Assembly (NCBI GenBank): GCA_008501735.1 | Contig: QQUF01000008.1 | Span: 62,001 to 126,000 of the forward strand | Length of the DNA stretch: 64,000 nt | Direction: 5' to 3' | From: Calditrichota bacterium | Lineage (GTDB): Bacteria > CLD3 | Shown: piece by piece, positions 1 to 64,000 of the stretch | Layout: each line of letters starts with the position of its first letter | Position numbering within the stretch: the stretch's first letter is position 1 | Position numbers and translations under genes: made by a program | Notes under the pieces: model-generated | The model's input: only the letters and a program-made list of their open reading frames with translations | What the model was told of the DNA's origin: nothing | The model's database searches: none

Positions 1-947
1 GCATCTTGAACAAAAATAGGAGAGCAAGATGGTAATGTTAACTGAACTTGAGCACCATTAATATCTGTTCCATCTAAAGCACCACTATTAACTGTTAAGT
101 TACCATTAGCGACAGAATACATAGTGTTTGCATGGGAAACCCCAACATTAGTTGCACCAGCAGCAGCTAAGCCTAATAAAACTGATTGTGGGATATTAAG
201 AGTAATGAAGTAAGGAGGGTTTACACAACCATTAACTTCAATTATTAAAGCAACATCAACAGGGTTACCACCAGATGATGTAATAACTTGAGCTGAGTTA
301 GAAGTTACGCTCATAGTTTCACCACCACCAGGAATTAGTTGGTTTCCAGCAGTATTTGCCATTCCACCAATTGTTCCACCACCAGGAGCAGTAAAGTTTA
401 CACCAGTTCCATTAGCAATAGGAGTTCCTACTGTAGGTAATGCTGGAGTAGGATTACCTAAAACTGGAGGAGTTGGGTCAACTGCAGGAGGAGGAACTAC
501 AACTACACCATCAACAAATCCAAGAGTTCCCATTAAAACAGGAAGAGGTTGCCCATTAGCAGTTGCTGCAGGGATTGTAAATGGACCAGTTGTTACATTT
601 TGTGCAGTACCACCGTCAATAGTTACATCAAATTGAAATGTAGTTGCAAATGCAGCAGGTGCAAAGATTAAAGCAGTACCAAAGTTTGACAAATTAAAAG
701 TCAAGTCTCCAGTGCTTTCAATATAGTTAAATCCAGAATTACCAGGTGTATCAGGACCAGCAGTTAAGGTTTGAATGGCACTTGAATATGTTCCAGTAAT
801 CGAAGTAATTGAAGCCGCCGATGGATTAGTTGCATTTTGGCTGCCCTCAATATTTACACGCATAGCGACAAATGTTTGAGCACTTGCAATACCAGCAATA
901 CCAGCAATCAGTACACCTGATGATAGTATTTTTACAAGGTTTTTCAT
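1..947 (-). CDS. Secreted protein, paralogue of the 2825-4771 protein (3' end cut by window)
   Basis: The frame is open from an ATG at 947 to the left edge (about 315 codons), so the C-terminus is missing. The N-terminus is a signal peptide (MKNLVKILSSGVLIAG... ending ASAQ). The mature part begins TFVAMRVNIEGS and closely matches the start of the protein at 2825-4771, including the segments NSGFNYIESTGDLTFNLSNF and NGQPLPVLMGTLGF. A Pro/Gly-rich stretch follows at about residues 175-235, unlike the paralogue. By analogy the missing end is probably a T9SS sorting domain, but that is inferred. The gene starts 24 bases after the end of the 971-1789 gene on the same strand and probably shares its transcript. 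The function is unknown; it is likely a surface or secreted structural protein. Confidence 0.75.
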   Translation of the reverse strand, partial: MKNLVKILSSGVLIAGIAGIASAQTFVAMRVNIEGSQNATNPSAASITSITGTYSSAIQTLTAGPDTPGNSGFNYIESTGDLTFNLSNFGTALIFAPAAFATTFQFDVTIDGGTAQNVTTGPFTIPAATANGQPLPVLMGTLGFVDGVVVVPPPAVDPTPPVLGNPTPALPTVGTPIANGTGVNFTAPGGGTIGGMANTAGNQLIPGGGETMSVTSNSAQVITSSGGNPVDVALIIEVNGCVNPPYFITLNIPQSVLLGLAAAGATNVGVSHANTMYSVANGNLTVNSGALDGTDINGAQVQLTLPSCSPIFVQD

Positions 948-970
948 TGTTTATTATCCTATAAATTTAG

Positions 971-1789
971 TTAGTTAGACCTAGTTCTTTTCAAATTTCT
1001 TGATTGAGCTTTAACGCTTTTTTTAGTAGTAGCTGATTTCTTTACAGCAGGAGCCTTTTTAGCAACATTTGTATTAATTGGTGAAGATACTTTTTCTGCA
1101 GAGAAAATATTGCCACTTCCATTTCCAGAAGTCGGACCTGAGAAAGTATCATTTCCAGAAACAATAATGTAAAAAGGTGTTCCTAAATCTATTGCAAACC
1201 CAGTTGGGTCACCAGCAATATGATTAGAATATGCTTTTGAAGCATTATCATGGTATAAACCTTGAGCGTAATTAGCTCCAATTTGTGTTTCCACGTCCAA
1301 TATAGAAGCTATGTTAGAGCCACCAGCTAAATCAGAATAAGGAACATTGGAAACAGCATTAAGGCCATTACTACCAGAAATTGACAAACTGAAAGAAACT
1401 GGAGAGGTTGATTCTCCAACACCACCAGCTGCTACAAATTGGTCATTTGCTCCAACAATGATAATAAAGTTATCGCCGTGTGTTAGACCAAACCCAGTTG
1501 GGTCACCAGCAATGTGGTTGGAATAAGATTTTGAAGCGTTGTCAAGATAAAGTCCTTGAGCATAGTTACCACCAATTTGTGTTTCCACATCCAAGATGTC
1601 AGAAATTGGACTGGCATTTTCAGCTTGACTAAAAGGCAAAGCTACAATATTAAGTCCGTTACTGCCAGAAATAGACAAATCATATCTAACGAATCCAGTT
1701 ACGTTAGAAGGATTTGACTCTGCTGCCATTGAGCCTGCTGCAAGTAAAGATACGATTGCAACAGAAGTTATTAGGGTGCGTTTCACCAT
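971..1789 (-). CDS. Secreted two-repeat protein with Lys/Arg-rich tail
   Basis: This 272-residue protein starts with a signal peptide (about residues 1-22, ending AGSMAA). It then has two tandem copies of a roughly 85-residue module. Each copy contains SLSISGSNGLN or DLSISGSNGLN, then ILDVETQIG, NYAQGLY, DNASK-YSNHIAGDPTGF, and a hydrophobic end (FIIIVGANDQF in the first, FYIIVSGNDTF in the second). The last 30 residues or so are strongly basic (KKAPAVKKSATTKKSVK...). I do not recognise the family. The C-terminus is not a standard T9SS sorting domain, so the basic tail may serve anchoring or binding. A good ribosome site (GGAGG) precedes the ATG. A sigma-70-like promoter and a hairpin lie upstream. 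It is transcribed toward the partial secreted-protein gene at the left edge. Confidence 0.75.
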   Translation of the reverse strand: MVKRTLITSVAIVSLLAAGSMAAESNPSNVTGFVRYDLSISGSNGLNIVALPFSQAENASPISDILDVETQIGGNYAQGLYLDNASKSYSNHIAGDPTGFGLTHGDNFIIIVGANDQFVAAGGVGESTSPVSFSLSISGSNGLNAVSNVPYSDLAGGSNIASILDVETQIGANYAQGLYHDNASKAYSNHIAGDPTGFAIDLGTPFYIIVSGNDTFSGPTSGNGSGNIFSAEKVSSPINTNVAKKAPAVKKSATTKKSVKAQSRNLKRTRSN

Positions 1790-1820
1790 TGTTGAAACCT
1801 CCTGAAAAGTTTAATTAGAG

Positions 1821-1840
1821 TTCAAGAAAAATCTTGAACC
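1821..1840 (-). other. Hairpin in the 5' leader of the two-repeat protein gene
   Basis: A perfect 8-bp inverted repeat (GTTCAAGA / TCTTGAAC) with a four-base loop lies between the predicted promoter and the ATG at 1789. It is not followed by a T-run in the direction of the gene, so it looks more like an mRNA-stabilising or regulatory leader hairpin than a terminator. Confidence 0.45.
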
Positions 1841-1863
1841 CTCCCCAAGGTATTTATTAATTA

Positions 1864-1892
1864 ATTTTAACTAATTGCGATAGTATTGTCAA
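1864..1892 (-). promoter_or_regulatory. Sigma-70-like promoter
   Basis: On the minus strand TTGACA (1892-1887) is followed after 17 bases by TAAAAT (1869-1864). The -35 is perfect, the -10 matches five of six bases, and the spacing is ideal. It points at the two-repeat protein gene starting at 1789 and would give a leader of about 70 bases. Confidence 0.6.
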
Positions 1893-1968
1893 GATGCTAT
1901 TAAATAAAAAAGTAAACTTAAATAACAAGATAAAGTAAGCGCTTTTTCAAGTCAATAAGTTTTTGTAA

Positions 1969-2712
1969 TTATTTTAAAAGTTTTTTTATACTCACCTCAT
2001 CTTTAAATAGATAACTTTTTGTTCTTTCAAAACAAGTATCACTCTGACAAAAAAACATCTCTAATGTTTTTATTAACTCTTTTTCCCTCAAGCTTTTCCA
2101 AGCAATGTTACTTCTTTCAAAAGAAAATAAAACGTTTAAACTATCAAAAGTATTTCTCATTGAATTTTCCTTTTTATCAAATTGGGAGTAGGTCTTTAAA
2201 AAGAATTCATTGTGAGATATTAGCAAAGTAGATATTTCTTTAGCACTATGCGAGTTAGAATTTTTAATTGCTTTTATTGCCTTTCTTTTGTTGAAAGCAT
2301 CAATTGCAAGGTAAGAACTTAAATTTGCAAAATATTCAAATTTAAGTTCTAAGGGATATAACTTTGCTTCCTGAATCCTATTCTTATGAACTTCTAAGAT
2401 AGGCTTAATTGCTTCAAATTTCAAGTTACGGATTAAAGTTATGATACTATCACTCCAAGTGTTTGATGGGTACTTTTGAAGGTAAAGTTCCATTTTACTT
2501 AAATCATTTTTTGAAATAGCTTTTTCGAATTCCAATTTTTGAATTCTTAATAAAATTTCTTGTCTATGATTCGTTTCAGGATTTTCAATAAGATATTTCG
2601 AATAAGCTTCGACAGTATTCGTCACTTTTACGTTCTCATAATTGTCACATCCAATAATAAGTTGAACAAAAAGGATTAGGAAAAAATAATTTAAAGTGGA
2701 AATATTTTTCAA
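1969..2712 (-). CDS. Putative lipoprotein of unknown function
   Basis: The product has 247 residues. The N-terminus is a hydrophobic signal followed by a lipobox-like IIGC with Cys22, so it is probably a lipoprotein. The mature part is charged and helical-looking (alternating K/E/L) with no domain I recognise. Residues 30-70 resemble a repeat-rich helical hairpin (YSKYLIENPETNHRQEILLR... then LQKYPSNTWSDSIITLIR), which could be TPR-like; this is only a suggestion. It diverges from the T9SS protein at 2825. Confidence 0.6.
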   Translation of the reverse strand: MKNISTLNYFFLILFVQLIIGCDNYENVKVTNTVEAYSKYLIENPETNHRQEILLRIQKLEFEKAISKNDLSKMELYLQKYPSNTWSDSIITLIRNLKFEAIKPILEVHKNRIQEAKLYPLELKFEYFANLSSYLAIDAFNKRKAIKAIKNSNSHSAKEISTLLISHNEFFLKTYSQFDKKENSMRNTFDSLNVLFSFERSNIAWKSLREKELIKTLEMFFCQSDTCFERTKSYLFKDEVSIKKLLK

Positions 2713-2824
2713 TTTGGGCTAACTTTTGATTTAAATTTAACATTTCTACCGTTAATCTTGCTAAATTTATGAAATGAAATCAAATTTTAGAATTTTTTTT
2801 AAAATAATTTTTAGGATTGAATAA

Positions 2825-4771
2825 ATGAAAAAAATGAAAAAAGTGGCAACATCTATTTTGTTGCTTAGTTCTTTCTCAATAGTTTCAGCACAAACATTTG
2901 TTGCTATGAGAGTAAATATTCAAGGAAGTGCTAATGGGAACTTTCCACTTGAATCTACAATTACAGATATAACAGGTACTTATGAGTCAACAACAGGAGG
3001 AAATCCTTTTCAAAATCTTATTAAGGGTCCTGCTGTTCCTAATGATTCAGGGTTTACCTATATTGAAAGTACGGGAAACTTAACGTATAATTTATCAAAT
3101 TTTGGGACAGGGCTTATTTTTTCGCCTGCAGTTTTTGCAACTACATTTCAGTTTGACATAGAGATTGACGACCAAACGTTAGTGAATACAAACCAGTCTA
3201 TTTCTACGGGGCAGTTTACAATTCCTCCAACAACAACAAATGGGCAACCAAATCCTGTTTTGATGGGAACTTTATCTTATAACGATTCTTCAAGTTTTGT
3301 TCCGCCTGATACAGCTTATTCGAATGATGTTAATAATTTTATGATAAGATTTTTAAGTGACGACTCTCTTGACCTTTTCAACCCAATTTTAAACCCACAG
3401 TTAGAAGTGATTGGTTTCGACTTCGAACTTTACGCTTCAGAAACTTCTACTTACTCAGGAGACGTTTCTGGTTCGACTCCAACAGGAACTGATGCTTCTT
3501 CAGGAACATCTGACGTAATTACTTTCCAAAGTCACGTCAGAGCATTCCCACAAGGCAATGTAATTGACGAAGATTCACTTAATATTTTGACTGATAAGGC
3601 TTGGATTTCTTTCGGAACTGCTGGAGACACACTTTTTTTGAACACAGTTCATGGTTCAGGAATGCTTGCTTTTGAAGAACCTGACACAACAAATACAGAT
3701 TCTGCCGAATACGCTTACTTTGCAACGGTTTACGAGATAAAAGGTGGAACAGGAATCTACCAAAATGCTGGTGGAATGGCGATTGCAAACGGATTGATGA
3801 GTGGACCAGACGCAACTCCTGACGCTCCAAACAAAATTGATTTTTTCTTCTCACTCTTGGACAAAACTCCGATAATTATTTCTCCAACTTCTCCACAGAG
3901 CAAAAAATATTCAAATGAACTAACTGGAACAGACGTTGATTCAATCTCTTCTTTCCCTCTAAGGTTTGAAGGTATTCCTTCAACAAGCACTATTCTTGAT
4001 CCTGTAAACCAAAACTTAATTGGTTTTAATGTAGATTATGATGCTTATGAAACGGCAAATTTTGATGCATCTTTCACTGGCGGTGCTTTGAATGTAAATA
4101 ATACTTTTGGAGCAAACCAAACTGGACCAAATTGGCAAGGAAGTATCGTAACTTTTCCAATGGGAACTCCTTTAATTTTTGGTGACACTCTTAGGTTTGA
4201 TGGAGTTCACCAACTTATTTTTGCTCCTGGAGACACTCTTTTCCTTGGAGGAATTGATGGGTCAACATTTGGTTTCCCAACTTATGAAGAATATCAAGAT
4301 GCAGAATTTTATGGAGGTTACGCTTTTGTTTATGATGGAACAGGTTACTTTGAAAATGTTCAAGGGGTTGCAACAAGTTTAACTTACGTAAGGAACGATT
4401 CATTAGTAAGTAACTTGGTTGCTGATTGGTATTTTAGACTTGACATTCCAACTGGGACTGTCGGAATTATCGAAGGAACTCCTGCGGAAATTTACCAGTA
4501 CATTTTAAGCCAAAATTATCCGAACCCTTTTAACCCAACAACAACGATTAACTACAACATCGCAAAAGAAGGTTTCGCAAGTCTTAAAATTTTCAACATT
4601 CTTGGACAAGAAGTGAAAAGCCTTGTTAGTAAAAACATTCAAGCTGGTTCGCATTCAATTGTTTGGAATGGAACTGATAATTTTAACAGAAAAGTTTCAA
4701 GTGGTGTTTACTTCTACAAACTCACTTCTGGTGACTTTACTCAAACAAAAAAATTATTACTGCTCAAGTAA
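2825..4771 (+). CDS. T9SS-sorted secreted protein
   Basis: This 648-residue protein has a signal peptide (residues 1-22, ending VSAQ) and a C-terminal T9SS type A sorting domain of about 85 residues. That domain holds SQNYPNPFNPTTTINYN, then LKIFNILGQEV, VWNGTDN and the final SGVYFYKLTSGDF...KKLLLLK. The body contains two loosely related halves with recurring GSTFGFPTYEE- and GDTLFL-like motifs. The first 140 residues are paralogous to the protein at the left edge. It should be exported by Sec across the inner membrane and by T9SS across the outer membrane, then attached to the surface or released. The exact function is unknown. An AGGAT ribosome site precedes the ATG and a strong terminator follows. 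Confidence 0.85.
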   Translation: MKKMKKVATSILLLSSFSIVSAQTFVAMRVNIQGSANGNFPLESTITDITGTYESTTGGNPFQNLIKGPAVPNDSGFTYIESTGNLTYNLSNFGTGLIFSPAVFATTFQFDIEIDDQTLVNTNQSISTGQFTIPPTTTNGQPNPVLMGTLSYNDSSSFVPPDTAYSNDVNNFMIRFLSDDSLDLFNPILNPQLEVIGFDFELYASETSTYSGDVSGSTPTGTDASSGTSDVITFQSHVRAFPQGNVIDEDSLNILTDKAWISFGTAGDTLFLNTVHGSGMLAFEEPDTTNTDSAEYAYFATVYEIKGGTGIYQNAGGMAIANGLMSGPDATPDAPNKIDFFFSLLDKTPIIISPTSPQSKKYSNELTGTDVDSISSFPLRFEGIPSTSTILDPVNQNLIGFNVDYDAYETANFDASFTGGALNVNNTFGANQTGPNWQGSIVTFPMGTPLIFGDTLRFDGVHQLIFAPGDTLFLGGIDGSTFGFPTYEEYQDAEFYGGYAFVYDGTGYFENVQGVATSLTYVRNDSLVSNLVADWYFRLDIPTGTVGIIEGTPAEIYQYILSQNYPNPFNPTTTINYNIAKEGFASLKIFNILGQEVKSLVSKNIQAGSHSIVWNGTDNFNRKVSSGVYFYKLTSGDFTQTKKLLLLK

Positions 4772-4789
4772 AATTAGTTTTTTAACTTC

Positions 4790-4819
4790 AAGGCGGATTT
4801 TTTAAAATCCGCCTTTTTT
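4790..4819 (+). terminator. Intrinsic terminator of the T9SS gene
   Basis: A 12-bp stem AAGGCGGATTTT / AAAATCCGCCTT with a two-base loop is followed by a T-run. It lies 19 bases after the stop codon of the 2825-4771 gene and before tsaB. Confidence 0.9.
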
Positions 4820-4847
4820 GTTTTAGAAAGTAAACTTTAGGAAGAAA

Positions 4848-5516
4848 ATGAAAATTTTAGGAATTGACACTTCGGGACAATCCTGTTCAGTCGCAGTTAC
4901 TGAAAATTTGAAACTTCTCGGTGAAACAAGAATCGTGAGAAAAAATGCTCACTCCGAAATTCTAGTAATCGAAGTTCAAAACCTTCTCGAAAAACTCAAA
5001 CTCAAACTTTCGCAGTTTGAACTAATCGCTTTGACAATCGGACCAGGTTCTTTTACAGGTTTACGAATTGGACTTTCAGTGGCAAAAGGGTTAGCTTTTG
5101 CAAAAGACTTAAAAATTATCGGAGTTCCAACCGACCTTGCACTTGCTTACGGAATTTTTGCACAAGAAAAAATTTCAGTTGCTCTTGATGCTTTTCAAGG
5201 GCAAATTTATTTCTCCGAATTTTCAAAAAAAGCTGAACTTGAGTTTTTACCCGAAAGGAAATCCGAAATTCAAATTTTCACTCCCGAAGATTTTCCTAAG
5301 CTAACTGAAAATTCAATTTTAATCGGTGATGCTTTAAAGAAGTTTAAACTTCAAGATTCTTCCGAAAATTTTCAAACCTTGCCCGAAGAGTTTTCCCTTG
5401 TTTCAGCCTTAAGCGTTGCGAGAATCGGATTCTTGAAAGCACAAAAAAATGAATTCGACGACCTTGACACTTTGAGTCCACTTTATATCAAAGGCTTCAA
5501 AGGAGTTCACGGATAA
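4848..5516 (+). CDS. tsaB: TsaB, tRNA t6A-modification factor
   Basis: TsaB is the non-catalytic partner of TsaD in the TsaBDE complex that makes N6-threonylcarbamoyladenosine at position 37 of ANN-decoding tRNAs. The 222-residue length is normal. The N-terminal ILGIDTSGQSCSVAV strand and the GPGSFTGLRIGLSVAKGLAF motif (about residues 66-86) are the family hallmarks of the ASKHA-fold half. The gene begins a compact operon: rimI follows with no gap (GTG start directly after the TAA), then the amidase with a 4-base overlap. The tsaB-rimI pair is common in bacteria. Confidence 0.93.
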   Translation: MKILGIDTSGQSCSVAVTENLKLLGETRIVRKNAHSEILVIEVQNLLEKLKLKLSQFELIALTIGPGSFTGLRIGLSVAKGLAFAKDLKIIGVPTDLALAYGIFAQEKISVALDAFQGQIYFSEFSKKAELEFLPERKSEIQIFTPEDFPKLTENSILIGDALKKFKLQDSSENFQTLPEEFSLVSALSVARIGFLKAQKNEFDDLDTLSPLYIKGFKGVHG

Positions 5517-5963
5517 GTGAGTGATTTTTCAATTCGAAAAATGCAAGAGTCTGACATTTCACGAGTGCTTGAAATTTCACAAAAGACAGAGACAATCGCT
5601 CAGTGGACGGAAAAGCAATTTTTCAACGAACTTCAAAGAGCTGACAGTTTCTGTTTTGTTTTAGGGGAAGATGTTTTTGGCTTTGCAGTTTGTTGGAAAG
5701 TTTTAGACGAATTTGAAATTTCACAAATTGCCATTTCACAGGACTTTAGGAGAGAGGGATTAGGTTGGAATCTTTTAGATTTTTTACTTAGCTTTGCCAA
5801 AGAAAATTCTTGTAACTTGGTCAACCTCGAAGTGATGGAATCGAATTTTCCAGCTTTGGAACTTTACAAAAAAGCAGGTTTTGAAATTGTTGGTAAAAGA
5901 AAAAATTACTATTCTAATTCTCAAAATGCCTTGCTTCTAACTCTAGATTTGAGAGAATTTTGA
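5517..5963 (+). CDS. rimI: RimI-like GNAT N-acetyltransferase
   Basis: This is a GNAT-fold protein of 148 residues. The acetyl-CoA loop is SQDFRREGLGWNLLDFLL (about residues 75-92), and the motif B region is NLVNLEVMESNFPALELYKKAGFEIVG. RimI acetylates the N-terminal alanine of ribosomal protein S18, and this length and the place directly after tsaB fit that assignment. The start is GTG at 5517, immediately after the tsaB stop. The gene ends in TGA, which shows UGA is a normal stop here. Confidence 0.85.
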   Translation: MSDFSIRKMQESDISRVLEISQKTETIAQWTEKQFFNELQRADSFCFVLGEDVFGFAVCWKVLDEFEISQIAISQDFRREGLGWNLLDFLLSFAKENSCNLVNLEVMESNFPALELYKKAGFEIVGKRKNYYSNSQNALLLTLDLREF

Positions 5964-6544
5964 ACTTTACTGAATTTGAAAATTCAATTTTGGACATTTC
6001 GCAAGAACTCCCTGTTCACCCGACAAAAGAAATTCCACAACGAAATACTGAAGAAATCGACAAAATTATTTTCCACTGTACAGCTCAACCTTGGAATGTT
6101 TGGGAAGTCACAGATTATGACTTGAAGCCTAACCACATTGACGAAGAAGGTTGTCCTTGCATCACTTACTCTTACTTCATTGAAAAAGATGGAACGGTTT
6201 ACAAATGTCTTGAGCCAGAAGCAAAATCTTGGCACGTCGGAAAGTGGAATGCAACTTCACTTGGGTTTTGCATAAATTTTGAAGCATTACCCGAAACTTT
6301 TCCTCCAAAGGTTCAGTTTCAGAAAGCAGTTTTTCTTGCAGCTTACCTTTCAATAAAATTCAAAGTTGAGACTAAAAACGTTCTTGGGCACAGAGAGCTT
6401 TTAGAAACAGGTTTTTATTACGAAAATGGCGAAAAAATTTTGCGAAAAGAATGCCCAGGAATTTCAATAAATTTAGACAAATTTAGAATGGAAGTTGAGA
6501 TAGTAAAGTCGAAATGGCTTTCTCAAAAATTAGATGTAATTTGA
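5960..6544 (+). CDS. N-acetylmuramoyl-L-alanine amidase (Amidase_2/PGRP fold)
   Basis: This 194-residue protein is predicted to cleave the lactyl-amide bond between MurNAc and the stem peptide of peptidoglycan. The zinc-ligand pattern is visible: His39 in KIIFHCTAQPW, His144 in VLGHREL and Cys165 in KECPG. A segment ITYSYFIEKDGTVYKCLEPE is typical of the PGRP/AmpD fold. There is no obvious signal peptide, so it may act in the cytoplasm like AmpD or be phage-type in origin. It uses a TTG start that overlaps the rimI stop by 4 bases, so it is translationally coupled to that gene. Confidence 0.85.
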   Translation: MNFTEFENSILDISQELPVHPTKEIPQRNTEEIDKIIFHCTAQPWNVWEVTDYDLKPNHIDEEGCPCITYSYFIEKDGTVYKCLEPEAKSWHVGKWNATSLGFCINFEALPETFPPKVQFQKAVFLAAYLSIKFKVETKNVLGHRELLETGFYYENGEKILRKECPGISINLDKFRMEVEIVKSKWLSQKLDVI

Positions 6545-6620
6545 TTCTAAAGTGCTTTCAATTTGGAAAAGTGTCAGTTAATTTTAGAGATTAAAATTTT
6601 AAAATTTTAGGCAAAAAATT

Positions 6621-8102
6621 TTGCGAAAAAATTTCATTCTTAACAAAGCTATTGTTTTTCACATTCTCGGAATTCTTTTAGTCTTTTTTGCAATTTCAAT
6701 GGTCTTTTCTCTCGCTTGGGCTTTTTACTTCGATGAGAAAGAAACAATCAACGCATTTCTTTGGACAATTGGTCTTACTTTAATTCCTGGATTTTTGGTC
6801 TGGAAGTTCACTCCAAAACCCGAACACGATTTAAAGGTTCGTGAAGGTTTTGTTATTGTTGCTTTAGGTTGGATTCTTTGCACATTTTTCGGCTCACTTC
6901 CATTTTACATTTCTGGAGCAATTCCAAATTTCACCGATGCTTTTTTTGAAACAATGTCAGGACTTACAACGACAGGAGCAACAATCCTAACTGAGATTGA
7001 AGGAATGGATAACGGTTTACTTTTCTGGCGAAGTTTTTTGCACTGGCTTGGTGGAATGGGAATAATTTTACTTTCACTCGCGATTCTTCCGCTTTTGGGA
7101 ATTGGGGGAATGCAGCTTTACAAAGCAGAAGTTCCTGGTCCAACGAAAGACAAAGTTACTCCAAGACTCAAAGACACTGCTAAAATTTTGTGGCAAGTTT
7201 ATCTCGTAATCACGATTTTTCAAGCAGTTTGCTTACAACTCGCAGGAATGACTTTTTTCGATGCTCTTTGCCATTCTTTCGGCTCAATTGCAACAGGCGG
7301 TTTCTCAACAAAAAATGCAAGTATTGCAGCTTTTAATAGCCCTATAATTGAGTATTTGCTGACAGCTTTTATGTTTATGGCTGGTGTAAACTTCGCATTG
7401 CATTACAAAGCCTTAAGCACAAAAAAATATTTACTTTACTGGTTCGACAAAGAAACACTTTTTTATACGCTTGTCATAGCTTTTGTAACAATAGTTGCTT
7501 CATTAATGATTGCTTTAAGAGGAGACATTACAAGCCTTGCAAATCTTGAAGAATCTTTTAGGCACTCAATTTTTCAAGTAGTTTCGATTATGACGACGAC
7601 AGGTTACGGAACTGATGATTTTGAACTTTGGCCATTTTTTCCTCAAGCACTTCTTTTTATAATGATGTTTATCGGAGGTTGTGCAGGTTCAACTTCTGGT
7701 GGAATCAAAGGGATTAGAATCTTACTACTTTTGAAACATGCAAGAATTGAACTTCGCAAACTTGTTCACCCAAACGGTGTTTTTGTTGTTCGTTATGGTA
7801 AAAATACAATTCAACCTGAGATTGTTACAAGTGTTCTTTCGTTCTTTCTAATTTTTATGGTAACTTTTGTTGGAGCTTCTTTGGTTTTAGCAGCACTTGG
7901 TTTGGATTTGTTAACGGCTTTTACAGCTTCAATTGCTTGTCTTGCGAGTATTGGACCAGGTTTCGGAACAGTTGGACCAACTGAAAATTTTGCTCACATT
8001 CCAATGATTGGCAAATGGGTTCTTTCACTTTGTATGCTAATGGGAAGACTCGAACTCTACACAATTTTGATTCTTTTTAGCCGAACTTTTTGGCGACACT
8101 AA
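6621..8102 (+). CDS. trkH: TrkH/KtrB-family potassium uptake protein
   Basis: This 493-residue polytopic inner-membrane protein belongs to the TrkH/TrkG/KtrB superfamily of K+ channels or transporters. Four pore-loop repeats are visible: MSGLTTTGATIL, GSIATGGFST, SIMTTTGYGTDDF and ACLASIGPGFGTVG, each with the selectivity-filter glycine. The segment HWLGGMGIILLSLAILPLLG is characteristic. No TrkA/KtrA (RCK) gene lies next to it, so the regulatory subunit must be elsewhere. The start is TTG at 6621, with AGG nine bases upstream. Confidence 0.9.
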   Translation: MRKNFILNKAIVFHILGILLVFFAISMVFSLAWAFYFDEKETINAFLWTIGLTLIPGFLVWKFTPKPEHDLKVREGFVIVALGWILCTFFGSLPFYISGAIPNFTDAFFETMSGLTTTGATILTEIEGMDNGLLFWRSFLHWLGGMGIILLSLAILPLLGIGGMQLYKAEVPGPTKDKVTPRLKDTAKILWQVYLVITIFQAVCLQLAGMTFFDALCHSFGSIATGGFSTKNASIAAFNSPIIEYLLTAFMFMAGVNFALHYKALSTKKYLLYWFDKETLFYTLVIAFVTIVASLMIALRGDITSLANLEESFRHSIFQVVSIMTTTGYGTDDFELWPFFPQALLFIMMFIGGCAGSTSGGIKGIRILLLLKHARIELRKLVHPNGVFVVRYGKNTIQPEIVTSVLSFFLIFMVTFVGASLVLAALGLDLLTAFTASIACLASIGPGFGTVGPTENFAHIPMIGKWVLSLCMLMGRLELYTILILFSRTFWRH

Positions 8103-8106
8103 AATT

Positions 8107-9261
8107 TTAAACTAATTTCTTGCACTCAGTCAAAACCTTTTCTGCAACACTGTGCCAACTACCATTTTTTTCGATGTAAGTTCTGCCGTTTACTCTAAAT
8201 TTCTCTGCTAAATTTTCGTCTAAGATTTTTAAAATCCCTTTTGAAATTTCTTCAAAATTATCCAACTCAACAGAAATTCCTGCTTGGATACTTTCAACAA
8301 ACTGACCGCATTCAATTCCTTCGCTTGCGAGAACAGGAACTCCACAAGCCAAATACTCGTAAAGTTTGAGTGGACTGTAAAGGTCGTCTTTTTGCGAACT
8401 GCGAATGAAACAAATCGCGAAGTCAGAAGCCGAAATGTAAAGAGGAACTTTTTCGTGAGTCATCGAACCTGTGAAAATAAAATTCTCGGCGATTCCCAAT
8501 TTCTGCACTAATTTTTCACACTGATTTCTGTCGTTTCCGTCACCAACCATCAAGAATTTGATATTTGGATTTTTTACCAAAACAATTTTTGCCGAATGAA
8601 TCAGTTCAGAAACTCCGTGGTAAGGATAAAAGCTGCTTACAAAACAAGCGTAGTTGAAATTCTCATCAAGTTTCAGTTCTTGTTGAGCTTTGGTTTTTGA
8701 AATCGGTTTAAAAAGGTCAGTGTTAGCACCGTTCCGAACAACAATGATTTTTTCAGGTGAAGTGTGGTAACGAGTCGAAAGTAATTTTTTGAGTTGACCT
8801 GTAACGGTAATGACTTTGTCTGCCATTCGAATGTTAATTTCTTGGAATTTGTGGCTCAATTTGTAAGCCCAAAAACTTCCGCCTAAGTCTTTAACTTCTT
8901 CGCTCGGAACTCCGTTGCACTCAATAACTTGAGGGATTCCAATTAGCTTTGCAAGGAATTGAACAGTAAATGAAATGTACATTTCACGAATGTAATAAAT
9001 GTCGGGTTTTTCTTTAATTGTGTGAAAAAGCAAGTAAGGAACAACCAAAGTGTAAAAAAGAAAAACTCTTAAAAGCCTAATTTGAGTCGTAGGAATTATT
9101 ACTTTTCTAACTGTCGTTTCGTAGTTGTCCGCTCCGTATTCTGGAATAAAAAGTGTAACGTCGCAACCTAACAAATGGAGATTTTCAGTTACCTCTTTGA
9201 CGTGGAAAGTTCCAGCGACTTGTTTGGAAAGGTTGTGGTCTAAAACGTAGAAAATTTTCAT
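8107..9261 (-). CDS. Glycosyltransferase family 4
   Basis: The product has 384 residues from the chosen start and is a GT-B fold retaining glycosyltransferase. The C-terminal donor-site region contains VPLYISASDFAICFIR followed by SPLKLYEYLACGVPVLAS, the E-x7-E-like motif of GT4 enzymes. The acceptor sugar or lipid is not apparent. I chose ATG at 9261 (MKIFYVLDHN) because it overlaps the nth stop as ATGA; an upstream in-frame ATG at 9285 would extend 8 residues into nth. It is the last gene of the xseA-to-GT4 run and converges on trkH with only 4 bases between them. Confidence 0.85.
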   Translation of the reverse strand: MKIFYVLDHNLSKQVAGTFHVKEVTENLHLLGCDVTLFIPEYGADNYETTVRKVIIPTTQIRLLRVFLFYTLVVPYLLFHTIKEKPDIYYIREMYISFTVQFLAKLIGIPQVIECNGVPSEEVKDLGGSFWAYKLSHKFQEINIRMADKVITVTGQLKKLLSTRYHTSPEKIIVVRNGANTDLFKPISKTKAQQELKLDENFNYACFVSSFYPYHGVSELIHSAKIVLVKNPNIKFLMVGDGNDRNQCEKLVQKLGIAENFIFTGSMTHEKVPLYISASDFAICFIRSSQKDDLYSPLKLYEYLACGVPVLASEGIECGQFVESIQAGISVELDNFEEISKGILKILDENLAEKFRVNGRTYIEKNGSWHSVAEKVLTECKKLV

Positions 9262-9887
9262 TTTATCTTTTCCGAAAATTCGCAAAGTTCAAAAAGTTTG
9301 CACTCCGCACAACGTGGATTTTGAGATTTACAAGTCATTCTTCCAAGCCAAATGAACCAGTGATGCGAAGGAATCCAAAGTTTTTCGGGCAAAATTTTTC
9401 TTAGTTGCATTTCAGTTGCTAAAGCAGTTTTAGCCTTTACAATGCCAAGACGATTCGCCGTTCTGAAAACGTGAGTGTCAACAGGAATCGCTGGAATTCC
9501 CATTGAGAATGCTAAAACAATGCTTGCCGTTTTTCTTCCAACTCCTGCAAGTTCTGTTAGCTTTTCAATTTCATTCGGAATTTCGTTGTCAAACTCATAA
9601 ATCAACTTTTCACAAGTTAAAATAATATTTTTTGCTTTAGTCTTAGCCAAGCCACAAGTTTTGATTTTTTCGTAAAGTCCTTCTTCCCCGAGTGCGAGAA
9701 TTTTTTCGGGAGAATCGTGAGTTTCAAAAAGTGGCTGTGTAACTTTATTGACTTGTTTGTCTGTGCATTGAGCCGAAAGAATTGTCGCAATTAAAACTTC
9801 AAAAGAGTTACGAAACTTTAGCTCAGAGCCTAAGTGTCCGTAATTTTCTTTGAGAATCTCTAAAATCTTTTTTGTTTTTTGCTTCAA
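9258..9887 (-). CDS. nth: Endonuclease III
   Basis: This bifunctional DNA glycosylase/AP lyase removes oxidised pyrimidines in base-excision repair. The helix-hairpin-helix TELAGVGRKTASIVLAF carries the catalytic lysine (Lys119), and PVDTHVFR gives the catalytic aspartate (Asp137). The C-terminal [4Fe-4S] motif C-x6-C-x2-C-x5-C is intact (CKSQNPRCAECKLFELC). The length of 209 residues is typical. It overlaps nadK upstream and the glycosyltransferase downstream by 4 bases each, so the three are coupled. It ends in TGA. Confidence 0.95.
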   Translation of the reverse strand: MKQKTKKILEILKENYGHLGSELKFRNSFEVLIATILSAQCTDKQVNKVTQPLFETHDSPEKILALGEEGLYEKIKTCGLAKTKAKNIILTCEKLIYEFDNEIPNEIEKLTELAGVGRKTASIVLAFSMGIPAIPVDTHVFRTANRLGIVKAKTALATEMQLRKILPEKLWIPSHHWFIWLGRMTCKSQNPRCAECKLFELCEFSEKIK

Positions 9888-10744
9888 TTTTTCTTTCCAA
9901 CAGAACTTCTTGTATCTTCTCCCCAGTGCAGCTTTGCTCTTAAAATGTCATAAAAACTTTTGTCGCTACAACGAATTAAATTCACAGAAAATTTTGATTT
10001 CCGAACTGTGAAAATTTCACCTTTATTTAAGGAATTAACAAACATTCCGTCAGCCGAAAGTGAAGGCGAAGATTCAGAAGAAACAACTTGAATAGAAATT
10101 TCATTTTGAATCGGAAAAACAAGGGGGCGAGTTGTCAAGTTGTGCGGACTAACAGGAGTAAGGATAACGACTTCTGTTTCAGGAGTTACTATTGGACCTC
10201 CACAAGAAAGTGAGTAAGCAGTCGAACCCGTTGGTGTTGCAATTATTACTCCGTCAGAAAGGTAAGTATTAACAAAGTCTCCATTTACTTCAACTTTTGT
10301 TTCAATGAGGCGAGTGAATTTACCTTTTTCGATTACAAAATCATTCAGAGCAAAAGACTTCTTTCCTTTAAAAGAGCCTTCCAAAGGAAATCTTTGTTCA
10401 ATTTTATAATTTCCAATAATGATTTTTTTGAGATGTGCGTAAAGTTCAGAAACATTTGTTTCAGTTAAAAAACCAAGTGTTCCAAAATTCACACCGAGAA
10501 TAGGTTTTTGGCTTTCACCAACGATTTGAGCAGTTGCAAGTATCGTTCCGTCACCACCAAGTGAAATCAAAACATCACTTTGTTTTACAATCTCTTTGCG
10601 AATTTGATTTGAGTTTTTAGAACCTGTTGCAAAATCTTCTTCTGAAACGACAGTTTGGTTTTGATTTCTCAACCAAATTTTCAAATCAGGTAAAAGATTT
10701 ATCGCTTGAGGTTTGAGAGTATTTGTAATGATTCCAAAATTCAT
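9884..10744 (-). CDS. nadK: NAD kinase
   Basis: This enzyme phosphorylates NAD to NADP. The family signatures are the GGDGT loop (residues 63-67, in ISLGGDGTILATAQ), NFGTLGFLTE, and the glycine-rich TPTGSTAYSLSCGGPIV motif. The 286-residue length is normal. It follows dxs after a 77-base gap and overlaps nth by 4 bases. The link with DXP synthase is plausible because the downstream isoprenoid pathway uses NADPH, but grouping with unrelated housekeeping genes suggests a general operon. Confidence 0.95.
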   Translation of the reverse strand: MNFGIITNTLKPQAINLLPDLKIWLRNQNQTVVSEEDFATGSKNSNQIRKEIVKQSDVLISLGGDGTILATAQIVGESQKPILGVNFGTLGFLTETNVSELYAHLKKIIIGNYKIEQRFPLEGSFKGKKSFALNDFVIEKGKFTRLIETKVEVNGDFVNTYLSDGVIIATPTGSTAYSLSCGGPIVTPETEVVILTPVSPHNLTTRPLVFPIQNEISIQVVSSESSPSLSADGMFVNSLNKGEIFTVRKSKFSVNLIRCSDKSFYDILRAKLHWGEDTRSSVGKKN

Positions 10745-10821
10745 TTAGGAACTCCTTAACTTCTTTTTATTCAAAAAAGAAACGACAAAAATTTTGTTAA
10801 AAGCCCAATTTGTCATCAGAG

Positions 10822-12750
10822 TTAAGCGACAATCTTTTTGTCTTTTGAGGAGACCTTGAGAAGATTTTTAATTTTTTCAGCGATTTGTTTAGGTGTTAAA
10901 CCGATTTCTTTTTGAAGTTCTTTTGGCGAACCGTGGTCGATAAATCTATCAGGAATTCCTAATCTTTCAACTTCAACATTTTGGATTCTGTTTTCCATTA
11001 AGAATTCTAAGACAGCACTTCCAACACCACCAGGAATTGAATTTTCTTCAACCGTAACAATTTTATCAAATTTTTTCGCAACTCGTAGAAGCATTTCAGA
11101 ATCCAAAGGTTTCACGAATCGTAAATTTACAACTTCGCAGGAAATCCCATTTTCTGTCTCAAGAATTTCAGCTGCTTTCAAACTCCAAGCAACTGTAGAG
11201 CCAATTGCCAAAATTGCAATGTCAGAACCCTCTTGCAAAGTCTCAGATTTCCCGAGTTTAATCTCAGGAAACTCACCAACTTTTGGAATTCCTAAAGCTG
11301 AACCTCTTGGGTAACGAATTGCTGTTGGACCTTCTTTATACTCAGTTGCAAATTTTAACATTCCACGAAGTTCATCTTGGTCTTTCGGAGCCATAATCAC
11401 AAAATTTGGAATTAGTCTTAAATAACTCAAGTCGAAACTTCCGTGATGAGTTGGTCCATCTTCACCAACCAAACCTGACCTGTCCATTGCGAAGACAACC
11501 GGAATTTTCTGTAAAGCAATGTCGTGAATTAATTGGTCGTAAGCTCTTTGCAAGAAAGTTGAGTAAATCGCACAAACTGGAGTTAAACCTTGTAACCCAA
11601 GTCCACCAGAAAAAGTAACTGCGTGTTGTTCGGCGATTCCAACATCGAAAAACCTTTCAGGAAATTTTGCTGCAAATGGTTTGAGTCCTGTTCCTTCAAG
11701 CATCGCAGCAGTAATTGCTACAATTTTTTCATTCTTTTCTGCGAGTTCTGTAATTGCTTCACCAAAGACATCTTGGTATTTAGGAAAACTTACGCCTTTT
11801 TTAGCTTTCGGAATTGACTTTCCAGTTTTTGGATCGAAGTCGCCTGCTGCGTGCCATTTTACTGCATCGTCTTCAGCGAACTTGAAACCTTTTCCTTTAA
11901 CCGTCAGAGTGTGAAGAAGAATTGGACCTTGCATTTTTTTCAAATGCTCAAGGACCTCAACAAGGTGAATTACGTCGTGTCCGTCAATTGGACCAATGTA
12001 ATTGAAACCGAGCTTTTCAAAAAGTGAGCCTGGAGAAACAAGTCCTTTCAAACCTTCTTCAATTCTACCAACGAGTTTTTGAAGTTGTTCTCCAATTGGT
12101 TTGATTGTTCCTGCAACGTCCCAAATTCCGTCTTTTAATCTTCTGTAAGGTGTTGAAACCATAACGTCAGTTAAGTAGTTGTTCAATGCACCGACATTTG
12201 GCGAAATTGACATTTTGTTGTCATTTAAGATTACGATTAGTTTTTCTTTTTTTCTTGCACCAGCGTTGTTCAAACCTTCAAAAGCAATTCCGCCAGTCAT
12301 TGCTCCGTCACCAAGAACTGCGATTGAGTGAAAGTCGTCGTCTTGAATCGTTCCTGCACAAGCGTAACCTAAAGCAGCAGAAATCGAAGTACTTGCGTGT
12401 CCAACTCCGAAAGTATCGTATTCACTTTCGGCAATTTTCGGGAAACCTGCAAGACCTTTGTATTTTCTGTTTGTGTGAAATTCATTTTTTCTGCCTGTAA
12501 GGATTTTGTGCGGATAAGCTTGGTGACCAACGTCCCAAACGAGTCTGTCTTTTGGTGTGTTAAAAACGTAGTGAATTGCAATTGTAAGTTCAACAACTCC
12601 AAGTCCTGCTCCAAAATGTCCTGTTGCTGATTCTTGAGATTTGTAGTCGATTAAAAACTGTCTTACTTCTTTTGCTAACTGTGGTAATTTTTCTTTGGAG
12701 AGTTTACGAATGTCCGAAGGATAATTTATTTTATCAAAAAGCTTTGCCAT
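10822..12750 (-). CDS. dxs: 1-deoxy-D-xylulose-5-phosphate synthase
   Basis: This thiamine-diphosphate enzyme condenses pyruvate and glyceraldehyde 3-phosphate, the first step of the MEP isoprenoid pathway. The product has 642 residues. The TPP/Mg motif is GDGAMTGGIAFEGLNNAG (about residues 148-165). The pyrimidine-binding domain contains DVGIAEQHAVTFSGGL, and the central domain contains DRSGLVGEDGPTHHG. The C-terminal transketolase domain holds VTVEENSIPGGVGSAVLE. It starts 10 bases after xseB in the same operon; the neighbour xseB is a common partner of ispA/dxs operons, although ispA is absent here. Confidence 0.96.
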   Translation of the reverse strand: MAKLFDKINYPSDIRKLSKEKLPQLAKEVRQFLIDYKSQESATGHFGAGLGVVELTIAIHYVFNTPKDRLVWDVGHQAYPHKILTGRKNEFHTNRKYKGLAGFPKIAESEYDTFGVGHASTSISAALGYACAGTIQDDDFHSIAVLGDGAMTGGIAFEGLNNAGARKKEKLIVILNDNKMSISPNVGALNNYLTDVMVSTPYRRLKDGIWDVAGTIKPIGEQLQKLVGRIEEGLKGLVSPGSLFEKLGFNYIGPIDGHDVIHLVEVLEHLKKMQGPILLHTLTVKGKGFKFAEDDAVKWHAAGDFDPKTGKSIPKAKKGVSFPKYQDVFGEAITELAEKNEKIVAITAAMLEGTGLKPFAAKFPERFFDVGIAEQHAVTFSGGLGLQGLTPVCAIYSTFLQRAYDQLIHDIALQKIPVVFAMDRSGLVGEDGPTHHGSFDLSYLRLIPNFVIMAPKDQDELRGMLKFATEYKEGPTAIRYPRGSALGIPKVGEFPEIKLGKSETLQEGSDIAILAIGSTVAWSLKAAEILETENGISCEVVNLRFVKPLDSEMLLRVAKKFDKIVTVEENSIPGGVGSAVLEFLMENRIQNVEVERLGIPDRFIDHGSPKELQKEIGLTPKQIAEKIKNLLKVSSKDKKIVA

Positions 12751-12760
12751 TTCTGTTGCC

Positions 12761-12943
12761 TTATTTTTCTAATTCTTCAATCTGTTCTTCAAAATTTCCA
12801 AGAATCGAATTGCATTCTTTAATTAAGGAAATTCCTTTTTTATAATTTTCTAAAAGTTCGTCTAAAGTTAAATCCGAATCTTCAAATTTCTCTACAATTT
12901 CTTTAATTGATTCGACTTTTGACTCAAAGGAATTTTTTTTCAT
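12761..12943 (-). CDS. xseB: Exodeoxyribonuclease VII small subunit
   Basis: This 60-residue protein is the small helical subunit that forms exonuclease VII with XseA. The sequence SIKEIVEKFEDSDLTLDELLENYKKG is the family core, and the downstream acidic coil (ILGNFEEQIEELE) is also typical. The ATG overlaps the xseA stop by 4 bases, giving coupled translation of the two subunits. Confidence 0.92.
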   Translation of the reverse strand: MKKNSFESKVESIKEIVEKFEDSDLTLDELLENYKKGISLIKECNSILGNFEEQIEELEK

Positions 12944-14136
12944 TTGTTTTCCAAATTTAAAATTTCTGCTTGTGCTTTTCCATCTTTAAAGTTGAGATTT
13001 ACTTTCTCTGCTACTTTAAGATTTCGCACCGAATTCAGAACCACACCATTTTCGTTTGTGCAAATTGAAAACCCACGACTCAAAACAGAATCTGGGCTAA
13101 GATTTTCAAGTTGCTTTTGAAGCGAATCAAGTTGGTTTTTATGTTTCTCAAAAGCAAATTTACCTTCATTTCTAAGAACATTTTCATAATTGTCCAGAGT
13201 TTGCTGAAAGTAGCGGAATTTACTAAATATTCTATCTTTAGAAATTATTTTTCGGTAAAAGTTTAGTTCTTCTTTTTTTTGCTCCAAACTTTTTAAAGTT
13301 TTGTTTTTCAAATCATTTTCCAAACCAAACAGCCAATCTCGAACAAGTGAAAAATTTTCAGAAAGAACTTCTGCTGCGGCAGTTGGAGTTGCTGCTCTTC
13401 TGTCAGCAACAAAATCAGAAATTGTAAAGTCAACTTCGTGCCCAACTGACGAAATAATCGGAATCTCTGATTCTGCAATTGCCCTCGCAACTATTTCTTC
13501 GTTGAACGACCAAAGTTCTTCCAAAGAACCTCCTCCGCGACCAACGATTAAAGCGTCAACATTTTTTAGTTTGTTAAATTTGCGAATTGCCTTTGCGATT
13601 TCATTTGCCGAACCTTCGCCTTGAACTTTTACAGGAGCTAAAAATAGTTTTACGCAAGGAGCATTTTTTTTGAAAACTGTATGAATGTCGTGAATAACTG
13701 CACCTGTTGGTGATGTTACAATTCCAACTTTCATCGGAAAATTTGGTAAAGGTTGCTTTCTTTCGGGTTCAAAAAGTCCTTCTTCAAGAAGCTTTGCTTT
13801 CATCTCCTCAAACTGCTGTTGAAGGCTTCCGACCCCTTTTTCAAAAAGATTCCAAACAGAAATTTGATAACGACCAGACTTTTCGTAAAGAGTAATTTGC
13901 CCTTGCAAAACGACTGAATTTCCAATTTTTGGCAAAGCGAGTAATTTTTGTGCCGTGTTTTTCCAAATTACACAATCAATTTGTGCTTTTTCGTCTTTTA
14001 AAGAAAAGTAAATGTGTCCCGAATAGGCTTTGGTGAGGTTTGAAATTTGTCCTTCAACCATCACAAACTTAAATGTGTCCTCGAGAACGAATTTGATTTC
14101 TCGGGTAATTTCTGAAACTGTAAGAACGTTATCCAT
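12940..14136 (-). CDS. xseA: Exodeoxyribonuclease VII large subunit
   Basis: This is the catalytic subunit of the single-strand-specific exonuclease VII, 398 residues long. It has an N-terminal OB-fold (VLTVSEITREIKFVLEDTFKFVMVEGQIS..., about residues 1-100). The nuclease core follows, with VGIVTSPTGAVIHDI, the conserved ALIVGRGGGSLEELWSFN and PIISSVGHEVDFTISDFVAD. A long C-terminal coiled-coil (about 270-370) is where XseB binds. It is the first gene of the minus-strand operon, and its start region faces lepB across 208 bases. Confidence 0.95.
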   Translation of the reverse strand: MDNVLTVSEITREIKFVLEDTFKFVMVEGQISNLTKAYSGHIYFSLKDEKAQIDCVIWKNTAQKLLALPKIGNSVVLQGQITLYEKSGRYQISVWNLFEKGVGSLQQQFEEMKAKLLEEGLFEPERKQPLPNFPMKVGIVTSPTGAVIHDIHTVFKKNAPCVKLFLAPVKVQGEGSANEIAKAIRKFNKLKNVDALIVGRGGGSLEELWSFNEEIVARAIAESEIPIISSVGHEVDFTISDFVADRRAATPTAAAEVLSENFSLVRDWLFGLENDLKNKTLKSLEQKKEELNFYRKIISKDRIFSKFRYFQQTLDNYENVLRNEGKFAFEKHKNQLDSLQKQLENLSPDSVLSRGFSICTNENGVVLNSVRNLKVAEKVNLNFKDGKAQAEILNLENK

Positions 14137-14344
14137 TTGAAAAATTTAAGCAATCGCAAAATTGAAAACAATCAATTAAAAATCTGTCTTTGAAAGCAAA
14201 CAGACAAAAATTATATTCGCCGTCTTAATGACTAATAAATTAGTAACATTCTCATCATTTTTCGTAAGTTTGAGATTGACAGTTCTTATTTGAGAGTCAA
14301 ATTTATAGAAAAACTCAAGACGAAAATTAATTTCGGAGATAAAA

Positions 14345-15046
14345 ATGGCTAAGCCAAAATCCAAAAGTTTAGTTCGTGAATACTCAGAAGCACTTGGAGT
14401 TGCACTTCTTATGGCAATGGCTTTGAGAACTTTTGCAGTTGAAGCATTTAGGATTCCAACAAGTTCTATGGAAGACACGCTTCTTGTCGGCGACTTTCTT
14501 TTGGTAAATAAATTTGTTTATGGAGCAAAAGCGAAAGTAAACATTCCGCTCACAGAAATAACCATTGACCTTGGACTTGAACTTCCTGCTTTAAAAGACC
14601 CAAATCCTGGAGACGTTGTAGTTTTCACTTATCCAATTGACCAAAAGACCAATTACATTAAACGTTGCATTGCAATTGGTGGACAAGTTTTAGAAATCAA
14701 AAACGGTGTAATTTTCGTTGATGGAAAAGAGTTCATAAATCCTCCTTTAGCGAAATTCGATGGAAGACCAAGAAGACCAAGAGGTCACGGAGATTATGGA
14801 ATTTGGCCACAAACAAAACCTTGGAATAAAGACAATTATGGCCCAATCAGAATTCCTGAAGGACATTTTTTTATGATGGGTGATAACAGAGACAACAGTC
14901 TTGACAGTCGTTTCTGGGGATTCGTAAAACGCGATGAAATTATTGGAGAGGCATTAATTCTTTATTTCTCTTGGAATGATACAGCACCATTTTGGAATGT
15001 TTTTGAATCAATTCGTTGGAGTAGAATCGGTAGTTTAATTAAGTAA
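14345..15046 (+). CDS. lepB: Signal peptidase I
   Basis: This membrane-bound serine protease removes Sec and Tat signal peptides. The N-terminus has one membrane segment (about residues 16-36), followed by the nucleophile motif PTSSMEDTL (Ser41) and the general-base lysine in NYIKRCIAIGG (Lys106). The C-terminal signature GDNRDNSLDSRFWG is intact. The length is 233 residues, with the usual inserted beta domain. A GGAG ribosome site precedes the ATG. The many secreted proteins in this window are natural substrates. Confidence 0.95.
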   Translation: MAKPKSKSLVREYSEALGVALLMAMALRTFAVEAFRIPTSSMEDTLLVGDFLLVNKFVYGAKAKVNIPLTEITIDLGLELPALKDPNPGDVVVFTYPIDQKTNYIKRCIAIGGQVLEIKNGVIFVDGKEFINPPLAKFDGRPRRPRGHGDYGIWPQTKPWNKDNYGPIRIPEGHFFMMGDNRDNSLDSRFWGFVKRDEIIGEALILYFSWNDTAPFWNVFESIRWSRIGSLIK

Positions 15047-15089
15047 AAATAATCTTTACTTTATAATCAGAAAGCAGAAACAAAAAAAT

Positions 15090-15998
15090 ATGCGATTATT
15101 CTTAAAAGTAGACTTCGACGCTGTAATTTCGGCAATGCTACTAAAAAAAGTTTTACCAATTACTGAAATTCATTTTATTGCACCACTTGACATTATTGAA
15201 GGAAAAATAAAGCTTCAAAAAGGTGATGTTGTTGCGAACCTTCCTTACCTCGAAGGTTGTGAATATTGGTTTGACCATCACCCTACAAACACACTTGAAG
15301 AGCCTAAAGATTACAAAGGACTTTTTAGAGTCGCACCAAGTGCCGCAGGTTTGATTTATGAATATTTTGGTGGTGAAAAAACATTTCCAGGAATGAAAGA
15401 CCTGATTGTAATGACTGACAGAATTGATGCTGCCGAATTAACAATCGAAGAAGTCCGTGAACCTAAAGAGCATTTGTTAATTGCAAATACAATTGATTCA
15501 AAAACTTTTGTTCCAGCAGCGAAAGCCTACGACTTAAGGTTAATAGAAATTTATGGACAGACTCAAGATCCTGAAAGAATCTTACAATTCCCTGAAGTTA
15601 AAGTGCGTGCAGAAAAATTCCAAAACAGACAAGATTATTTCAGAACAATGCTTAAACGTTACACAAGACTTGAAGGAAATATTATTGTTACAGATATTCG
15701 TTTTTGTAGGAACTTCCCAAGAGGAGACAGATTTTTCGTTTACACAATGTTTCCCGAAGCAACTCTTGCTGTAAAATCTTTTCATACAAAACAAGAGCCT
15801 ACAAAAGCAATCGTTTCAGTTACTCAGAACATTTTCAATAGAAGTAAAGTCCACGTCGGCAATTTTTGCAAAAATTATGATGGAGGCGGACACGAAGGAG
15901 CTGCGATTTGCAGATTTCCAAGAGAAGATGCTGATAGAATGCTCAAGCAAATCTTTGCCGAACTTAATGACTTAGATAAAGAATCAAGTAATTCTTAA
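15090..15998 (+). CDS. DHH-family phosphoesterase
   Basis: This 302-residue protein shows the DHH motif within EYWFDHHPTN (Asp62-His63-His64) and a C-terminal DHHA1-type glycine motif YDGGGHEGAA. These mark the RecJ/NrnA/PPX2 superfamily of Mn2+-dependent phosphoesterases. The N-terminal MRLFLKVDFDAVISAMLLKK is a weak version of the usual GHxxPDxDA motif: the histidine is absent and only D8 and D10 remain. The preferred substrate (oligonucleotide, cyclic dinucleotide or polyphosphate) cannot be told from the sequence. The gene follows lepB after 43 bases. Confidence 0.75.
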   Translation: MRLFLKVDFDAVISAMLLKKVLPITEIHFIAPLDIIEGKIKLQKGDVVANLPYLEGCEYWFDHHPTNTLEEPKDYKGLFRVAPSAAGLIYEYFGGEKTFPGMKDLIVMTDRIDAAELTIEEVREPKEHLLIANTIDSKTFVPAAKAYDLRLIEIYGQTQDPERILQFPEVKVRAEKFQNRQDYFRTMLKRYTRLEGNIIVTDIRFCRNFPRGDRFFVYTMFPEATLAVKSFHTKQEPTKAIVSVTQNIFNRSKVHVGNFCKNYDGGGHEGAAICRFPREDADRMLKQIFAELNDLDKESSNS

Positions 15999-16016
15999 AA
16001 CTCTCCTAAACTAAAA

Positions 16017-16038
16017 AGGCTCTGTTTTCACAGAGCCT
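16017..16038 (-). terminator. Intrinsic terminator of clpC
   Basis: A 9-bp stem AGGCTCTGT / ACAGAGCCT with a four-base loop lies 20 bases after the clpC stop. Read on the minus strand it is followed by TTTTT. On the plus strand no T-run follows, so it mainly serves clpC but may also slow transcription from the DHH gene. Confidence 0.85.
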
Positions 16039-16058
16039 CATAAAATAAAAATTGTCTT

Positions 16059-18521
16059 TTATGCTTTAGTTTCAGATTCTTCATCAATTTGAATCGCTTC
16101 TGAACCTGTCGAAAAAGTCAACTGCTCATTTTCCAAGTCCACAATTATACAATCACCTTTGTTGAAACTTCCTTCAAGGAGTTTTTCAGCGATTGGGTCT
16201 TCGACATAATTTTGAATTGTTCTTTTGAGAGGTCTTGCACCGTAAACTTGGTCGTAACCTTTTTCTACGATGAAATCAATTGCTTCGTAAGTAAGTGTGA
16301 TTTTAATTTCCCTTTCGGCGAGTTTTCTTGAAATTTCGCCAACAAGATTTTCGACAATTTTGACAACGTCTTTTTTCTCTAAAGAATTAAAAATAATGAT
16401 TTCATCAAGTCTGTTAATGAATTCAGGATTGAAAAGTTTTTTCACTTCGTCCATTAATTGACCACGAATCGCTTCTTTTTTAGATTTTTTATCTTCGCCT
16501 TTAAAGCCGAAACCACCAGCTTTTAACTTTCTTGTTCCAATGTTTGAAGTCATCACGAGAATTGTATTTTTGAAATCTACTTTTCGACCTAAACTGTCTG
16601 TGATGTGTCCTTCATCAAGAATTTGGAGAAGAATGTTAAAAACGTCAGGGTGAGCTTTTTCGATTTCGTCTAAAAGCACAACTGCGTAAGGTCTTCTACG
16701 AACTTTTTCTGTAAGTTGACCACCTTCTTCGTAACCAACGTAACCTGGAGGCGAACCGATTAATCTTGAAACAGAAAATTTCTCCATAAACTCATTCATA
16801 TCAATTCTGATTAAAGATTCAGGGTCGTCGAAAAGATGTTCAGCCATTTTTTTGGCAAGTTCTGTTTTACCAACTCCTGTTGGTCCAAGGAAAACAAAAG
16901 TCCCAATTGGACTGTTTGGATCTTTAAGACCTGCACGAGTTCTCTTTATTGCTCTTGTAACTCTTTCAATTGCTTCATCTTGACCGATTACTGCATTTCT
17001 AACAGCGTCACCAAGTTTCAAGATTTTATGACCTTCTTCTGTTGAGACTCTTTGAATTGGAACACCTGTCATCATCGAGACGATTTTTGCAATGTCATCT
17101 TCAACCACTTCAAGGATTTGGTCGCTTTCAGAGTTCTCCCAATCATCTTTTGCTTGGATTAATTGTCTTCTGAGTTGGCTTTCTTTGTCTCTTAGTTCCG
17201 CTGCTTTTTCAAACTCTTGGTTTTCAACAAATTCTGTTTTTTGAGCTCCGACTTTTTCAATTTCCTTTTCAAGTTCAATAATATTTTCAGGAACTGTAAT
17301 GTTTTGAATTCTAACACGAGAACCTGCTTCGTCAATTACATCAATTGCTTTGTCTGGCAAAAATCTATCGGAGATGTAACGAATGCTCAACTCAACCGCA
17401 GTTTTTAAAGCTTCTTCGGTGTAAGTTACTTTGTGGTGAGTTTCATAACTTTCTTTAAGTCCTTGAAGAATTTTTAGGGTATCAGATTTTGAAGGAGGAT
17501 TCACAAGGACTTTTTGGAAACGTCTTTCTAAAGCTCCATCTTTTTCAATCACTTGTCTGTATTCACTTAGAGTTGTTGTTCCGATACACTGAAGTTCGCC
17601 ACGAGAAAGAGCAGGTTTGAACATATTTGCTGCATCAAGTGAACCGGAAGCTCCACCAGCTCCAACCATTGTGTGGATTTCATCAATGAAAAGAATGATG
17701 TCAGGGTTTTTTGTGAGTTCCGTCATCAACGCTTTCATTCTTTCTTCAAATTGTCCTCTGTACTTTGTACCTGCAACAATTGCTGCAAGGTCAAGAGCAA
17801 CTAAACGTTTGTTGTAAAGTAATCTTGGAACTTCTTTGTTTACGATTCGAATCGCAAGTCCTTCAGCAATCGCAGTTTTACCAACTCCAGGTTCACCAAT
17901 TAAGATTGGATTATTTTTCTTTTTTCGACTAAGAATTTGAGCAACTCTTTCGATTTCTGTGTCTCTTCCGATAACAGGGTCTAATTTTTTCTGAGCTGCT
18001 AAGTGGGTTAAATCTTTACTAAAATGGTCTAAAGCCGGAGTTTTGGGCTTTGAGTAACCTTGCGAAGAAGGTGTAGAAGTATTTCCGCTCATAATATTGT
18101 CCAACTCATTTTTTATTTTTGCATAATCTGCATCAAAATTCGTTAAAATGTGAGCTGCAAGGCAGTCTTTCTCTTTTGCTAAAGAAAGAAGCAAGTGCTC
18201 TGTTCCAATCACTTCCGAATTGTAATTTTTCGCTTCGATGTAAGTCATTTTCAAGATTCTTTCACCGCTTTTGGAAAGAGGAAGTGTTCCAACTGTCATC
18301 AAACTCGAACTCGAACCAACATTGTCTTCAATCGCCTTTTTTAATTCAGCTAAATTGATTCCGAGATTTCTTAAGGTTTTACAAGCCAAGCCGTCATTTT
18401 CGCGAATTATTCCCAAGAGTAAATGTTCTGAACCAATGTAGTCGTGTCCAAGTCGAATCGCTTCTTCGCGTGAAAACTGAATCACCATCTGGACTCTTTG
18501 GGAAAAATTTTTGTTTATCAT
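16059..18521 (-). CDS. clpC: ClpC-type AAA+ unfoldase (class I Clp/Hsp100)
   Basis: This ATP-driven unfoldase normally feeds ClpP. The domains in order are two Clp_N repeats (residues 1-145); AAA+ domain 1 with Walker [16 protein letters not shown] (about 209) and Walker [11 protein letters not shown]; a UVR motif ([20 protein letters not shown], about 420) that separates ClpC from ClpA and ClpB; AAA+ domain 2 with [13 protein letters not shown] (about 548) and [11 protein letters not shown]; and a ClpB_D2-small domain. The length is 820 residues. The ClpP-binding loop is not obvious to me. A leader of about 150 bases separates it from the convergent end of htrA. An AAGGT ribosome site is present. 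Confidence 0.93.
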
Positions 18522-18676
18522 ATTTTACCTTTTTGAAAAATCTTGTTTTGAAGTTAACAAGAAAGAAAATTTATGACCTCAAATTAGGTCTGTGTAACAA
18601 TTTAATTACAAAATATCAAATTATCAAAGAAGTTGACAAATTTTGTAAGAATTTTTTATAACAAAATCCAAGCCAA

Positions 18677-20167
18677 CTAATTTTTTTGCCAATTTTCGAT
18701 TTCAACAACACGAACAATTCCAAACTTATTTTTCAAATGAAAAATTATGTAAGGAAAGTCTTTTTGGGCTTCCAAAGCACTTCGTAACTCGGCAATTGTT
18801 TCTACTTTTGTTTTACCAACCCGTGTAATTAATTCCTCGGTTTCCATACCGACTCTTCTCGCAGGACTAAAGTAATCGATGTCGGTAACAAGAACTCCTT
18901 GGGTAATTTCTTCAAACTCATAAAGTTCAGCAAGTTTTTTGTTCAAATCCCTGACTTTGATTCCAAGACCTTCGATTCTGTTTGTTCTTTCGGTGATTCT
19001 TGCAACTTCTCGTTCTCGTTTAATTTCTTGCAAAGTAACGTCAAAAAGCATTTCTTCACCGTTTCGGTTAATTTTTACAGAAATTGTTTCTCCGGGTTTT
19101 TTAATACCGACAACTCCTTGAAGTGCGTTTGGTTGAGAAAGCATTTTTCCGTTTACTTCTAAAATTATGTCGCCTCTTTTCAAACCTGCTTGGTCAGCTG
19201 CTTTACCTTCCATAACAGCTCCAATCAAAACTCCTTGTGGATATTTTAGACCAACGTTTTTTGCAATTTCATCGGTTACTTCACTAATCATTACTCCAAG
19301 GTAACCACGTTTCACTTCACCGAAATCAACAAGGTCTTTTGCGACTCGAATTGCTAAATTTATCGGAATTGCAAAACCATAACCTTCAAAAGTTCCTGTT
19401 CTTGAAGCGATTGCAGTGTTCATTCCAATCACTTCACCTTTTAAGTTGATTAAACCTCCTCCACTGTTTCCCGGGTTTATTGCTGCATCTGTTTGAATGA
19501 AAGTCTCGATTGAGTAAGAATCTCGCATAATATTTAAATCTCTGTTCAAAGCACTAACAATTCCAGTTGTAACTGTTGAAGTCAAATCTAAAGGAGTTCC
19601 AATTGCTAAAACCCATTCACCGACATTAATCGAATCTGAGTTTCCAATTGCTGCGATTGGTAGGTTTTCGCCTTCTATTTTCAAAATTGCGATGTCGGTA
19701 AGTTGGTCGCTTCCGATAATTTTTGCCTCGAACTCTCTTCTGTCGGTCAGTTTGACAGTAATTTTATCGGCATTATCAACTACGTGGTAATTTGTCAGAA
19801 TATAACCTTTGGGGTCAATTACGATTCCTGAACCAACGCCATTTTCATTGTAACCATCAAAAGGCATATTAAAACGGTTAAATAATTTGGAGTCCTCTTC
19901 ACTGATATCTACTAATTTTTCACTTTTAACTGTTGCAATTGCAGGAGTGAGTTTTTGTGAAATCTCTACGAATGCCTTGCTCATCACTTGTGCAGAAACC
20001 ACGACCTCAGAGACACTGTTTTCCTGTAGCTTGGTAACTTCAAGTGGTGGATTTGAGTTTTCAGCCTCAACAAAATCAGTAACGTCAAATGTAATCGTCA
20101 GAAAAAGTCCGAACAAAATCCCGAAAACCAAAAAGGCAGATTTCTCTAAGAAGTTTGTAAGTTTCAT
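18677..20167 (-). CDS. HtrA/DegP-type periplasmic serine protease
   Basis: This 496-residue trypsin-like protease/chaperone acts in envelope protein quality control. An N-terminal membrane segment (residues 9-28) probably acts as an anchor or uncleaved signal. The catalytic triad is complete: His128 in TNYHVVDNA, Asp158 in QLTDIAILK and Ser235 in NPGNSGGGL. The first PDZ domain starts near GYLGVMISEV. A second, more divergent PDZ (GLGIKVRDLNKKL... to the C-terminus) follows. It is divergently arranged with lptF, separated by 121 bases. Confidence 0.93.
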   Translation of the reverse strand: MKLTNFLEKSAFLVFGILFGLFLTITFDVTDFVEAENSNPPLEVTKLQENSVSEVVVSAQVMSKAFVEISQKLTPAIATVKSEKLVDISEEDSKLFNRFNMPFDGYNENGVGSGIVIDPKGYILTNYHVVDNADKITVKLTDRREFEAKIIGSDQLTDIAILKIEGENLPIAAIGNSDSINVGEWVLAIGTPLDLTSTVTTGIVSALNRDLNIMRDSYSIETFIQTDAAINPGNSGGGLINLKGEVIGMNTAIASRTGTFEGYGFAIPINLAIRVAKDLVDFGEVKRGYLGVMISEVTDEIAKNVGLKYPQGVLIGAVMEGKAADQAGLKRGDIILEVNGKMLSQPNALQGVVGIKKPGETISVKINRNGEEMLFDVTLQEIKREREVARITERTNRIEGLGIKVRDLNKKLAELYEFEEITQGVLVTDIDYFSPARRVGMETEELITRVGKTKVETIAELRSALEAQKDFPYIIFHLKNKFGIVRVVEIENWQKN

Positions 20168-20288
20168 TTAACAACTTTATTTTTTAACTTTGGAAGTTTT
20201 TAAATAGAAAAAACAATTGCTAACTATCTATAACTAAATGAGAGTCAATTCTGTTTCAAAAATTTACAGATAAATATATTTTTTAACA

Positions 20289-21635
20289 ATGTTTAAACTG
20301 AACTACTACATTTTTAAAGAACACGTCGGACCTTTCTTTTTGGCTTTGATGATAATTTTGTTCTTGCTCATCGTAAATTTTCTAATTGGAAATGTAGAAA
20401 GACTTCTTGGAAAAGGCTTACCAATTCAAGTCATTCTCGAATTTATCGTTTTGAATTTGGCTTGGATTGTTGCACTCGTAATTCCAATGGCAGTTTTGGT
20501 TGCGACTTTGATTGCTTTCGGAAGACTTTCCGCAGACAACGAAATTATTGCTCTCAAAAGTGCAGGTGTAAATCTTTACAAACTTGCAATTTTCCCTGTT
20601 TGTGCTGCCGGAATTTTATGTTCGGTTTTGATTTATTTTAACAACTACATTGTTCCCGACGCAAATTACAGAGCTTCTACTTTGAAAAGAGACATTATCA
20701 AAAAGAAACCAACTTTGTTAATCGAAGAGGGTGTTTTCGTTGACGAAATTCCGAACCACAAAATTCTCGTTCGCAGAAAGCCCGAAGACCCGAATTCCCC
20801 AAAAATCTTCGATATTTTGATTTATGATTTCTCAGACCCAAAGTATCAAACCACAATTTCAGCCGAAGAAGGTGAACTAACTCTTTCACAAGACGGCGAA
20901 TTTATGGTAATGACTCTTTTCAATGGCGAACTCACAAAAGTTGAGACGAGAAATTTTGAAGAACTTCAAGTAATGAAATTCGACAAACAAGTAATTACAA
21001 TGGAGGCAGATTTGGGTTTTAGCAGAGATGACGAATATAAAAGACAAAAGAGAGACGTTGAAAAAACACTTGACGAACTAAAAGCAACCATTGAAGCCGA
21101 CAACAAAATTATTTCAAACACTCAAAACGACATTAACAAAATCACGAAAACAGTTTTTGATTTTTACTACGAGGAAAGTGAAAATCCACCAATGTCAGTA
21201 AAATCTTTAGCAAAAACTAAAAACGATTCTTTGAGTTATTACAAATTTATTGGGAATGTGAACCGAAGGAATCTGAGCAAAGTCGGTTACTTACTCAAAA
21301 AAATATCAAACAAAGAAGAAAACATAAAACAAAATCTTGTTGAGATTCACAAAAAATACGCCATTCCTGTCGCCTGCATTGTTTTCGTTTTACTCGGAAT
21401 GCCACTTGGAATTCTCTTTCGTAAAAGTGGAATTTCTGTCGGTGGAAGTATCAGTATGCTTTTCTTTTTAGTTTACTACGCATTTCTGATTCAAGGAGAA
21501 GCACTTGCCGACAAAGGAATAATTTCGCCGTTTTTGGGAATGTGGAGTGCAAACATAATTCTTACACTTCTTGGATTCTTCCTGCTTTTTTGGGCAATTG
21601 AAGAAAAGAAAGTCACTTTCAGGAAAGCTCAATGA
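20289..21635 (+). CDS. lptF: LptF-like LPS-export permease (YjgP/YjgQ family)
   Basis: This is one of the two permease subunits of the LptB2FG ABC transporter that extracts lipopolysaccharide from the inner membrane. Six membrane segments are predicted, three at each end. A periplasmic jellyroll-like domain lies between them (about residues 120-350), with an inserted charged coiled segment (KRDVEKTLDELKATIEADNK...). The motif ADNEIIALKSAGVNLYKL is the conserved coupling helix. At 448 residues it is longer than E. coli LptF because of the coiled insertion. It overlaps lptG by 4 bases. I chose LptF over LptG from gene order, so that distinction is tentative. Confidence 0.85.
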   Translation: MFKLNYYIFKEHVGPFFLALMIILFLLIVNFLIGNVERLLGKGLPIQVILEFIVLNLAWIVALVIPMAVLVATLIAFGRLSADNEIIALKSAGVNLYKLAIFPVCAAGILCSVLIYFNNYIVPDANYRASTLKRDIIKKKPTLLIEEGVFVDEIPNHKILVRRKPEDPNSPKIFDILIYDFSDPKYQTTISAEEGELTLSQDGEFMVMTLFNGELTKVETRNFEELQVMKFDKQVITMEADLGFSRDDEYKRQKRDVEKTLDELKATIEADNKIISNTQNDINKITKTVFDFYYEESENPPMSVKSLAKTKNDSLSYYKFIGNVNRRNLSKVGYLLKKISNKEENIKQNLVEIHKKYAIPVACIVFVLLGMPLGILFRKSGISVGGSISMLFFLVYYAFLIQGEALADKGIISPFLGMWSANIILTLLGFFLLFWAIEEKKVTFRKAQ

Positions 21636-22708
21636 GAAAACTCACTTGGTACATTGCCAAAAAATACTGCCTTTTTACACTGTTTTCTCTCGTTGGCTTT
21701 TGGACGATTTTCGTCACTGTGAATCTCATCGAAACAGGCAAAAAATTTATTCAAAATGATACTCCTGTTGACATTATTTTAGATTATTACATTCACTTTA
21801 CACCACAAATTATTTCTCTTTCGGTTCCAGTTGCTTGTTTGCTTGGAGCACTTTTTACAATGGGCGGACTTTCCAAACACAACGAAGTTACTGCAATGCG
21901 TGCTTGTGGAATTAGTGTTTTGAGAATAATTGCTCCTGTTATGACAATTGCCTTTTTGTGTTCAATCGGACTTTTCTTTTTTACTGAAATTATTGTTCCT
22001 GAAAATAATCGCAAGAAAGACGAAATTCGTGAAGTTTACGTGAAAGGCAGAAGGGCTTTAGACGAAATCCGCGAAAGGCATTTGACAATTCAAGTTGGAA
22101 ATCACAAGACTCTTTACATTTCAAATTTCGATTTCAAAAAAAATATCGGATTCAAAGCCTACGTTTTACAAGTCAAAGACGACAAAGCACTTTACCGAAT
22201 TGATGCTCAACAAGTCGCTTACAAAGATTCTGCTTGGGTTTTTTCAAACGGTAAAATCCGTTACTTTACTGAAGAAGGAACAAAGTTTGAAACTTTCACC
22301 AAAACTGATACAATCCAAATCGGTGTAAACCCTGACGACTTGATTTTAAGTCGTTACAGACCGGAAACTCTTGGTTACTTTGAACTTGAAAGTTTCATTG
22401 ACAGACTCAAAGGTCTTGGTGCAAATTTCAAGAAATGGGAAGTTGAGAAATTCCATAAACTTTCATTTCCATTTGCTGTTGTGATTGTAACACTTGTTGG
22501 AGTTTCTCTTGGAACAGAAAGGCACAAAAGCGGTGCTGCAAGAAGTTTCATTTTTAGCTTCTTTTTTCTCTTTGTTTACTACGGAGTTTTTAAATTCACA
22601 AAAATTGCCGGAGTAACGGGCGACCTCTCGGAAATAGTTTCAGCTTGGATTGCAAACGTAATCTTTTTCATTTTCGGCTTAGGATTTTACCAAAAAGCAA
22701 AACGCTAA
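21632..22708 (+). CDS. lptG: LptG-like LPS-export permease (YjgP/YjgQ family)
   Basis: This 358-residue partner permease has the six-helix arrangement and the coupling motif KHNEVTAMRACGISVLRI. A periplasmic domain lies at about residues 100-250, followed by GVSLGTERHKSGAARSF (the conserved cytosolic loop) and three C-terminal helices. It would form LptB2FG with the preceding gene, moving LPS toward LptC/LptA. LptB is not in the window. The ATG overlaps the lptF stop (ATGA), and lptF ends in TGA. Confidence 0.88.
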   Translation: MRKLTWYIAKKYCLFTLFSLVGFWTIFVTVNLIETGKKFIQNDTPVDIILDYYIHFTPQIISLSVPVACLLGALFTMGGLSKHNEVTAMRACGISVLRIIAPVMTIAFLCSIGLFFFTEIIVPENNRKKDEIREVYVKGRRALDEIRERHLTIQVGNHKTLYISNFDFKKNIGFKAYVLQVKDDKALYRIDAQQVAYKDSAWVFSNGKIRYFTEEGTKFETFTKTDTIQIGVNPDDLILSRYRPETLGYFELESFIDRLKGLGANFKKWEVEKFHKLSFPFAVVIVTLVGVSLGTERHKSGAARSFIFSFFFLFVYYGVFKFTKIAGVTGDLSEIVSAWIANVIFFIFGLGFYQKAKR

Positions 22709-22725
22709 AATTTTAAAGGAAAAAT

Positions 22726-23556
22726 TTGCAACAAACTAAAAATACAATTTTCGTTTTAATTCTCATTTTTTGCTTCTTGAATCCACTTCAAGCTCAGGAA
22801 CAAGAAATTATCAAACCAAAAGAATTTGTTGTAACACCTCTAAAAAGTCTTAGCAAACCTTTTAGCTTCAAAAAATCTTTTCTAACAAAAGCAGGCTTAC
22901 TAACTACGGGAGTGATTCTTTCATCTTTTGCAGACAAGTGGATTCAAGAAAGAGCTCAAGACAGTCAAAAAAGTCTTCTTCAAAAAGTTTCTGACAAAAC
23001 TACGATTCTTGGAAATCATTTTATTGCTCCGGGAATTGCAGCGGTTTTGGCTGTTTCAGGGTTGGTAACAAGCGACAACTACTTAGCAAACACAGGAATT
23101 CAAGCTATTCAATCTTTCGGATTAGGTATGACTTTTACACTTGGAACAAAGATGCTTTTTGGCAGACACAGACCTTACGACGAAGAAACAAACGAAATTT
23201 TCAACGATAACAAAAGTTTTAAAGGAATCGGTTGGCACGAAAAAGTAAACCAATCTTTTGCTTCAGGACATTCAACAGCTGTTTGGTCGGTTTCAACAGT
23301 CATTGCTAACCGTTACGACAACGTTTTTGTGAAGTCAGTTGCTTACTCAACAGCAAGCCTTGTTTCGTTGACAAGACTTTACAACAACAATCATTGGTTT
23401 TCTGACGTTGTCGCAGGAAGCTTAATAGGTTACTTTAGTGCTTTGTCAATTTTGGAAATTAACGAAAATGATGTCTTTAACAAAAGTGGCTTAACTGTTT
23501 TACCAACTCAGGTTTCAACCAATTCTTTTGGCTTACAAGCAGTTTTGAGATTTTAG
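22726..23556 (+). CDS. PAP2-family membrane-associated phosphatase
   Basis: This 276-residue protein carries the three phosphatidic-acid phosphatase motifs: KMLFGRHRP (KX6RP type), SFASGHSTAVW with the catalytic-site histidine, and TRLYNNNHWFSDV (SRX5HX3D type, with Thr for Ser). The signal peptide ends near LQAQ, so the enzyme faces the periplasm. Substrates of such enzymes include undecaprenyl diphosphate, phosphatidylglycerol phosphate and lipid A; which applies here is unknown. The start is TTG at 22726 behind AAAGGA. It sits 17 bases after lptG and before the Omp85-like gene, so a role in envelope lipid dephosphorylation is likely. Confidence 0.88.
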   Translation: MQQTKNTIFVLILIFCFLNPLQAQEQEIIKPKEFVVTPLKSLSKPFSFKKSFLTKAGLLTTGVILSSFADKWIQERAQDSQKSLLQKVSDKTTILGNHFIAPGIAAVLAVSGLVTSDNYLANTGIQAIQSFGLGMTFTLGTKMLFGRHRPYDEETNEIFNDNKSFKGIGWHEKVNQSFASGHSTAVWSVSTVIANRYDNVFVKSVAYSTASLVSLTRLYNNNHWFSDVVAGSLIGYFSALSILEINENDVFNKSGLTVLPTQVSTNSFGLQAVLRF

Positions 23557-23701
23557 AAAGAAGGAGTCAGGAGAAGAGGTTGTTTTGGCTTTAAATTCAA
23601 GACTTTCTCTAAAAAAGAGTAGGGTTGCTGGCTTTAGCCTGTTTTTTTTAGTGTATTCCGTGGGCAAGTTTCTTTTTTGATTTTAGGTTTCTAAAAAATT
23701 T

Positions 23702-24961
23702 ATGAAACAGACTTTACTAATAAAATTTCTGGCTTTAATTCTGACTTTCGGAATTTGTAATTTCGCATTTTCTCAAAGTGCGGAAAACGATTCCACCGAA
23801 ACAAGTTTCCCCGAGAAAGTTAAAAATCGTTCTACTTTTGAAAGCATTTTAGCTTTTCCCGGGAAAGCAATTTACTTCCCTTTTGACGTTAGTTTTAAAA
23901 TTCTTGAACAATCCTATCACTACTTGTTTGACCTCAGAGCAATTGAAAGATTCAAAGAATTCTTGACAACAGAAGACGGAAGAATCGGAATTCGCCCAAC
24001 TGCAAATTCTCTTAATGGTTATGGAGCAAGGCTCTTTCTTTACAACGTTTTGGGAAAGACAAAGATTAACGCAACCACTCAATTTGGAGAGTTCCCAAAA
24101 GCAAATTCAACTTTCGAAATAGCTTTTCCAAAAGACTCCTTTCTAAATGGCTCACTGACATTTTTTAATGAATACAACTACAGACCAAACGCTAATTTTT
24201 TCGGAATTGGGAACAGAACCAATCACGCAGATTCGACATTTTTGGAAGAACAATTCAAAAGCACTTTGATTTATAAATTTGACTTGAGCAAAAACTTCTC
24301 CGTTGGTTTGGACTTTGGTTATGACTTAATCGAAATCGGAAAAGGTGAAACTCCGAACACCCCACAAATTTCAAGACATTACACAGGAGTTGGAGAAAGA
24401 GCTCATTTTCTCGAGACAGCTTCGTTTTTAAAAGCAAATTTTACCGATAACTCAGGAAGCCCAAATGCAGGAAATAATTCTTTGCTAAGATTCGGCTACA
24501 ACCAATCTGTTGACGACGACAAATTCAGCAATTTACTTTTTGCATTCACAACAGAGCAATTCTTAGAAATTTACCACAAAAGAACAATTTCTCTAAAACT
24601 CGGAACAGATTGGCGAATTAAAGCAGGAGCAGGAGATGAAATTGCTTTTTACAACTTAGCTTTTGTAGGTGGAAATGAAATTCTAAGAGGTTTTGACAAC
24701 AAAAGGTTTAGAGACAGAGGAAACGCTTTCGGGATTTTCACTTACAAGTTTCCTGTTTGGAAAGTCATTGATGGAGTTATTTTTTACGAAAGAGGAAGAG
24801 TTTTTAAAAATGTTGATGATTTTTCTTTCAATAATTGGAAAGAATCTTTTGGAGGTGGTTTGAATTTCTGGACAGAAAACGGAGTCGTTTTTCAACTGAC
24901 AGCCTCTCACAGCAGAGAAAATTCTTTTCTCTTTGCCTTCAATTTCAATGCAGGAATTTAG
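23702..24961 (+). CDS. Omp85/BamA-like outer-membrane beta-barrel
   Basis: This 419-residue protein has a signal peptide (residues 1-24, ending AFSQ) and a C-terminal barrel of the bacterial surface-antigen type. The tell-tale segment is EILRGFDNKRFRDRGNAFG, with the RGF motif of lid loop 6 in Omp85 proteins, and the chain ends in alternating aromatic beta strands. POTRA domains are not evident in the roughly 120 residues before the barrel, so this is a short Omp85 relative and not BamA itself. It lies 145 bases after the PAP2 gene and 3 bases before the kinase-like lipoprotein gene, so the three may form one envelope module. Confidence 0.8.
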   Translation: MKQTLLIKFLALILTFGICNFAFSQSAENDSTETSFPEKVKNRSTFESILAFPGKAIYFPFDVSFKILEQSYHYLFDLRAIERFKEFLTTEDGRIGIRPTANSLNGYGARLFLYNVLGKTKINATTQFGEFPKANSTFEIAFPKDSFLNGSLTFFNEYNYRPNANFFGIGNRTNHADSTFLEEQFKSTLIYKFDLSKNFSVGLDFGYDLIEIGKGETPNTPQISRHYTGVGERAHFLETASFLKANFTDNSGSPNAGNNSLLRFGYNQSVDDDKFSNLLFAFTTEQFLEIYHKRTISLKLGTDWRIKAGAGDEIAFYNLAFVGGNEILRGFDNKRFRDRGNAFGIFTYKFPVWKVIDGVIFYERGRVFKNVDDFSFNNWKESFGGGLNFWTENGVVFQLTASHSRENSFLFAFNFNAGI

Positions 24962-24964
24962 CCA

Positions 24965-26578
24965 ATGAGAATAGCTATTTTAATTTTTGCCTTTCTTACC
25001 TTAGGTTGCTCTTCAAACAGAAAATTTGTAGCCCAAAAGCCAATTCCTTCCGACACGAGAAAAATTGAAAAACCATTTTCTCGGGACCCTTCACTTTCAG
25101 TTGAAATTATCGATAAAACCTTCAACTACCAACTCAAGCAAATCTTTGATTTTCCACGTAGTTTTAGAAAATTAGTTGGGGAACCTTACCAATCTTTGAA
25201 TGTGGACAATTTCGATAACGTTCCAAATTCCTCTTGGTTCACAAACAGAAACGGATTTCAGGAAATGTCTCTCGAAGAAATCCGAAAAGGTCCGAATAAA
25301 GCTCTTGGTCCTGACACAACAGGAACTTGGAAAATTGTTTCGGTAAAAACAGCAGGAGTTACTCCGGGCTTCACAATCGTTGACTCAAAAGGTGCAAAAT
25401 ACGTTATAAAATTTGACCCTTTACGATTTCCCGAACTTGCAAGCGGAACGGAAGTTGTTGGAACAAAATTAATGTTTGCCGCAGGTTACAATGTTCCTGA
25501 AAATTACATCGCTTACTTAAATCCTGAAAAATTGGTCTTGAGTCCTGAAGCGAAATTAAACTACAAATTCGACAAAAAAAGACCAATGACTCAAGAAGAC
25601 TTAGAAGTGATTCTCAAAAAAGTGAACCCAAATGGTGAAAAGAGAATTCGCGTTTTGGCAAGTCGTTTTCTTAGTGGAATTCCAATTGGACCTTGGACTT
25701 ACACAGGAACTCGTAAAGACGATCCGAACGATATTTTTTCACACGAAAACAGGCGTGAAATTCGTGGACTCTACATTTTATGTTCTTGGATTAATCACGC
25801 CGATATGAAAGAAGAAAATACTTTGGATATGTTTGATGAGGGCTTTGTAAAACATTACTTGATTGACTTTGGTGCTTCAATGGGTTCAAACAGTACAAAT
25901 GTTAGCAATCCGCGAAGAGGACAAGCGAACAGCTTAGATTTGAAACATTCCTTAATTCGTTTGGCAACTCTTGGTTTGTACGTCTTTCCTTATGAAAGAG
26001 CTGAGCAGAAAATCATTTACCCTTCTGTTGGATACTTAGAGAATGACCTTTTTCACCCGAATAAATGGAATCCGATGTATCCTGTTCCTGCTTTTGAAAA
26101 TCTAACAAAACAAGATGCATTTTGGGGAACAAAAATCGTAACATCTTTTTCTGACGAGCAAATTCAAGCAGCGGTTTTAGAAGGGCAATTCTCAGACCCG
26201 AATGCTGCAAAATATTTAGAAAAGTTTTTGATTGAACGTCGAGATAAAATTGGAAATTATTGGTTTTCAAAAATCAATCCACTTGACAATTTTGAAATCG
26301 AAAATGAAACTTTACATTTTGAAGACCTTGCATTTTCAAGAGGTTTTGCTAAATCTGAAAAGACTAACTACAAAGTTGAAGTTTTTAATCAGAAGAAGTT
26401 GATTTCTTCTCAAGAAACAAAAGAAACAAGTTTCAGACTTCTCCAAAAACTAAAAGGACAAGAAAAAATTACTCTTTCAATTCTTACCAAGAGAAAAAAA
26501 CTAGAAGTTGAGCCAATCAGAGTTTATTTAAAACTGGAAAACTCTGATTGGAAAATTTTAGGAATTGAGAGAGAATAG
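24965..26578 (+). CDS. Lipoprotein with protein/PI-kinase-like motifs
   Basis: This 537-residue protein has a clear lipobox (LTLGC, Cys15). The central part shows an ordered set of kinase-fold motifs: KYVIKFDP (Lys149, like the ATP-binding VAIK lysine), GTEVVGTKLM (Glu163, like the helix-C glutamate), WINHADMKEENTL (Asp280 and Asn285, matching HxD-x4-N) and YLIDFGAS (Asp301-Phe-Gly, the DFG magnesium motif). This pattern is that of the protein kinase/PI-kinase/HipA/FAM20 superfamily, with the spacing of HRDxxxxN and DFG. The residues look catalytic and not decayed. A lipid-anchored, extracytoplasmic kinase-like protein beside an Omp85-like barrel is unusual. The assignment comes from motifs only and needs profile or structure support. 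It converges on the TonB receptor gene with 3 bases between them. Confidence 0.65.
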   Translation: MRIAILIFAFLTLGCSSNRKFVAQKPIPSDTRKIEKPFSRDPSLSVEIIDKTFNYQLKQIFDFPRSFRKLVGEPYQSLNVDNFDNVPNSSWFTNRNGFQEMSLEEIRKGPNKALGPDTTGTWKIVSVKTAGVTPGFTIVDSKGAKYVIKFDPLRFPELASGTEVVGTKLMFAAGYNVPENYIAYLNPEKLVLSPEAKLNYKFDKKRPMTQEDLEVILKKVNPNGEKRIRVLASRFLSGIPIGPWTYTGTRKDDPNDIFSHENRREIRGLYILCSWINHADMKEENTLDMFDEGFVKHYLIDFGASMGSNSTNVSNPRRGQANSLDLKHSLIRLATLGLYVFPYERAEQKIIYPSVGYLENDLFHPNKWNPMYPVPAFENLTKQDAFWGTKIVTSFSDEQIQAAVLEGQFSDPNAAKYLEKFLIERRDKIGNYWFSKINPLDNFEIENETLHFEDLAFSRGFAKSEKTNYKVEVFNQKKLISSQETKETSFRLLQKLKGQEKITLSILTKRKKLEVEPIRVYLKLENSDWKILGIERE

Positions 26579-26581
26579 GAA

Positions 26582-28762
26582 TCAGAAATAAACCTTGTAC
26601 AAAACCTTAAAATTCCTTCCTGATTCAGGCATTACTGATTTTACTTTTGAAAGATGTTTTCTGTAAGTTTCGTTGGTCAAATTTTCGATTCCAAAATCTA
26701 AAGAATGAGCCAAATTCCTAAACTTGAAAACGTAGCTTCCGAAAAGATTGTAAACTAAAAACCCCTTTGTTTTTTGTTCAAACTCTCCGAGCCTGTCTTG
26801 TTTGTCGGCAAATTTTACTCCTCCACCAAAGGCGAAAAGGTCTTTTTTGTAACGCAAATTCAGCTTGCCACTCAAAGGAGGCATTTCAGGGATTGCTTCG
26901 TCAAGGTCTGTCAAATTACCTTTTACAAAACTTAAAGAGCCGTCAGCGAAAATTCTTGGTAAAATCTGCCAATCAAATCCAAACTCAAAACCTTGCATCA
27001 AAGCTTTTAAACCCGTGTACTGGTAAATTGGTAAAAGTGTTCGCCAACTTGTATCACCTGTTGCTTTTGCAAAAGTAAAGTTTGAAATTTCGTTTCTAAA
27101 AACTGTTGCCTCCAAAAAGCCTCTTTCATTTTCAAACTTCAAAAATGTTTCTGAGCCAAATCCATTCTCAGTTTTTAAATCAGAATTCCCAACTTCAAAA
27201 GAGTAAGCCGCCAAATGAGGACCTTCCGAAAAAAGTTCCTCTAAAGTTGGTGCTCTAAATGTTTTGGTCAAAATTACACCTGAGGAAATTCCCGAATCAA
27301 ATTTGTAAGTTCCTTCAAATGCTCCTGAGAAGCCACCAAAATTTCTGTTACGAATTTCACCAACATTTTTTGCTTCAACTTGTGAACTTGGGTTCACTTG
27401 ACGAAAATCAAATCTTGTTGAACCTCCTAAAGTAACTTTTCCGAAAATTGCATTTTGGTGAACGAAACCCGCAAAAGTTTTTTCAATTGTTTCGGGAGTA
27501 GAAGAAAGACCGCCTGACGAATAATCCCGAATTTCACTCCAAAAGCCTAAAGTTCCGTTTCGTAAAATTTCATTTTCTTTAAGATGAATTTTCCCTGAAA
27601 GATTGTAAGTAAAAACACTAAAACTAATTCCAACTAAACCATCTCCTTCAATTTCTTCGTGCTTGTAATCAGAAAAATTGTATTTCAATTCAATGTTTTT
27701 TGCAAACTCAAAATTTGGTTTAAAGTCAGTTTTTGTTTCAAAATGTTTTCGTTCAACTTTGATTCCAACTCCATTTGGGTGAGCTCCAATAAAACCTCCT
27801 GGAATCCCATAATCTGATTTGTAAAAACCTCCTGAAGCACCGAAAATATTTTTAGACTGAAACCAAGAGATTCCCAAATTAGTGTTTTCAGTTTCGATGT
27901 TAGTGTTTTTCAATTTTCCGATTGGAGTCGAAACATCTTGTGCATTTCTTAGGCTTCCGTCAAATCTCACAGCAAAATCTTGGAGCGGAAAAAGTAGGTT
28001 TAAACTTCCCACAAAACCTGAATTCACCGACTCAGCTTGTAGGCTTGAAACGGCGTGAAATTCGTCAACTCTTTGAATCGGAATTTTTTCACTGACGACG
28101 TTAATTACTCCTCCGAGAGTGTTTGAACCAAAAAGAATCGCTTTTGCTCCACGAATGACTTCTATTTTTTGTGCGTTAATTGGTTCAACGGCAACAGCGT
28201 GGTCTGCGGAAGTTGCACTCAAATCGCCAGTTCTTCCTCCATCTTCGAGAAGCAAAAGTCTGTCTCCGCTCAAACCACGTAAAACAGGACGTGCTGGAGC
28301 TGGTCCCATTGAACGCATTTCAATTCCGGGTTCAGAAGTTACAGTTTCGGCGATTGTTGAGCCAAGATTTTGCCGAAGCTGCGAACCTGAAACTTCAATC
28401 GCAGATTTTGTAACTGAAAGTTCATTTTCTTCCGCAGAGATGAAAACTTCTTCAACCTTTGTTACAGTCGGAGTTAGCAAAATTTTAAGATTCGTCGAAT
28501 CATTAAAATCAATTTGAAATTCTTTTTCTTCGTAACCAATTCTATAAAATTTTAAGGTATAATTTTGACTTCTTAGGTTTTCAAAAACAAAAATCCCTTC
28601 TTTATCTGAAATAACTGCAAAATTTTTTTCTTTCAAAAATATTTGCACATCTTCAACTGGAAGTTTGCTTTCAAAATCTAAGACTTTCCCTTTAAGCAAA
28701 CCTTTTGCAAAGTTTGGGGTAAAAAGAAAAATTACCAAAACTAAACTGAGTATCTCTCGCAT
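26582..28762 (-). CDS. TonB-dependent receptor, ZnuD-like
   Basis: This 726-residue outer-membrane receptor has a signal peptide, an N-terminal carboxypeptidase-regulatory-like domain (GKVLDFESKLPVEDVQIFL..., residues 23-105), a plug (about 110-230) and a 22-strand barrel ending in ...YKVYF. The plug segment GLSGDRLLLLEDGGRTGDLS followed by SADHAVAVEPINA resembles the zinc receptor ZnuD and relatives. The preceding gene encodes an Asp/His-rich lipoprotein and the one before it a His/Cys-rich protein, so zinc (less likely copper or nickel) is the probable cargo. A terminator-like hairpin lies directly upstream, so read-through or a local promoter would set expression. Confidence 0.85.
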   Translation of the reverse strand: MREILSLVLVIFLFTPNFAKGLLKGKVLDFESKLPVEDVQIFLKEKNFAVISDKEGIFVFENLRSQNYTLKFYRIGYEEKEFQIDFNDSTNLKILLTPTVTKVEEVFISAEENELSVTKSAIEVSGSQLRQNLGSTIAETVTSEPGIEMRSMGPAPARPVLRGLSGDRLLLLEDGGRTGDLSATSADHAVAVEPINAQKIEVIRGAKAILFGSNTLGGVINVVSEKIPIQRVDEFHAVSSLQAESVNSGFVGSLNLLFPLQDFAVRFDGSLRNAQDVSTPIGKLKNTNIETENTNLGISWFQSKNIFGASGGFYKSDYGIPGGFIGAHPNGVGIKVERKHFETKTDFKPNFEFAKNIELKYNFSDYKHEEIEGDGLVGISFSVFTYNLSGKIHLKENEILRNGTLGFWSEIRDYSSGGLSSTPETIEKTFAGFVHQNAIFGKVTLGGSTRFDFRQVNPSSQVEAKNVGEIRNRNFGGFSGAFEGTYKFDSGISSGVILTKTFRAPTLEELFSEGPHLAAYSFEVGNSDLKTENGFGSETFLKFENERGFLEATVFRNEISNFTFAKATGDTSWRTLLPIYQYTGLKALMQGFEFGFDWQILPRIFADGSLSFVKGNLTDLDEAIPEMPPLSGKLNLRYKKDLFAFGGGVKFADKQDRLGEFEQKTKGFLVYNLFGSYVFKFRNLAHSLDFGIENLTNETYRKHLSKVKSVMPESGRNFKVLYKVYF

Positions 28763-28780
28763 TTTTTTACTTTCAAGAAA

Positions 28781-28810
28781 AACCTGAAAGACAAAAGTGC
28801 CTTTCAGGTT
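28781..28810 (-). terminator. Terminator/attenuator between lipoprotein and receptor genes
   Basis: A 10-bp perfect stem AACCTGAAAG / CTTTCAGGTT is followed on the minus strand by TTTTTC. It lies just after the lipoprotein stop and only 18 bases before the receptor ATG, so partial read-through would set the receptor level. Confidence 0.8.
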
Positions 28811-28816
28811 AAGACT

Positions 28817-29290
28817 TTAATTTTGGACAATTACTGGAATTTCTTTTGAGGTAAAATCCGAATGACCGTTGTGGAGCAATTTTATAGTCAAAGTTGCTGT
28901 CCCGACTTGCTTTCCTTCAATGTGAAAAGCCAAATGAGTTTCTTCTGAAGAATGATTGTGTTCTCCATCTTCAGCTTCTACAACGAAAATATTTGTATCG
29001 GAAACAACATACTCAGGAGTAAAACCATCATCTTCGTGTGGAACAAATTCGTCTCCGTCATCATCAAGGAAAGCTAATTCTACTTCTGTTTCTGCTGTGT
29101 CTGAAATCGTTAAACTTCCGGTAACAACTCCTTCTTTGTAAGTAACAATTGTTTGTTCTTCTATTTTTAAAACAAGACCTTCTGCATCTGCGTGGTCGTG
29201 TTTCTCATCATTGTCATCATTACTACAAGCAATGAAAGAAATTGAAAAAATTGCAAATAAAAACTTAATTAAAGTATTGTATTTAAACAT
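28817..29290 (-). CDS. Asp/His-rich lipoprotein, probable metal-binding
   Basis: This 157-residue protein has a lipobox (FIACS, Cys22). It carries three acidic/histidine clusters suited to divalent metals: NDDNDEKHDHADAE just after the anchor, DDDGDEFVPHEDD in the middle and EDGEHNHSSEETH near residue 113. Between them are beta-strand-rich segments resembling an immunoglobulin-like fold. It lies between the His/Cys-rich protein gene and the ZnuD-like receptor on the same strand. I infer a periplasmic or surface metal relay for the receptor. Confidence 0.75.
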   Translation of the reverse strand: MFKYNTLIKFLFAIFSISFIACSNDDNDEKHDHADAEGLVLKIEEQTIVTYKEGVVTGSLTISDTAETEVELAFLDDDGDEFVPHEDDGFTPEYVVSDTNIFVVEAEDGEHNHSSEETHLAFHIEGKQVGTATLTIKLLHNGHSDFTSKEIPVIVQN

Positions 29291-29329
29291 TTTAGATACC
29301 TTTTGTGCTTTATGTGTTAAAAATTATTT

Positions 29330-29352
29330 CACTAAAAGACCTACTTTTAGTG
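29330..29352. promoter_or_regulatory. Inverted repeat upstream of the metal lipoprotein
   Basis: CACTAAAAG and CTTTTAGTG form a perfect 9-bp inverted repeat with a 5-base spacer, 40 bases upstream of the lipoprotein ATG and 64 bases after the preceding gene. It could be an operator for a metal regulator or a weak terminator hairpin. No long T-run follows on the minus strand. Confidence 0.4.
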
Positions 29353-29415
29353 GGAGAAAAAAATTTGCGATACCTTAAGAAAAAATCCTTAAAGTTCACT
29401 TTTGAAAAGAAATTT

Positions 29416-29781
29416 TTAACTAAAAAAAGGCGGAGAGCGAGAAGACTTTTGGATTAAAAAGTAAAGGGGAGAATTTGTAGAAAAGTGAGAACTTCGTTTC
29501 TCTTTTTGAAGGGCAAAAAAGAAATGTTTCTGGGGAATTTCAAAAAACTGAAAAGAGGAAAAAAAGCAACTTATACAATCCTCTTCATCGGAATGCTCGT
29601 GTGGTTTCTCATCAAAGCAAACATTATTGCAATGTTCGAGTTGCTCAAGTTCGTGTGAGTGAGACTTTCCTTTGACATTTGAGTGGTCGTGTACAAACTC
29701 AAAACTTACAATTAGTGGTAAGTAAGCTAAAAGAAGTAAAATGGATATGAATTTTCTGAAGTTGTTTTTCATTGTTTCCAA
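29416..29781 (-). CDS. Small His/Cys-rich exported protein
   Basis: The product is 121 residues with an N-terminal hydrophobic segment (about 9-27). It then has a histidine-rich region (FVHDHSNVKGKSHSHELEQL) followed by HCNNVCFDEKPHEHSDEEDC and CF, and a basic hydrophobic tail. The His/Cys pattern resembles small membrane-associated proteins found next to metal receptors (DUF2946-like), although I cannot confirm the family. It is first in the minus-strand run His-rich protein, lipoprotein, ZnuD-like receptor. Two start codons are possible (MET at 29781 and MKN at 29772); both give the same mature protein. Confidence 0.65.
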   Translation of the reverse strand: METMKNNFRKFISILLLLAYLPLIVSFEFVHDHSNVKGKSHSHELEQLEHCNNVCFDEKPHEHSDEEDCISCFFSSFQFFEIPQKHFFFALQKEKRSSHFSTNSPLYFLIQKSSRSPPFFS

Positions 29782-29819
29782 AGTTAATGAAAAACAAGCT
29801 AGAATAGGAAAACTAATTT

Positions 29820-29846
29820 GAGAACCTCACCAAAAATGAAGTTCTC
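29820..29846 (-). terminator. Terminator-like hairpin after the peroxiredoxin gene
   Basis: GAGAACTTCA / TGAGGTTCTC (one G-T pair) form a 10-bp stem on the minus strand, 8 bases after the stop of the UGA-containing peroxiredoxin gene. Only a short AAATTAGTTTT follows, so termination may be partial. Confidence 0.6.
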
Positions 29847-29854
29847 ATAAAATT

Positions 29855-30310
29855 TTACAAAAGTGCTAAAATTTCGTCAGCATTCTCAGCGGGTGAAACT
29901 GCGGGAAAAACGGCTTTTATTTTTCCTTCTGTATCAATCAAATAAGAAATTCTTGCGGCGTAACCTGCTGTTTTGTCTTTGCAAGCTCCGTAAGCCAAAC
30001 CGATTTCTCTTTCGGTGTCGCACAGAAGTTGGAAGTTAAAATTAAATTTATTACAAAAATTTGCGTTCTCTTCGACTGTGTCAAAACTGACTCCGAGAAC
30101 CACAACATTTTTTTCGTCGAAACTTGGCTTTCTATCACGGAAAGCTTTTCCTTGAATTGTTCAACCAGGTGTGTCGGCTTTTGGGTAAAACCAAAGGACA
30201 ACATTTTGTCCGAGCAAGTCTTTTAATGAAACGTTTTCTCCTAAGTGATTCTTCACAGAAAAATTAGGAGCAGTTTCACCGACTTTGAGCATTGGTAAGC
30301 TACTGTTCAT
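29855..30310 (-). CDS. bcp: Bcp-type peroxiredoxin, selenoprotein (UGA = Sec50)
   Basis: This thiol peroxidase of the Bcp/PrxQ group reduces hydrogen peroxide and alkyl hydroperoxides. The reading frame is 151 residues with one internal TGA at 30163-30161. Both sides match one protein in one frame: ML-KVGETAPNFSV, VVLWFYPKADTPG, the TGA, then TIQGKAFRDR and VVVLGVSFDTVEEN. The TGA replaces the peroxidatic cysteine of the TPGCT motif, so I read it as selenocysteine. A SECIS-like hairpin follows it. No resolving cysteine sits five residues later (lysine-alanine there), so it is a 1-Cys-type arrangement. I chose the ATG at 30310 because AAGGTG precedes it by 8 bases; an upstream ATG exists at 30358. 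A conventional annotation would report two broken genes. Confidence 0.88.
30135..30155 (-). promoter_or_regulatory. SECIS-like hairpin of the peroxiredoxin mRNA
   Basis: Starting 6 bases after the UGA, the minus strand folds into UCA-A-GGAAA, loop AGC, UUUCC-G-UGA. This is a 5-bp upper stem, one A-G mismatch and a 3-bp lower stem. The loop begins 15 bases after the UGA and has G as its second base. A short hairpin with G in a small apical loop at about this distance is what bacterial SelB recognises. The element lies inside the coding sequence, as is usual in bacteria. Confidence 0.7.
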
Positions 30311-30374
30311 TTTTGTTTTCACCTTTTTAATTAGTGATTTGAGGATTTTTGAGGGCATTTTTTTGCCTTAAAAT

Positions 30375-31856
30375 TTATGAGGGAATTTCTTCTTTTAGCT
30401 TCGTGAGCTTGGATTTGTTTTTTAACAAATTTACTCCGTTAAAAACTGCTTTTGCCATTTTAATTGGAGTTTCTTTTGAAAATGGTTTGCCTTTCACTTC
30501 TTCCAAATATTTTCGCATTCTGAAATCCGAGTGAACAACATCGTAAAGAACTCTATAAAATTCAGTTGAGTAAGTTCCGCTAAACATCATTTCTAAGTCT
30601 TGACTGTGTTCCCAGTTCTGTTTTTCGCCGAGCTGCTCTTTGACCATTTCGTAAAATTTTGTTCCGGGAAGTGGGTAAGAAACTGAAATTCCAATTTGGT
30701 CAGGCTTGCACTCGCGAATCATTTTGAAAGTCTTTTCAATGTCTTCGTAAGTTTCACCTAAGTAGCCGAATTGAATGAAAAAACAAACTTCTATTTCATA
30801 CTTTTTCAGAGTTTCGTTTGCTTCGTAAATTTGTTCAACTTGTGTTCCTTTGTCCATCGCATCGAGGATTTTCTGCGAACCAGATTCCGCTCCAACCCAA
30901 ACAGTTTGGCAACCTGCTTTTTTGAGAGCCTTCACATTTGCGTCTTGAAGAAGGTCAACTCGTGATTGAATTTTGAAAGGAATCTGAGCGTTAAGTTTTT
31001 CGACTTCTTCACCAAATTCAACCATCCAACCAAGCTGAATTCCAAAAATATCATCTGCAAACCAAATGTGATTCGGCTGAAAATTCTTCTTCAAAAATGC
31101 CATCTCTTCAGCAACATTTTTCGGGCTTCTATTGTTGTAACGATTCCCGTAAATCGGCTTTGCACACCAATTACACTTAAAAGGGCAACCTCTTGTAGTT
31201 ACCAGATTCATCGAAAAATAATTGTGATTTGTAAGCCACTCATTTTTATATTTTTTTACGTCAACCAAATCCCAAGCAGGAAACGGAAGTTCGTCAAGTT
31301 TTTTGATAAATTCTCTTGGAGGCGTTGTGGTGAGGTTTTCATTTTCTAAGTAGGCAAGACCTTTGACACTTGAAAGATTCATTTCCTCTTTTTCCAATTC
31401 TTGTAAAAGTTCAAGTAAAGTTTGTTCACCTTCACCGATAAGCAAGTAATCAATTCCGCCGTTTAAGTAAATCCCTTTTCTGTCTGAAGCATCGGAGCCA
31501 CAAGCAATTACTTTTGCACTTGAATTTTCTTTAACAAATTTTGCCATTTCAAGACACGCTTCACGCATTCTTGTAAGACACATTTTAGAGAGATAGTTGA
31601 AATTGTCCTCGAAAAAGACAACAACGTCAGGCTTAAATTTTTCAAAAATAGGTTTAAAATCTTCAGTTGAATCGGCAAGCATTGAGTCAAAAAGTGCGAC
31701 TTCAAAGTTATTTTTTTGTAAGTAAGAAGTTGCATAAAGAGTTCCGAGTGGAGTGTAAGGTTGCATTGTTTCCCACATTTTGGGGTCAAAACGCAAAAAA
31801 TAAGAATGTGCAAGAAGGATTTTTTTCAAAGGATTTTCTTTTATAAAAGGTAGCAC
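30375..31856 (-). CDS. B12-binding-domain radical SAM protein
   Basis: This protein of up to 493 residues has an N-terminal cobalamin-binding-type Rossmann domain (about 1-170; KKILLAHSYFLRFDPK... VVFFEDNFNYLS... IACGSDASDR). A radical SAM core with TTRGCPFKCNWCAKP (CxxxCxxC cluster motif) and ADDIFG follows. The GAESGSQKILDAMDKGT and SYPLPGTKFYE segments are typical of class B (BchE-like) enzymes. The substrate is unknown. The 5' end is uncertain: the longest frame begins at a GTG (31856) inside the GTAGAGACG repeat, and a TTG at 31829 (LKKILLAHSY) is equally plausible. Neither has a good ribosome site. Confidence 0.85.
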   Translation of the reverse strand: MLPFIKENPLKKILLAHSYFLRFDPKMWETMQPYTPLGTLYATSYLQKNNFEVALFDSMLADSTEDFKPIFEKFKPDVVVFFEDNFNYLSKMCLTRMREACLEMAKFVKENSSAKVIACGSDASDRKGIYLNGGIDYLLIGEGEQTLLELLQELEKEEMNLSSVKGLAYLENENLTTTPPREFIKKLDELPFPAWDLVDVKKYKNEWLTNHNYFSMNLVTTRGCPFKCNWCAKPIYGNRYNNRSPKNVAEEMAFLKKNFQPNHIWFADDIFGIQLGWMVEFGEEVEKLNAQIPFKIQSRVDLLQDANVKALKKAGCQTVWVGAESGSQKILDAMDKGTQVEQIYEANETLKKYEIEVCFFIQFGYLGETYEDIEKTFKMIRECKPDQIGISVSYPLPGTKFYEMVKEQLGEKQNWEHSQDLEMMFSGTYSTEFYRVLYDVVHSDFRMRKYLEEVKGKPFSKETPIKMAKAVFNGVNLLKNKSKLTKLKEEIPS

Positions 31857-31902
31857 GTAGAGACGTAAAATCTTACGTCTCTACGAATAAACGTCTCTAT
31901 GT
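31856..31902. repeat. GTAGAGACGT inverted repeat plus extra half-copy
   Basis: CGTAGAGACGTAA and TTACGTCTCTACG (31856-31868 and 31873-31885) form a perfect 13-bp stem with a 4-base loop. A third, diverged half ACGTCTCTATGT follows at 31891-31902. Related short elements with a GAGACGCAC core lie at 52381-52402 and 54670-54693. The family looks like a small dispersed repeat. This copy touches the 5' end of the radical SAM gene. Confidence 0.75.
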
Positions 31903-31914
31903 ATAAAAAATTAT

Positions 31915-32631
31915 TTAGAAGTAAAGACTTACCATTTTTCGCCAAGTTGGCCAATCGTGTGGTTGGTCGTGTCCCCAAAGGTCAAGTTTGTGTGGAATTC
32001 CTTTTGCATTCAAGAGGTCTGAGAATTCTACAGATCTTTCTGGCTTTTCATAATTTCCTCTTCCGCAAAGAATTTTGATGTCTTTTCCATCTCTCAACTG
32101 ATTCAACATTCCTTCATCGTGCATATTTTTTACAAACTCCATTGGGCTGTTGAAATAAACGTTGTCGTCAACATAACCGTCTGACCAACCAAGAAGTGAA
32201 TAAAAACCGCTCATTGCAAAAGTTCCGTGAAAAACATCAGGGTGTTTGAAAAAAGTGTTTGCTGCGTGTAAAGCACCGAAACTTGCACCGAGAGTTGTGA
32301 TTTTTACTCTACCGTTGCAATGGTTAAAAATAAAAGGGACTACTTCGTGGCGAACGTAGTTGTCGAATTGTTGATGACGAAGTGCTTGGTGATGTGGATG
32401 CATATCCGCCATCCAACTTTCAGAATTTATGCTGTTAATCGAAAAAGCCTTCATTCTACTATTCTCAAGAGCATCTGACATTGCGTCAATTAAGTAAAAT
32501 CTTTCGTGCTCAAGGTAATCAGCTGCTGCTGTTGGAAAAAGTAAAAGTGCATCTCCATAGTCTCCATAAACTGCAATTTCCATTTCTTTGTTAAGGTTCG
32601 GGCTGAACCAACTGTGTAATTCTCTATGCAT
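31915..32631 (-). CDS. Alpha/beta-hydrolase esterase (putative esterase family)
   Basis: This 238-residue protein has the nucleophile elbow GASFGA (Ser117 in ITTLGASFGALHAAN) and a late histidine in WGHDQPHDWPTW. It resembles the esterase-D/antigen-85-like putative esterase family, often annotated as esterase or as a component associated with starch synthase catalytic regions. No signal peptide is seen, so it is cytoplasmic. The substrate is unknown. Downstream on the same strand lie the repeat element and then the radical SAM gene. Confidence 0.8.
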   Translation of the reverse strand: MHRELHSWFSPNLNKEMEIAVYGDYGDALLLFPTAAADYLEHERFYLIDAMSDALENSRMKAFSINSINSESWMADMHPHHQALRHQQFDNYVRHEVVPFIFNHCNGRVKITTLGASFGALHAANTFFKHPDVFHGTFAMSGFYSLLGWSDGYVDDNVYFNSPMEFVKNMHDEGMLNQLRDGKDIKILCGRGNYEKPERSVEFSDLLNAKGIPHKLDLWGHDQPHDWPTWRKMVSLYF

Positions 32632-32750
32632 AAAGTTTGCTCCAAGTTTTGTAAAATTATAGTGCTAAAATGGGTTTTAAAGTCCAAAAAGATAACATTA
32701 AAAATTCTGCCTAAAAATAAAATTTTTAATCTTTTAGGAATCAAATAAAA

Positions 32751-32782
32751 AAAGCACAAAGAGAATAACTTCTTTGTGCTTT
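32751..32782 (-). terminator. Intrinsic terminator after the nitrobindin-like gene
   Basis: AAAGCACAAAGA / TCTTTGTGCTTT form a 12-bp stem with an 8-base loop. On the minus strand it is followed by a T-run (TTTTATTTG). It lies 21 bases after the stop at 32804. Confidence 0.88.
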
Positions 32783-32803
32783 TAAATTATGTTTTAGGAA
32801 AAT

Positions 32804-33373
32804 TTACTGACGAGTTAATTCGTTCGCGTCAGTGTGTTCAAAAACTTTTCCATAAATCTCAAGAGTTGTTGTTTCTGAGTAAGACATTTTTCCATTTGCA
32901 ATTGAAATTTTGTGGCTGAATTTGGTTGTCTTGGCATTTTTCTCCATAAAAGGAGATTGCAAAATCCCCCAATTTAAATCGCCTACATTTGCTTCAACTT
33001 CAAAAATAGTTTGACCATTGGAAGTTGTAGCAGTTCCACCTGCAAGGACACAAACTGCACGGGGAATTGCTAAAGAATGAATTACAATGTCATTAGCTTC
33101 ATCCCACATCCAATAACCTGTTTCGTCGTGAAAAACTGTGTCATCTGATTTTCTTGTTACGACTTGGTGGTAACGAAGCATTACCAATTTTTGAGATTCA
33201 GCGTTTGTCAAATCTCCAGCTTCGTAAAAAGTAATTGTTTCGTAGTAAGGATTTTCCTCTGTCCCATCAGGCTCAGGAGAAATGTCCATTCCTTTACTAC
33301 CTTTCCAAACTCCAATTAATTTTTTTAATGGACCATAATTTACTTCTGTTATTTCGCTCATTTTTTTACTCAA
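32804..33373 (-). CDS. Nitrobindin-like heme-binding beta-barrel protein
   Basis: This 189-residue protein has the GxWxGxG signature in LIGVWKGSKGMDI (about residue 20) and the C-terminal KVFEHTDANELTR segment, which carries the likely axial-ligand histidine. These mark the FABP-like THAP4/nitrobindin (DUF1794) family. Members bind heme and react with nitric oxide or peroxynitrite; the physiological role in bacteria is not settled. Two in-frame methionines (residues 1 and 5) are possible starts. It is a single-gene unit with its own terminator. Confidence 0.8.
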   Translation of the reverse strand: MSKKMSEITEVNYGPLKKLIGVWKGSKGMDISPEPDGTEENPYYETITFYEAGDLTNAESQKLVMLRYHQVVTRKSDDTVFHDETGYWMWDEANDIVIHSLAIPRAVCVLAGGTATTSNGQTIFEVEANVGDLNWGILQSPFMEKNAKTTKFSHKISIANGKMSYSETTTLEIYGKVFEHTDANELTRQ

Positions 33374-33398
33374 AATTTATGATTCTTAAACAATAAAA

Positions 33399-33431
33399 AA
33401 AGCCCTTGGAAAAATATTCTCCAAGGGCTTT
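33399..33431 (-). terminator. Intrinsic terminator of the large T9SS gene
   Basis: AAAGCCCTTGGA / TCCAAGGGCTTT form a perfect 12-bp stem with a 9-base loop, followed on the minus strand by TTTTATTG. It lies 25 bases after the stop of the 33456-37001 gene. Confidence 0.88.
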
Positions 33432-33455
33432 AAATTTAAGAAATTATTTCAAGTT

Positions 33456-36400
33456 TTACTTCAAGAAAGTAGCTTTCTTTTTCACTTCAAAACCTGAGTT
33501 AGTTTTGAGTTTGTAGTAGTAAACACCACTTGAAACAACTTTTCCATTTCTGTCTGTTCCGTCCCAAACTGCTGTGTACTGAACGCCTGCTTTTTGGCTT
33601 TCATTAACAAGAGTTTTTACTTCTTGTCCGAGCGAGTTGTAAACAACAAGTTTAACTGACTCATCAACTTTGAGAGTGTAGTCAATTTTTGTTGTTGGGT
33701 TAAATGGGTTCGGATAATTTTGAGAAACTGAGTATTCCAAAGGAATAACTACATTTTCTTCGTCTTCGATTCCAACTATGAAAGGAGAAGCAATAACTAA
33801 GTTACTTGGGTCAGATTCAAGGTTAGTCGCATTAACGTCGTAAACTGTAGAAACAGCGTAACTGTAATTTTGCATATCAACTACGTTGTTGTCGTCGAAA
33901 TTCAAGTTTGCTCCGTTGTAAATCATTGTTCCGTTTGCAACAACATCGCTTGCAGAATTTGCAACTCCGTCAAATCTGTAAAGTCTGTATTCTGAAACTG
34001 TCCAAGTTGGAGTTGTTAAAACTTGATTTCCACCTTTGTTAGAAACAACTTCGTTAGCTTCAACATTACTTCTTGAAACAGCAATTCTTTTTCCTTTAGC
34101 TTCCATTTTTCTTTGAGCAGAAAAAGGAGATTTTACAGATTTTTTAGTAGTAAAGATTTCTGCATTTTGTAAACTAGTTGGAGCAACTACGACAGGAATT
34201 TCATCAACATTACAGCGAATCATCGGAATGACTTGTCCATAAAGTGAAACTGTTTCGATTGCAGTCCAGTTTCCTGCACCTTGGAAGAAGTGAGTATTTA
34301 CATTAAAGTTATAAGGAGCATTTAATGTTTCATCACCACCAAGAGACATTTGTGAATTTGTAGTTTGTTCAACGCCAACAAAGAAAGCACCATTTCCAAC
34401 ATCAGCACCAATTCCTGTAATAGGGTCAACAAAATCTACATTCACCCAAACTCCACCATTTCCTTGAGCCATTGCAAGGCTTGAAGCAATAATGTTTCCA
34501 GGAACACCACCAGCATTTTCGTAAACATTTACAACAACTTCGCTTGTGCTTGTTGCACCACTTGCAACGTAGAAATCTACAGAAGTAAGTTGAGCATTTC
34601 CATTGATGCTTGTTGAAGAGACATCAAAATAATTTGCAAAAGTAATCGCTGCCGGACTGTTGAGTCCAGGAGGAGTGTTTGGAAGAATTGATTGGTATTC
34701 AGTACTTCCGTCATCGTATCTCATTGTGATGCTGTTATCACCACCAACTTTCCAAGAAAGTGGAATTACTCCAGGAGCAATTGGGTCAGCAGCAAGAGTT
34801 CCAGGTTGAATAAGTCTTACGTCAAAGTTGTAAGGAGTTCCTTGTCCAGTGTTTGGATTGTAAGGGAAGTAACTTGTGTTTCCATCAACGTCAGTAGCAC
34901 TTGCGTAGTATTCAATATTTACGTCAAAAGCATTTGTTGCAGGAATTTGTGCAGTGTAAAGGTCTCCGATTGAAGGAGAAGTTGGAATTGTGTTGTAATT
35001 TGCATCAGTAGAAAGTTTCCAGTGAACACTTACAGTTGAAGGATCAATTCCAGGTGCAAAATCAGAAGCTTCAACCCAAAGGTCATAATTTTGGTCGTGA
35101 ATATCTGTTTCGAGAAGTTGCTCAAGTCTCAGACCAGGCTCAATTGCTCTGTTATAAAGTTTGAAATTATCCATTACAGCACCAACAGGAATTGTTGCGA
35201 GTGTAGAATAACTACCAATTTTAAAAATATTTGTTCCGTTGACAGTAAATCCAGCTGGAGCTTCCTCTTCACTTACAAATGTGTTGTTTATGTAAGTTTT
35301 GAATTTTAGATTCTCTGAATCGTGAACAAAAGTAACAACTCCTGGAGCAGCACTTAATGCTCCTGCTGGAATTACAAATGCATTTAAATTCACACCTGCT
35401 GTTGTATTACGTAAAATAATTCCACCAACTCCTGCGACACCACCTGTAAAACAACGAAAAGCATCTGCTGTATCATCACCAAAAAGATATCCGAAATCCA
35501 CAGAGTTGGTTAAGTCAACCCAAAAACTAATTGTCCAACTTCCAGTAAGAGAAGTTACCCAACCTGTATCTAAATACTCAACATCAGAAGTAGCACCATT
35601 GCCTGTTAAACCTGTTCCTTGCCCTCCTTGATTAAGAGCTAAACCATTAACTGTTGCTGTACTCGAACCAAACCCTGGAAGAGCAATATTATCACCAGCA
35701 GAGGCAGAATTTGTTGAGTTAAATTCATATTGTAAGATTTCTGCAAATTTTGATTGTGGAGCATTTGGGTCAATTGCCCAAGAATTAATAACTGAAATAT
35801 CAGAAACTGCAGCATCTCCAACAGATGTGAAAGTTACATTCGCTCCGTCAAAGTCATTTGTCGCTGCACCAATAGGAGCAGTAGTTTCGATTTGAACTGT
35901 CAAACTATCACCAGCTAAAATTGTTCCTGTGTTTGTTGCAGGAGTTCCGCCAACTAATGCTTGTGAAGTCCAAGAGTTTCCAGCAAAAGCAATATTGAAA
36001 TCATCATCAAGGCTTCCAATATTTTTTACTTTAACATCGTAAACTAAGTTTGTTCCTGCATCACCACTTCCGTACAAGTCTGTTTGAACTTCAACAGCAT
36101 AGTTTACAACAGTTGTAACAAGAGTTGCACTTGCTGTTGTATTTGGGTTAGCAACAGAAGTTATAGTAACGATTGTTGTATCTGTATCTCCGTTGTTAGC
36201 AGTTGCAGGAATTGTAACTTCAACATCAAAGTTTCCACTTCCACCTCCGGCAATACTTCCAGTTGAAAGAACAGGAGTTCCACCAATAAATGCATCGACA
36301 GACCAAGTGTTTCCACTAAAAGAAATGTTATAGTCATCAGCAGTAGTTGTAAAATTGCTTGCTGTTAAATTGTAAGTAACATTACTATCAGTCGCTCCTT

Positions 36401-37001
36401 GAAGCTCTGACTCAACAGCCGAAAGACCAGCATCTCCAGCAGTGTAATGAATTGTTCCATTCCAGTTTCTTGGGTTCCAGTTATTTGGACCAAAAGGGTA
36501 AACAACTCCGTGTCCTTCTAAAACTTGAATGTTTGTATCTTGAACAAATACTCCACCAGTTGTTGTTCCATTGGTGTAATTTGATTGTCCACCATTTGAA
36601 CAAGTTACATAAAAACCTTGTGTATTTCCTGCAGGGATTGTAACGTTTACAGGAATTGGTAAAGGAGTTGGAACTCCGTTTCCATTTGAAACAACTCCAG
36701 TAGCACTGCCAACGAGAGTCCAATTAGCAGCAGTTGTTACGTCAGCTTGTGCATAAGCTCCACCACTTGTTAAGACATAAACTTCCATATCCCAATTACC
36801 AGGAGTAATGTTTACATCAAAGTTTGTGATTGTTACAGTGTTGACAGCGACAATGTTAAACATATTTCCGCCTTGACCATTTCCGCCAGCGTAAGTTGTT
36901 GTCAATGAAAATTGAGCAAAGGCACTTGTTGGAAGTGCAAAAATAGCACCAACAAGTAGAGCTTTACCCAATTTTGAAAACTTCTTTAAAAATTGTTTCA
37001 T
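33456..37001 (-). CDS. Large T9SS-sorted multidomain secreted protein with LamG-like domain
   Basis: This 1181-residue protein has a signal peptide (to about residue 29, ending SAFA). Two related Ig-like modules follow (about 205-310 and 310-410; each with FSGNTWSVDAFIGGTPVLSTG- or FAGNSWTSQALVGGTPATNTG-like sequence). A concanavalin/LamG-like domain is at about 425-630 (SWTISFWVDLTNS, AGVNLNAFVIPAGAL, MDNFKLYNRAIEPG). More beta domains lead to the T9SS sorting domain (SQNYPNPFNPTTKIDYTL, VYNSLGQEVKTLVN, SGVYYYKLKTNSGF). LamG domains usually bind carbohydrate or protein, so adhesion or polysaccharide binding is plausible. A GAGG ribosome site precedes the ATG. Confidence 0.85.
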   Translation of the reverse strand: MKQFLKKFSKLGKALLVGAIFALPTSAFAQFSLTTTYAGGNGQGGNMFNIVAVNTVTITNFDVNITPGNWDMEVYVLTSGGAYAQADVTTAANWTLVGSATGVVSNGNGVPTPLPIPVNVTIPAGNTQGFYVTCSNGGQSNYTNGTTTGGVFVQDTNIQVLEGHGVVYPFGPNNWNPRNWNGTIHYTAGDAGLSAVESELQGATDSNVTYNLTASNFTTTADDYNISFSGNTWSVDAFIGGTPVLSTGSIAGGGSGNFDVEVTIPATANNGDTDTTIVTITSVANPNTTASATLVTTVVNYAVEVQTDLYGSGDAGTNLVYDVKVKNIGSLDDDFNIAFAGNSWTSQALVGGTPATNTGTILAGDSLTVQIETTAPIGAATNDFDGANVTFTSVGDAAVSDISVINSWAIDPNAPQSKFAEILQYEFNSTNSASAGDNIALPGFGSSTATVNGLALNQGGQGTGLTGNGATSDVEYLDTGWVTSLTGSWTISFWVDLTNSVDFGYLFGDDTADAFRCFTGGVAGVGGIILRNTTAGVNLNAFVIPAGALSAAPGVVTFVHDSENLKFKTYINNTFVSEEEAPAGFTVNGTNIFKIGSYSTLATIPVGAVMDNFKLYNRAIEPGLRLEQLLETDIHDQNYDLWVEASDFAPGIDPSTVSVHWKLSTDANYNTIPTSPSIGDLYTAQIPATNAFDVNIEYYASATDVDGNTSYFPYNPNTGQGTPYNFDVRLIQPGTLAADPIAPGVIPLSWKVGGDNSITMRYDDGSTEYQSILPNTPPGLNSPAAITFANYFDVSSTSINGNAQLTSVDFYVASGATSTSEVVVNVYENAGGVPGNIIASSLAMAQGNGGVWVNVDFVDPITGIGADVGNGAFFVGVEQTTNSQMSLGGDETLNAPYNFNVNTHFFQGAGNWTAIETVSLYGQVIPMIRCNVDEIPVVVAPTSLQNAEIFTTKKSVKSPFSAQRKMEAKGKRIAVSRSNVEANEVVSNKGGNQVLTTPTWTVSEYRLYRFDGVANSASDVVANGTMIYNGANLNFDDNNVVDMQNYSYAVSTVYDVNATNLESDPSNLVIASPFIVGIEDEENVVIPLEYSVSQNYPNPFNPTTKIDYTLKVDESVKLVVYNSLGQEVKTLVNESQKAGVQYTAVWDGTDRNGKVVSSGVYYYKLKTNSGFEVKKKATFLK

Positions 37002-37045
37002 TGAATTAAAACCTCAATTTTTTTGATTTTATAGATAAAAAAAGA

Positions 37046-37075
37046 AAACCTGAAAGTTTTTAACCTTTCAGGTTT
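37046..37075 (-). terminator. Intrinsic terminator upstream of the large T9SS gene
   Basis: AAACCTGAAAG / CTTTCAGGTTT form an 11-bp stem with an 8-base loop, followed on the minus strand by TCTTTTTTT. It terminates the 37083-38459 gene. The stem is nearly the same as the one at 28781-28810. Confidence 0.88.
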
Positions 37076-37082
37076 AAAAAAA

Positions 37083-38459
37083 TTACTTAAGTAAGAGCAT
37101 TTTCTTTGTCTGAGAAAACTCACCTGCTTCAAGTTTGTAGAAGTAAACTCCACTTGAAACTGATTTTCCTAAGTTGTCTGTTCCATTCCAAACTACTGAA
37201 CCACTTGCATTGTTCAATTCAAATTCTCTAACTTTTTCACCACGAACATTTGTAATCACGAGATTTGCAACTCTTAAGTTTGCAGGTAATTCGTAACTAA
37301 TTGTTGTCGAAGGGTTAAAAGGGTTAGGGAAGTTTTGACTTAAAGCAAAACCTTCAGGAAGATTTGAATTGTTATCAATGCTAGTCGCTTGAGTTACATT
37401 GAAGAAAGAAAAGTTGAAAATTCCTGCTGGGTCAAGACCTTCAGTAGCTGCACCAACTTGGTCAGAAGCGGTAACTTTCCAGTAGTAAGTTCCGATTGCA
37501 AGGTTTCCAGCAGTTGTAAAAGTAGAGTTTGTAAGTCCTGTTACTGTTTCAGGTGTAGCAAAAGTTGCGTCATCATCATAAACGAGTTCGTAAGTAATTT
37601 GGTCGCCAGGATTTGGGTCAATTGCATCAGCCCAATCAAAAGTTACAGGAACATTGTTAGCAACGTCTGTATTAAAAGCAGGAACATCAAGTGTGAAGTT
37701 TCCAGGAGCAGCGTTTGGCGAAGCAAGTGCTGCATTGTGAACTGCTTTTGTAGCATCATCTTGAACCCAAACGTAAACTTGGATTTCATCCATATTCCAA
37801 ACTGGGTCAACTGATACTGAACCATTAAAAGTAAAAGTTCCGTTATTCAAGTTTGCAGAGTAACCTGCCGAACCACCAACGAACGTTCTAAAAACTCCAG
37901 CAAAATCAGTTTCACCGTTTGTTCCAGGAGGCGAAGTGTAACCGATGTGTTTTTCTACAACAGCAACTCTTACTTGAACGTTATTTGAAACACTAAAACC
38001 AGCATCAAGAGAAACTTCTCCGTCAACACTGAGCATTCCGTTGTCAACTGCAAAATTTGCATCAATGGCAACAGGAGCAGGATTTAATGCTTGTTGTGCC
38101 CAAGTAGTTTGCAAACCCGATTGGCTCCAAGGTTGTGCAGGAGTATTATTACCGTCTGTTACTAAGTCAGGAGCAGTATTTACATCGTAATAACTAATTC
38201 TATCTTGGACTTCAGTTTGGTTCGATAGAAACATTGGATCATTTCCAGGACTTGGCCACCAAACGTGATAAGCCAAAAATAGAACAGTTGTTTGACCAAG
38301 TTGTTCAACAGCCGCTTCAATGGTCGGATTAAGTGTTGCACAAGGTGGGCAAGTTGAACTTGTACTTTCTTCTACTAAAACGACTCTTTGAGCAGAGAAT
38401 GCAGTATTAACAATCATTAAAGAAGAGATTGCTAAAGTAGCGAGTAATGATTTTTTCAT
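37083..38459 (-). CDS. Secreted CPPC thioredoxin-like protein with T9SS sorting domain (copy 2)
   Basis: This 458-residue protein has a signal peptide (residues 1-23) and a thioredoxin-fold domain starting QRVVLVEESTSSTCPPCATL with Cys37-x-x-Cys40. The domain continues LAYHVWWPSPGNDPMF, a pattern of Omp28-like exported redox proteins. A fibronectin-like module (about 265-345) and the sorting domain follow (SQNFPNPFNPSTTISYEL, VVWNGTDNLGKSVSSG, KKMLLLK). It is likely a surface disulfide oxidoreductase or a protein using the fold for binding. It is a tandem paralogue of the next gene; the last 90 residues are almost identical. Confidence 0.85.
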   Translation of the reverse strand: MKKSLLATLAISSLMIVNTAFSAQRVVLVEESTSSTCPPCATLNPTIEAAVEQLGQTTVLFLAYHVWWPSPGNDPMFLSNQTEVQDRISYYDVNTAPDLVTDGNNTPAQPWSQSGLQTTWAQQALNPAPVAIDANFAVDNGMLSVDGEVSLDAGFSVSNNVQVRVAVVEKHIGYTSPPGTNGETDFAGVFRTFVGGSAGYSANLNNGTFTFNGSVSVDPVWNMDEIQVYVWVQDDATKAVHNAALASPNAAPGNFTLDVPAFNTDVANNVPVTFDWADAIDPNPGDQITYELVYDDDATFATPETVTGLTNSTFTTAGNLAIGTYYWKVTASDQVGAATEGLDPAGIFNFSFFNVTQATSIDNNSNLPEGFALSQNFPNPFNPSTTISYELPANLRVANLVITNVRGEKVREFELNNASGSVVWNGTDNLGKSVSSGVYFYKLEAGEFSQTKKMLLLK

Positions 38460-38544
38460 TTTTTACTCCCAGTGTGGGTTAAGGGTTTATTTTTAATAGA
38501 AAACAATTTAAGTATTTTTTTTTAGTTGTCAAAGAAAATCAAGG

Positions 38545-39924
38545 TTACTTAAGTATTAGCATTTTCTTTGTTTGCGAGAAATCACCTGCTTCAAGTTTGT
38601 AGAAGTAAACTCCACTTGAAACTGATTTTCCTAAGTTATCTGTTCCGTTCCAAACGACTGAACCACTTGCATTGTTCAATTCAAATTCTCTAACTTTTTC
38701 TCCACGAACATTTGCAATAACAAGATTTGCAACTTTTAAACTTGCAGGTAATTCGTAACTAATTGTTGTTGAAGGGTTAAAAGGATTCGGGAAGTTTTGT
38801 TCCAAAACAAAACCTTCAGGAAGATTTGAATTTTCGCCAACATCAGTTGCAGCCGTTACAGTAAAATTAGAAAAAAGAAATGAGCCTAAAGCTTTTCCGT
38901 GTGCAACTCCACCAGCTCCGTCCGAAGCAGAGACTTTCCAATATTTAATTCCAATTGGTAAAGGGTTTGCAGTTGTAAAAGTAGAATTTGTGAGTCCAGA
39001 AATTACTTCTGGTGAACTAAATGTTTGATTGTCGTCGTAGGAAAGTTCGTAAGTAACTTGGTCACCTGGGTCAGGGTCAATTGCGTCTGACCAATCAAAA
39101 GTTACTGGAGTGTCATCAAAAACACTTGAACTGAAAGCAGGAGAGTCAAGTGAAAAATCACTTGGAGCAGAATTTGGTGAACCTGTTGAAGCATTGTGAA
39201 TAACTTTTGTTACGTCGTCTTGAACCCAAAAATAAACTTGGATTTCATTTAAGTTCCAACTTGGGTCAACTGCTGTTGAATCTAAAAATGTAAAAGTGCC
39301 TTGGCTCAAATCTGCTGTGTAACCTATTGAACCACCAATGAATTTTCTAAAAACTCCAGCAAAATCTGTTTCGCCGTTTGTTCCAGGGGCAGAAGGATAA
39401 CCAATGTGTTTTTCCACGACTGCGACTCTTACTTGAACATCGTTTGGAAGAGTTATTCCAGTTTCTAAAGAAACATCGGCTGTTGCGTAAATCATTCCAT
39501 TTGAAATGGAAGAACTTGCATCAATTGCTACTGGAGCACCAAGTTGTGAAAGTTGGTCCCAACCATTTGAGAGAGCGAAAGTTCCAGAAGAAGGAGCTAA
39601 AGAACCACTGTTCACTCCATCAGTAATTAAATCTGGTGCAGAATTTATGTTGTAATAGCTAATTCTGTCTTGAACTTCTGTTTGGTTTGCTAAAAACATT
39701 GGATCGTTTCCTGGACTTGGCCACCAAACGTGGTAAGCTAAAAGCAAAACTTTGCTTTGCCCAAGAATGTTAATCGCAGCTTCAATTCCAGGATTGTAAG
39801 TCGCACAAGGCGGACAAGTTGAACTTGTACTTTCCTCAACAAGTACAATTCTCTGTGCAGCAAAAGCAGAACTTGCTAAAAGTAGAGATGAGACTGTTAA
39901 TTTAGTGAGTAATGATTTTTTCAT
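38545..39924 (-). CDS. Secreted CPPC thioredoxin-like protein with T9SS sorting domain (copy 1)
   Basis: The 459-residue product is organised as its neighbour at 37083-38459: signal peptide, Cys37-Pro-Pro-Cys40 thioredoxin-like domain (STSSTCPPCATYNPG), fibronectin-like module (VTFDWSDAIDPDPGDQVTYEL) and sorting domain (EQNFPNPFNPSTTISYEL ... KKMLILK). Divergence between the copies is concentrated in the middle (about residues 100-260), while the first 45 and last 90 residues are nearly the same. This suggests a duplication with selection or conversion at the ends. A GGGAG ribosome site precedes each copy. Confidence 0.85.
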   Translation of the reverse strand: MKKSLLTKLTVSSLLLASSAFAAQRIVLVEESTSSTCPPCATYNPGIEAAINILGQSKVLLLAYHVWWPSPGNDPMFLANQTEVQDRISYYNINSAPDLITDGVNSGSLAPSSGTFALSNGWDQLSQLGAPVAIDASSSISNGMIYATADVSLETGITLPNDVQVRVAVVEKHIGYPSAPGTNGETDFAGVFRKFIGGSIGYTADLSQGTFTFLDSTAVDPSWNLNEIQVYFWVQDDVTKVIHNASTGSPNSAPSDFSLDSPAFSSSVFDDTPVTFDWSDAIDPDPGDQVTYELSYDDNQTFSSPEVISGLTNSTFTTANPLPIGIKYWKVSASDGAGGVAHGKALGSFLFSNFTVTAATDVGENSNLPEGFVLEQNFPNPFNPSTTISYELPASLKVANLVIANVRGEKVREFELNNASGSVVWNGTDNLGKSVSSGVYFYKLEAGDFSQTKKMLILK

Positions 39925-39967
39925 TTTTCACTCCCGATTTTGAGTTAAGGTTAGTTTAGAAAATTGA

Positions 39968-40423
39968 TTAAGTGTTCTTCTCCAAATTGTCAATTTCTTT
40001 TGTGAACTCTGAAACGTCTTCAAAATTTCTGTAAACAGAAGCAAAACGTACGTAAGCGATTTTGTCAATTGTTTTGAGTTTTGCCATAACAATTTCACCT
40101 ATTTCTACACTCTTTACAACTTTAGTGAATTTGTTCTGAATCTCTTTAAAGATGTCATTCACGATTTCTTCCAAATGCTCACTTGAAATCAATCTTTTTT
40201 GGCAAGCAATTCTTAGGCTTTTTGTGAGTTTTTCAAGTTCAAATTCTTCTGTTCTTCCATCAGACTTCAAAACGTGAATTACATTTTTTTCTATGTATTC
40301 TTTTGTCGTAAATCTTTCACGACACTCAAGACATTCTCGTCGTCGTCTAATTACAAATCCGTCTTTGCCTTCGCGAGTTTCAATAACTCGCGAATCTTGA
40401 AAACTACAGTAAGGGCATTTCAT
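39968..40423 (-). CDS. nrdR: Transcriptional repressor NrdR
   Basis: NrdR is a zinc-ribbon and ATP-cone repressor of ribonucleotide reductase genes, sensing ATP/dATP. The 151-residue product has the zinc ligands Cys3, Cys6, Cys31 and Cys34 (MKCPYCSFQDSRVIETR... CLECRERFTT) and an ATP-cone domain (VLKSDGRTEEFELEKLTKSL...). No nrd gene is in the window. It is downstream of pepP on the same strand with an 18-base gap. Confidence 0.95.
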   Translation of the reverse strand: MKCPYCSFQDSRVIETREGKDGFVIRRRRECLECRERFTTKEYIEKNVIHVLKSDGRTEEFELEKLTKSLRIACQKRLISSEHLEEIVNDIFKEIQNKFTKVVKSVEIGEIVMAKLKTIDKIAYVRFASVYRNFEDVSEFTKEIDNLEKNT

Positions 40424-40441
40424 AAAATTAATTTTCCGACT

Positions 40442-41692
40442 TTATTTTGCCATTAACATTTCAATTTCATCAACTTCTTTAGGAATGTCTTTAGATAAAT
40501 TATCGAAACCTGTTTCAGTTACGAGAACGTCATCTTCAATTCTTAATCCAATTCCTTCTTCTGGAATGTAAATTCCTGGTTCAATCGTGATAATTGCTCC
40601 TGGAGGAAGAGGCTCATTGTAAACTCCGATGTCGTGAACACTCAATCCTAAAAAGTGCGAAACGTTGTGCATATAATATTTTTTAACTTCTTTGTCTTCC
40701 TTAATCAAACCAACTTCTTTTAAGAATTCAGTTGTGAGTCTGACAGTTAAATCTTGTAAATCTTTAAGTAGAATTCCAGGTTTTACAAATGCAACAACCT
40801 CTTTTTCTATGTCTAAAAGTCCTTGGTAAAGCATTCTTTGTCTTGAATTAAACTTCCCATTCACAGGAATTACTCTTGTGATGTCAGCAGTGTAGTTTCC
40901 GTACTCAGCTCCAACGTCCATTAAAAGAAGTTCACCATCTTTTAGTTTTTCATTGTTGTCAACGTAGTGTAAAGTTGCAGCATTTTTACCGCCTGCAATT
41001 ATTGGTGAATAACCGTAACGCATTGAGCGATTTTTTGTAAAAACGTAGCTGAAGGTCGCTTGAAGGTCGAATTCATAAATATTAGGTTTACACTCTGCAA
41101 TGACTTCACGAAAACCTTTGTTTGTAATTTCGATGGCTTTTCTCATCAAATTAATTTCTTCTTCTTGCTTACTTGTTCTGAGTTGTGCAAGAATTGGTCG
41201 AGATTTTTTGAAATTTAAAGCAGGGTAATTATAACGAACCCAATCAACAAAATTGAAACCACTTGTAACGGAGTGATTTTTCCTTGCACCGTTTAACTTT
41301 ACATAAAGGCTATCAACTTCGGACTGAACTCTTGCGAATTGAGAATCAAAATCGCTCAAATTCATAACTGTTTCAATGCCCGAAATCTCTTTTGCTTCTT
41401 CTTTAGTAATTACAGCTCCTTCCCAAATTGCTCTTTCAGGGTTTGAATCAGGAATAAAAAGTGCCAATTTGTATCGGTCATATTCAGGGCAAATTAATAA
41501 TTTGCAATTTTGCTCTTCAATTCCTGTTAAGTAAAAGAAACTATTGTCAACTCTATGGTCGTAATGAACATCACCATTTCGGAGTTGTTCTTCGCCACTG
41601 TAAAAGTAAGCAATGCTATTTTTTTCAAGTTTTGCTGTGAATTTTTCTCTGTTATTTTTAAAAAACTCTTTGCTCGGAATTTCGTGTCGCAT
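40442..41692 (-). CDS. pepP: Xaa-Pro aminopeptidase (M24B)
   Basis: This 416-residue dimetal aminopeptidase removes N-terminal residues preceding proline. It has an N-terminal creatinase-like domain (RHEIPSKEFFKNNREKF..., about 1-165) and the pita-bread catalytic domain. Metal ligands are visible in LLMDVGAEYGNYTADITRV (two Asp), HNVSHFLGLSVHDIG (His), ITIEPGIYIPEEG (Glu) and GLRIEDDVLVTE (Glu). I chose the ATG at 41692 because AGAAAGG precedes it at 8 bases; an in-frame upstream ATG (41737) would add 15 hydrophobic residues with no ribosome site. Confidence 0.92.
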   Translation of the reverse strand: MRHEIPSKEFFKNNREKFTAKLEKNSIAYFYSGEEQLRNGDVHYDHRVDNSFFYLTGIEEQNCKLLICPEYDRYKLALFIPDSNPERAIWEGAVITKEEAKEISGIETVMNLSDFDSQFARVQSEVDSLYVKLNGARKNHSVTSGFNFVDWVRYNYPALNFKKSRPILAQLRTSKQEEEINLMRKAIEITNKGFREVIAECKPNIYEFDLQATFSYVFTKNRSMRYGYSPIIAGGKNAATLHYVDNNEKLKDGELLLMDVGAEYGNYTADITRVIPVNGKFNSRQRMLYQGLLDIEKEVVAFVKPGILLKDLQDLTVRLTTEFLKEVGLIKEDKEVKKYYMHNVSHFLGLSVHDIGVYNEPLPPGAIITIEPGIYIPEEGIGLRIEDDVLVTETGFDNLSKDIPKEVDEIEMLMAK

Positions 41693-41819
41693 TAAATGAA
41701 CCTTTCTTAGTATAAATATTTGAGCTAAAACTAACAAAAATATAACAAAAGAGTTACAAATAAAATTCCACTTCGCTAACTAAACTTGCTTTTAAATTTA
41801 TAATTTTAGGATTTTTGCT

Positions 41820-42515
41820 TTAAGGTGTGGAAACAATTTTTTCAACAATTTTACCGTTAACAATCTCAAGTGTTCTATCAGCTAAGGAAGCCAAATTTTC
41901 GTCGTGAGTAACGATTACAAAAGTTTGTTCATTGTCTTTGCAGATTTGCTTGAGTAGGTTATGAAGTTCGTTGCTCGTTTTAACGTCTAAGTTTCCGGAA
42001 GGTTCGTCTGCGAGAACGAGTTTTGGTCGGTTCATCAAAGCTCTTGCAACTGCAATTCTTTGTTGTTCACCACCAGAAAGCTCGGAGGGTTTGTGAGTTG
42101 CTCGGTTTTTTAGTCCGATTTTTTCCAAAAGTTCCCAAGCTAAGTCTTCGGTTGCTTTTGTCTTTTGTGAGTGAATCATTGTCGGAAGAATTAAGTTTTC
42201 AAAAGCTGTGAACTCAGGTAAGAGGTGATGAAACTGAAAAATAAATCCCATAGTTTTATTTCTGTAAACTGCGAGTTCTTTATCATTTTTTGCAAAGATA
42301 TTTTCATTCTCAATTTTCACTGTTCCTGTTGAAGGTCTGTCTAAAGCTCCAAGAACGTGAAGAAGTGTGCTTTTCCCAATCCCTGAATTTCCGACAATCG
42401 CAAGAAATTCACCTTTTTTTACCTCAAAAGAAAGGTTACTTAAAACCTCAATCTTTCCCTCTCCTGAATGGTAAACTTTGCTAATTTCTTCTGCTTCAAG
42501 AAAAATATTATCCAT
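41820..42515 (-). CDS. lolD: LolD-like ABC transporter ATPase
   Basis: The 231-residue ATPase has Walker A GNSGIGKSTLLH, Q-loop FQFHHLLPEF, signature LSGGEQQRIAVARAL and Walker B LVLADEPSGNLD, the pattern of the LolD/MacB/FtsE group. LolCDE releases lipoproteins from the inner membrane for transfer to LolA. LolC/LolE are not in the window, so it could also serve a MacB-type exporter. I chose the ATG at 42515, one base after the stop of the GWxTD gene; longer starts would lie inside that gene. Confidence 0.85.
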   Translation of the reverse strand: MDNIFLEAEEISKVYHSGEGKIEVLSNLSFEVKKGEFLAIVGNSGIGKSTLLHVLGALDRPSTGTVKIENENIFAKNDKELAVYRNKTMGFIFQFHHLLPEFTAFENLILPTMIHSQKTKATEDLAWELLEKIGLKNRATHKPSELSGGEQQRIAVARALMNRPKLVLADEPSGNLDVKTSNELHNLLKQICKDNEQTFVIVTHDENLASLADRTLEIVNGKIVEKIVSTP

Positions 42516-42516
42516 T

Positions 42517-44043
42517 TTATTTTCCTGCAGGAGTGTCATAGTTGTCGTAGTTGTCATCTTGTTGTCTTGTGTTAAAAGGATTTGCTGAAACAACAACGTG
42601 TCTTTGGTACCAATTGTATTCTGCAAACTCTCCTTGAGCTGTTGAGTGAACTAATTTGAATTCACCTAAACCATTAGTTTTATCAACAAAAACAAACTCG
42701 ATTCCACCTTGCAAATGGTAGTAATTCCAAATTTGATAAGGATGACTACTTGCGTCATTATCAAATTTCTGAATTTCACTTGGCTGACCGTATTTTAAAT
42801 AAGTAAGTCCTCTATCAGTTTTGTATCCATCTTCTCGCATTGAAGAAGTGCTAAAATTATTTTGGACGTATTGTAGATTTTCAAAAAATGCAATTTTCAT
42901 CTCGTTGTAACTTGTTTCAGGAGAAGGGTCTCTTCTTTTCCAAAAAGTTGGCATAAATTTTCTTTTGGCTTCAAGATTCAAAGACTCAAATGCTTTCTTC
43001 TCGGTGTCAGATGCAACAAATTTCACAACATTAAATTCTTTATCAATTTCTTCTTCAGTCTTTTCTAAATATTCAGCCTCTGCAAGTGATGCATTATTTC
43101 TCTGAACATTTGTTTTGTCGTTGTGAACGAAGAATAATTTTTTCTGTACAAATTTTGAATTGTTGTCTAAGTCTTCAACTTCCATCGCAAGTGTGAAAGT
43201 TCCTGTTGGAAGCAAAAGTGCGTAACTTTTTTGCTCACCCCAAGATTCCGTTTTGTGGTCAAAAACTTTTTCGATTACCACAGAGTCAACAAGAGAAATT
43301 CTTTGGATTTCAACTGCACTTTTTCCAGGTTTTTTCTTTGTCCTTTTGCCAAGTTCCTTAATGAGCCTTCTTCCTTCTGCGTCGTAAATCTTGTACTGAA
43401 CTGTAAATTTCCCATCTTTGCCTTCCTCAAAAAAAATGTTGTAAATCTCTGAGTAAACAGTCACAATTGGATTTTTAGAAGTGAAAAGTTTTGCAGGGTC
43501 AGGAATAATTTCAAAGCCGTTTCTTGTAAAAGTTGTTGGCTCAGAACTTTTATAAATTTGCCGTGTGAGAACCAAGTTACTCGCACAAAGATTTTCATTT
43601 GTGAACTTACAATCCTCAATCAAAACATTACTTGTTGCAGAAGAGCCTGTTGTCAAATCTTTGATTCTAAAACGTAAGTTGTATTCTCCTGAAGGAAGAT
43701 TCAATTTTATCAAGTCGTAAATTTTTTGATTCGAGTAGTAAGGATTTTCAGAGAAACTCGGACTGTAAGAAAATCTTTCCAAAGTTTGATTAACAATTAC
43801 TGAATCTTCATTCGATATTTTTATGCTTACTTCATACTTAGCAACAAAAGTTGTATCATCTGCCTTTTCTGAAAAAACAAGTAAAGTTCTCGGGTAAGAG
43901 TAACTTATTTCTGTTAACATCCAACCGTCAACGAGCTTGAAGGAGTTGTAGTCTAATTCCAAGTATTTTGAAAAGTCGTCTGCAAAAACACTTGACGTTA
44001 AAAAGCAAAGAAGAAATAAAAATGACTTTAAAAATTTTTTCAT
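42517..44043 (-). CDS. GWxTD-domain exported protein
   Basis: This 508-residue protein has a signal peptide (to about residue 21, ending SVFA) and a C-terminal GWxTD domain. The diagnostic segment is REDGYKTDRGLTYLKYGQP (GYKTD in place of GWxTD), followed by QIWNYYHLQGGIEFVFVDK. The middle (about 25-330) is beta-rich with two similar units (SYSPSFSENPYYSNQKIYD..., VEIQRISLVDSVVIEK...). GWxTD proteins are widespread in Ignavibacteria, Acidobacteria and relatives, and their function is not established. It lies between the GH2-like gene and lolD. Confidence 0.82.
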   Translation of the reverse strand: MKKFLKSFLFLLCFLTSSVFADDFSKYLELDYNSFKLVDGWMLTEISYSYPRTLLVFSEKADDTTFVAKYEVSIKISNEDSVIVNQTLERFSYSPSFSENPYYSNQKIYDLIKLNLPSGEYNLRFRIKDLTTGSSATSNVLIEDCKFTNENLCASNLVLTRQIYKSSEPTTFTRNGFEIIPDPAKLFTSKNPIVTVYSEIYNIFFEEGKDGKFTVQYKIYDAEGRRLIKELGKRTKKKPGKSAVEIQRISLVDSVVIEKVFDHKTESWGEQKSYALLLPTGTFTLAMEVEDLDNNSKFVQKKLFFVHNDKTNVQRNNASLAEAEYLEKTEEEIDKEFNVVKFVASDTEKKAFESLNLEAKRKFMPTFWKRRDPSPETSYNEMKIAFFENLQYVQNNFSTSSMREDGYKTDRGLTYLKYGQPSEIQKFDNDASSHPYQIWNYYHLQGGIEFVFVDKTNGLGEFKLVHSTAQGEFAEYNWYQRHVVVSANPFNTRQQDDNYDNYDTPAGK

Positions 44044-44079
44044 CTCAAAACCTCAGAAAAAATGAATAGTAAAATTACT

Positions 44080-46683
44080 TTAACCATTAACCACAAAGTT
44101 TAATAGCCCGTAAGAAGAAATAATTCCAAGGGAATCAAGGCTATACCAAACTAAGTAGGAAATTATTGAAATGCTAATGACTGCAAAGACAGCCTGAAAA
44201 ACTTTACTCTCGTTACTAAAAGCAATCGCAATTCCGTCACCAACTCTAAAAAAGTATCCGATAAAAAATATCAAGTAAATTCCTGTAACAACGTAAAAAC
44301 TAATCTCTTGTGAATCAATCCAATTATTTCCGATAATTTGTGGCAAGAACATACTTATCGGAGCAAGGAAAATTATGAAAGTTCCAGACCAAACCATCAC
44401 CGAAGCAACTTGTCTGAATGTAAGATTCGCTCTAAAAATGTAAGAGCTCAATGAAAGTAAAAGTGAAATTAGAATAAAGAACAAAAAGGAGATTGTCGAT
44501 AAAATTAAAAAACACAGAATCGGCTCCCAAACAATCGAAACAGCAAGTGCTTTTGTGGCTTCTTCCGTAAAAACTTGGCTCAACCAGTAGTCAAGTTGTG
44601 GGCTTCTCCGGAGCGTAAAAATGTAACCTGTAATTGTTAGACTCAAAGTCGCAGCAATCAAGAAAAGCTGTTGGTAAAGGTAGTCGTAAACAGAAACTCG
44701 GTTGTTGTGAATTTCAAAGAAAATGACTTTTATATGGTTAACAGAACGCATCAAATTTTCGCGAAACCTTGTGTTTGTACGAAACATAAAACCCAAAACA
44801 AAAATTATAAGAATTCCAAAAAGTGGAAAAGTATAATTTGTTTCATTAACAGAAAGCTCCGTTGAGACAAAAGGAGGTCGATTCTTTGTGAACTTTGCAG
44901 TAATGACTTCAAAAGCTTTTTTAGGTTTGCGATTGTAGTCAAGGATTCCACGAAAAGAAATTGATTTTGCTTGCTGCACTCCGCCGTTTGTCAAAAAAGG
45001 TTCGTCAGCCTTCCACTCTGCGTAAGGTGCAATAAAACTTCCTGAACTTTCCATTTCTTCCACTTCTCTCAGAAACTCAAGAATTGCTTTTGCTTGGTAC
45101 TCAGGTTTGTTTTCATCGCGAGTTTTTAAATTTGTGTCATTTTCAGGCAAGTAAGGATAATCGAAAGTTACAAGAGGCTTTTCTGGGAAACTACTTTTCC
45201 AAGTTGTTAATTTAGCCGAGATTTCAGAAATTTCAGTGAATTGCATATTTAGGATTGGTAAATCGACAATAGAAGTAATTGGGTCACTTGAGTCAGAAGA
45301 AACTTGTGAAGCAATAGGGCGTGAATCCATTGCTTTTGCATCTCGAATTAATGACTCAGCAAATTCATAAGTTGTTTCAGACAAAGTTTCGAATCTTCCT
45401 CCTAAACTCCAAGCCAAGATTGAAACCTCATTCAAATCTCTTTCTATCATTTCTGAGAAATAATTACTTGTAAGCTCAAAATAATATTTTTGAGCAAAAA
45501 GTGAATTTGGAATGCTCCAAAGTGGAATTTGTTCAATAACAAGAATTCCGTACTGATTGCACAAATCAATAAAGTTTGGGTGAGGAGGAAACATCGTGTA
45601 AATGACATTGCAGCCCATACTTTTGATCTTTAAAACATCTTTGTTAAAGGTAGATTTTGGAACAGAATTTCCGTAACCGTTTTCTTCTTCGAGGTAAACT
45701 AAACCTTGAATCTTAAGTGGGTTTCTATTTAAAAAAATCGAAGAATTTTGAACTAAAGCTTCTTTAAAACCAATTTTTTCCGAAATCTGATTTATTAGGG
45801 CTGAGTCTTTCATAATTTTTACAGTAAGGTTATAAAGATTAGGGTTATTCAGTTCCCAAAGTTTCGGATTTGAAAAATCGAACTTACCTTTGATTTTACT
45901 AATTTCATTAATCTCAAATTCTGATTTCCCACTAAAGCTAACAAGCGTATTGAATGAATCGGGTTCAGAAATTTCCACAAAATAATCGACTGAAACCTTG
46001 TCTAGAGTTGGGTTTGCAGAATTCACAATCTGAAAGTTGCTTTTTTTGATGACAAATGAAAATCCAACCTCCGAGTTGTTGAGGCTTTTAGGAAATTCTG
46101 TTTTGACACTTAAGTTATTAATTGAAATTTGAGGAGTGATTTCAAAATAGATTTCGCGAAAAATTCCGCCGTAATTCTTCCAACCCCAAATTTGATGTTT
46201 TAAAGGTAAAGTATTTTGAATATCAAGAGTATTGTCAACTTCGATTTCAAGAATGTTCTCTTCGCCAAATTTTAATAAATTTGGGTCAATCTCAATCTTG
46301 AAAGAAGTATAACCACCAAGGTGATTTCCGACTAAATCGCCGTTTAATTTTACGATTGCCTTGTAATTGATCCCTAAAGCAGTAAGTGAAATTTGTTTGC
46401 CACTTAAATTAGAGTTGAAGTTAAAAACCTTTCTGAAGACAACTCTTCCTTCACCTTCATAGGAACTTGGAATTTGAACTGTTTGCCATTTAGCACTTTC
46501 TGAGTTCTCATTTGCAGAAGTTGAATAATTCCACTCACCATTTAAATCAAAAATTTTTAGGAATTTATTTTCTTTTGGTAAAGAAATTGAGTCGGTAGGT
46601 TTTAAGAATGTAATTTCTTCTTTCGAAGTACAAGAAAGGCAAAAAAATGAAAGAAAAATTAGGAGAAGTAAATTCTTTATCAT
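44080..46683 (-). CDS. GH2-like pseudoenzyme fused to a multi-pass membrane domain
   Basis: The 867-residue product starts with a lipobox-like signal (CLSCTS). It then has the glycoside hydrolase 2 architecture: sugar-binding jellyroll (about 40-185), Ig-like domain (about 186-310) and a TIM-barrel-like part (about 315-560). The catalytic motifs are changed. The acid/base Asn-Glu of WSLGNE is Gly-Arg here (WSLGGRFE, residues 425-432), and the nucleophile segment reads PLVTFDYP, with Asp508 where Glu is expected. From about residue 620 six or so hydrophobic helices follow, a fusion I have not seen in GH2 enzymes. It is probably a carbohydrate-binding or scaffold membrane protein, not a glycosidase. 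Confidence 0.72.
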   Translation of the reverse strand: MIKNLLLLIFLSFFCLSCTSKEEITFLKPTDSISLPKENKFLKIFDLNGEWNYSTSANENSESAKWQTVQIPSSYEGEGRVVFRKVFNFNSNLSGKQISLTALGINYKAIVKLNGDLVGNHLGGYTSFKIEIDPNLLKFGEENILEIEVDNTLDIQNTLPLKHQIWGWKNYGGIFREIYFEITPQISINNLSVKTEFPKSLNNSEVGFSFVIKKSNFQIVNSANPTLDKVSVDYFVEISEPDSFNTLVSFSGKSEFEINEISKIKGKFDFSNPKLWELNNPNLYNLTVKIMKDSALINQISEKIGFKEALVQNSSIFLNRNPLKIQGLVYLEEENGYGNSVPKSTFNKDVLKIKSMGCNVIYTMFPPHPNFIDLCNQYGILVIEQIPLWSIPNSLFAQKYYFELTSNYFSEMIERDLNEVSILAWSLGGRFETLSETTYEFAESLIRDAKAMDSRPIASQVSSDSSDPITSIVDLPILNMQFTEISEISAKLTTWKSSFPEKPLVTFDYPYLPENDTNLKTRDENKPEYQAKAILEFLREVEEMESSGSFIAPYAEWKADEPFLTNGGVQQAKSISFRGILDYNRKPKKAFEVITAKFTKNRPPFVSTELSVNETNYTFPLFGILIIFVLGFMFRTNTRFRENLMRSVNHIKVIFFEIHNNRVSVYDYLYQQLFLIAATLSLTITGYIFTLRRSPQLDYWLSQVFTEEATKALAVSIVWEPILCFLILSTISFLFFILISLLLSLSSYIFRANLTFRQVASVMVWSGTFIIFLAPISMFLPQIIGNNWIDSQEISFYVVTGIYLIFFIGYFFRVGDGIAIAFSNESKVFQAVFAVISISIISYLVWYSLDSLGIISSYGLLNFVVNG

Positions 46684-47202
46684 TTAAAATTTATTTTCAA
46701 TTTGTAGTTATTTTTTAAGCGATTTCATTAAGAACTTGAAAGTTAATTATTCAATATTCTAAAACAAAATCATTAATCCTAACAACTGTTTAACAACCTT
46801 GTATTTACGAAAAAGTTAAATTTCTAAAAAACTCTTCTTAAATAAGAAAATCTCAATTCTTATTTTTTTGGCAAACTAATTGCAAGAAACTAAATCGGGT
46901 AACAAAAATTTTGTTTTTTTACGGGTAATGAATCTCTTCCGAGATTGACTCAGAAGAAGGTTTTACAAATTTTGTTTTTCATTTTTTTGAACGCGAAAAA
47001 ATTGTAAAGTTCTTTTGAGAATTACCAAACGAAATTTTAATAGCAAAAAATACAAGAGTGGGAGAACTATGTTTAATCCACTTTAAAGATATTCGAGAAC
47101 GTTCTTTTTAAAAGTTTTAGGGTTACAGTTTGCATTCACAAATTCACAAATTGTGTAAACGGTAACGCTTCAAATTTCTAACTTAAATTTTGGAGTAACA
47201 AA
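46684..47202. other. 519-base intergenic region with sigma-54 promoter and long leader
   Basis: This is the only gene-free stretch over 300 bases in the window. It separates two divergent genes. It holds a sigma-54-type promoter (46868-46884), an AACAAAAATTTTGTT palindrome (46901-46915), a small hairpin AATCTC/GAGATT (46930-46945), and a possible five-codon leader (ATG TTT AAT CCA CTT TAA, 47069-47086) behind GGGAG. The palindrome AGAACGTTCT lies just after the leader. No tRNA-like or known riboswitch structure was recognised. Confidence 0.6.
46868..46884 (+). promoter_or_regulatory. Sigma-54 (-24/-12) promoter
   Basis: TTGGCA at 46868-46873 and TTGCA at 46880-46884 put GG and GC exactly 10 bases apart, as in the TGGCAC-N5-TTGCA consensus. 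It points toward the T9SS gene at 47203, with transcription expected to start near 46895 and a leader of about 300 bases. An activator of the NtrC type is required for such promoters; none is in the window. Confidence 0.6.
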
Positions 47203-49278
47203 ATGAAAAAACACTTTGTGTTTAGTGCAATGTTTGTTTTAACAGCTACTGGTTTGACAATGGCTGAACAAAACATTCTTCTTTCAAAACAAGCTCATAA
47301 AAGAGCTGTAATGCCCGAAAGTTTCGCAGCAAATTCTGCAAACTCTGGGAACGTTGGGGTTTCTCTTCAAGGAAACAAAGGGGTTTCGCAAATCAGTAAT
47401 TCTCCTGGAATAGTGATTGGTAACGGACATTACGATTATCAAGCAAATGGAGCAATCGGGAAAAGGTTTGTAATTGACGAATGTGGGAATTACCACACTG
47501 TTGCAATTAGTGCAAATATTTATACAACAGACCCAGCAACTAATACAACAAGAGGTTCTTTTTATTCGTTCTCTTACGACGGAATAAATTGGGGACTTGA
47601 CGACGGAACAGGAACTCAAACAGTTGTTCCTACTTGGGCAAGAGTGGAAAATGCCCGCTCAGGGTTTCCAAGTTTAGCAGTTTACCCTGATACTTCTCTA
47701 AACGTTCCTTGTTCTCCTGTCATTGCAAGTCACATTCAAGACCCGAATCTAAACGGAGATTTGAGGTCAATGTTAAGTATTGACCTTTTTGCAGGACAAG
47801 GGCTCTGGGAAAACAAACAAGCTCAATTAATTCCAAATCTGCCATCAACAACTGATCAACCAATTTGGCCAGTTACGACTGTTGGTAAAGATGACAAAAC
47901 ACATTTAATGGCTTCTTTGTCTCCTGACGACCAAGCCACTGAAGCTCTTTCACTTTACTATGCTTACTTGAACAATCCTTTCGAGCAAACAGTTCAGCCT
48001 TACTTGGCAATGGACAATTTACCAGGAGTTTATGTCGTAACTGATGCAGGAGCAAAAACTTTCATTTCTGATGGTGCAGACCATTTGATCTTATTGTTCT
48101 TCACAGCTTCGGGAAGTTCTTTCCAAGACACTTTAGCTCACTCAAATGCGATTCACAAATTTGAAAGTTTCGACAACGGTGCAACTTGGTCTTTTGGTGC
48201 TTTAACTGATGACACTCCTTTGAGTTTTGTCAACAGTAACGATCCAGAAGACTTGGAATGGAGAGCTTGGACTCACTTTGATGCCTCTTTTGATGAACAA
48301 GGAAACCCACATTATGTTTATACTGAACACAAAAGCACCTCATCAGGATCTTACTTCCCGAATGCTTACAGACTTGTTTATGAAGGACCAAGCGGAATCA
48401 AAAGAAAAATCTTTGCTTCAAGCGATGCCTACTTAGGTGAAGAAATTGCTGGCGGGCTTTTTGAAGATGGTTCAGCTTGGTCTGACCCAAATACCGCTCC
48501 AAGTCCTGCAGATTTTGGTGGTGCTTTCCAACAAGCAGTTTCAACTCCAATGGTTGGGTTTGATATAAACGGCGATTTACACCTTGCATTCGTAGGTTAT
48601 CCAGCAGGAAATATTGACTGGAACAACGCACCAAATGGTGACTCTTTGAATGCAATGGGTTTTGGAGATATATTTCACACAATGTCAACTGACGGCGGAG
48701 TTACTTGGGGTTTTGGTGGGCAAAGTGTTGGAAATCCTGAAATCGAAAATATCACTTCTACACCTTTTGATGATGAGCGTTACGCACTAATTCCTGAACG
48801 AAACATTACAAATGGCTTTCTTGATGTTGTCTTTCAATCTGATGTTGTTGGAGGTTCTTACTCTTACAATGACAATAACCCACTTGCTCCACACCCGCCA
48901 AACGGAACTGATATTATGTATTTTAAACACGCAAGCGGAACAGGAAGCATTCACAGTCTTTTGGTAACTGATGTTGGAGAAAAAGTAAATCCTGCTGTTG
49001 CAAAAGGTTTTGAACTTAAACAAAATTTCCCAAACCCTTTTAACCCAACTACAACTATTGACTATGAAATGCCTGTTGTAAGTTCTGAAATCGGAAAACT
49101 TACAGTCTACAATATTCGTGGTAAGAAGGTGAGAGAGTTCGAAATTAAAGGTTCAAAAGGGTCTGTCGTTTGGGACGGAACTGACAGTTTTGGAAAAGAA
49201 GTTGCAAGTGGTACTTATTTTTACCAACTCAAAGCTTCAAGTTTTTCTGAAACTAAAAAAATGACACTCCTAAAGTAG
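47203..49278 (+). CDS. T9SS-sorted secreted protein with beta-propeller-like repeats
   Basis: The 691-residue protein has a signal peptide (to about residue 21) and a body with sialidase/exo-alpha-like features. These are SFDNGATWSFG, STDGGVTWGFGGQ and SYDGINWGLDDG: three Asp-box-like S-x-D-x-G-x-T/N-W motifs of the kind found in BNR repeats. The C-terminus is a T9SS sorting domain (KQNFPNPFNPTTTIDYEM, VYNIRGKKVREFEIKG, SGTYFYQLKASSF). BNR repeats occur in sialidases and many other propellers; no sialidase catalytic residues were identified. A GGAG ribosome site precedes the ATG, and the gene has its own terminator and a sigma-54-type promoter. Confidence 0.85.
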   Translation: MKKHFVFSAMFVLTATGLTMAEQNILLSKQAHKRAVMPESFAANSANSGNVGVSLQGNKGVSQISNSPGIVIGNGHYDYQANGAIGKRFVIDECGNYHTVAISANIYTTDPATNTTRGSFYSFSYDGINWGLDDGTGTQTVVPTWARVENARSGFPSLAVYPDTSLNVPCSPVIASHIQDPNLNGDLRSMLSIDLFAGQGLWENKQAQLIPNLPSTTDQPIWPVTTVGKDDKTHLMASLSPDDQATEALSLYYAYLNNPFEQTVQPYLAMDNLPGVYVVTDAGAKTFISDGADHLILLFFTASGSSFQDTLAHSNAIHKFESFDNGATWSFGALTDDTPLSFVNSNDPEDLEWRAWTHFDASFDEQGNPHYVYTEHKSTSSGSYFPNAYRLVYEGPSGIKRKIFASSDAYLGEEIAGGLFEDGSAWSDPNTAPSPADFGGAFQQAVSTPMVGFDINGDLHLAFVGYPAGNIDWNNAPNGDSLNAMGFGDIFHTMSTDGGVTWGFGGQSVGNPEIENITSTPFDDERYALIPERNITNGFLDVVFQSDVVGGSYSYNDNNPLAPHPPNGTDIMYFKHASGTGSIHSLLVTDVGEKVNPAVAKGFELKQNFPNPFNPTTTIDYEMPVVSSEIGKLTVYNIRGKKVREFEIKGSKGSVVWDGTDSFGKEVASGTYFYQLKASSFSETKKMTLLK

Positions 49279-49303
49279 TATTAGTCTATAAAATCCCTCC
49301 TCA

Positions 49304-49334
49304 AAAAGGAATCGTACTTAGTACGATTCCTTTT
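49304..49334 (+). terminator. Intrinsic terminator of the propeller T9SS gene
   Basis: AAAAGGAATCGTAC / GTACGATTCCTTTT form a perfect 14-bp stem with a 3-base loop and a T-rich tail (CTTTTTTC). It lies 26 bases after the stop. Confidence 0.92.
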
Positions 49335-49422
49335 CTTTTTTCTTTTTTAAAAATTAAAGAAATAACATCGGTGAAAAAATCATTCTCAAATACTGGACAA
49401 CAAAATTTGATAGGTTTTGAAA

Positions 49423-50520
49423 ATGTACAAGATTTTAGTAATCGAAGATGAAAAAATGACAGCAAAATCTTTGGTTAAAATTCTCGAAAAAGCAAATTAT
49501 ATTGTTTCTCTTGCTTACGACGGATTAGAAGGAATAGAAAAAATTAAAGAAGAAGAATTTGATTTAGTAATCTCTGACATTGCTATGCCCAAAAAAGATG
49601 GTTACCAAGTTCTTGAAGAAGTCCGTAAAAATCCAACAACATTAGATTTACCTTTTATTTTCTTAACAAGTCAAGACATCGCTCAAAATGTCCAAGCAGG
49701 AAATGTACTTGGAGCAGACGATTTTATTACTAAACCTTTTCAGAAAGATGAATTACTTGCTGTCATAAAAAATAGATTGGAAAGACATTCAGCTCACGTT
49801 AAACAACTTGATGACTTAAGAATGAATTTGAGTTTCATTTTACCACACGAACTTAGGACTCCACTTACAAGTATAATTGGTTTTGGACAACTTCTTTCAG
49901 AACCTGCAATGTTGCCAAAACCTGATGAAGTTGCAAAAATCGGTAAAACAGTTTATAGAAGTGGAATTAGGCTGTTCAGGTTAGTCGAAAATCACTTGCT
50001 TTACCTAAACCTAAAAATCTCTGAAAGTTTGCCTGAGAAACGAAAATTTTGGCAACAAGGAATAATTTACAACACAAAATTTTTGCTTAAAAATACAATT
50101 GAAGCAAAGGCAAAAGAACACAACCGCTTAGAAGATTTAGAGTTAAGATTAACAGATTATGTTGTAAAAATTTCTGAAGTAAACTTGAAGAAAATCACTG
50201 AAGAAATAGTTGACAATGCTTTCAAATTTTCTCAGAAAGGTGCAAAAGTAAAAGTTGAGTCAGAAGTCGATCAAGAAAATTTTCTCATAAAAATTTCGAA
50301 TGAGGGAAGAGAAATGACAACTGAGCAAATTGCAGAAATAGGAGCTTTTATGCAATTTGACAGACCTCGTTACGAGAAGCCTGGTTGTGGCTTGGGATTA
50401 GAAATTGCAAAGATTTTGATAAATTTCAATGAAGGAAATTTAAAAATTGAAAGTGAAAATAGTTTGACAACTGTAACTGTTAAAATTCCCTTAGCTAAAG
50501 AAAAAATTAAGGAACAGTAG
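49423..50520 (+). CDS. Hybrid two-component protein: receiver then histidine kinase
   Basis: This 365-residue cytoplasmic protein has an N-terminal receiver domain (residues 2-120; phospho-acceptor Asp52 in ISDIAMPKKDG, Lys104 in FITKPF). A HisKA dimerisation helix with His142 (FILPHELRTPLTSIIGFG) and a HATPase_c domain follow (ITEEIVDNAFKFS, then CGLGLEIAK). There is no membrane segment or sensor domain, so the receiver itself probably controls the kinase. The start is ATG at 49423 with AGG 8 bases upstream; a TTG six bases earlier is less likely. No partner response regulator is adjacent. Confidence 0.88.
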   Translation: MYKILVIEDEKMTAKSLVKILEKANYIVSLAYDGLEGIEKIKEEEFDLVISDIAMPKKDGYQVLEEVRKNPTTLDLPFIFLTSQDIAQNVQAGNVLGADDFITKPFQKDELLAVIKNRLERHSAHVKQLDDLRMNLSFILPHELRTPLTSIIGFGQLLSEPAMLPKPDEVAKIGKTVYRSGIRLFRLVENHLLYLNLKISESLPEKRKFWQQGIIYNTKFLLKNTIEAKAKEHNRLEDLELRLTDYVVKISEVNLKKITEEIVDNAFKFSQKGAKVKVESEVDQENFLIKISNEGREMTTEQIAEIGAFMQFDRPRYEKPGCGLGLEIAKILINFNEGNLKIESENSLTTVTVKIPLAKEKIKEQ

Positions 50521-50522
50521 TT

Positions 50523-50849
50523 TTAGGGCTTCGAGAAAAACTTAAGCCCGATAATTCCGACAACAATCAATAAAATGCAAAGAATCCTCACAACTTCTTT
50601 CGATTCTCCGAAAAGGAAGATTCCACACAAAGCAGTTCCGACTGCTCCAATTCCTGTCCAAACAGCGTAAGCAGTTCCAATAGGAAGAAATTTCACAGAG
50701 TAAGCAAGTAAGCCGACACTAATTCCCATCGAAATTAAAGTTAAAACACTTGGGACAAGTTTCGTAAAGCCGTCTGTAAACTTAAGTCCAACAGCCCAAC
50801 CAATTTCAAAAATTCCTGCAACAAATAAAATTAACCAATGGATTTTCAT
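50523..50849 (-). CDS. gdx: SMR exporter of the Gdx (SugE) subtype
   Basis: This 108-residue protein has four transmembrane helices and the essential membrane-embedded glutamate (Glu15 in [16 protein letters not shown]). The segments [20 protein letters not shown] and [18 protein letters not shown] match the SugE/Gdx subgroup, which exports guanidinium in exchange for protons, better than EmrE-type drug pumps. Its ATG overlaps the stop of the pentapeptide-repeat gene by 4 bases. No guanidine riboswitch is possible in the overlapped junction, and none was seen before the upstream gene. Confidence 0.85.
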
Positions 50850-51424
50850 TCTAAAATGATCTCCAAATGTTTGAGTAAGCTCATAGCTTCGGGAAGGGAA
50901 AATTTTGCTTTTTTAATTTTATTATTCAGAGGGTCAATCGAATAATTTTTAGCGTCTTTAAAATTGGCTTTTGTAAGGTTTGTTCCGTGAAAAAGAGTAT
51001 CTTTTAAATTTGAGTTTGAAAAATCTGAGCCTGTCAAATCTGCATTTACAAAATCTGATTCAGTAATTTCGTTTCCTTTAAAAGATGTTTTGGGAATTTC
51101 CAAACCACCGAAGTTGGAGCAGTTAATCAGACAATTCTCAAAACTAAACTCCAAAATTAAAAGATTACATTTTGTGAAATTTATGCCAGAGATTTTGCAG
51201 TCTTTGAAACTTACGTCTTGGATCTTACAACCGTCCATTTTTACCAAACTCAAATTGCAATCCCGAAATTCACACTCCGAAAATCTCGTGTCATTAAAGT
51301 TACTTTCGGTAAAATCACACTTTTCAAAAATACAATCTGAAAAAGTCTTTCGACCCAAATTTTCTTGTGAACAGTTGAGCTTACTAAAACTCAAATCATT
51401 GTATTCACTGTCTTTAAAATTCAT
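50846..51424 (-). CDS. Pentapeptide-repeat protein (Qnr/MfpA-like length)
   Basis: This 192-residue protein is built almost wholly of A(D/N)LXX-type pentapeptide repeats, for example [20 protein letters not shown] and [18 protein letters not shown]. They fold as a right-handed quadrilateral beta-helix. The C-terminal [20 protein letters not shown] segment is typical of the Qnr-like subgroup, some members of which mimic DNA and protect gyrase from fluoroquinolones. Whether this one does so is unknown. It overlaps the Gdx gene by 4 bases and is co-transcribed with it. Confidence 0.85.
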
Positions 51425-51500
51425 TTTAAAATTAGTTTTTAATTTTTTGATAAAACTTAAAGTAACTAATCTTTTTTAGAAATTTTGGCATTAAAAAGAA

Positions 51501-51531
51501 AAGTCAAAGCAAAAAAGTATTACTTTGACTT
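51501..51531 (-). terminator. Intrinsic terminator of tonB
   Basis: AAGTCAAAG / CTTTGACTT form a 9-bp stem with a 13-base loop, followed on the minus strand by TTCTTTTTAA. It lies 29 bases after the tonB stop. Confidence 0.75.
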
Positions 51532-51559
51532 CTCCTAGATTATAGATGTGTGGGAAACA

Positions 51560-52261
51560 TTATCGGATTTTGAATTTTATCGGAATGATGATTTTTTTGA
51601 CACTAACTTTGCGCCCGTTTTGGAAAGCGGAAGTAAACCTCAAGTTTTTGACAGCTTCCAAAGCTACTTCACTCAAAAGTCCTTCGGTTTCATCTTTTAT
51701 CACCTTAAAGTTATAAGGAACTCCTTCTTTGTCAATGTCGAAAGAAATGTGAACAGTGCCTTCAACTCCTGTTTGTCTCAAGATTTCAGGGTAAACCAAA
51801 GTTTCAGAAATTGCTTTGTAAACCTCCTTAAAAAATGTCAAATTTTCAAAACCAATGACTTTGGATTTTATTTGAGAATGAATAAAAATTACGCCTTCGG
51901 GAGGAGCAAACTCAGGGATTTCTAAGATACTATTTTCAAATTTTTCTGGTTCTGGAATTTCTAAATCATCGAAATAACTTAAGTCATCTTCGACTTCTTT
52001 GAAATTAGAAGAAATCGCAACATTGTTTTCTGGTTTTTGTGGTAAGTTTTGTTTTTGTGGAAATTTTGTTACAGGTGGCGGAACAATTTTGAAGAAATCT
52101 TCACTTTTAAATTTTGGCAAAGAAATTTCCTGTGGTTTGTAAGCATCTTTGATTCCAACTAAAAATGCGATTGTTAAAAGAAGTGAGACAATCAAACTGA
52201 ACTCAAGTCGCTTGTGGTAGTTCAACTTGATGTTTGCTTCAGGAAGTTGTGAAAGTTTCAT
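51560..52261 (-). CDS. TonB-family energy transducer
   Basis: This 233-residue protein has one N-terminal membrane helix (about residues 25-41, LIVSLLLTIAFLVG). A proline-rich periplasmic linker follows (KIVPPPVTKFPQKQNLPQKPE), and a C-terminal TonB domain (about 140-230) with YPEILRQTGVEGTVHISFDI and VKNLRFTSAFQNG. It couples the proton motive force to outer-membrane receptors such as the ZnuD-like one in this window. ExbB/ExbD are not nearby. A GGAGG ribosome site precedes the ATG. It is transcribed away from the NuoE-NuoF gene. Confidence 0.88.
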   Translation of the reverse strand: MKLSQLPEANIKLNYHKRLEFSLIVSLLLTIAFLVGIKDAYKPQEISLPKFKSEDFFKIVPPPVTKFPQKQNLPQKPENNVAISSNFKEVEDDLSYFDDLEIPEPEKFENSILEIPEFAPPEGVIFIHSQIKSKVIGFENLTFFKEVYKAISETLVYPEILRQTGVEGTVHISFDIDKEGVPYNFKVIKDETEGLLSEVALEAVKNLRFTSAFQNGRKVSVKKIIIPIKFKIR

Positions 52262-52380
52262 TTTGTTTTCCTCCGAGTAACAAAATTTGTGGATTTTGGT
52301 CTTTGAGTGTGTAACTCTTTTCGGAAAGGATGAACTTGAAGACCTTTACTTTCAGTTTGTTACAACTTCTGTTCCAAGCA

Positions 52381-52402
52381 GAGACGCACAGCTGTGTGTC
52401 TC
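52381..52402. repeat. Short GAGACGCAC palindromic repeat
   Basis: GAGACGCACAG / CTGTGTGTCTC form an 11-bp palindrome with a single G-T mismatch. The core is shared with the repeats at 31856-31902 and 54670-54693. This one lies between tonB and the NuoE-NuoF gene. Confidence 0.65.
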
Positions 52403-52484
52403 CAACAAAAATTCTTCAAAGATTTGGCAACTTGACTTATATTCCTAAAACTTTTCAAATCTCAAAACTTACAAGGGCTTAATT

Positions 52485-54077
52485 TTGAACGACAAACGAC
52501 ACCAAATCCCCGAACTTTTGCAAGAGCTAAATGGCTTACAAAAAGGCAACTCAAAAGAAGTCTCACTTCAAACAGGAATTCCCGAAGCTGATATTTACGG
52601 AGTTGGAAGTTTTTACCACTTGCTTGCTGACCCGAACACAAAAATTCGCGTTTGCACAGGACTTTCTTGCCGAATGTCAGGAGCTGACGAGATTCTTGAA
52701 ACTGCGAAAAAAATGGGTTTGCCAACCGCTGAATGTTCTTGTCTTGCAGCTTGTGACAAACCACCTGCTGTTTTGCGAGACAGAGCAACTTTGCCACAAG
52801 TTACAGTTGAATCAATTGAGGAAACTGAAGGCGATTGGGAAAAATTGATGTCCGATTTTGCAGGAGACAAAAAATCTTGGAAAGGTGAAGTAGGACCTAA
52901 AATTGACGACCCCGAAAAACTCCCACTCAATCTTCTTGGGAAACAAAACTTCGACGGAAACGGTTTGAAAAAGACTTTGTCTCAAACTCCCGAAGTAACA
53001 ATTAAAGAAATCGAAAATTCAGGTTTACAGGGTAGAGGAGGAGCAGGTTTTCCTGCTGCTTTTAAATGGAACGCTGTTCTTAAACAAGAAGAAAAAACTC
53101 GTTACGTTGTTCTGAATGCCGACGAAGGAGAACCCGGAACTTTCAAAGACCGCGAAATTATGCTACGAAGACCAGACTTGGTAATTGAAGGTTTAGCAAT
53201 CGCAGCAAAAGTTATTGGAGCAAAGGAAATTTATCTTTACTTGCGTGGCGAATTTGAATTTCCAAAAGTGGAAATGAGAAAAGCAATTCAGGGGTTTAAA
53301 GACAACGGACTTTTGGAAGATTTGGAATTTCATTTTCACGACGGACAAGGTGCTTACATTTGTGGCGAAGAAACGGCACTTTTGGAAGCTCTTGAAGGAA
53401 AACGTGGAATGCCGAGACTCAAACCACCTTTTCCAGTTGAAAAAGGTTTGTGGCAAAAACCGACTTTAATTCACAATGTCGAAACGATTGCTTGCATTCC
53501 TTCGATTGTTTCGCGTGGGGGAAAATGGTTTAAAGATTTAGGAATCACAGAACCTGGAATTAAACTTTATTGTATCAGTGGACACGTCAAAAATCCTGGA
53601 ATTTATGAAATGCCTCTCGGAATTACTTTAGACGAATTAGTCGAGGAAGCTGGAGGTTACATCGGAAGACTAAAAGCATTTAGTCCAGGTGGAGCAAGTT
53701 CGGGGTTTTTGCCAGCAAGTTTCAGAAACGTCCCTCTTGATTTCAAAGGTTTGCAGAAAACAGGTTCGATGTTGGGTTCTGCTGGAGTTGTTGTTTTGAA
53801 TGACTCAATAAATATGAAGTGGGCAGTTGCTCAGCAATTGGAATTTTTTGAACGAGAAAGTTGTGGACAATGTGCTCCTTGCCGAATTGGAACTCGTTAT
53901 TTGCGTGAAGCTTTGGAATCAAAAATTGACGGAACTGAAAGCTCGAACAAACCTTCGTTGGAGTTCACAGAAGATGTTTCTTGGCAAATGACAGAGGGGT
54001 CAATTTGTGGTTTAGGACAAATTGCTTCACTTCCACTCACAAGTGCTCAAAAGTATTTTCCCAAAGATTTTGAGTAA
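52485..54077 (+). CDS. NuoE-NuoF fusion, NADH-oxidising module
   Basis: This 530-residue protein joins a NuoE-like [2Fe-2S] domain (residues 1-110) to a NuoF-like flavoprotein. The NuoE cysteines are in RVCTGLSCRMSG and AECSCLAACDKPP. The NuoF part has the FMN/NADH motifs GRGGAGFPAAFKWN, NADEGEPGTFKDREIM and GEETALLEALEGKRGMPRL. Its [4Fe-4S] motif is ESCGQCAPCRIGT plus a distal cysteine in GSICGLGQIA. Such fusions occur in NAD-dependent formate dehydrogenases and bidirectional hydrogenases as well as complex I. No other complex I, formate dehydrogenase or hydrogenase gene is adjacent. The start is TTG at 52485 behind AAGGG. Confidence 0.88.
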   Translation: MNDKRHQIPELLQELNGLQKGNSKEVSLQTGIPEADIYGVGSFYHLLADPNTKIRVCTGLSCRMSGADEILETAKKMGLPTAECSCLAACDKPPAVLRDRATLPQVTVESIEETEGDWEKLMSDFAGDKKSWKGEVGPKIDDPEKLPLNLLGKQNFDGNGLKKTLSQTPEVTIKEIENSGLQGRGGAGFPAAFKWNAVLKQEEKTRYVVLNADEGEPGTFKDREIMLRRPDLVIEGLAIAAKVIGAKEIYLYLRGEFEFPKVEMRKAIQGFKDNGLLEDLEFHFHDGQGAYICGEETALLEALEGKRGMPRLKPPFPVEKGLWQKPTLIHNVETIACIPSIVSRGGKWFKDLGITEPGIKLYCISGHVKNPGIYEMPLGITLDELVEEAGGYIGRLKAFSPGGASSGFLPASFRNVPLDFKGLQKTGSMLGSAGVVVLNDSINMKWAVAQQLEFFERESCGQCAPCRIGTRYLREALESKIDGTESSNKPSLEFTEDVSWQMTEGSICGLGQIASLPLTSAQKYFPKDFE

Positions 54078-54179
54078 AAATTTGATTTGACTAAAAGTAT
54101 TTACTAAACTCACAAAAATGCTTAACTTTTGCCCTTTAAAACTTACGAATTTAATTTAAACCAAAAAGAAAGTTATAAA

Positions 54180-54596
54180 ATGTACGATGAAGCATTAGTT
54201 GCTCCAATGCGAAAAGAATTAACGCAAATTGGAGTACAAGAATTAAGAACGGCACAAGAAGTTGACGACGTTATTCAAAATACAAAAGGAACTGTTCTCG
54301 TGATTGTAAACTCTGTTTGCGGTTGTGCAGCAGGACAAGCAAGACCAGCAATCAACTTAGCTCTTTCAAATGAAACTCTGCCAAACAAAGTTGTTACTGT
54401 TTTTGCAGGGCAAGACAAAGAAGCAACTGCTCAGGCAAGAAGCTACTTTGTTGGTTATCCAGCTTCTTCACCTTCAATGGCTCTTTTGAAAGACGGTGAA
54501 CTTGTTCACATTCTTGAAAGAAGGCACATCGAAAATAATGGTGCTGAAGCGATTGCTAACCACTTAATTTCTGTTTTCGAAGAAAACTGCAAGTAA
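54180..54596 (+). CDS. brxA: Bacilliredoxin (BrxA/BrxB, YphP family)
   Basis: This 138-residue thioredoxin-like protein reverses mixed disulfides between bacillithiol and proteins. The catalytic CGC motif is intact (VIVNSVCGCAAGQARPA), with the family-specific ARPA. I chose the ATG at 54180 (MYDEALVAPMRKEL), the standard family start; an in-frame TTG at 54129 would add 17 unrelated residues. The organism also carries bshB1 in this window, consistent with bacillithiol use. It follows the NuoE-NuoF gene by 102 bases and is convergent with the UGA-containing redoxin gene. Confidence 0.9.
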   Translation: MYDEALVAPMRKELTQIGVQELRTAQEVDDVIQNTKGTVLVIVNSVCGCAAGQARPAINLALSNETLPNKVVTVFAGQDKEATAQARSYFVGYPASSPSMALLKDGELVHILERRHIENNGAEAIANHLISVFEENCK

Positions 54597-54614
54597 AAAA
54601 TTACTTACGTAAAT

Positions 54615-54651
54615 AAAAAAAGGCGATTTAGTTTTAAATCGCCTTTTTTTG
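54615..54651 (+). terminator. Intrinsic terminator of brxA
   Basis: AGGCGATTTA / TAAATCGCCT form a 10-bp stem with a GTTT loop, extended by flanking A and T runs. The T-run on the plus strand follows the brxA stop by about 50 bases. The A-run on the other side makes it bidirectional. Confidence 0.9.
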
Positions 54652-54669
54652 TATAAACTGCAAAAAAAA

Positions 54670-54693
54670 AGACGCACAGGCGTGCGTCTCTAC
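54670..54693 (-). repeat. GTAGAGACGCAC inverted repeat acting as terminator
   Basis: AGACGCAC / GTGCGTCT form an 8-bp stem with loop AGGC. On the minus strand the sequence begins GTAGAGACGCAC and ends in a T-run (nine T). It lies 8 bases after the stop of the secreted redoxin gene, so it probably terminates it. It belongs to the same repeat family as 31856-31902 and 52381-52402. Confidence 0.7.
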
Positions 54694-54700
54694 AAAATAT

Positions 54701-56152
54701 TTATTTCAGCAAGATTGCTTTTCTGACTTGTGAGAAACCAGAATTTGTTTCAAGTTTGTAGAAGTAAATTCCACTTGAAACTTGTTGCCCAAAATTATCA
54801 TTTCCATTCCAAACAACTGAACCTTTTGGTTCTGTTAAATTGAACTCTTTAACTTGTTGTCCGAGAATGTTAAAGACTGACAATTTCGCCAAATCGTAAT
54901 TTGCATTTCCTAATTCGTAATTAATCGTTGTTGAAGGGTTAAATGGATTTGGATAGTTTTGACTCAAAGAGAAACTTTCTACAGAAGGATTTCCCTCTTC
55001 CAAATCAGTTACAACCGTAATCTGTTGAATGAAAATTTCCCAAGGGAACTCAATTCCGTTTGCGTTTACGTTGCCAAATTTGTAAGTGTAAGTTGTGTTT
55101 GGAGTAACATTCGGGTCAACGTAATTGTAATTTTGTGCCGTTGAAGTGTTTGCAACAGCGACCAAACTTGGTTCATTCACGTAAGTTGCAATTAAGTTAA
55201 AGTTTGTTCCGTCTTCACTTCTGTAGATTACGTAACCAAGAATGTCTCCTTCGCTTCCTGTTTCCCAATCAAAATTAACTGTGTTGCTAATTTGAGTTGT
55301 GTTTAAGAAATTCACACTAACACCAATTTCAGTAACGTTCACTGTTTCGTCTGTTCCATAAACTTCCACATTTCCGTTTGAGTCTTCACTTGAAAGTCTG
55401 TAAGTGTAAGTTGCGTTTGCGTTTGGTGCTAAATCTGTGTAAGAATAGTTTTGTGTTGTTGTAGAAGTTCCTGCTCCGACCAAACTTGTTTCAGTTAAGT
55501 AAGAAGCAATTTCGTTAAAAGAAACACCTCCGTCATCGCTTCTTTCAATTATGAAACCTTCGTTATCGGTTTCAGAAGTTGTTGCCCAATTAAGTTCAAC
55601 ATCGAATGCAATTTGAGTTCCTGCAAAAGAAGAAATTTCAGAAATTGAAGTGGAAGCTGCTAAAGCATTATCAATTTCAGTCATCACAGAAGATGCACTA
55701 AAAGCGTGAGCTCCAGATTTGAGAGTAACAATTCCTTGTTTGTCAATTACCCAAAAATTCTTGTTTGCTCCGTAAGCACTTGAGGTGGCTAAAGCGTTTG
55801 TAAGAAGTGGAAACTGAACGCCTGTATTTGCTTGGAAAATATTGTTTACCTGAGCACTTGAGCCATTGTATTGGTCAAGTCCAAGAAAGACAACGTCAGA
55901 ATTACTTTGGTAGTTATTTGTATAAAATTGTTGCACCGACGGTGCAATTCCCATACAACTTGATCAGTTATAACCAAAGAACATTAGAAACACAACTTTT
56001 CCTTGATAATCCGAAGAAAGAGTGTGCGAGTTTCCGTTTGTGTCATTCAACGAAAAGTCAGGTGCTAAATCACCGACATCTGTTGCAAACCCAAACGAAT
56101 AAGTTGAGAGTAGAACTGAAAGTCCTAAAACCGCTTTAGAAACTTTTTGCAT
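54701..56152 (-). CDS. Secreted redoxin, T9SS-sorted selenoprotein (UGA = Sec63)
   Basis: This 483-residue frame has one internal TGA at 55966-55964. The order is: signal peptide (residues 1-23, ending GFA); a TlpA/AhpC-like thioredoxin domain (about 25-165) with GDLAPDFSLNDTNGNS, then VVFLMFFGYN, the TGA, then SSCMGIAPSVQQFY; two fibronectin-like modules (about 180-270 and 275-370, each with IERSDDG- or YRSEDGT-like segments); and a T9SS sorting domain (SQNYPNPFNPSTTINYEL, VVWNGNDNFGQQVSSG, KAILLK). The TGA is in the first position of the redox motif (U-S-S-C), so I read Sec63-Cys66. A SECIS-like hairpin follows. The ATG at 56152 is preceded by AGGAAA; an upstream ATG at 56188 is less likely. 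It is divergent from a TetR gene. Confidence 0.88.
55931..55947 (-). promoter_or_regulatory. SECIS-like hairpin of the secreted redoxin mRNA
   Basis: TTGCACC, loop GTC, GGTGCAA form a perfect 7-bp stem with a three-base loop beginning with G. The stem starts 17 bases and the loop 24 bases after the UGA, within the spacing known for bacterial SECIS elements. The six codons it spans code for ordinary residues (IAPSVQ). The perfect GC-richer stem in an AT-rich gene is notable. Confidence 0.78.
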
Positions 56153-56253
56153 TTTTATTTCCTTTTTTTTGAAAAAATAATCAAGCATTAGAATAGTCTT
56201 TTAAATAAAAATATTCCATTAAAAAAATTACTTATGCAAACAACATTTTTTTA

Positions 56254-56283
56254 TTTAAATTAGGTCAAATGCACTAATTTAAA
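56254..56283. promoter_or_regulatory. TetR operator candidate
   Basis: TTTAAATTAG (56254-56263) and CTAATTTAAA (56274-56283) form a perfect 10-bp inverted repeat around a 10-base spacer, ending 2 bases before the TetR-family ATG. The site suits a TetR dimer and lies in the 133 bases between the regulator and the divergent UGA-redoxin gene, so it may control both. Confidence 0.55.
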
Positions 56284-56285
56284 AT

Positions 56286-56900
56286 ATGAAAACTAAAGAA
56301 AAAATAATTCTCAAATCTATCGAAATGTTCAACTCAAAAGGCATTTCTAAAGTTACAATTCGACACATTGCAAATGAACTTGGAATTAGTCACGGAAACT
56401 TAGGTTACCATTTTAAGAGCAAAGGTCTGATTGTAAGTGAGATTTACAATCGAATGGTAGAAGAAATTAACAACCTTGTTCTTCCTCCGAACTCCGAATC
56501 TTTGACTTTAAATCATTATAATATTTTGCTTCTTCAAGTACTTAATTTCCAAAAGAAATACATTTTTTTCTACTTAGACTTAATTGAAATTTTTAGGCTT
56601 TTCCCTGAAATCGCTAAAAAACACGAAAAAACTTACACCTTAAGAATTGCTCAAAATCAAAAACTCTTTCAAAATTTTATTGAACAAAATTTAATTAAGC
56701 CTGAATCACAAACAGGAACTTACAACAGAGTAATTCATACAACTTGGATGTTAATTAACTTTTGGATTTCGCAACAATGGGTTTTTCAAACTGAAAGTCC
56801 AGTTTTGCAAACCCATTTCACATTGAGGCAACTTTGGGATTTATTAATTCCACATCTGACAGAAAAAGGAAAAATCGAATACCAAAACCTTAACCTTTAA
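56286..56900 (+). CDS. TetR/AcrR-family transcriptional regulator
   Basis: This 204-residue protein has an N-terminal TetR helix-turn-helix (residues 3-60: KEKIILKSIEMFNSKGISKV, then IRHIANELGISHGNLGYHFK) and a helical ligand domain with several aromatic residues. The ligand is unknown. It lies between the divergent redoxin gene and a T9SS gene that starts 20 bases after its stop, so it may be co-transcribed with the latter. There is no ribosome site; the ATG follows the AT-rich inverted repeat almost directly. Confidence 0.88.
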   Translation: MKTKEKIILKSIEMFNSKGISKVTIRHIANELGISHGNLGYHFKSKGLIVSEIYNRMVEEINNLVLPPNSESLTLNHYNILLLQVLNFQKKYIFFYLDLIEIFRLFPEIAKKHEKTYTLRIAQNQKLFQNFIEQNLIKPESQTGTYNRVIHTTWMLINFWISQQWVFQTESPVLQTHFTLRQLWDLLIPHLTEKGKIEYQNLNL

Positions 56901-56920
56901 TTTTTTACTAGGAAATCAAA

Positions 56921-58093
56921 ATGAACAAAACTTTACTAACAGTTTGGGGGTTGACGGGAATAGCTTTTACTTCTTACCAACTTTTCGCACATTCAACAGG
57001 ACCACAAAACGGTAAAACAGGAGCTCCTCCTGCAAATAACACTTGTACTCAATGCCATTCTTCTTTTCCACTCAATTCTGGAAATGGAGCTTTAGTACTT
57101 TCTGGAGTTCCTGACTTTTACATTCCAGATTCAGTTTACACAATGCAAGTTTCCTTGCAGGAAAATGGAAAATCTCGTTGGGGATTTGAAATTAACGTTC
57201 AGAATCCACAATTTCAAACAATCGGTGGTTGGCAAAATTTTGACACAAATTTAATGCAAACAAGTAATTCTTACTTGAAGCACAAATCAGCAGGGACTTA
57301 CAACGGAACCTTAAATGGTCCTGTAAGTTGGGATTTTGACTGGAAAGCTCCAAGCACTCCAAACGAAACAATAATTTTCTACCTCGCTGCACTTGCTGCA
57401 AACGGAAACGGAAACACAGGAGGCGACCACGTTTATGCTTTAGTTGACACAGCACTTTACCAAGCACCAAACATTGCTCCTGAGGATTTTACACTTTTGA
57501 CTCCGACTTTCAACGAAACTGTCGGCGACACGATTAATTTTTCTTGGGAAGAAGCAGTTGACACTGACCCTGTGAGTTACACTTTGGAAATCAGTGAAAC
57601 AGACGGATTCCAAACTCCTGTTTTTACACAAAACCTCAATACTACAAATTTTGAGTTTATTGACACAATTCTTCAAGACGACACAGATTATTTTTGGCGA
57701 GTTACTGCGACTGACGGAAATTTAATGACAGTTTCGTCAGATGGAACAGGCTTGCTTCCTTACTCATTTTTCCACACCCAAATGGCTGTAAGTGTTTCTG
57801 AAAATTCTTCAACTCCAAAGAATTTTAGGCTTGCTCAAAACTATCCAAATCCATTTAATCCTTCAACTACGATAAATTATGAATTACAGACTACAAGTTA
57901 CGAAAATTCAAAACTTGTAATTTTTAATGTCTTAGGTGAAAAAGTTAAGGAGTTTGTTTTGGATAAACCTGAAGGTTCGGTCGTTTGGAAGGGAACAAAT
58001 TCTTTTGGTGAAGGAGTTTCTAGTGGAGTGTATTTTTATAAACTTGAAATAGGTGAAATTTCTCAAACAAAAAAAATGCTCTTTTTGAAGTAA
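56921..58093 (+). CDS. T9SS-sorted protein with a CxxCH motif (Reeler/choice-of-anchor V-like)
   Basis: This 390-residue protein begins with a signal-like segment (to about residue 23). A CxxCH motif follows at once (TCTQCHSSFP, Cys42-Cys45-His46), which could bind one c-type heme. The next 140 residues match the Reeler/choice-of-anchor V pattern (GNGALVLSGVPDFYIPDSVY..., WGFEINV). A fibronectin-like module (about 185-285, FTLLTPTFNETVGDTINFSW) and a sorting domain (AQNYPNPFNPSTTINYEL, VVWKGTNSFGEGVSSG, KKMLFLK) complete it. An AGGAA ribosome site precedes the ATG. It is probably co-transcribed with the TetR gene. Confidence 0.82.
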   Translation: MNKTLLTVWGLTGIAFTSYQLFAHSTGPQNGKTGAPPANNTCTQCHSSFPLNSGNGALVLSGVPDFYIPDSVYTMQVSLQENGKSRWGFEINVQNPQFQTIGGWQNFDTNLMQTSNSYLKHKSAGTYNGTLNGPVSWDFDWKAPSTPNETIIFYLAALAANGNGNTGGDHVYALVDTALYQAPNIAPEDFTLLTPTFNETVGDTINFSWEEAVDTDPVSYTLEISETDGFQTPVFTQNLNTTNFEFIDTILQDDTDYFWRVTATDGNLMTVSSDGTGLLPYSFFHTQMAVSVSENSSTPKNFRLAQNYPNPFNPSTTINYELQTTSYENSKLVIFNVLGEKVKEFVLDKPEGSVVWKGTNSFGEGVSSGVYFYKLEIGEISQTKKMLFLK

Positions 58094-58102
58094 GAAAAGT
58101 TT

Positions 58103-58134
58103 ATTGGTAGCAAGTATTTTTGCTACCAATTTTT
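58103..58134 (+). terminator. Intrinsic terminator of the CxxCH T9SS gene
   Basis: ATTGGTAGCAA / TTGCTACCAAT form an 11-bp stem with a 6-base loop and a T-run (58130-58134). It lies 9 bases after the stop. Confidence 0.92.
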
Positions 58135-58220
58135 CCATTTGTAAAAAATTAGAATTCAGTGTTGAATTTGAAGCTCTTAACTTCTACCTTCCATAAATTT
58201 AATTCAAAGGGATTCAAAAA

Positions 58221-58946
58221 ATGGAATGGAAAGACAGAGGCTGGTATTTAGTTTTTGAGTTTCATAACACAAACTCAAAGAATTTCGACGAAGTTCTTGA
58301 AAAGGCTCACACTCTTCCAAATTTCAGTGAATTAGTTGATGAAAAAGGTAATTTGTTTTACAGAAATATTTTCTTTCAAGATCACTACGAAAAAGCTTCA
58401 GGTTTTGCAGAACAAATCAAAAACTGGAAAGACACAAGGTTCTACTTAAAAGGGAATCCTTTTGACATAAAAGAAACATCTTTTTTTGATTCTTGTTACC
58501 GAAGTAGAAAACCTACTTTTGCAGATTCCAATTTCTGTGAAAAGTCTATAGTAACAAGCTCAAAGCAAAAATTTCCCGATTTCATTGGCTGTGATGCTCA
58601 AATGAAAATCGAAGTTAAGCTACCTCAAAATTATACTTCTGACTCAGACATTGACTTAGATAATTTTTGGTTCAGTTTCAATTCAACTTTAGACTACCAA
58701 CACTTCAAAATCCAAAAAGACAAAATTTGGGATAGGGTTTTGGCTTTTACAAATTCCTACAAAAATTGTCCTCGCTTTAATCTCCAACATCTTGAGGAAT
58801 TAGTTTACAAACTTCCTGAAAAAATTAAAATTACTGAAAATGGAATTTGGGAAATTCGAAAAGATATTTCTAAAAACAGATTTACTCTCAGACCACAAAA
58901 GATAGATTCTTACGAAAATTTTTTAGAAGAAATTTTAGGTAATTAA
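58221..58946 (+). CDS. Protein of unknown function
   Basis: The 241-residue product has no signal peptide or membrane segment, so it is likely cytoplasmic. It is rich in aromatic residues (W, F, Y) and Lys. Cysteines are spread singly (CYRSRK, NFCEKS, IGCDAQ, KNCPRF), so metal binding is not obvious. The start MEWKDRGWYLVFEF has no good match that I can recall. The gene is isolated, with its own terminator 90 bases downstream, and is convergent with bshB1. Confidence 0.6.
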   Translation: MEWKDRGWYLVFEFHNTNSKNFDEVLEKAHTLPNFSELVDEKGNLFYRNIFFQDHYEKASGFAEQIKNWKDTRFYLKGNPFDIKETSFFDSCYRSRKPTFADSNFCEKSIVTSSKQKFPDFIGCDAQMKIEVKLPQNYTSDSDIDLDNFWFSFNSTLDYQHFKIQKDKIWDRVLAFTNSYKNCPRFNLQHLEELVYKLPEKIKITENGIWEIRKDISKNRFTLRPQKIDSYENFLEEILGN

Positions 58947-59034
58947 AATTTTCTGTTGGCTTTTAAAAAAAAGATACATACATTATTACCGTATATAAAG
59001 ACTCTCAAACCCTCCTTTTTCAAAGACTCTCGAG

Positions 59035-59067
59035 CCTGATAGGTTTAACGACCTATCAGGTTTTTTT
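59035..59067 (+). terminator. Intrinsic terminator
   Basis: CCTGATAGGT / ACCTATCAGG form a perfect 10-bp stem with a 6-base loop followed by seven T. It lies about 90 bases after the 58221-58946 gene, whose 3' leader also contains the direct repeat AAAGACTCTC twice. On the minus strand no T-run follows. Confidence 0.88.
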
Positions 59068-59094
59068 GTTTTTAAAATTTATTGTAATTTTTTC

Positions 59095-59847
59095 TTAAAA
59101 AGTTCTTGTATAAATCAAGCCTTCGTTAGCAATTCCGTCAAAGAAACTTACAGGGTCATTTAGCTCAAGTACTTCACGAATTAGAAAAGGCTCACCGTAT
59201 TTTCTACCAATTAAAGAACCGTAGTATCTTGAACGAGATTCAAGAAGTTCCATAAAAGCTGGTGTTGAAATGTAGGAAACAGGCTCGTTGGAAGTTTTAG
59301 CTCCAGGAACAAAGAATTGAGATTTGTAGGCTTGAATTGCTTTCATTTTAGTTTTAAAAGTCTCTGAAATGTCAACAATGAATGAAGGTTGAAATTCCGT
59401 TCTGAACATTGCATACAAAACACGCTTCGGTCTGTAAGGCTCACTTTCAGTTTTGATATTTTTAAGCCCTGCCATAAAAGTTGCTTGTTCAACAAGCTGT
59501 CCAGTTGTTTGGTGGTCAGGATGTCGGTCAACCCAATAAGGAGCAATTACGATTTTCGGTCTGAATTTGCGAATGACTTCGATGACTTTGAATTTATTTT
59601 CTTTTGTATTTTCTACCCAACCATCAGGAATTTTGAGATTTACTCTTGCAGTTAAGCCCATAATTTTTGCAGCTTCGGTTAATTCTTCTTTGCGAATTTC
59701 TTTGCTTCCACGACTCCCCATTTCTCCTTGAGTCAAATCACAAATTGCAACTTTGTAGCCTTGTGAAAGCATTTTGACAATTGTTCCCGAACAGGTAGTT
59801 TCAATGTCATCAGGATGAGGAGCAAGTGCTAAAACATCAACTTGCAT
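59095..59847 (-). CDS. bshB1: BshB1, bacillithiol-biosynthesis deacetylase
   Basis: This zinc-dependent deacetylase removes the acetyl group from N-acetylglucosaminyl-L-malate in the second step of bacillithiol synthesis. The 250-residue product has the LmbE/PIG-L motif LALAPHPDDIE (His11, Asp13, Asp14). A second metal region is WVDRHPDHQTTG. The segment LTQGEMGSRGSKEIRKEE is characteristic of the BshB1 subgroup. BshA and BshC are not in the window. Its presence supports the bacilliredoxin assignment at 54180. It follows the NlpC/P60 gene by 15 bases. Confidence 0.92.
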   Translation of the reverse strand: MQVDVLALAPHPDDIETTCSGTIVKMLSQGYKVAICDLTQGEMGSRGSKEIRKEELTEAAKIMGLTARVNLKIPDGWVENTKENKFKVIEVIRKFRPKIVIAPYWVDRHPDHQTTGQLVEQATFMAGLKNIKTESEPYRPKRVLYAMFRTEFQPSFIVDISETFKTKMKAIQAYKSQFFVPGAKTSNEPVSYISTPAFMELLESRSRYYGSLIGRKYGEPFLIREVLELNDPVSFFDGIANEGLIYTRTF

Positions 59848-59862
59848 TTAATTTATTTCCTT

Positions 59863-60390
59863 TCAATTAAGAACCCGTTTGGCTCCGATATATCTTTTTT
59901 TGTAATAACTTTGATAAAGGTGTGAATAAATAACTCCGTAAGTTGAACTTGCGTGAGCAAATTTTTCTTCTCCCAAAAAGATTCCTACGTGAGAGACTCT
60001 TTTATTTGAAAAACCTTGGAAAAAGACTAAATCACCAAATTTTAATTTATCTCGTGGCACTGCTTTTCCAACTTTGTACATATCTCTAGAAACTCGTGGT
60101 AATTTTTGATTCGCAGAATTATGGAAAACTTTGAGAACAAAACCCGAACAATCAACTCCTTCTTTTGTTGTTCCGCCCCAATGATACGGAGTTCCTAACC
60201 AAGTCTTTATCTCTTCCTCCATTCCTTTTTGGGAAAATTTAGTGCTTTCTTCCTTTTTAGGAACAATTTTTCGAAGAACTCTTTTCTTAACAGGAGATGA
60301 TTCTTCCGTTAAGTTTTTGGTTTTATACTTTGGGTTTGAGGCACAACTCACAAATGTGAACAAGAGTAGCACCAAAAAGATTTTGTTCAT
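59863..60390 (-). CDS. NlpC/P60 cell-wall peptidase lipoprotein
   Basis: The 175-residue product has a lipobox (FVSCAS, Cys17) and a C-terminal NlpC/P60 domain. The catalytic Cys sits in EGVDCSGFVLKVF, the His in VSHVGIFLG and the third residue in FAHASSTYG. It hydrolyses the gamma-D-glutamyl-diaminopimelate bond of peptidoglycan stem peptides. I chose the ATG at 60390, preceded by AAGGA; an upstream ATG at 60435 would add a non-hydrophobic extension. It is followed by bshB1. Confidence 0.9.
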   Translation of the reverse strand: MNKIFLVLLLFTFVSCASNPKYKTKNLTEESSPVKKRVLRKIVPKKEESTKFSQKGMEEEIKTWLGTPYHWGGTTKEGVDCSGFVLKVFHNSANQKLPRVSRDMYKVGKAVPRDKLKFGDLVFFQGFSNKRVSHVGIFLGEEKFAHASSTYGVIYSHLYQSYYKKRYIGAKRVLN

Positions 60391-60453
60391 AAATTTTCCT
60401 TCCAGAATTTGAAAACAAACCTTAAAGGTTTTCACTCTAAGGTCAGCAAAATT

Positions 60454-61620
60454 TTAATAAAGAAACATTGGTTTACCGATAACGTGGCGGACTTTTGGTT
60501 TGTACTGTTCAATATCATAAAGCTCGTCAACATCAACTCTTTTAAGTCCAGTACTAACTGTACTCATTGGAATGTGAGTATAATTTCCGTCTCGAAGTGC
60601 AACCATTCTTCCACTGATTTTATCTTTAATCATATCCATTGCCATATTCGCAAAATTCACTGCAACCATCAAATCTAAAGCATCAGGAGCTCCTGAACGC
60701 ATCAAATAAGAAAGCTGTTGGTAAATAATATTTTCACCTGTCAATTTCTTTAGTGCTTCACCAGTGATTTGCCCGATTCCACCAAGTTTTTTGTGTCCGT
60801 AAGCATCTGTTTCACCATACTCAATAATCTTTCCACCTGAGAAATGAGCACCTTCGCTAATCGTTACCATTGCGTAATTGCTCGGATTCGCTTTTTTATC
60901 TTGGATTACAAGTTCAGCTAATTTTTCAGGGTCGAATGGAACTTCGGAAATTAATGCTCTGTCAACTCCTGCGAGATAGGAGCTAATCAAACTCGTCTCG
61001 CCACAATTCCTACCGAAAAGTTCAACAACAGCAATCCTTTCGTGTGAACCTGAGCTTGTTCTGAGTTGGTGAATGAATTGAACACTACGAGTTACAGCAG
61101 TACTAAAACCGATGCAGTAATCTGTTCCAAAAACATCGTTATCCATTGTTTTTGGAATTGCGACAACTGGAAAACCTTCTCTGTGAAGTCTTTCTCCATA
61201 ACTCAAAGTGTCGTCTCCACCAATTGGAATTAAAGTGTCAATTCCCAAATACTCAAGATTTTTCAAAACGTGAGGAGTGAAGTCTCTAAGGCTTGTGTCC
61301 TTTGCTTCTGCTTCTTTGTGGTTTGGGTCTTTTAAGAATTCTGGAACGTCATTCGGCTTGACTTTTCCAGGATTTGTTCTGCTTGAGTGGAGAAAAGTTC
61401 CACCATTTCTATCAATGGTTCTAACGATATTTTTGTCTAATTTTATGATGTTTTTGGAAAGGCTATCAGGGTCATTTTGGTTAAATTCCAAAAGTCCTCC
61501 CCAACCTCTTCGGATTCCGACGATTTCGTGACCTTCTTCAATTGCTCTATAAACAACGGCTTTCATACACGGATTTAAACCCGGAACATCGCCGCCGCCA
61601 GTTAGAATTCCTATTTTCAT
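60454..61620 (-). CDS. Phosphofructokinase, pyrophosphate-type signature
   Basis: This 388-residue PFK-family protein phosphorylates fructose 6-phosphate to fructose 1,6-bisphosphate. The donor-site residues are [11 protein letters not shown] (GGDD at residues 134-137, Asp at the position that is Gly in ATP enzymes) and IPKTMDND (Lys157). Asp plus Lys is the signature of pyrophosphate-dependent PFKs. The nucleotide-loop start is [12 protein letters not shown]. It follows a second PFK gene with a 19-base gap, and the pair may be one operon. Confidence 0.85.
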
Positions 61621-61639
61621 TTTACACCTAAATTTATTT

Positions 61640-62734
61640 TTATTTATCTCCGAGACAAATTCCTAAGCCTCTTGCAGTGTGTAATAAATTACTATCCATT
61701 TTAATGTAGTTGTATTCTTTTATGGCTTCAGCAATCGGAACAGAAACAATCTCAGGGTGTTGGTAAGAAACCATTTCTCCGTATTTCCCTTCTAAGAAAA
61801 GTTCAACTGCTTTAACACCGAATTGAGCACTCAAAATTCTGTCAAATGCAACTGGAGTTCCACCTCTTTGTAAATGCCCGAGAATTGTTACACGAAAATC
61901 TGCATTAACCAAATCCTTGAGCCTGTGAGCAAGTCTTCCACCGATTCCACCAAGAAGGCGTTTTTCAGCTCCAAGTTCCTCTCGATTTTCTACATAATAA
62001 CCTCCTGTGTCAATTGACTTTGCACCTTCTGAGATTACAACAATTGCATAGCCTTGGTCATCGATTTTTTTATTTAACTGCTTTGCAACAACTTCCACAT
62101 CGTAAGGAATTTCTGGAATTAAGATTACTTCCGAACCACCAGCAATTCCTGCACTCAAAGCTATCCAACCTGCATCTCTTCCCATCGTTTCAACAACAAT
62201 TACTCGGTTATGACTTGCAGCAGTTGTAACGAGTTTGTCAACTGCGTCAGTAGAAATCTCAACAGCAGTTTGGAATCCGAAAGTAAAGTCTGTGCAAGAA
62301 AGGTCGTTGTCAATTGTTTTTGGAATTGCAATAATGTTCACGCCTTTTTCGTAAAGTCTTTGCGAAATTCTCTGTGAGCCATCACCACCAATACTAATTA
62401 CACAATCAATTCCCAGATGCTCTAATCTGCGAATTAACTCGTCTGAACGGTCATCAGTTCTGTGCCCATCTTTAGTTTTTACGACCCAATCGAAAGGACC
62501 ACCTTTATTTGTAGTTTTGATAATTGTTCCACCCTTTAAATGGATTCCAGCGACTTCTTTTTCGGTAAGTTCAACAACTTCCATTGGGTCAGTCAAAATT
62601 CCGTTATAAGCCTCAATGCTTCCGAGAACTGTTAACCCTGATTCTTGACTTGCCCTTTTCACAACCGCACGAATTACAGCATTTAAACCTGGGCAATCAC
62701 CACCACTTGTAACAACTAATATTTTTCGTTTCAA
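61640..62734 (-). CDS. pfkA: Phosphofructokinase, ATP-type GGDGS signature
   Basis: The 364-residue PFK has [12 protein letters not shown] (GGDGS at 116-120, Gly as in ATP-dependent enzymes) with IPKTIDND (Lys139). Gly plus Lys is found in a group of ATP-dependent PFKs (group III type), differing from the Gly-Gly pair of E. coli PfkA. The glycine loop is [11 protein letters not shown]. It is upstream of the pyrophosphate-type PFK gene. Having both donor types in tandem would allow glycolytic flux to switch between ATP and pyrophosphate. Confidence 0.88.
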
Positions 62735-62777
62735 TTAAAATTCCTCTTGAGAAATAAAATGATTAATAAATGTAAAT

Positions 62778-63731
62778 TTATTGTTTATACAAAAAGAAAT
62801 TTGCTTGATCTCCTCGCTGGTTTTTATTCAAATCCTTAGCTCTTTTAGCAAATTCACTTATTTCTTTGCTCGAAAAAATAGAATTTTTTACACCATTCGC
62901 ATATGACTCTTTTGCATTTAAAGGAATATCTTTTAGATACTGCTCACTTCCCCAAAACTGTAAGGTTTCTGAATCGAATTCAACTTTCCCTAATCTCATT
63001 CCACATTGCTTAGCCAAAACTTCCATACTTTTAATTGAGTGAAGATAAAAATGTCTTGGAGCATCAAGTTGAACCCAATTAACTCCATAATTCTCCCACG
63101 CATAAGAAGAAACGACAGGAATTCTAATTAGACAAAGCCCGTTTTCAGTTAGCAAATTCTTCGCATTTTTTAAAGTCTTAATTTGAAAAGGAATGTGTTC
63201 AAAAGAGTGGTGAAACATTACAATATCCCATTTATCTTTTGTCTCACTTAACTCACCCTTTACTATTTTCAAGCCATTTTCGTAATTGATTTCTTTGGAG
63301 ATAAATGGGTCAACTCCAAGAGTATTTTCAAACCCAAACTCGCGTAAAGTAAACAAAAGATTTCCTGCTCCACAACCGATGTCAACTATTTTTAACTCTT
63401 TAGAGTTTGGTTTTTTGTCAAGAAAACTTAAAGATTCCAAAGCTAAGTTAGGAAACTTCTCATTTAGTATTTTGCCCAAAAGCCCTTTTCGGTAAAAAGA
63501 ATATTTATCCCGCAAATTCAAGATAATTTTTTTGATACCATTATTTTTCTGAATCTTTGAATAATAATTATCCGAGTAATATTTATCCATATTTTTAGGA
63601 TAATTTAAAATTTGCAAACAATCACAGTCTGAACATTGGAAATACTCGAATTCATCTTTAAATCCATACATCATTTCTCTTACTTTATAACTTTTATTTT
63701 TCTTATCATTTTGACAAATTCTACATTCCAT
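62778..63731 (-). CDS. SAM-dependent methyltransferase with N-terminal zinc ribbon
   Basis: The 317-residue protein has four N-terminal cysteines (MECRICQNDK... FQCSDCDCLQ; Cys3, Cys6, Cys33, Cys36) that suit a zinc-binding module. A class I Rossmann methyltransferase follows, with the SAM loop VDIGCGAGNLLF and DIVMFHHSFEHIPF. This arrangement (a zinc ribbon plus Methyltransf_23) is often found in polysaccharide or nucleotide-sugar methyltransferases, but the substrate is unknown. No neighbouring sugar-biosynthesis genes are in the window. It is divergent from the edge-cut protease gene. Confidence 0.82.
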   Translation of the reverse strand: MECRICQNDKKNKSYKVREMMYGFKDEFEYFQCSDCDCLQILNYPKNMDKYYSDNYYSKIQKNNGIKKIILNLRDKYSFYRKGLLGKILNEKFPNLALESLSFLDKKPNSKELKIVDIGCGAGNLLFTLREFGFENTLGVDPFISKEINYENGLKIVKGELSETKDKWDIVMFHHSFEHIPFQIKTLKNAKNLLTENGLCLIRIPVVSSYAWENYGVNWVQLDAPRHFYLHSIKSMEVLAKQCGMRLGKVEFDSETLQFWGSEQYLKDIPLNAKESYANGVKNSIFSSKEISEFAKRAKDLNKNQRGDQANFFLYKQ

Positions 63732-63848
63732 ACTTTTGCTTGACTTTATTTACTCAAAGCTTTAAAAAACTTTATTTTTAGTTTTATCTAATTTCCAATG
63801 ATTTTAACTAAATTTAGAGCCTAATTCAACATTTTAAAAAGGTCAAAA

Positions 63849-64000
63849 ATGTTCAATTTCCAAAGGCTTGGAATTATTTTATTAATGGGAATAATTTCAG
63901 CCCTTTTATGGAACACTCCCGTTCTTTACCCTTTCAGAATTTTTGTTGTTTTCATCCACGAATCTTCTCACGCTTTGGCTTCTATTTTAACTGGTGGAAA
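63849..64000 (+). CDS. M50-like membrane metallopeptidase (N-terminal fragment)
   Basis: The visible 50 residues begin MFNFQRLGIILLMGIISALL with two hydrophobic segments and then VVFIHESSHALASILTGG. The HESSH (HExxH) zinc motif within a transmembrane helix is that of the M50 site-2-protease-like family (M50B-like). The gene runs off the right edge, so the second metal ligand cannot be seen. The ATG at 63849 follows an AAAAAGGTC stretch that provides a ribosome site. Confidence 0.72.
   Translation, partial: MFNFQRLGIILLMGIISALLWNTPVLYPFRIFVVFIHESSHALASILTGG

Follow-up and report, generated by a model that had tools for sequence, protein, structure and literature searches.

The window, the 64,000-nucleotide stretch of Calditrichota DNA analysed here, carries an intact open reading frame for a predicted kinase-fold lipoprotein (hereafter the window protein), preceded on the same strand by the gene of an outer-membrane-type barrel. 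The genes and features are listed below in window positions.

22726..23556, + strand: PAP2-family phosphatase gene (PF01569, E 5.7e-19), 145 bp before the barrel gene
23702..24961, + strand: partner gene, encoding an Omp85-superfamily barrel without POTRA (419 aa; from AlphaFold2 and Foldseek), ending 3 bp before the kinase-like gene
24965..26578, + strand: predicted kinase-fold lipoprotein gene, type A member of a new family (ATG start, 537 aa, open reading frame intact)
24965..25009, + strand: putative lipoprotein signal MRIAILIFAFLTLG-C15 (LTLGC15; predicted by pattern only)
25346..25372, + strand: Gly-loop equivalent, K128-x2-G131-x3-G135-F136
25409..25411, + strand: codon of Lys149, the strand-3 (VIK; YVIK) lysine
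25451..25453, + strand: codon of Glu163, the helix-C glutamate
25712..25765, + strand: family signature RKDDPNDIFSHENRREIR, R250 to R267, adjoining the catalytic loop
25796..25819, + strand: catalytic-loop motif H278-A-D280-M-K282-E-E-N285 (NHADMKEEN), with D280 and N285 conserved
25862..25873, + strand: IDFG motif (LIDFG) with conserved D301, whose metal-binding role is inferred from the motif
26282..26575, + strand: C-terminal beta-rich, sandwich-like domain, residues 440-537 (eight strands in the AlphaFold2 model)

As a single query, the window protein had no Pfam, NCBIfam or PDB sequence match. A first-pass annotation made from sequence alone had claimed a lipobox Cys15, Lys149, Glu163, Asp280-x4-Asn285 and Asp301, and all of these were found where it had placed them. 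It had also named conservation of the five motif residues in homologues as a check. In an alignment of 67 type A homologues (alignment A3), K149, D280, N285 and D301 were invariant (67/67 each), while position 163 was Glu in 50 sequences, Asp in 8 and neither in 9, i.e., Glu or Asp in 58/67. K/R282 was kept in 65/67, giving the D-x-K-x2-N arrangement in the style of protein kinases. Two features had been missed by the annotation. One is the equivalent of the Gly-loop, which lies between the first and second strands (G131 in 67/67, G135 in 66/67 and F136 in 63/67), and the other is the signature R250-x2-D253-x-N255-D256-x3-H260-x2-R263-R264-x2-R267, of which R250, D253, N255, D256, R264 and R267 were each present in 67/67 sequences and H260 and R263 each in 65/67. 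This charged block is family-specific and almost invariant, and no equivalent was found in a comparison with HipA_2. The ordered motif set occurred in 0/376 unrelated open reading frames of at least 350 aa and in 0/20,000 shuffles of the window protein; the same strict pattern was matched by 77/115 family open reading frames.

An AlphaFold2 model made with 67 sequences has a kinase fold (pLDDT 94.3, pTM 0.93), although this is a prediction and not a solved structure. Strands at 122-128, 135-139 and 145-150 (the last holding Lys149), helix C at 158-173 (holding Glu163) and a C-lobe are followed by the beta-rich residues 440-537, which may form a docking module. The top six Foldseek matches in the PDB were Fam20 (Golgi casein kinase, 4kqa/4kqb, E 8e-5 to 4e-4), and the next were PI4K-IIalpha (4hne, E 5e-4), CtkA (3akl, E 9e-4), HipT (7ab3, E 3e-3) and Fam20C1. 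Almost all PDB matches listed by Foldseek were kinases, as were most of those from the viral library. TM-scores were modest (0.2-0.3 by query, at most 0.53 by target, for CtkA), which places the relation at the level of fold and active site and not of close kinship. The first-pass annotation had proposed an extracytoplasmic kinase or kinase-like binding protein, to be compared with FAM20, HipA and PI-kinase folds and to be refuted by a non-kinase fold or by homologues without the Lys, Asp and Asn. Neither refutation was met, the best matches were the folds it named or their close kin, and the proposal is supported, with kinase activity and ATP donor remaining inferences.

Profile comparisons gave only faint signals, those to HipA-type kinases being independent of the fold search and in agreement with it. 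A profile search of the PDB returned one weak match, of a beta-rich Fc-receptor chain to the C-terminal beta-rich domain (E 0.059). HipA_2 was matched weakly by 4/67 members and HipA_C by 2/67 (best E 0.0036), none above cut-off, and hhalign against HipA_2 proteins (E 2.6e-4, probability 42%) placed K149 opposite the HipA_2 Lys and D301 opposite the HipA_2 Asp. The Fam20C profile, PF06702, was matched by 0/67 members at E 0.1, and no Pfam profile match to a PI3/4-kinase domain was found in the window protein or the 67 members. A PF06702 search of 81 related genomes found no match, but the same search matched no control, so that absence is not shown. The predicted fold, together with the Lys, Asp, Asn, DFG Asp and helix-C Glu, identifies the window protein as a member of the protein kinase-like (PKL) superfamily; because it does not satisfy the domain models of either family, we place it outside the Fam20 and HipA families.

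Although a first genome scan with the window protein sequence alone found no relatives, scanning the GTDB species genomes with an alignment-derived profile confirmed at least 245 relatives (single pattern), of which the best 80 were kept. They span more than 10 phyla, including Latescibacterota, Calditrichota, KSB1, Zixibacteria, Krumholzibacteriota, Gemmatimonadota, Acidobacteriota, Rhodothermota, Balneolota, Neomarinimicrobiota (listed as Fidelibacterota), Poribacteria and Fibrobacterota. The window's own genome holds a paralogue of 40% identity (G000:C32:131131-132780), and in the tree the window protein clusters with two Latescibacterota sequences to which it is 51-56% identical. The tree divides the family, with support of 100, into a large type A, which includes the window protein, and a smaller type B (L005-L010); both types occur together in several genomes. 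In type B, a deep subfamily, the Lys and the Asp of the DFG position are retained and the helix-C Glu (E163) is replaced by Ser or Ala; one member (L009) has Asn for D280 and one has His for N285. Given the loss of the helix-C Glu in type B and the change at D280 in L009, some family members may be pseudokinases. By analogy with Fam20A and Fam20C, and only as speculation, type B could serve type A as a regulatory or pseudokinase partner. The window protein is covered by no Pfam or NCBIfam model, and the family was previously unnamed. Our literature search found no report of it or of a kinase-NTT-Omp85 link; a mention in Gradowski 2020, a review of bacterial kinase-like families, is not excluded. 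Separately, HipA_2 kinases without an evident export signal were seen in same-class genomes that lack the exported kinase-like family (L121, L122, L123 and L124).

An export-type N-terminus is typical of the family. A lipobox-like rule was passed by 48/67 relatives; on inspection by eye two or three others (L035, L080 and L091) also resemble lipoproteins, and many of the remaining relatives, chiefly from Acidobacteriota, have an N-terminal signal of the ordinary secretion type. In the window protein the residue at +2 after Cys15 is Ser, not Asp, and Asp was found at +2 in 0/48 lipobox-like relatives, which by the E. coli rule favours sorting to the outer membrane. The window protein is thus likely a lipoprotein anchored through Cys15 and probably resident in the outer membrane, with the anchor predicted from pattern and the location inferred.

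The most constant companion of the family is the barrel. The AlphaFold2 model of the partner (pLDDT 89.9) has 16 strands and N-terminal helices and no POTRA domain; its best Foldseek structural matches were BamA/TamA (E about 1e-11), the loop-6 RG[FY] motif (R329-G330-[F/Y]331) is conserved, and related barrels carry PF01103. A gene for this type of barrel lay immediately upstream on the same strand of 103/116 family genes, and most of the 13 exceptions were at contig ends. No barrel-kinase fusion was seen among the family loci surveyed. The PAP2 gene at 22726..23556 may belong to the same unit; a scan for promoters and terminators from PAP2 to the kinase-like gene gave sites no more numerous than chance.

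Phosphatases and transporters recur around the family genes. Metallophosphoesterases are found repeatedly, with a lipobox-like signal in 9/22, PAP2 genes were present in 11 related loci, and Na/Pi-cotransporter and PhoD-like genes also recur. As an observation apart, calcineurin-like phosphoesterases, several of them lipobox-bearing, lie directly downstream of the kinase-like gene in many loci (e.g., L036:7662-8909). In the window itself, an LptF/LptG-like permease pair and the PAP2 gene precede the barrel on the same strand (20289-23556; LptG-PAP2 gap of 17 bp). A role tied to LptF/LptG is not pressed, as these are outside the 25 commonest neighbour families and the adjacency is no family trait as surveyed. 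Beyond the kinase-like gene, at 26582-29781, an opposite-strand TonB-dependent receptor lies beside small His/Asp-rich exported proteins and resembles a metal-uptake locus.

The absence of ATP outside the cytoplasm is believed to restrict phosphorylation there in bacteria. The first-pass annotation had raised the same puzzle, aptly, and genes for TLC/NTT-type ATP/ADP exchangers, linked to and co-occurring with the family, are a candidate answer. The commonest downstream neighbours of the family genes are TLC/NTT transporters (PF03219, above cut-off), standalone or fused to HEAT and cyclic-nucleotide-binding domains. A gene matching the TLC profile was found within about 6 kb in 38/80 loci, and in 31/55 loci of at least 9 kb; by our own estimate, from one to four such genes per several-Mb genome, chance linkage would be about one percent or less. 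For loci without a TLC gene, a copy was present elsewhere in 35/36 carrier genomes. In the phylum of G053, TLC was found in 14/15 carriers of the family and 9/67 non-carriers (Fisher p 5e-9, not corrected for relatedness), and in 60 mixed genomes it was found in 3/3 carriers and 6/57 non-carriers. Two carrier genomes (G105 and G154) show no TLC, perhaps through incomplete assembly.

The arrangement of these genes varies. In the locus of the closest relative of the window protein (L059) the row reads barrel, kinase, barrel, kinase, TLC, metallophosphoesterase, TLC. The exchanger genes of the genome that contains the window are on a different contig from it; contig C1 carries TLC, a POTRA-containing Omp85 and TLC-HEAT consecutively (L119:8331-13844), apart from both kinase-like genes. 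The TLC neighbours retain several of the charged positions seen in more typical NTTs, for which a 1.2-Mb genome was the source. Two standalone copies matched the NCBIfam model TIGR00769 (E 9e-23 and 4e-18) below its 387-bit cut-off, and the copy at L042:7645-9021 had no TIGR00769 match. The neighbours likely exchange nucleotides, but this has not been shown, and because they fall below the NCBI cut-off for NTP/NDP exchangers their substrate is not settled.

Shown here are a predicted kinase fold, the conservation of its motifs, an export-type N-terminus, the barrel pairing, and the linkage to and co-occurrence with exchanger genes. We lean, by a modest margin, towards a phosphotransferase of the outer membrane or periplasm that docks to the barrel and receives ATP through an NTT-type exchanger; its catalysis, ATP donor, exchanger direction and outer-membrane site are all inferred. 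In this model the window protein would belong to the Fam20/HipA/PI4-kinase branch of the kinase fold and act, once exported, as a phosphotransferase, held by the Cys15 lipid, probably in the outer membrane, and made and kept together with the POTRA-less barrel. Following the standard kinase scheme, Lys149 and Glu163 would position the phosphates of the nucleotide, Asp301 and Asn285 would hold the metal, and Asp280 would activate the acceptor, with the invariant R250-R267 segment proposed to bind substrate. Periplasmic ATP would be supplied by a TLC/NTT-type exchanger (in this genome, from contig C1), an antiporter across the inner membrane passing ATP out and ADP in, a direction inferred because the gradients of a free-living cell would favour such exchange. 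The reaction would be undone or counterbalanced by PAP2 phosphatases and lipoprotein metallophosphoesterases, and the kinase-like gene and an adjoining calcineurin-like phosphoesterase may form an extracytoplasmic kinase/phosphatase pair. The acceptor is inferred to be, most likely, an envelope lipid, a lipid-linked glycan or a surface protein; PAP2 and, in this window only, LptF/LptG give a slight lean towards lipid or LPS.

A bolder reading would be a dedicated Gram-negative extracytoplasmic system, in which an NTT exchanger delivers ATP to a Fam20/HipA-like lipoprotein kinase seated on a POTRA-less Omp85-type barrel; this kinase would phosphorylate an acceptor in the envelope or at the surface, and lipoprotein phosphatases would be its counterpart. 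We hold this fuller version only tentatively and would, on balance, not yet endorse it. The family is new and probably constitutes a new extracytoplasmic phosphorylation module, with the activity itself inferred.

Of the alternatives, an indirect TLC link survives best and remains possible. Here the kinase is active and TLC merely shares an envelope neighbourhood, carrying another substrate or taking up nucleotides released by the phosphatases. The TLC neighbours fall under the NCBI cut-off, about half of the loci have no TLC within 6 kb, and TLC occurs without the kinase in 9/67 genomes, all of which suit this explanation. Against it, the co-occurrence is almost one-directional, with carriers nearly always TLC-positive, and the neighbours retain several NTT charged positions. 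A second alternative, which we consider unlikely, is a pseudokinase that transfers no phosphate but binds a nucleotide or other ligand and serves the Omp85-type barrel as a structural or regulatory partner. Near-universal barrel pairing would suit a plug or a partner in assembly, type B and 9/67 type A sequences have lost the helix-C Glu, and an exported pseudokinase is already known in Fam20A (PMC7948968). However, none of the four key residues varies among the 67 divergent type A sequences, which is unusual in dead kinases, and exchanger co-occurrence suggests nucleotide turnover. Less likely still is other extracytoplasmic chemistry (AMP transfer, glutamylation, or a non-ATP donor such as polyphosphate or a lipid pyrophosphate), for which speak the kinase-fold precedents SelO and SidJ (PMC10870513), a periplasm thought to be ATP-poor and nearby PAP2 genes that suit a lipid-phosphate theme, but against which the canonical motifs (Lys, D-x-K-x2-N and DFG) are preserved without exception in the window protein, whereas SelO and SidJ are pseudokinases, and the ATP/ADP-exchanger linkage points to ATP. 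The last two alternatives are still open because no activity has been measured.

What is new is the surrounding system, a conserved and unusual context of barrel pairing, TLC linkage and co-occurrence, and recurrent genes for PAP2 enzymes and lipoprotein metallophosphoesterases. The occurrence in more than 10 phyla of a kinase-fold family whose active site is intact, tied to a barrel by gene order and to an exchanger by co-occurrence, makes the question of phosphorylation outside the cytoplasm directly testable, and cultured carriers exist (Salinibacter, Salinivenus and Fodinibius). It suggests exported bacterial counterparts of atypical secreted kinases like Fam20. It also offers free-living bacteria a possible use for their NTT-HEAT transporters. 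Such NTT-HEAT(-cNBD) proteins were described by Major et al. 2017 (PMC5381601), who left their function open; the domain order of our neighbours (TLC, TLC-HEAT, cNMP-binding) is the same as in their NTT-HEAT and NTT-HEAT-cNBD, and the relevant sections of that paper do not mention a link to a kinase.

Other known systems share parts of this arrangement. The spore-coat kinase CotH (PMC7821199) is likewise a bacterial atypical kinase and phosphorylates a surface-layer protein, but it belongs to the spore coat, has no lipid anchor, barrel or ATP exchanger, and was absent among matches to the window protein. By fold search PI4K-IIalpha (4hne) belongs to the same branch of atypical kinases; PI3/PI4 kinases, however, are cytoplasmic eukaryotic lipid kinases with no detected sequence similarity to the window protein. 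HipA, HipT, CtkA and HipA_2 are alike in fold, in the weak HipA_2 profile matches and in the placement of K149 and D301, but HipA-type toxins are cytoplasmic and paired with an antitoxin, whereas the new family is exported, paired with a barrel and of much longer chains; the neighbour of the kinase-like gene is an Omp85-type barrel and not a HipB-like antitoxin. Fam20 (Golgi casein kinase, Fam20C) is the best PDB fold match, is likewise an exported, non-cytoplasmic kinase fold and has the Asp pair at the catalytic-loop and DFG positions. Identity to it is only about 10%, however; the C-terminal beta domain and the R250-R267 signature are absent from Fam20, and the window protein is a predicted bacterial lipoprotein with an outer-membrane barrel partner. 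That partner shares the 16-strand barrel and loop-6 RG[FY] of the Omp85 superfamily (BamA, TamA) but differs from BamA/TamA in having N-terminal helices in place of POTRA, and in the loci seen it is almost always paired with a kinase-fold protein.
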